Assembly: GCA_030916925.1 (NCBI GenBank)
Contig: JAUPVU010000051.1
Span: 1 to 6,540 of the forward strand
DNA length: 6,540 bases
Source of the DNA: Patescibacteria group bacterium
GTDB taxonomy: Bacteria > Patescibacteriota > WWE3 > 2-01-FULL-39-13
Direction of reading: 5' to 3'
Shown here: piece after piece, positions 1 through 6,540 of the stretch
Numbering within the stretch: the first letter of the stretch is position 1
Layout of the letters: the number at the start of each line of letters is the position of its first letter
Notes under the pieces: model-generated
What the model saw: the letters and a program-made list of their open reading frames with translations, nothing else
The model's database searches: none
Told to the model about the DNA's origin: nothing
Translations under genes and position numbers: made by a program

Positions 1-2487
1 AAGTACTTTCGACTGCTTTATAGAATAGTTGTAAAAGTTAGTCACAAATTTGGCTTTTTACAAATGTTCAGAAGTTTGTTTAAGCCACTGTTTGGTACAC
101 CTGGGATTGGTTCTCGTTTCCAAGGATTTATTATTAGATCCACAGCACTTTGTGTAAGCATGATTGTCTTAGTAGTTATAGCGGTTTTTGGTGTCTTGAT
201 GTATCTTTCATTTTTTGCACTTGTATTTTACGCATTTAAATCAAATATAATTCTCGGCTTGTCTTATTTAGGACTAATCATTTTAATTAAGATTTTGAAT
301 TATACTTATTATCCCATTCAACCTATAAAAAATTATGACCGGTTGGATGAATATGCGAACACTGGAGATATTACCCATCGAAGCTTTCTTCGAAAAATTC
401 ACAATTCAGAATATAAAGAGGCTCTTGATCAGTTATTTACAAATAAGTATGTAATTGATTTTCTATCTCGGTCTGAATTGGATGCAATTAAATTAAAGAA
501 ATTTCTGGATGAGCAAATAAATAACTATAAGCCTGCAGATTTTATGTATAGAATGGTTGAAATAAACCAAATAGTTAAATTTAGTCATATTAAGCATCAA
601 CTATTTTTAGTGACTTTAATTTTATTATGTGATGCGGATGAGAGATATTTGTCTTCACTAAATCTAGACAGCAACACACTATTGAAATATCTAAAATTTA
701 CATCCTTCTATATCAAGCACGATCACTATATTTGGCAGGATGAATATCAGCTTCCTCCCTCAGGAGGTTTGGATAAGGACTGGGCAGTTGGATATACAGG
801 TGTGTTAAATCGGTCAGGAACGGATTTAACTAAATTAGCCTTAAAAGGGATGATGCCAAGATTGGTTGGAAGAAGTGATGTTAAAAATAATGTAATATCG
901 GCACTGACAAAAAATTCCCGAAACAATGTCCTAATCGTTGGTGAGCCAGGTTGTGGAAAAACAACCTTTGTTAAGGCATTATCCCGTGAAATTGCTCTTG
1001 GAACATCTATTCCACGGTTAAAATACAAAAGAATATTTTCACTTGATATTGGATCTTTAACCTCTGGTACACAGGGGGAGATTAATAATAGATTGGTGAA
1101 AATTATCAAAGAATTAGAATCTTCAAGAAATGTAATTGTTTTTATCGATGAGATACATTCAATTTCCTCAAACTCAAGCGAGGATCCCAATGCTGTCCCA
1201 ATATTCTCGGTGCTTGAGCCATATCTGTCAGATGGAAGATTTCAGTTTATCGGAACCACTTCCAAGAAAAATTATAATAAATATATAGCTGCAAATGGTT
1301 CATTCGCCAAAGCGTTTGAAATTGTCGAAATGAGATCTGCAAATGAAATGGAGACTTATGAAATTATGGTGGATTCGATGAAGAGTACTGAGTCCAAGGC
1401 TTCAATTAGGATTTCATATTTAGCCTATTTAAATTCTTATAACTTTGCTGGTAGATATATTGCGACTAGAACTTATCCTGATAGTGCAATCGAGCTACTT
1501 AACCGAGCAATATCGGTGTTATCAAAAAATAATTCAGTAATCACTGGTGAAGACATAGCCAATGTTGTTTCTAGTTTATTTAAAGTTCCTGTTAACGCAA
1601 TAAATGATGATGAATCTGCGAAGCTACTAAATATTGAAAGTGTTTTACATGAACGAGTTATTGGTCAAAATGCAGCAATTACTGCTATTTCAAACGCTCT
1701 GAAGCGAGCTCGTGTTCGTATAAGAGATCAGCAAAAACCAGTAGCTAGCTTTTTATTTGCTGGCCCTACAGGAGTTGGTAAAACTGAAACAGCAAAAGCG
1801 TTGGCTGAATTATATTTTGGAAGTAATGATTATATGGTCCGAATTGATATGTCAGAATTTAATGACCCTCTTTCGGTAAATAGATTAATTGGTGATTCCA
1901 GAAATCCAGGCCAACTTTCAACTCCAATTAAGGATCGTCCTTATTCGCTGATTTTGTTAGATGAAATTGAAAAATCCGCAAATGAGGTTCAAAACTTATT
2001 CCTTCAAATACTTGATGACGGAAGGCTGACGGATGGAGATGGTAATTTGGTCAACTTTACCAATACTATTATTATCGCTACTACTAATTCAGCAACAAAA
2101 GAAATTACAGCATCGCTTGCAGCAAATCCTGATCAAACGGATTTATCTGTTATGACTTTGGATGTTTTGAAAAAGTATTTTCCAATGGAGTTTCTAAATC
2201 GTTTTAACAACATTATCCCATTTACCCCACTTAGTAGAGATGAAATTAAACAGATTGTTAGAATTAAATTAAATAAATTAGCAGAAAGATTATCATCCGA
2301 ATATAAAATTAAAGTCACTTTTGCAGCCACAGCTATTGATCAGATTGCAAATGAAGGTTACTCTGTCGAATGGGGAGCCCGCCCGGTAAATAGAGTCATT
2401 GAGGATAAAGTAGAAACTAATATTGCCCAAAAAATAATCCAAAAAGAACTTCAACCCGGAGACACCTATGAATTTACAACGATATGA
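1..2487 (+). CDS. Membrane-anchored ClpA/ClpC-type double AAA+ ATPase (5' end open)
   Basis: A two-ring AAA+ ATPase, probably acting at the cytoplasmic face of the membrane; substrate unknown. Residues are numbered from the ATG at 64 (807 aa). Residues 26-78 are strongly hydrophobic (two or three membrane segments) and stand where Clp proteins carry a Clp-N domain. Residues 85-260 are an unrecognised, largely helical region. D1 starts at LVGR (267-270), with Walker A GEPGCGKT (293-300) and Walker B DEIH (362-365). D2 starts at VIGQ (532-535), with Walker A GPTGVGKT (567-574), Walker B DEIEK (633-637), sensor-1 Asn675, arginine finger FLNR (R713) and sensor-2 GAR (R773). There is no ClpB middle domain. 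Both pore loops lack their aromatic residue, the D1 arginine finger is missing and no ClpP-docking tripeptide is seen. The frame is open to base 1 and ATG 64 has no Shine-Dalgarno, so the true start may lie upstream. It overlaps prfB by 4 bases. The AAA+ family call is secure; an unfoldase role is not. Confidence 0.9.
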   Translation, partial: KYFRLLYRIVVKVSHKFGFLQMFRSLFKPLFGTPGIGSRFQGFIIRSTALCVSMIVLVVIAVFGVLMYLSFFALVFYAFKSNIILGLSYLGLIILIKILNYTYYPIQPIKNYDRLDEYANTGDITHRSFLRKIHNSEYKEALDQLFTNKYVIDFLSRSELDAIKLKKFLDEQINNYKPADFMYRMVEINQIVKFSHIKHQLFLVTLILLCDADERYLSSLNLDSNTLLKYLKFTSFYIKHDHYIWQDEYQLPPSGGLDKDWAVGYTGVLNRSGTDLTKLALKGMMPRLVGRSDVKNNVISALTKNSRNNVLIVGEPGCGKTTFVKALSREIALGTSIPRLKYKRIFSLDIGSLTSGTQGEINNRLVKIIKELESSRNVIVFIDEIHSISSNSSEDPNAVPIFSVLEPYLSDGRFQFIGTTSKKNYNKYIAANGSFAKAFEIVEMRSANEMETYEIMVDSMKSTESKASIRISYLAYLNSYNFAGRYIATRTYPDSAIELLNRAISVLSKNNSVITGEDIANVVSSLFKVPVNAINDDESAKLLNIESVLHERVIGQNAAITAISNALKRARVRIRDQQKPVASFLFAGPTGVGKTETAKALAELYFGSNDYMVRIDMSEFNDPLSVNRLIGDSRNPGQLSTPIKDRPYSLILLDEIEKSANEVQNLFLQILDDGRLTDGDGNLVNFTNTIIIATTNSATKEITASLAANPDQTDLSVMTLDVLKKYFPMEFLNRFNNIIPFTPLSRDEIKQIVRIKLNKLAERLSSEYKIKVTFAATAIDQIANEGYSVEWGARPVNRVIEDKVETNIAQKIIQKELQPGDTYEFTTI

Positions 2488-3488
2488 ATCTAATCGACAG
2501 ATCTAATCAAATACTATCCAGCCTAAATAAGTCAGCTGTAATTACTGAGCTTAATGAAATTGAGAAGCAAATGAATACAGATGGATTTTGGTCAGATATT
2601 ACTTCTTCTTCTAAAATATCCCAACAATACAATAATCTTAAGAAAAAGCTTGATTCAATTGAATTATTGGAGATGGCTGTTTCCTCCAATGACGAAAAAC
2701 TTCTTACCGAATTAGTCGAAAATAACGAAATAATTTTATACCTATCCGGGCCGTATGATAAAAATAATTGTTATCTGTCAGTGTTTGCTGGTGCTGGCGG
2801 TACAGAGGCTCTAGATTGGGCTGAAATGTTACTACGTATGTATATGAGGTATGCGGAGAGAAAAGGGTGGGAAGTTGGCCTAATCGATAAAACCGATGGG
2901 GATGAAGCCGGAATCAAGACGGCTACTATTAAGATTAGTGGCGAAAATCTCTATGGATTTCTTAAATCCGAGAATGGTACGCATAGACTGGTAAGGCAAT
3001 CACCTTTTAACGCTCAAAATTTACGTCAAACATCATTTGCTGGAGTGGAGGTAATACCTGAAATTGAAGATTCAGGCGACATCATAATAAAGGATGAGGA
3101 TTTACAGTTTACAACTATGCGAGCCGGAGGAGCTGGAGGGCAACACGTCAATAAAAACGAAACAGCAGTTCGTATAAAACACCTACCATCAGGAATTGTT
3201 GTTGCTAGCCAACAAGAAAGAAGTCAAAATAAAAATCGAGAGATTGCCATGCGAATGCTAATGTCTAAACTTGTTAAGTTAGAAAATGAAAAATTGGAAC
3301 TTGAGAAAAAAAATGTGAAAGGTGAGCATAAGACGGCTGGATGGGGTAACCAGGTTAGATCTTATGTTTTGCAACCTTATAAACTTGTTAAAGATCATCG
3401 AACAGAAGTTGAATCGACAAACCCTGACGATGTTCTTGATGGTAATTTAGATCAATTTATAAGGGCAGGATTGAAGCTAAATAATTAG
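2484..3488 (+). CDS. prfB: Peptide chain release factor 2 (RF2)
   Basis: RF2 recognises UGA and UAA stop codons in the ribosomal A site and triggers hydrolysis of the finished peptide. The 334-residue product has the helical domain 1 (about 1-90), then the GAGGTEA(L)DW block near 103-113. The SPF tripeptide that reads the second and third stop-codon bases in RF2 is at residues 173-175, and the catalytic GGQ is at 218-220 within GAGGQHVN. The C-terminal DGNLDQFI block also matches RF2. RF1 would have PxT instead of SPF, so RF2 is clear. It is slightly shorter than E. coli RF2 (365 aa), mainly at the N-terminus. The reading frame runs through the usual +1 programmed frameshift region with no in-frame TGA, so the autoregulatory frameshift is absent. 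Its ATG overlaps the preceding stop (ATGA) and no Shine-Dalgarno is close, which suggests translational coupling. It ends with TAG, which is read by RF1, not by RF2 itself. Confidence 0.97.
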   Translation: MNLIDRSNQILSSLNKSAVITELNEIEKQMNTDGFWSDITSSSKISQQYNNLKKKLDSIELLEMAVSSNDEKLLTELVENNEIILYLSGPYDKNNCYLSVFAGAGGTEALDWAEMLLRMYMRYAERKGWEVGLIDKTDGDEAGIKTATIKISGENLYGFLKSENGTHRLVRQSPFNAQNLRQTSFAGVEVIPEIEDSGDIIIKDEDLQFTTMRAGGAGGQHVNKNETAVRIKHLPSGIVVASQQERSQNKNREIAMRMLMSKLVKLENEKLELEKKNVKGEHKTAGWGNQVRSYVLQPYKLVKDHRTEVESTNPDDVLDGNLDQFIRAGLKLNN

Positions 3489-3494
3489 TTTATC

Positions 3495-3503
3495 TGTTAT
3501 AAT
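3495..3503 (+). promoter_or_regulatory. Possible extended -10 promoter for a leaderless transcript
   Basis: The short gap after prfB holds TGTTATAAT, a full match to the extended -10 consensus TGnTATAAT. No good -35 lies 16-18 bases upstream; TTGAAG at 3471-3476 is 21 bases away, which is too far, but extended -10 promoters can work without one. Transcription would start about 6-7 bases after the hexamer, near 3509-3510, which is the ATG of the next gene. That gene has no Shine-Dalgarno, so a leaderless mRNA is plausible. In DNA this AT-rich, one such match by chance in a window this size is not surprising; its position in the only real gap is what supports it. Confidence 0.4.
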
Positions 3504-3508
3504 AATTG

Positions 3509-4018
3509 ATGTTAATGGAACCTGCTCTATCAAACGGAAAAACTGAAAATCCGTTGGATGATAATGCCATTCAAGCACTGGAAACCGCATTCCAGCAAGA
3601 TATCACCAACCCAAAAAAAGAAACTCAAGGTTCGAGGTTCAAAGTTGTATTCGTTATTTTACTATTATTAATATGTGGTCTAGGGATATTATATTTCGCA
3701 AGTACCTTGTTTACAAATAACGATCAACTGCCAGAAAATAACTTAGTTCCGACTTCGAATAACGCTGTTGCTAAGATTCGAGGATCTAATAAGGAAATAA
3801 AGGATTTATTTGGTAAAGTATTTACAACTAATGAGTTAGGTATTGATTATCAGTATGAGTTAGTTAAGCCGAATGGAGAAAAATTGGGTTATCTTGCTTC
3901 CGAAAAGCTAGATTTGTCTTTAGTTGTAGGGATGACCGTATTTATAGATGGCACGACAAACAAAATGATAAACGAGATTCCTGTTATAGTTGTAGAGTCA
4001 GTAGAGTTTAGTAAATAG
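3509..4018 (+). CDS. Small single-pass membrane protein of unknown function
   Basis: I do not recognise this family. From ATG 3509 it is 169 residues: a polar N-terminal tail (about 1-43), one clear membrane helix (about 46-68, rich in Leu/Ile/Val, preceded by RFK), an Asn/Pro-rich linker (about 69-88) and a C-terminal domain of about 80 residues. The positive charges before the helix and the acidic, polar tail place the C-terminal domain most likely outside the cytoplasm. That domain alternates short beta-like stretches, with GKVFTTNE, a YELVKPNGEKLGYL segment, GMTVFIDG and PVIVVESVEF, which resembles a small beta-barrel of OB or SH3 type; this is inference from pattern only. Starts at TTG 3506 or ATG 3515 are also possible; none has a Shine-Dalgarno. 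It lies 20 bases after prfB and 1 base before ftsE, so a role beside FtsEX at the envelope is a reasonable guess. Confidence 0.85.
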   Translation: MLMEPALSNGKTENPLDDNAIQALETAFQQDITNPKKETQGSRFKVVFVILLLLICGLGILYFASTLFTNNDQLPENNLVPTSNNAVAKIRGSNKEIKDLFGKVFTTNELGIDYQYELVKPNGEKLGYLASEKLDLSLVVGMTVFIDGTTNKMINEIPVIVVESVEFSK

Positions 4019-4019
4019 C

Positions 4020-4712
4020 ATGTCAGATAAAATTATTGAATTTAAAAATGTAACAAAAGTTTACGATGATGGAACTATGGGTTTGGATAATGTCGATTTA
4101 TCTATTGATAAAGGTGAATTTATTTTTTTAATAGGTGCATCAGGCGCCGGTAAAACTACCCTAATGGAACATATCGTAAGAGAAGAAATCCCAACAAGCG
4201 GTAATATTACGATTGATGGGATTGATTTGGGCAGTATTAAGAAGAAAGAGATTCCAACATTAAGACGCAAAGTTGGTTTTATTTATCAAGATTTTAAATT
4301 ACTCGGATCAAAGAACGCATTTGAAAATATTGCTTTTACGTTAGAAGTGGCCGATAAAACAGATGAAGAAATTAATAAGTTAGTTCCGAATTTACTACAT
4401 CTTGTGGGGTTAAGTGGTGCTGAGAAGAAATTTCCAAATCAACTTTCAGGTGGAGAAAAGCAGAGACTTGCGATTGCAAGAGCTCTAGCTAGTGAACCTC
4501 AAATAATACTAGCCGATGAGCCGACCGGCAATCTGGATAGAAGTTCATTGTGGATAGTTGTAGATTTGATTAACAAGATTAATGAATGGGGCACAACTAT
4601 TATCTTTGGAACGCACGACTATGAAATAGTTAATACGTTAAAGAAGCGTGTTGTACATCTCGATAAAGGAAAAATAATTTCAGATAAAAAGGAGGCAAAA
4701 TACGATGATTAG
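4020..4712 (+). CDS. ftsE: Cell division ATP-binding protein FtsE
   Basis: FtsE is the cytoplasmic ATPase of the FtsEX complex, which belongs to the type VII (MacB-like) ABC group and works by mechanotransmission rather than transport. ATP hydrolysis here changes FtsX shape and so switches on cell-wall hydrolysis outside. The 230-residue length is typical. All ABC motifs are intact: Walker A GASGAGKTT (39-47), Q-loop Q90 in IYQDFKLL, signature LSGGEKQR (142-149), Walker B ILADEP with D166 and catalytic E167, D-loop NLD (171-173) and H-loop H199 in GTHD. The YQDFKLL stretch after the Q-loop is characteristic of FtsE. The start lies 1 base after the preceding TAG and has no Shine-Dalgarno, so it is probably translated by coupling. 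Its 3' end carries the ribosome binding site for ftsX and overlaps that gene by 8 bases. A LolD/MacB-type ATPase is the alternative, but the ftsX partner next door settles it. Confidence 0.96.
   Translation: MSDKIIEFKNVTKVYDDGTMGLDNVDLSIDKGEFIFLIGASGAGKTTLMEHIVREEIPTSGNITIDGIDLGSIKKKEIPTLRRKVGFIYQDFKLLGSKNAFENIAFTLEVADKTDEEINKLVPNLLHLVGLSGAEKKFPNQLSGGEKQRLAIARALASEPQIILADEPTGNLDRSSLWIVVDLINKINEWGTTIIFGTHDYEIVNTLKKRVVHLDKGKIISDKKEAKYDD
4690..4695 (+). promoter_or_regulatory. Strong Shine-Dalgarno site for ftsX
   Basis: AGGAGG, preceded by A-rich sequence, sits within the last codons of ftsE, 9 bases before the ftsX ATG at 4705. It is the only consensus Shine-Dalgarno found at a gene start in this window; the other starts have none. 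It fixes the ftsX start and suggests that FtsX synthesis is initiated independently rather than only by coupling to FtsE. Confidence 0.85.
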
Positions 4713-5583
4713 TAGAGTTTTTAAGAAAGCCTTCGCGAATGTGACACGTAGCGGTTGGCGAGCATTTATGATTACTTTTATGATGACTATAACCTACACA
4801 ATGCTAGGTCTATTGTTGTTAGTACTTTTTTTCTCAACTCAACTTGCAAGATTTTTCGTTGAAAAGCCTGAAATAATTGGTTTTTTTAATGAAGGTGTAG
4901 AAGAAGAGAAAATCTTAGAAGTTAAAAACGAACTTGAAAATAAACCATTTGTAGTAGAGGTGTCATACGTTTCAAAAGAAGAAGCCCTGGAATCGTTTAT
5001 CGAAGAGAATAAGGATAACCAAGAAGTTTTGGAGAACTTAACTGTAAATCCATTTCCTGCACATTTAAACGTAAAAGTTGATTCGCTAGACAAAATCGAA
5101 GAAATCGCCACCTATTTTAATAATAATGACAAAATATCTGATGTGATAGATTCACTTGGTGTTGTTGATACATTAAGAAAAATCGTTACTGGTATACAAA
5201 TATTTGGAATTGGATTACTAGTGATATTTTCATTCGCTACATTTATGTTGGTATTTTTAGCAATTGGGTTAACAATTTATTCACAGCGGGATGAACTAAG
5301 AGTTATGAAATTAGTTGGAGCGTCGAATTGGTATACAAGAGGTCCCTACATTGTTCAAAGTCTATTGTATGGAATCGTATCCTCTTTGATTGCTTGTTTG
5401 ATAGTTGGAGCTTTTATATATTTTCAGTACAACAATGTTGTATCGTCATTGCTTGGAGCACTTGAAGTAAAAGGGATTGGTTTACAAGATATTATAATAG
5501 GTTTTAGCATCCAAATTATGTTTGCTGTATTCCTCTCTTGGTTAAGTAGCTATATTGCCACCAAGCGATATATTTCATATTAA
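4705..5583 (+). CDS. ftsX: Cell division protein FtsX (permease-like subunit)
   Basis: FtsX is the membrane partner of FtsE and passes the ATPase signal to an extracytoplasmic cell-wall hydrolase or its activator. The 292 residues show the expected layout: cytoplasmic N-terminus, TM1 (about 20-44), an extracytoplasmic domain (about 50-160), TM2 (about 167-191), a cytoplasmic loop, TM3 (about 220-240) and TM4 (about 263-284). The loop after TM2 reads RDELRVMKLVGAS (195-207), the family hallmark near the FtsE contact. The outer domain carries the familiar segments FFNEGV, a VSYVSKEEALE stretch and NPFPAHLNVKV, which match the PLD-type domain of FtsX that binds the coiled-coil partner. The start is supported by AGGAGG 9 bases upstream. 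It overlaps ftsE by 8 bases in another frame and ends 3 bases before the coiled-coil M23 gene, its likely binding partner. Confidence 0.96.
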   Translation: MISRVFKKAFANVTRSGWRAFMITFMMTITYTMLGLLLLVLFFSTQLARFFVEKPEIIGFFNEGVEEEKILEVKNELENKPFVVEVSYVSKEEALESFIEENKDNQEVLENLTVNPFPAHLNVKVDSLDKIEEIATYFNNNDKISDVIDSLGVVDTLRKIVTGIQIFGIGLLVIFSFATFMLVFLAIGLTIYSQRDELRVMKLVGASNWYTRGPYIVQSLLYGIVSSLIACLIVGAFIYFQYNNVVSSLLGALEVKGIGLQDIIIGFSIQIMFAVFLSWLSSYIATKRYISY

Positions 5584-5586
5584 AAT

Positions 5587-6540
5587 ATGATGTTCGAGAG
5601 ATTAGTAAAAAGAGAATACATAAGATTGTTAGTCATCCTCGTATTAATAATTTCAGTAGGGTTTATTGCTTTGCATATTAATTCTGTATTTGCACAAACT
5701 ACAGATAATGGTTCAACCTCACTTGAACAACAAATCAAAGATTTAGAAAAGAAGATTGATAGCACAAAGAATCAAGCGCAAAGTTTGTCGAAAGAAATAT
5801 CCAATTTACAAAATAATATTGATCTAAAGACCGTTCAAATTAAACAAGCCGAATATGAAATTGATAGAAAACAAAAAGAGTTGGGTATTTTGAATGAGGA
5901 TATAAAACTCATGGAGATTAGACTAGATAGGTTAGATGAAAGAATTTTATATCATGAAGATCTATTGTCAGAGAGAATTAAACAGCAATATATAGATAAG
6001 AAACATAGTATGCTTGAGGTTCTAATTGATTCGGATGGGTTTGGAGGGTTTTTCGCAAAGCTTAATTACTTGGATCGAATACAGGCAGAAGATAAAGTTT
6101 TAATTGATAAGATGTCTTCAACAAAAGGCAATTACGAAGATCAACAAGAACTCTTAGAAGATAAAAAAAATGAAGTAGAGGAGATAAAAAAACAAATTGA
6201 AAGTCAAAAAGCGCAAGCTGAAGGTCTAAAGGTTAGTTTAGAATCTCAGAAAAATGAAAAAGATAGTTTGCTTAGTGTAACTAAGAACAATGAGAAAATA
6301 TATCAAGACTTATTAGAGGATGCAAAGAGAGAACTATCTCAGATCCAAAATGCTGCTTCAACGGTTATTAGAACAGGTGAAGGCGAAAAAGTAAAAAAAG
6401 GCGAAGTCATTGGTACCATGGGAAATAGCGGTTTTTCAAGTGGAGCTCATCTACACTTTAGTGTATATAAATATTCGCGGGAGGATTTCGAAGATGAATC
6501 CAGATGGGGTTGGTATTATAGTAATTACACGGATCCAAAG
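5587..6540 (+). CDS. Secreted coiled-coil protein with partial M23/LytM domain, EnvC/PcsB/CwlO-like (3' cut)
   Basis: Likely the peptidoglycan hydrolase, or hydrolase activator, controlled by FtsEX. The frame stays open to the window end (318 residues seen). Residues 1-36 are a signal peptide: basic start, hydrophobic core at 14-28, probable cleavage after SVFA (A36). Residues 46-254 form a long charged coiled coil. Within it, MLEVLIDSDGFGGFFAKLNYL (142-162) matches the hinge found in PcsB, CwlO and EnvC coiled coils. Residues 257-318 look like the end of an M23 domain: KVKKGEVIGTMGNSG, then SSGAHLHFSV with the HxH pair H288/H290. The earlier half of a normal M23 domain, with the HxxxD zinc ligands, is absent: there is no histidine between H140 and H288. 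It may follow beyond the window (permuted) or be lost. The start can be M1 (5587) or M2 (5590); there is no Shine-Dalgarno and ftsX stops 3 bases upstream. NlpD-like proteins are the alternative, but location favours an FtsX partner. Confidence 0.9.
   Translation, partial: MMFERLVKREYIRLLVILVLIISVGFIALHINSVFAQTTDNGSTSLEQQIKDLEKKIDSTKNQAQSLSKEISNLQNNIDLKTVQIKQAEYEIDRKQKELGILNEDIKLMEIRLDRLDERILYHEDLLSERIKQQYIDKKHSMLEVLIDSDGFGGFFAKLNYLDRIQAEDKVLIDKMSSTKGNYEDQQELLEDKKNEVEEIKKQIESQKAQAEGLKVSLESQKNEKDSLLSVTKNNEKIYQDLLEDAKRELSQIQNAASTVIRTGEGEKVKKGEVIGTMGNSGFSSGAHLHFSVYKYSREDFEDESRWGWYYSNYTDPK

What the first reader, a model, noticed from the sequence alone, without database searches (positions are those of the whole stretch)
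6352..6540. M23 domain begins with its C-terminal half: possible circular permutation or degenerate activator
Directly after the coiled coil comes KVKKGEVIGTMGNSG and SSGAHLHFSV, which in ordinary M23/LytM domains form the last third, about 70-80 residues after the HxxxD zinc-ligand motif. Here that space is coiled coil with no histidine between residues 140 and 288. After HLHF the chain runs on to YYSNYTDPK, resembling the usual NPL-type domain end. Either the enzyme is non-catalytic, like the degenerate EnvC LytM domain (although that keeps its whole fold), or the N-terminal half follows later in the chain, giving a circularly permuted metallopeptidase. A permuted hydrolase under FtsEX control would be a distinct architecture.
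Basis: partly seen in the sequence, partly recalled or inferred. Interest (0 to 1): 0.72.

Follow-up and report, generated by a model that had tools for sequence, protein, structure and literature searches.

The report
Circularly permuted cell-wall-cutting division enzyme
Next to the cell-division genes ftsE and ftsX, this small-genome bacterium carries the start of a protein whose relatives in many related bacteria have a cell-wall-cutting enzyme domain with its two halves in swapped order, predicted to form one working zinc site and likely switched on by FtsEX when the cell divides.

Summary
The window's contig ends inside the gene. A sibling-strain contig in the same genome, in matching gene context, carries the missing part: the M23 N-terminal half (WP..ITQ..HxxxD..YWHL) follows the C-terminal half, then a stop. 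Single-ORF relatives in 82 other genomes of the phylum show the same order: coiled coil, C-half (HxH), linker, N-half, usually ending two residues after the catalytic histidine. All 240 listed database relatives are permuted with HxH, HxxxD and terminal-His patterns, so a degenerate domain is unlikely. Profile matches to solved M23 structures and Pfam's own model come in two reversed pieces, cut just after the 'HL' of YxHL. Control M23 ORFs were canonical (82 of 85 in genome loci, 78 of 78 in viral loci); the 3 others are from Patescibacteria or an unnamed bacterium. The gene lies behind ftsX in 78 of 81 testable genomes. My searches found no paper on a permuted M23. Not shown: zinc-site geometry, activity, FtsX binding; one origin or several is unresolved. 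Verdict: a new variant of the EnvC/PcsB-type FtsEX partner with a circularly permuted, predicted active M23 head.

The parts
4020..4712 (+). FtsE, the ATPase of the FtsEX complex
   Evidence: ABC_tran E 1.1e-34; NCBIfam FtsE TIGR02673 261.4 bits, just under its 264.85 cut-off
4705..5583 (+). FtsX, membrane partner with extracellular domain
   Evidence: FtsX_ECD E 1e-18 and FtsX permease domain, both above cut-off; three NCBIfam FtsX models match but below their cut-offs
5587..6540 (+). 5' part of the FtsEX partner gene (318 codons); no stop before the contig end
   Evidence: 3 bases lie between the ftsX stop codon and this start codon
5587..5694 (+). hydrophobic N-terminus, likely signal or membrane anchor (residues 1-36)
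   Evidence: read from the sequence; not tested with a signal predictor
5722..6345 (+). coiled-coil rod with PcsB-like segment (about residues 46-253, limits approximate)
   Evidence: CC_PcsB residues 115-184 above cut-off; helices in models of two relatives
6370..6477 (+). C-terminal half of the M23 domain, placed first
   Evidence: Pfam PF01551 positions 56-91 of 96
6448..6456 (+). H-L-H motif, H288 and H290 (in ordinary M23 the second is a zinc ligand and the first is proposed to activate water)
   Evidence: roles from PMC9662197 (passages)
6478..6540 (+). start of the segment joining the old C-end to the old N-end; also the stretch shared with contig C57 (56 of 63 bases identical), where the N-half continues outside the window (C57:6099-6485, minus strand)

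Best explanation
The gene directly behind ftsX encodes a coiled-coil FtsEX partner whose M23 peptidase domain is circularly permuted, with the C-terminal half before the N-terminal half, and which is predicted to fold into one zinc peptidase that likely cuts peptidoglycan at division under FtsEX control. Shown by sequence: the order coil, C-half (VKKGE..HLHF..DPxxYL), linker, N-half (WP..ITQ..HxxxD..YWHL) in relatives and across the two contig pieces of this genome; the new ends lie just after the 'HL' of the YxHL motif; the catalytic-residue patterns are kept; the gene sits behind ftsX. Inferred: the two halves close around one zinc ion; the coil binds the FtsX extracellular domain, holds the head inhibited, and releases it when FtsE binds ATP, as described for EnvC, PcsB and RipC. 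In permuted proteins the coil appears to run into the domain with almost no flexible linker, so the rod would be coupled stiffly to the domain at a point next to the active site.
For: Sibling contig C57 continues the frame with the N-half and a stop. Genes behind it in C57 also follow the permuted gene in same-family genomes G003 and G004. Permuted ORFs in 83 genomes of 34 family codes counting the window's own (there only the two contig pieces), out of about 390 genomes with handles up to G390, not all of which were read; within 500 bases behind ftsX in 78 of 81 testable. 240 of 240 listed database relatives permuted, all with HxH, HxxxD and terminal-His patterns; in 238 the chain ends two residues after that His. 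M23 structures match in two reversed pieces cut at 91|92 (9gy1), 198|200 (6jmx) and 315|317 (ShyA). Pfam's own M23 model does the same. Controls: 82 canonical and 3 permuted ORFs in 80 genome loci; 78 of 78 classified ORFs canonical in 80 viral loci. Confident models, pLDDT 87.0 and 91.4. Arm and autoinhibition precedent: PMC7668044, PMC11627006 (passages).
Against: The window's own downstream piece is on a contig that differs at 7 of 63 shared bases, so it comes from a sibling strain rather than the same read path. Order-dependent structure searches list no M23 chain for the domain-rich model, expected for a permutation but also no positive proof of the fold. No zinc-site geometry, activity or FtsX binding was tested. 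Of 58 untruncated distinct permuted ORFs in the first locus set, 3 miss a motif (L184 HxH, L268 HxxxD, L185 broken N-half).
Confidence: 0.82

Rival explanations
1. The permuted domain folds but is a non-catalytic activator, like EnvC, that recruits a separate amidase.
For: EnvC is the closest full-length architecture by sequence and Foldseek (8hd0 and 6tpi; 8tzl rank 1). Some permuted members lost a motif (L268, L184).
Against: The five catalytic residues are invariant in 135 and 117 aligned relatives (two overlapping subsets of the 240) and the motif patterns are present in 240 of 240; EnvC is named among members without a complete set (PMC9662197 passage).
Confidence: 0.1
2. The two halves assemble in trans: the C-half of one chain pairs with the N-half of another, so the working unit is a domain-swapped dimer with ordinary contacts.
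For: Nothing in sequence excludes it; some linkers are only 3 to 6 residues.
Against: Most linkers measured in the first locus set are 14 to 28 residues and AlphaFold2 gives a confident single chain (pTM 0.79), though oligomers were not modelled.
Confidence: 0.07
3. Half-domain remnant or assembly artefact at a contig end.
For: The ORF stops at a contig end, and the continuing contig is not identical in the overlap.
Against: Permuted ORFs of full length exist in single-contig genomes such as G021 and G028, and gene order around the break is kept in G003 and G004.
Confidence: 0.02

Closest known systems
M23B / LytM-lysostaphin peptidases (PF01551)
   Same: Both halves, zinc motifs HxxxD and HxH, and the YxH histidine
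   Different: Halves in reversed order; new ends lie just after YxHL instead of outside the domain
EnvC (E. coli, V. cholerae FtsEX partner)
   Same: Coiled-coil hairpin plus M23-fold head, partner of FtsX; top PDB match by sequence profile and by Foldseek for the full-length model
   Different: EnvC's LytM domain is canonical in order, lacks a complete catalytic set, and acts by activating amidases
PcsB, RipC, CwlO (FtsEX-driven hydrolases)
   Same: Coil plus catalytic head controlled directly by FtsEX; PcsB-like coil Pfam match
   Different: Their heads are cysteine hydrolases (CHAP for PcsB, NlpC/P60 for RipC in PMC11627006 passages; CwlO's head recalled)
Circularly permuted NlpC/P60 domains (YaeF/G6R and LRAT-like families)
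   Same: A cell-wall hydrolase superfamily with a natural circular permutation (PMC6403190 passage)
   Different: Unrelated cysteine-peptidase fold; no link to FtsEX stated in the passage seen

Membership tests
Peptidase family M23 (PF01551) | Significant match to the family model | tested here: met
   Window 37.5 bits (cut-off 28.7); permuted relatives 53.8-87.3 bits, each in two stretches
Peptidase family M23 (PF01551) | Zinc and catalytic residues HxxxD, HxH, YxH | tested here: met
   In the window only HxH is reached; C57 has HPALD and YWHLR; 240 of 240 listed relatives have the patterns
Peptidase family M23 (PF01551) | Canonical order, HxxxD before HxH | tested here: not met
   Order reversed; so I call it a circularly permuted relative, not an ordinary member
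Peptidase family M23 (PF01551) | M23 three-dimensional fold | tested here: inconclusive
   Confident models, but neither Foldseek's best 50 nor VIA's rows hold an M23 chain for the domain-rich model; both follow chain order
Peptidase family M23 (PF01551) | Zinc-dependent peptidoglycan cleavage | not testable with these tools
   Needs protein
FtsEX partner proteins (EnvC/PcsB/RipC type) | N-terminal coiled coil of the PcsB/EnvC kind | tested here: met
   CC_PcsB 28.3 bits, cut-off 27; profile of relatives matches the coils of EnvC structures 8hd0 and 6tpi
FtsEX partner proteins (EnvC/PcsB/RipC type) | Encoded with ftsEX | tested here: met
   Window order ftsE-ftsX-partner; 78 of 81 testable genomes
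FtsEX partner proteins (EnvC/PcsB/RipC type) | Binding to the FtsX extracellular domain | not testable with these tools
   No complex prediction or binding assay available
Degenerate LytM activators (EnvC, NlpD) | Loss of catalytic residues | tested here: not met
   Residues invariant in the aligned relatives, patterns in 240 of 240; in the window itself only HxH can be seen

The most novel reading that the evidence does not exclude
The permutation is itself the control device: by moving the chain ends next to the active site, it welds the FtsEX-driven coiled coil straight onto the strand leading to the catalytic HxH and leaves the other catalytic histidine on a free C-terminus, so that pulling on the coil directly opens or distorts the zinc site. 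It would be a mechanically gated peptidase, and one that may have arisen more than once at the same cut point in Patescibacteria.
Probability: 0.25. Interest if true: 0.88.

Novelty: new variant of a known kind. Interest (0 to 1): 0.74.

Why it matters
M23 peptidases are among the best studied cell-wall enzymes, and my searches found no permuted form in print. Here one is widespread in a phylum, sits at the FtsEX site of the division machine, and is hidden in annotation as an M23-family hit or a hypothetical protein. It shows that in this phylum the FtsEX rod carries at least four kinds of head (permuted M23, canonical M23, CHAP, C39-like), and it offers a natural test of how FtsEX passes force to a hydrolase, an open question in cell division.

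Tried and rejected
Degenerate half-domain: rejected because the N-half follows in relatives and the catalytic patterns are kept.

Second complete M23 domain downstream: not seen in C57 or in the relatives printed.

Number of origins: with the junction residues kept, all 52 permuted rows are one side of a branch, support 95/95. With the junction trimmed, 2 changes are needed; without three long-branch rows, 49 of 50 permuted rows are together, L268 falls with canonical rows, and starred branches force 2 changes. In a wider set 3 changes are needed, with 52 of 59 permuted rows in one group that also holds 3 canonical rows. An AU test on that set does not reject one clade, p 0.253. So single versus repeated origin is unresolved. 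Alignments are short (113-133 columns). Rows dropped: near-duplicates, rows where a motif was not found, and canonical rows of other phyla beyond the first 45 or 26.

In 50 whole genomes behind those loci only those 3 match at E <= 1e-14. Rare cases elsewhere are not excluded. No census of the phylum was made either: 83 genomes is a lower bound.

Coil-to-domain linker comparison uses different domain-start rules for the two orders, and the landmark failed in some canonical rows (values of 0 or 1), so it is suggestive only.

Full report
What is in the window. ORFs 4020-4712, 4705-5583 and 5587-6540 on the plus strand are FtsE, FtsX and the first 318 codons of a partner that is open at the window's end. 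The window is contig C39 of a 690,471-base, 110-contig genome (88% complete), and the contig ends at 6540. The partner has a hydrophobic N-terminus, a coiled coil with a PcsB-like segment, and then the C-terminal half of an M23 domain: Pfam positions 56-91 of 96 at residues 262-297. Its histidines are 30, 123, 140, 288 and 290.

What follows. A search of the same genome with the partner found a 20-residue, 95% identical overlap at the end of contig C57. The C57 frame reads on through DPINYL, a linker, EWPMTNPRITQ, HPALD and YWHLR, then a stop. That is the M23 N-terminal half, after the C-terminal half. The shared 63 bases differ at 7 places, so I read C57 as coming from a sibling strain in the same bin rather than from the same path. 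The genes behind it in C57 (a 99-residue protein, a 324-residue protein and a 93-residue protein) also lie behind the permuted gene in same-family genome G004, and the first two in G003, whose fetched stretch ends there. I therefore read C39 and C57 as two sides of one locus.

Relatives. Of 143 genomes searched (own included), 42 have a match to the C57 piece. The 29 loci read (L014-L042) carry coil, C-half, linker and N-half in one frame; in two of them the coil end is missing. Their alignment keeps both histidines of HxH, H and D of HxxxD, and the terminal histidine in every row (A1 positions 46, 48, 133, 137, 182). Two protein-database searches gave 211 and 226 relatives, of which 120 each are listed. 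Of the 240 listed, all 240 are permuted with all three motif patterns, and 238 end two residues after the last histidine. They were found with permuted queries, so this shows how uniform the family is, not how common it is. A scan of 379 genomes of the phylum with the alignment gave many matches spanning the whole permuted profile; partial matches there can also be ordinary M23.

The cut point. Profile matches to solved M23 enzymes come in two pieces in reversed order: in 9gy1 profile 124-177 ends at residue 91 and profile 16-61 starts at 92; in 6jmx the switch is at 198|200, in ShyA at 315|317. Pfam's own model behaves the same: in L402 the last residues 324-372 match profile 5-52, while in L016 residues 262-291 match 61-90, each with a second stretch. 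The new ends thus lie just after the 'HL' of the YxHL motif. In the first locus set the old ends are joined by 3 to 28 residues, where a pattern found both sides. This is a clean circular permutation, not a shuffled fragment.

Controls. A two-profile order test called 82 ORFs canonical and 3 permuted in the 80 genome loci; the three are a Patescibacteria bacterium, a Microgenomates bacterium and one titled only 'bacterium'. In 80 viral loci, 78 ORFs were classified and all were canonical. Among 50 whole genomes behind the genome loci only those three match at E <= 1e-14. The window's own genome also holds two M23 matches that run through the Pfam model in one ordinary stretch (C107 and C52).

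FtsEX link. FtsX_ECD matches 354 of 379 genomes. I fetched 100 regions. In the 30 genomes of the window's family, order and class with an FtsX match (own genome aside), 26 have a permuted partner directly behind ftsX (in L185 the N-half is broken off) and 4 have another head. Three of those 4 were scanned: two match C39-like peptidases, the third matches only the coil model. A further 60 regions (L220-L279) were picked by hand down the FtsX score list; some genomes with a known permuted match had been moved to another set, so the share here is if anything low. Of these 60, 10 are permuted (9, L269), 5 are canonical M23, 21 have another ORF of 300 residues or more, and 24 have a shorter ORF or none. 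Of those 21, 14 match CHAP, 5 a C39-like model, and one is an unrelated epimerase. Ten regions (L210-L219) were chosen because they held a permuted match and are not used in these counts. Forty more regions chosen for M23-type matches gave 29 permuted and 13 canonical ORFs. In all, permuted ORFs are known in 83 genomes of 34 family codes, within 500 bases behind ftsX in 78 of 81 testable. In the window's own genome, counted among the 83, this rests on the two contig pieces. The exceptions are G257, G135 and G245; the last is a 210-residue permuted protein without the long coil.

Catalytic state. In the first locus set 55 of 58 untruncated distinct permuted ORFs keep all motifs; L184, L268 and L185 do not, and five more ORFs were set aside as cut by the locus end. 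The zinc ligands and the two extra histidines of M23 are described in PMC9662197 (passages). I therefore predict an active peptidase, unlike EnvC.

Structure. AlphaFold2 models of P0001 (421 residues, mean pLDDT 87.0, pTM 0.64) and P0027 (251 residues, pLDDT 91.4, pTM 0.79) are confident. Foldseek's best hit for the full model is the V. cholerae FtsE/FtsX/EnvC complex at E 2.2e-3. For the domain-rich model no M23 chain is listed. This fits a changed chain order but proves nothing by itself. The zinc geometry was not measured.

How it likely works. In EnvC a helix before the LytM domain, the restraining arm, fills the groove of the domain until FtsEX acts (PMC7668044, passages). PcsB and RipC are also described as inhibited and freed through the coil, with linkers of 22 and 52 residues (PMC11627006, passages). 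In permuted partners the stretch from the last coil landmark to the domain has a median of 16 residues with no Gly or Pro (76 ORFs), against 42 residues and 4 Gly/Pro in 17 canonical Patescibacteria M23 ORFs (rough). So the rod would be joined stiffly to the head, beside the active site. That this is how force opens the enzyme is inference.

Origin. Trees of the two halves set in canonical order do not settle whether the permutation arose once or more often. Canonical coil-M23 partners exist in the same phylum; of 20 genomes with a canonical ORF in the fetched loci, 5 have it next to ftsX. Two genomes (G101, G127) carry a permuted and a canonical coil-M23 gene side by side.

Literature. Searches with permutation terms plus M23, LytM, metallopeptidase or Peptidase_M23 and with Patescibacteria or Candidate Phyla Radiation plus FtsEX or FtsX terms listed no paper whose title or abstract start reports a permuted M23. 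Only part of some lists was seen (15 of 74, 15 of 124, 10 of 82, 10 of 15). One search listed PMC4000134, whose title gives a metallopeptidase-like domain with a permuted winged-helix domain, a different thing; I saw only the listing. The M23 review PMC9662197 has no word beginning with 'permut' in its main text. The one related case seen is permuted NlpC/P60 (PMC6403190 passage). The library lacks most subscription papers and preprints.

Noticed in passing
L389 506-2993 (G101) and L394 1243-3663 (G127): A permuted and a canonical coil-M23 gene lie side by side on one strand; a possible window on how the permutation arose.
   Followed up: partly
L224 330-2749 (G066): Two canonical M23 genes in tandem behind ftsX.
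   Followed up: no
L186, L202, L223, L227, L229, L235, L237: Behind ftsX a coil protein carries a CHAP or C39-like head instead of M23, so heads are exchanged on one kind of rod within the phylum.
   Followed up: partly
L260 4391-5020 (G245): A 210-residue permuted M23 protein without the long coil, about 1 kb behind a partner ORF of FtsX.
   Followed up: partly
L012 503-2371 (own genome, contig C103): A protein with a SpoIID domain whose N-terminal coil resembles the window's partner (27% identity).
   Followed up: no
window 3506-4018: A 170-residue likely membrane protein upstream of ftsE, with no Pfam or NCBIfam match at E 0.001.
   Followed up: no
L185 2165-3286 (G010): A permuted partner whose N-half breaks off at the HxxxD region: a degenerate copy or a sequencing error.
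   Followed up: no
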